Origin: Pseudomonadota bacterium
GTDB taxonomy: Bacteria > Pseudomonadota > Alphaproteobacteria > Rhizobiales > Hyphomicrobiaceae
DNA length: 5,352 nucleotides
NCBI GenBank assembly: GCA_021813195.1
Contig: JAKALI010000349.1
Span: 1-5,352, forward strand
Direction: 5' to 3'
Under the pieces are notes generated by a model. That model was given only the letters and a program-made list of their open reading frames with translations. It searched no databases and was not told where the DNA came from. Below, piece after piece: positions 1 through 5,352 of the stretch. Position numbers and translations under genes: made by a program. The stretch's first letter is position 1. Every line of letters starts with the position of its first letter.

Positions 1-1
1 C

Positions 2-19
2 CATTCGCCATCTCCTTCC
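2..19 (-). promoter_or_regulatory. Possible ribosome-binding site and start codon of a gene leaving the window
   Basis: On the minus strand a strong Shine-Dalgarno-like GGAAGGAG (19 to 12) is followed after seven bases by an ATG (4 to 2). This spacing suits translation initiation, so a further minus-strand gene may begin at the left edge. Only the start codon is inside the window, so nothing can be said about the product. A second ATG touching the purine run (11 to 9) is too close to it to use it. The call rests on the motif alone. Confidence 0.3.
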
Positions 20-265
20 CTAATCGATCTGAGAGTAATACGGCGGCAAATATGAAATTGTGCAAGCGATTTGCAGGAGCGAAGTTGGGCCGAAAGGGCC
101 GGGATTCTCAGTCTCCCAGCCCCATCTCTTTCAAGAACGCCGGCCACGCGGCTTGGGGATGTGGAACGAATTTCAAAACCAGTCCTGGTACCGCCACATC
201 GACCGACAAGCGACAGGCCAGTGCGCTGAGTGCCACATATGCGGAACGCAGCGCGAGCCATTCGA
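20..265. other. Intergenic stretch after the RIC gene, no supported gene
   Basis: These 246 bases separate the RIC stop codon from the possible start at the left edge. Short open frames exist on both strands, but none combines a start, a ribosome-binding site and a recognisable product. A small inverted repeat, ACCAG-tc-CTGGT (178-189), is followed on the minus strand by only three T residues, so it is at best a weak terminator. I see no strong terminator and no RNA gene. Confidence 0.5.
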
Positions 266-982
266 TTAGCTCTTCAGCGCTTTTCCTGACAGAGCCCGTG
301 GGAAAAGTATGTTGTTTTCCTTGTGAATGTGCTCATGCAGGTCACGCTCAAAGTTCTCCAGCCCGTCAAGCAAAGCCCGGTAGGTGTTGCAAGCCCAGTC
401 CGGTGGCGAGTAGCTGTCCGTAATGCGCCGCAGAGTCGCCAGGGCCTCACCCGCCTGTTCATGCTCCGATTCCATCTGCCGGATCGGCGCCGCAACTGTC
501 AGCCGGTGCGATCCGTTGCCTCCTGCGCCGTCGAGTTCCCGGATCAGGGGGAAGAGGATCCGTTCCTCTTTCATCATGTGACTGGTCATTTCCGTGGCAA
601 GACCGTCGAAAGTGTCGCGCACGGTGAGCAAGCGCGCGTCACGCTCTCCATGGACCGAGGCCACTTTTTCCGCCAATGTGCGCAGCCGTGGGGTCTCCGT
701 CTTCACGAAGACGTGGTGTGTCTGCTCAATGTGATCGGCGAGGGCGATTAAAGACATGGTGGCCGGGTCAACCCGTGGAGGAGTGCCTGAGGCCCGACTG
801 CTCTCCTCGGCCAACTGTGACAGCACTACCTGCGGGTCGAGCGATCGGCTCCGACAGGCATCGTCCAGCGACACCTTCCCGCCGCAACAGTAGTCGATCC
901 CAAGAGTTTCAAAGACCCGTGACAGACGGGGTTCCTGTGTCACGATCTCGCCGACGGTTTGATTGCTTTCAAATCGATTCAC
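266..982 (-). CDS. ric: RIC/YtfE/ScdA-type di-iron iron-sulfur cluster repair protein
   Basis: This 238-residue cytoplasmic protein belongs to the RIC (repair of iron centres) family, which restores iron-sulfur clusters damaged by nitric oxide or oxidants. Residues 1-60 form the ScdA N-terminal domain with the hallmark DYCCGG motif (30-35). Residues 75-235 form a hemerythrin-like four-helix bundle. Likely di-iron ligands, placed by analogy with E. coli YtfE, are H89 (or H90), H135 and E139 of the HMMKE motif, H174, and H218 and E222 in the HIHKEN segment. Length is close to the usual 220-245 residues. I chose a GTG start because AAGGGAGA (995 to 988) lies five bases upstream and the family N-terminus begins there; the longer in-frame ATG at 1114 would overlap the upstream gene. 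It is the last gene of the probable tetR-DUF6448-ric operon, 52 bases after the preceding stop. Symbols ric, scdA and ytfE are all used for this family. Confidence 0.93.
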   Translation of the reverse strand: MNRFESNQTVGEIVTQEPRLSRVFETLGIDYCCGGKVSLDDACRSRSLDPQVVLSQLAEESSRASGTPPRVDPATMSLIALADHIEQTHHVFVKTETPRLRTLAEKVASVHGERDARLLTVRDTFDGLATEMTSHMMKEERILFPLIRELDGAGGNGSHRLTVAAPIRQMESEHEQAGEALATLRRITDSYSPPDWACNTYRALLDGLENFERDLHEHIHKENNILFPRALSGKALKS

Positions 983-1034
983 TGCATTCTCCCTTCCAGA
1001 CCCCGACGGGGACTGTATGTGCCAACGACTCTGC

Positions 1035-1661
1035 CTAATGAACGTGTTCTTGTTCTGTGGCCGGACGGGCATGCGACTCGCCCTTTCCCAGGTATTCGTG
1101 CAATCCTTCCACAAAATGCACGTAGGTGACGTACGCTTCGACGAATTCGCGGCCCTGCGCTACGGATTCATCCTTATGTTTGCTCTGTTCGTGGGCGTGA
1201 TTAAACCGTGCGATGATGCCGGCGCGAACGGCGCTGGCTACACTGTCGGCGAGCGTGTGCACGTTTCCGGATTCCATCGCCTGGTCAGCCGCCACAAGAA
1301 TCGGAGGGATACTGCCGGCTGGTTTCAGACCGGTGAACGGGGCACCCTCTGCCGCGCGGTGTACACGGACGAAGGTCTCCATGAACAGTTGATCTGCAAT
1401 CGGGCGTGCCTCTTCTGACTGAACTCGAAGGGCGCGTACTTTTTCAGACAGACTCTTGATCTGAGCTTCATCGGCGGGCGTGATCCATTTGAGCAAAGGC
1501 GTGATATCTCCCCCGGCGAGAGCCGTCCGAATGGACGTGATGATGGGTCCATCCTCGGAATCGCAGTGCGCTTGCGCCGGTCGGCTCATCAAGAGGACCG
1601 CGCCGATCATCAGGACCTGGCTTACGACCGCAAGCCCGCGTGTTAATTGATTCTTCTTCAT
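1035..1661 (-). CDS. Exported DUF6448-family protein, possibly metal-binding
   Basis: This 208-residue protein has a clear Sec signal peptide: basic MKKNQLTR, a hydrophobic core near 10-25, and an AQA cleavage site (29-31). The predicted mature form starts His32-Cys33-Asp34. The layout matches what I recall of DUF6448: an HCDxxDGP start, a central VHRAAEGAPFTGLKPAG segment (100-116), then helices rich in His and Glu (NHAHEQSKH 154-162; EAYVTYVHFVEGLHE 175-189) and a short His-containing tail. The family has no established function that I know of. An all-helical exported protein with a metal site is an inference. The start is firm: AAAGGAGG (1675 to 1668) lies six bases before the ATG, the best ribosome-binding site here, suggesting strong expression. 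The gene lies between the TetR gene (64-base gap) and ric (52-base gap), so a stress-response role tied to Fe-S repair is plausible. No lipobox is seen. Confidence 0.85.
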   Translation of the reverse strand: MKKNQLTRGLAVVSQVLMIGAVLLMSRPAQAHCDSEDGPIITSIRTALAGGDITPLLKWITPADEAQIKSLSEKVRALRVQSEEARPIADQLFMETFVRVHRAAEGAPFTGLKPAGSIPPILVAADQAMESGNVHTLADSVASAVRAGIIARFNHAHEQSKHKDESVAQGREFVEAYVTYVHFVEGLHEYLGKGESHARPATEQEHVH

Positions 1662-1675
1662 GACAAACCTCCTTT

Positions 1676-1691
1676 GATTGACAGTCCAATC
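1676..1691. repeat. Small inverted repeat upstream of the DUF6448 ribosome-binding site
   Basis: GATTG (1676-1680) and CAATC (1687-1691) are perfect complements separated by six bases. On the transcript the hairpin would sit directly before the AAAGGAGG of the DUF6448 gene. It could help set relative expression within the operon, for example by protecting a processed 5' end. A five-base stem is also common by chance, so this is weakly supported. Confidence 0.2.
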
Positions 1692-1725
1692 TCCGAAAAC
1701 GAACAAGCATCAATCGGCACCGGCA

Positions 1726-2340
1726 TTACCTCCCGGCGCCGCTGTTACCTATCAGGGCCCGTTCCAGAAGTGTCCATGTGCGCGCGGTCAAATCCGCGTC
1801 TCCGGCGGCCCGGCCGGAACGAATCCGCATGTGACCAATTGCGTGAATGGCGCCCAGTACGAGTAGCGCCCCATCTGCGGGTCTCACGTCGTCAGCCAAA
1901 AGCCCGTTTCCCGCCGCTTTGTTCAGGCAACCGATCACGAACCGTTGTGATCTCCGTTTCAATTCGTCAAGGCGCTCCGCTCGCGCCGGTGAGTTGAGGT
2001 TTGGAACCAGGCCTTGGGTCAGCAGAAGCCGGGAGACCTCAGGATGCTTTCGCATCACGTTTACCCGCTTCTCAAAGAAGAGGCGCAAGGATGTGATCGG
2101 ATCGGCGGCATCTGGAGGAAAGTCTGCAAAGATGATTTCTTCGATGCGGTCCACGATCGCGTCGAGGGTTTCCTCCAGGGATGTGAGGTGGCGGAAGATG
2201 GTGCCACCGCTTATCCCGATTGCCGCTCCCAATCGTTCGGCTGTGAACTGGCGCGACCCGTCGTCTGCGAGAATGCGCATGCCGGCCGCGACGAGTTCGT
2301 GGCGGCGGACTTCCGTCGATTTGCGTGTTGGCTCTGTCAT
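1726..2340 (-). CDS. TetR/AcrR-family transcriptional repressor
   Basis: This 204-residue protein has a typical TetR N-terminal DNA-binding domain at about residues 11-70. The helix-turn-helix spans about 33-54 (TAERLGAAIGISGGTIFRHL), with the usual GGTIFRHF-like recognition helix and the following 'LEETLDAIVDRIEE' helix. The C-terminal half (about 75-200) is the variable helical ligand-binding and dimerisation region, so the inducer cannot be read from sequence. I start at the ATG at 2340, which has AGAGG about five bases upstream. An in-frame TTG at 2358 lies inside the operator palindrome and is less likely. A perfect 18-base palindrome 17 bases upstream of this start is the probable operator, so the protein should repress itself and the two genes downstream. 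With a DUF6448 gene and ric as targets, the signal is plausibly linked to oxidative, nitrosative or metal stress; that is inference. Confidence 0.9.
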   Translation of the reverse strand: MTEPTRKSTEVRRHELVAAGMRILADDGSRQFTAERLGAAIGISGGTIFRHLTSLEETLDAIVDRIEEIIFADFPPDAADPITSLRLFFEKRVNVMRKHPEVSRLLLTQGLVPNLNSPARAERLDELKRRSQRFVIGCLNKAAGNGLLADDVRPADGALLVLGAIHAIGHMRIRSGRAAGDADLTARTWTLLERALIGNSGAGR

Positions 2341-2357
2341 CTTGCCTCTGATACGCA

Positions 2358-2375
2358 AGCAAGTATTTACTTGCT
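2358..2375. promoter_or_regulatory. Probable TetR operator, perfect 18-base palindrome
   Basis: AGCAAGTA-tt-TACTTGCT is a perfect inverted repeat with 8-base arms and a two-base spacer; two further complementary pairs (CG/CG at 2354-2355 and 2378-2379) flank it after two mismatches. It lies 17 bases upstream of the tetR ATG and overlaps the proposed -10 box. Size, symmetry and position are typical of autoregulatory operators of TetR-family repressors. Binding by this particular repressor is inferred from adjacency. Confidence 0.8.
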
Positions 2376-2393
2376 AACGAAATTCTCTGGCAA
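2364..2393 (-). promoter_or_regulatory. Candidate promoter of the tetR-DUF6448-ric operon
   Basis: On the minus strand TTGCCA (2393 to 2388) resembles a sigma70 -35 box, and TAAATA (2369 to 2364) stands 18 bases further on as a modest -10 box. The -10 box lies inside the palindromic operator, so bound repressor would block polymerase directly. The leader to the tetR ATG would be short, roughly 15-20 bases. The -10 match is only partial, so the exact promoter is less certain than the operator. Confidence 0.45.
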
Positions 2394-2446
2394 CCCCCGA
2401 ATTTTTCCCGCCGTCGCCAGAAGTAATTGGACGACAACGAATTGCT

Positions 2447-2474
2447 AATTTATCGCCACCCAAGGCAAACTCAA
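2447..2474 (-). promoter_or_regulatory. Weaker alternative upstream promoter for the tetR operon
   Basis: On the minus strand TTGAGT (2474 to 2469) and TAAATT (2452 to 2447) are spaced by 16 bases and each match much of the sigma70 consensus. Transcription from here would pass through the operator before reaching tetR. It could be a second promoter or chance, as this 190-base gap is more AT-rich than its surroundings. Confidence 0.25.
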
Positions 2475-2510
2475 TGTGGGAGTCAAGCCCACGCCCCGGG
2501 ACGCACAAGT

Positions 2511-2534
2511 GCCTCTGCCCCACGGGCCAAAGGC
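2511..2534 (-). terminator. Stem-loop directly after the GNAT gene, possible terminator
   Basis: Starting two bases past the GNAT stop codon, the minus strand reads GCCTTT-g-GCCC, a GTG loop, then GGGC-AGAGGC. This folds into a ten-pair stem with one bulged G and one G-U pair. No T run follows, so it is not a classical intrinsic terminator. It could act as a factor-assisted terminator or as a 3' end protecting the transporter-GNAT message. Its place at the end of the unit supports one of these roles. Confidence 0.45.
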
Positions 2535-2536
2535 TG

Positions 2537-2938
2537 TCATCCGCTTTGCCGGGAGTGATTCCGCCGAATCATGGCGTGAGAGTCAGTGAATCCTAGCTTT
2601 CGATAGAACGGCATGACGTCTTCATCGCAGACAACGTCGATGGCATACATCTCATTCAATGTGCCCACCATCCGCCGAAGAAGTTCGGATCCGATGCCGT
2701 GCCCTTTGTGGCTCGGCAGCACCTCCAACAGCGGTATGAATGCATAAAACACACCGTCGGAAATCGCGTTGATGAATCCCACGCACCGGCCCTCATCCAT
2801 GGCCAGCCAGACACGGGCACTACCCCGCAGTATCCTCAAATGAGTTTGCGGATCGGGCGGGTTCTTCCAATTGACAAAGAACCCCTGCAATTGATCGGCG
2901 CGAATCTTGCCGGCATCGTCAGTGTAATCGATCGCCAT
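2537..2938 (-). CDS. GNAT-family N-acetyltransferase
   Basis: This 133-residue protein is a compact single-domain GCN5-related acetyltransferase that would transfer an acetyl group from acetyl-CoA to an amine. Motif A is clear at 72-90: the strand LEVLPSHKG followed by the pyrophosphate-binding HGIGSELLRRM, carrying the K/RxxGxG pattern as K78-G-H-G81-I-G83. FYRKLGF (111-117) is the usual motif B segment, with Y112 as a candidate general acid. The length is short but normal for small GNATs. The substrate cannot be told from sequence. The ATG at 2938 has TGGAG seven bases upstream. The gene begins 59 bases after the transporter stop on the same strand and is probably co-transcribed with it. 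A stem-loop follows its stop codon. The pairing with an anion transporter does not by itself reveal the substrate. Confidence 0.88.
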   Translation of the reverse strand: MAIDYTDDAGKIRADQLQGFFVNWKNPPDPQTHLRILRGSARVWLAMDEGRCVGFINAISDGVFYAFIPLLEVLPSHKGHGIGSELLRRMVGTLNEMYAIDVVCDEDVMPFYRKLGFTDSHAMIRRNHSRQSG

Positions 2939-2997
2939 GAGTCAGCTCCATTTGAACAGACATTCCGGGATGATGCCGGCGTCGTTCCTCGCTCGCG

Positions 2998-4530
2998 CTA
3001 CTGAGTCGCGGAAAGAAGCGGCACGATGAGCACATAGGTGAGAGCGGTGATGATCACGATGCCGATGATGTTCAGCCAGAAGCCGGCTTTCATCATCTGC
3101 GGCATGCGTACCAGCCCGGTACCGAACACGATCGCGTTGGGCGGTGTGCCGACCGGCATCATGAAGGCGCAACTGGCGGCGATGGTCGAGGGCAGAAGCA
3201 GGAACATCGGCTTCACGCCCAGGACCGGAGCGAGCGCCGCGAGGATCGGCAACATCGTGGCAACCTGAGCAGTATTCGAGGTCAGCTCGGACATGAATAC
3301 CATCACGGCGATCACAATGAACACGACAAGCATCGCCGGCCACCCCGTGAAGCCCCCTGAAAGACTCCCGACATAATCGCCGACGCCATTCGCCTCGGTG
3401 GCCGCGGCCAGCGCCATCCCGCCGCCGAAGAGGATCAACACTCCCCATGGCAATTTGACCGCACTGGCCCAGCCGGTCACAAATACTCCCCGCTTGCGGT
3501 CGACGGGGATGATGAAGAGTGCCATGGCGGCGGCGACAGCGATCACGGCATCCGATAGTCCCGCCAGCGGCGAAACGCCGCCAAGCTTGATGCCTGCCAG
3601 GAGCGGACGAAACACCCACAAGAACACGGTGACCGCGAAGACCGCCGTCGTGGCGCGCTCGCCGCGGTTCAATGGACCGAGTTTGCTGATCTCCTCTATG
3701 ACCCAGGCGCGTCCGCCTTCGATCTCGCGCATCTTCATCGGAAACAACACGCGCGTGTTGAGCAGCCACGCAACCGGCAAGAACAGGAGTATGACCGGGA
3801 TGCCCACCAGCATCCACTTGAAGAATGACACTTCCACGCCGTATGTCTGGGCGTAGAAACGAACAAAGATACCATTGGGCGGTGAGCCGATGATCGTCCC
3901 CAGCCCGCCGATCGACGCCGCATAGGCGACACCCAGAAGAAGTCCCAATCCCAGATTCCGGTCGTCAACATCGACCTGTGGAATGCCGCCGTGTTCGGCC
4001 AGTGACTTCCCGGTGCGCCGTACCAGCGACAAGTCAACAATGGAGAGAGCAATCGGCACCATCATCGCCGCCGTGGCGGTGTTCGACACCCACATACTGA
4101 CAAAGGCGGTGGCGCCCATGATGCCCCCGACAATCGCCGCCGGCCGTGTGCCGACCCACTTCAATGCCTGAAACGCGATTCTGCGATCAAGCCCCCAGCG
4201 CTGAATCGCCGAGGCGAGGACAAAGCCGCCAAGGAATAGAAAGATCACGTCGGCGCCGTAGTTCGCCGTTGTCTTGCCGAGCGGCATGACGCCAAGCATT
4301 GGGAATGCGACGATGGGGAGTAGGGAGGTGACCTCAATCTCCACCGCCTCCGTCATCCACCACGCCGCCATCCACGCCATCATCGCCAGCGTGGCGCGCG
4401 TGGCCTGTGCCAGGGGCACGACCTTGCCGGCAGCATCCGTGTATTCGGTGGGCAGCGCCAGATAGATCGCCAGCGCCAGCACGGGCCCTGCGACCAATCC
4501 GATCTGGCGCACTCTATGCTGCAGGCCCAT
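2998..4530 (-). CDS. SLC13/DASS-family sodium-coupled anion symporter
   Basis: This 510-residue inner-membrane protein belongs to the divalent anion:Na+ symporter family (VcINDY, SLC13), which imports C4-dicarboxylates, citrate, sulfate or related anions using the sodium gradient. Both Ser-Asn-Thr motifs that bind substrate and sodium are present, in MWVSNTATAAMM (S149-N150-T151) and ELTSNTAQVA (S418-N419-T420). The repeat-related GSPPNG (215-220) and GTPPNA (461-466) match the two-fold inverted-repeat fold. The family signature SCAFMMPVGTPPNAIV is at 453-468. Hydrophobic segments run throughout from about residue 10 to 506, and I see no frameshift. Length is within the family's range. The ATG at 4530 has GAAGGGG a few bases upstream. 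Dicarboxylate transport is the commonest bacterial role, but sulfate or another anion cannot be excluded. The gene has its own candidate promoter upstream and is followed by the GNAT gene. Confidence 0.93.
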   Translation of the reverse strand: MGLQHRVRQIGLVAGPVLALAIYLALPTEYTDAAGKVVPLAQATRATLAMMAWMAAWWMTEAVEIEVTSLLPIVAFPMLGVMPLGKTTANYGADVIFLFLGGFVLASAIQRWGLDRRIAFQALKWVGTRPAAIVGGIMGATAFVSMWVSNTATAAMMVPIALSIVDLSLVRRTGKSLAEHGGIPQVDVDDRNLGLGLLLGVAYAASIGGLGTIIGSPPNGIFVRFYAQTYGVEVSFFKWMLVGIPVILLFLPVAWLLNTRVLFPMKMREIEGGRAWVIEEISKLGPLNRGERATTAVFAVTVFLWVFRPLLAGIKLGGVSPLAGLSDAVIAVAAAMALFIIPVDRKRGVFVTGWASAVKLPWGVLILFGGGMALAAATEANGVGDYVGSLSGGFTGWPAMLVVFIVIAVMVFMSELTSNTAQVATMLPILAALAPVLGVKPMFLLLPSTIAASCAFMMPVGTPPNAIVFGTGLVRMPQMMKAGFWLNIIGIVIITALTYVLIVPLLSATQ

Positions 4531-4583
4531 GGTCCCCTTCGATCCTCCGCATGGACGGTTGATGTGGCATCATCGTCTTCGTG

Positions 4584-4612
4584 AGTATTCAGAGTTCAAT
4601 GTCCTCCGTCAA
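4584..4612 (-). promoter_or_regulatory. Candidate sigma70 promoter of the transporter-GNAT unit
   Basis: On the minus strand TTGACG (4612 to 4607) is a five-of-six -35 match, and AATACT (4589 to 4584), a four-of-six -10 match, follows after an ideal 17-base spacer. Transcription would start near 4577 and leave a leader of about 45-50 bases before the transporter ATG. The -35 box overlaps the 8-base palindrome TCAATTGA (4609-4616), which may be chance. Confidence 0.5.
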
Positions 4613-4673
4613 TTGAAGATTTGACCGGCGATGAGCGCCCGTGACGCCAGGCGCCAATGGGGGAGCTCCGACA

Positions 4674-4699
4674 GCAATGCCCATGCAGTGGGCAATTGC
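4674..4699. repeat. Imperfect inverted repeat, potential hairpin
   Basis: GCAATGCCCA (4674-4683) and TGGGC-a-ATTGC (4689-4699) pair over ten bases with one bulged A and a five-base loop. It lies about 90 bases past the stop of the glycosyltransferase fragment and about 60 bases before the transporter promoter. No T run follows on either strand. It might mark a transcript end or a protein-binding site; the role is open. Confidence 0.35.
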
Positions 4700-4789
4700 G
4701 GTATCGTCCTCCACGGCACGAGAAACCGATTGTTGAGGCTGCTCTGGCAACGGTCCGGGATTCCGACATCTGGTTCTGCTGCTGCATTC

Positions 4790-5275
4790 TCATGAAGTGA
4801 CTCGCCGCCAGATTCTCACTGCGTTTCCATGATCTCCGATAACCGTGTCGGTCACATACTCCTTTTGAAACCACGCTTCGTGCGTGAACAACTCGACCGG
4901 TGAGCGCGGAGGCTCGATGAACATCAAGTAGGCGGGACGATACTCGCGGATGTACCAACTGTACTCGCCGCGCCGCAAATGATCGACAACGTCAGGTGTG
5001 ACCAGCCCGGCGCCGTCGATGATCGGTCCCTTTTCGTAATAGAAGCACAGAACTCCGATATCGTTGGCGCCAACTGATGTGCCGCCGGGCACTCTGGCAT
5101 TCAGCCATTCGGCGGCAAGTTCATGGGTGCCTTTTCGCTCTGTGGCCGGCATTCGCGATACAGTCAGAGGCAGCATGACGGCGACGAGTGTTAGCCCGGA
5201 TATTTCATGAGCACGCCTGTGGGCATCGGAGTGGGTGCGGACTGATTGGATTTTGGCATTTCGGTGCTTTGATGG
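4790..5275 (-). pseudogene. C-terminal remnant of an ArnT/GT39-like membrane glycosyltransferase
   Basis: The frame is open from a TGA at 5278-5276 to the stop at 4790; the first ATG is at 5176, giving 128 residues. It encodes one hydrophobic helix (ISGLTLVAVMLPLTVS, 5203 to 5156), then a soluble domain with HELAAEWLNARVPGG, GANDIGVLCFYY, 'IIDGAGLVTPDVVDHLRRGE' and an EYRPAYLMFIEP strand. From family knowledge this order (AEWL..PPG, NDIG, D..GL..P, R..YL..) is the periplasmic C-terminal domain of polyprenyl-phosphate-dependent membrane glycosyltransferases, which normally follows about a dozen membrane helices. Those helices are absent: the codons before the last helix are polar, and no frame in the remaining 74 bases at the edge is hydrophobic. 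It therefore looks like a 5'-truncated remnant, perhaps cut by rearrangement. Alternatively it is a small independent membrane-anchored protein, but no ribosome-binding site precedes the ATG. The family call is from motif memory. Confidence 0.6.
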
Positions 5276-5278
5276 TCA

Positions 5279-5352
5279 TCGACGGAGAGGTGGCGGTGTT
5301 TTTGGGCACACGCCCCCTTACCCCCGTTGTTTATCGCGTGCCGGGGACAGCA
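5279..5352. other. Edge sequence upstream of the remnant, nothing recognised
   Basis: This short GC-rich stretch holds no supported gene. A GGGC-acac-GCCC inverted repeat preceded by five T residues is visible near 5301-5320, but the T run is on the wrong side for a terminator on either strand. The end of the window carries GTGCCGGGGACAGCA, which might belong to a dispersed repeat that continues outside; this cannot be judged here. Confidence 0.3.

Follow-up and report, generated by a model that had tools for sequence, protein, structure and literature searches.

DUF6448 proteins carry a conserved His-Cys end directly after a predicted export signal and are often encoded near nitric oxide-related genes

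Why would a protein with a predicted export signal, encoded between a putative regulator and an iron-sulfur cluster repair protein, start its mature chain with His-Cys, and what could such an end be for? This question is raised by a stretch of 5,352 nucleotides (the window, from contig JAKALI010000349.1 of the Hyphomicrobiaceae assembly GCA_021813195.1), whose minus strand displays an operon-like run from a TetR-like gene (2358..1726) through a DUF6448 gene (1661..1035) to a RIC gene (982..266). The initial annotation had proposed that the mature N-terminus of the DUF6448 protein resembles the nickel hook of Ni-superoxide dismutase (NiSOD) and that signal peptidase could expose it as a metal site outside the cytoplasm. 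The open reading frame itself was described correctly in strand, coordinates and residues, with A29-Q30-A31 followed by H32-C33-D34-S35-E36-D37-G38. The features of the locus are listed below, mature numbering being the window residue minus 31.

1726..2358, minus strand: TetR-like regulator directly upstream of DUF6448; weak PF00440 match (20.8 bits, below the cut-off of 24)
1668..1672, minus strand: Shine-Dalgarno-like GGAGG before the DUF6448 ATG
1035..1661, minus strand: DUF6448 (PF20046) gene, 208 aa, ATG at 1661..1659 and stop at 1037..1035; Pfam match
1569..1661, minus strand: signal peptide, residues 1-31, ending A-Q-A, with predicted cleavage (from the sequence and an AxA-type pattern in relatives)
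1545..1568, minus strand: mature N-terminus H1-C2-D3-S4-E5-D6-G7-P8 (344-sequence alignment)
1344..1361, minus strand: HRAAEG motif with mature His70 and Glu74, candidate ligands at a helix end (alignment and model)
1107..1118, minus strand: H151-x-x-E154 of the last helix (alignment); a second subfamily has its His at 154 instead
1038..1079, minus strand: C-terminal tail with several His and low model confidence (alignment and model)
266..982, minus strand: RIC (ScdA/YtfE), iron-sulfur cluster repair di-iron protein (TIGR03652, E 1.4e-74; ScdA_N and Hemerythrin in Pfam)

The RIC gene starts with a GTG at 982, leaving 52 nt between it and DUF6448, while the TetR-like gene, which may alternatively start at an ATG at 2340, is found at the same position in loci L004, L117 and L118. 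Elsewhere in the window, positions 4790-5176 of the minus strand hold a 128-residue open frame without Pfam match.

The window protein matches PF20046 over the whole profile (positions 1-147 of 147; E 7.6e-52; 175.6 bits for a cut-off of 27), and no paper naming DUF6448 or PF20046 was found in the literature searched. One homologue search with this protein gave 1764 catalogued relatives; among the matches listed (the best 120 of 1764), the closest named relative, with 77% identity, belongs to a candidate division Zixibacteria bacterium. The profile scored over cut-off in 18/132, 3/398, 9/198 and 7/148 genomes of four phyla, each count including a centre genome chosen as a carrier of the gene (three genomes so chosen in the 132-genome set), and in none of 14 control genomes. 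One locus (L076:6661-8516) contains two tandem DUF6448 genes.

We then asked whether His-Cys-Asp always follows the signal cleavage site, and found H1-C2(-D3) conserved through the family; a loss of His and Cys among relatives, which would have refuted the initial annotation, was thus not observed. The H, C, D, G and P of the N-terminal motif were in place in all 120 listed homologues (the best 120 of 1764, which are close kin). Since the PF20046 profile matches the window protein only from residue 37 (mature Asp6), after H-C-D, loci found with this profile are independent of H-C-D: 32 of the 34 distinct frames of such loci nevertheless read HCD, the two others being L128 (QCD) and L139 (a fragment without N-terminus), and leaving out the frames also found in the motif-pattern scan gave 28 of 30. 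A second sequence set was drawn with L119, the most divergent-looking copy at hand (best 120 of 717 matches), and the pooled alignment comprised 344 distinct sequences once duplicates and fragments of less than 130 residues had been removed. The counts in this alignment were 341 for H1, 342 for C2, 339 for D3 and 343 for each of G7 and P8. His1 was missing in L128 (Gln1), in P0332 (which reads HCL and is misaligned) and in P0343 (N-terminus absent), and both His1 and Cys2 were kept in all relatives with a readable N-terminus except L128. Judged from these alignments, the conservation of the motif is far beyond chance. The L128 frame (1245-2055, minus strand) is a divergent copy in which further conserved residues are missing as well; it may be a paralogue whose site has been altered or lost.

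The position of this motif relative to the export signal was evaluated on the 222 sequences that have 12 or more residues ahead of the His. An AxA-type pattern fitted predicted cleavage exactly before the His in 216 of them, while the same loose rule fitted at most 87 at any other offset upstream of the motif and up to 140 within it (cleavage before residue 8); a strict A/V-x-A rule gave 171/222 before the His and no more than 15 at any other offset tested. We infer from these patterns that the signal is cut directly before His1. Cys2 was the sole Cys in the first 175 residues of 231/236 and 88/108 members of the two subfamilies described below and, since it mostly stands alone, an internal disulfide is not its usual role. 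A lipoprotein reading was rejected: a lipobox has a small residue before its Cys, which His does not fit, and Cys2 is preceded by His in the window and, with one exception (Gln), in every readable member of the 344-sequence set.

Residues of the protein body turned out to be just as conserved. Trp28, His70, Arg71, Gly80, Gly139 and Tyr146 were found in 344/344 sequences of the pooled alignment and Glu74 in 343/344. The last helix divides the family into two subfamilies: 236 of the 344 sequences have His151, with Glu (231), Asp (3) or Lys (2) at position 154, and 102 of the other 108 have His154, one helical turn on, so that a His is present at one of the two positions in 338/344 and at neither in 6/344. 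Two other positions switch together with this His, Lys to Ile at 27 and Asp to Glu at 95. A model of the mature window protein (from 111 sequences) displayed seven helices with a mean pLDDT of 95.3 and a pTM of 0.74, following an earlier full-length model (33 sequences) with values of 87.1 and 0.62. Since mature residues 4 and 82 are the only two marked as strand or bridge in both models, the modelled structure points to an N-terminus lying against the loop that follows Glu74. Taken as a conservation pattern, H1, C2, His70, Glu74 and H151/H154 point to a putative N-terminal His-Cys metal site.

A His1 exposed by signal removal has been recognised before as a mark of metalloproteins, in a 2025 study that sought secreted metalloproteins with signal peptides to which a His was appended (PMC12537917). 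That study reports His as the first residue after signal cleavage in 2.6% of cases (SignalP 6.0 training set; Eukarya according to the figure legend). It also reports that DUF4198, DUF6702 and two anglerase families bind metal, with His1 in 79% of DUF4198 and 65% of DUF6702 sequences (PMC12537917). DUF6448 proteins have the same attributes, a signal directly before a conserved His1 and further potential ligands in Cys2, His70, Glu74 and His151/154. As in DUF4198, DUF6702, Ang-1/Ang-2 (PMC12537917), CopC and the histidine braces of LPMOs, signal peptidase would expose the His1 chelate while other candidate ligands come from the body. By that study's description, DUF6702 and the anglerases share a beta-sandwich and DUF4198 has another fold (PMC12537917), whereas the DUF6448 model is helical; DUF6448 also differs from DUF4198 and DUF6702 by having His1-Cys2 in nearly all sequences examined, with an added thiolate, and by its NO-type gene context.

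This gene context is the new result here. We examined 111 distinct loci, often on short contigs (the window, 80 from the motif-pattern scan and 30 that profile searches gave with flanks of 1.5 kb), and scored six NO-type families: hemerythrin, RIC, NO reductase (NOR), NorC, flavodiiron and Hcp. Genes of these families made up 47 of the 522 ORFs located at most three ORFs from DUF6448 versus 6 of the 542 ORFs further out, counts that are uncorrected for kinship, include a few near-duplicate loci (e.g. L074 and L080) and come from neighbour profile models seeded from clusters at all positions. Near and far hits were 18/0 for hemerythrin, 10/0 for NOR, 5/0 for flavodiiron, 3/0 for NorC, 7/4 for RIC and 4/2 for Hcp. 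Taking only the four families absent further out gives 36/522 versus 0/542 (Fisher p 4e-12), but this choice of families was made with the table already in view, so the total over all six is the fairer measure. Families were assigned from Pfam scans of representatives: three of five NOR-labelled ORFs contain the NorB cytochrome c-like domain, and the other two are truncated at the 5' end and have a COX1 match alone. The Pfam Hemerythrin domain alone was found in 18/134 adjacent same-strand ORFs versus at most 1/134 distal ORFs on either strand (it is absent from the 25 families listed there).

Looking at loci rather than ORFs, 33 of the 111 had a six-family gene within three ORFs (22/80, 10/30 and the window), or 34 when counting L118, where RIC is fused. 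Using 28 further distinct loci with flanks of up to 8 kb, which partly overlap the 30 short-flank loci, and seeds from L001-L080 and the window only, we found a NO-type gene within three ORFs or fused in 12 loci, and such genes in 17/162 near versus 3/187 far ORFs. Gene orders include Rrf2-DUF6448-hemerythrin-NorC-NOR (L168), Rrf2-hemerythrin-hemerythrin-DUF6448-NOR (L170), DUF6448-hemerythrin-flavodiiron-NOR (L013) and TetR-DUF6448-RIC (window, L004 and L117/L172). Two other genes were each seen beside DUF6448 in 7 loci, mostly on the opposite strand: a sigma-70/ECF-type gene (Sigma70_r2, r4; e.g. L071:7185-7724, minus strand) and a gene without Pfam match (e.g. L017:1279-1818, minus strand).

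RIC and hemerythrins are gene neighbours of DUF6448 but belong to another family (TIGR03652 in the case of RIC/YtfE/ScdA), with di-iron chemistry. The association with RIC reaches natural fusions, since at least four protein clusters (P0121, P0122, P0123 and P0125; best 120 of 214 matches) have DUF6448, ScdA_N and Hemerythrin on one chain, and the genomic loci L118 and L119 contain a fused DUF6448-RIC frame. In these two loci, RIC may also be made alone, because the RIC ATG, which is in frame, has a Shine-Dalgarno-like AGGAG in front of it; in the P0125 fusion, on the other hand, the displayed linker is without Met, and the RIC di-iron domain would thus be exported and located outside the cytoplasm. 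Among 132 genomes from the same phylum as G002 (Zixibacteria type), 18 had DUF6448, 12 had ScdA_N over cut-off and 5 had both, a modest co-occurrence (Fisher p 0.012, uncorrected for kinship), and the two genes were adjacent or fused in 4 of these 5 genomes. RIC is normally cytoplasmic, so most DUF6448/RIC pairs cannot meet. The fusions and the nitric oxide gene context nevertheless bear out the earlier suggestion that the Fe-S repair neighbour is meaningful. For YtfE, the RIC of E. coli, a role as nitrite reductase in combination with co-regulated enzymes that consume NO has been reported (PMC9052748).

Altogether, we propose, with a probability of about 0.5, that DUF6448 is a Sec-exported, all-helical His-Cys metalloprotein of nitric oxide/nitrosative-stress defence, likely binding or turning over NO at an iron or copper centre. 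Signal peptidase I would cut the AxA-type signal exactly before His1, and the freed alpha-amine, the His1 imidazole and the Cys2 thiolate would then form one jaw of a metal site that ligands of the folded body, most likely His70, Glu74 and the last-helix His at 151 or 154, would complete. The protein would act on the external side of the membrane, next to hemerythrins, RIC, NO reductases and flavodiiron proteins, where NO (or a related small oxidant) would most likely be bound or turned over at the iron or copper centre. Of this proposal, the sequences show the signal for export, the residues that are conserved, the context of the genes and the natural fusions, while the cleavage, the metal, its ligands and the NO chemistry are inferred. 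Several observations speak against this reading: 77 of the 111 loci had none of the six families within three ORFs or fused, although 30 of the 111 had only 1.5 kb flanks; RIC and Hcp also occurred further out (4 and 2 times); L128 has Gln1; H151 is not universal; and RIC, being normally cytoplasmic, would mostly not meet the exported protein, may be made alone in L118 and L119 and shows modest co-occurrence with DUF6448. A bolder version, which we regard as tentative and doubtful, is that DUF6448 represents a new class of periplasmic NO-handling enzymes with mononuclear iron or copper held by an amine-His-Cys hook and by His/Glu of a helical fold to which the searches gave no solved equivalent, and that in some lineages it is fused to a RIC domain working outside the cytoplasm.

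The most serious alternative, although an unlikely one, is a periplasmic metal buffer or chaperone whose His-Cys tip and His tail would capture copper, nickel or iron and hand it over without any catalysis. Such roles have precedents in the 2025 study, which proposes metal transport or capture for DUF6702 and the anglerases and gives nickel as a metal bound by DUF4198 (PMC12537917), and many of the 33 aligned members have His-containing C-terminal tails. HlyD-type adaptor domains occurred in 3/134 adjacent ORFs, but equally in 3/134 distal ORFs, and the positional excess concerns NO-type genes and not metal transporters. Trp28, His70, Arg71, Glu74 and Tyr146 moreover vary as little as the tip does, and this suggests that the fold contains a specific site.

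A lone, nearly invariant exported Cys in NO-type gene clusters could also be a thiol-based sensor or carrier, in which Cys2 would be directly nitrosated or oxidised while the His and the acids tune its reactivity without any metal. We consider this rather improbable, since it leaves unexplained the near-invariant His at the free N-terminus and the one-turn displacement of the helix His. It is improbable too that His-Cys-Asp-x-x-x-Gly-Pro is a structural tip capping the first helix and fixing the fold or the processing site: Gly7-Pro8 do form the entry to helix 8-19, and the model is confident about the N-terminus (mean pLDDT of 89 over residues 1-10), but one would expect a cap to allow other residues at the end, and the 2025 study describes His and Cys as rare at mature N-termini (PMC12537917).

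The initial annotation had compared the mature start with NiSOD, which ligates nickel via His1, Cys2 and Cys6 (PMC5722923). Sequence, predicted cleavage and the 344-sequence alignment agree that a NiSOD-type His1-Cys2 start is present in DUF6448, and the likeness extends to Gly7. NiSOD is also a helical protein, as is the DUF6448 model. Kinship and a common nickel hook, on the contrary, find no support: position 6 of DUF6448 is D, N, S, A, E, G or V and never Cys in 343 relatives (one gap; n=344), Pro5 is absent from the window protein, and His70, Glu74 and the helix His are extra. As a reference, 20 NiSODs were extracted from planctomycete genomes with a slightly looser version of the HCxxPCG pattern (20 loci of 31 matches), and all 20 read HCxxPCG. 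An hhalign comparison of the 344 DUF6448 sequences with these 20 NiSODs (PF09055) detected no homology (probability 0.4%, E 0.15 over 13 columns), and a Pfam scan of the window protein gave no Sod_Ni match at E up to 0.01. PDB sequence and fold searches gave no convincing relative; NiSOD was absent from the fold lists, which is no proof of a different fold. A NiSOD relative with a modified nickel hook is thus very improbable, in spite of the shared H1, C2 and G7, the helical character and the existence of secreted NiSODs. On visual inspection, 11 of the 20 planctomycete NiSODs (L150-L160) seem to be Sec-secreted, their HC (in HC[EQ][VI]PCG) coming immediately behind the signal, so exposure of a His-Cys end by signal peptidase is apparently not peculiar to DUF6448. 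An exposed His-Cys metal site outside the cytoplasm, with H-C-D conserved after the signal, stands as the best reading of the mature start.

Superoxide reductase, with its Fe(His)4(Cys) centre, resembles DUF6448 in the logic of its His and Cys ligands and in its occurrence in anaerobes, but it has a beta fold and the ligand set of DUF6448 is putative. If the proposed exported His-Cys metalloprotein is confirmed, a family of 1764 catalogued relatives in one search would gain a testable function, and a thiolate-containing N-terminal metal hook would exist outside NiSOD. It would be an extra-cytoplasmic metal site built by signal peptidase itself, found in nitrosative-stress clusters of several bacterial phyla, and would place periplasmic-side NO chemistry next to the defence by RIC, hemerythrin and flavodiiron proteins. 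Directly upstream of DUF6448, a gene resembling a multihaem cytochrome c was also seen in L133 (2115-3347, minus strand; examined with Pfam), L010 and L047, the last two being Nitrospirae records.
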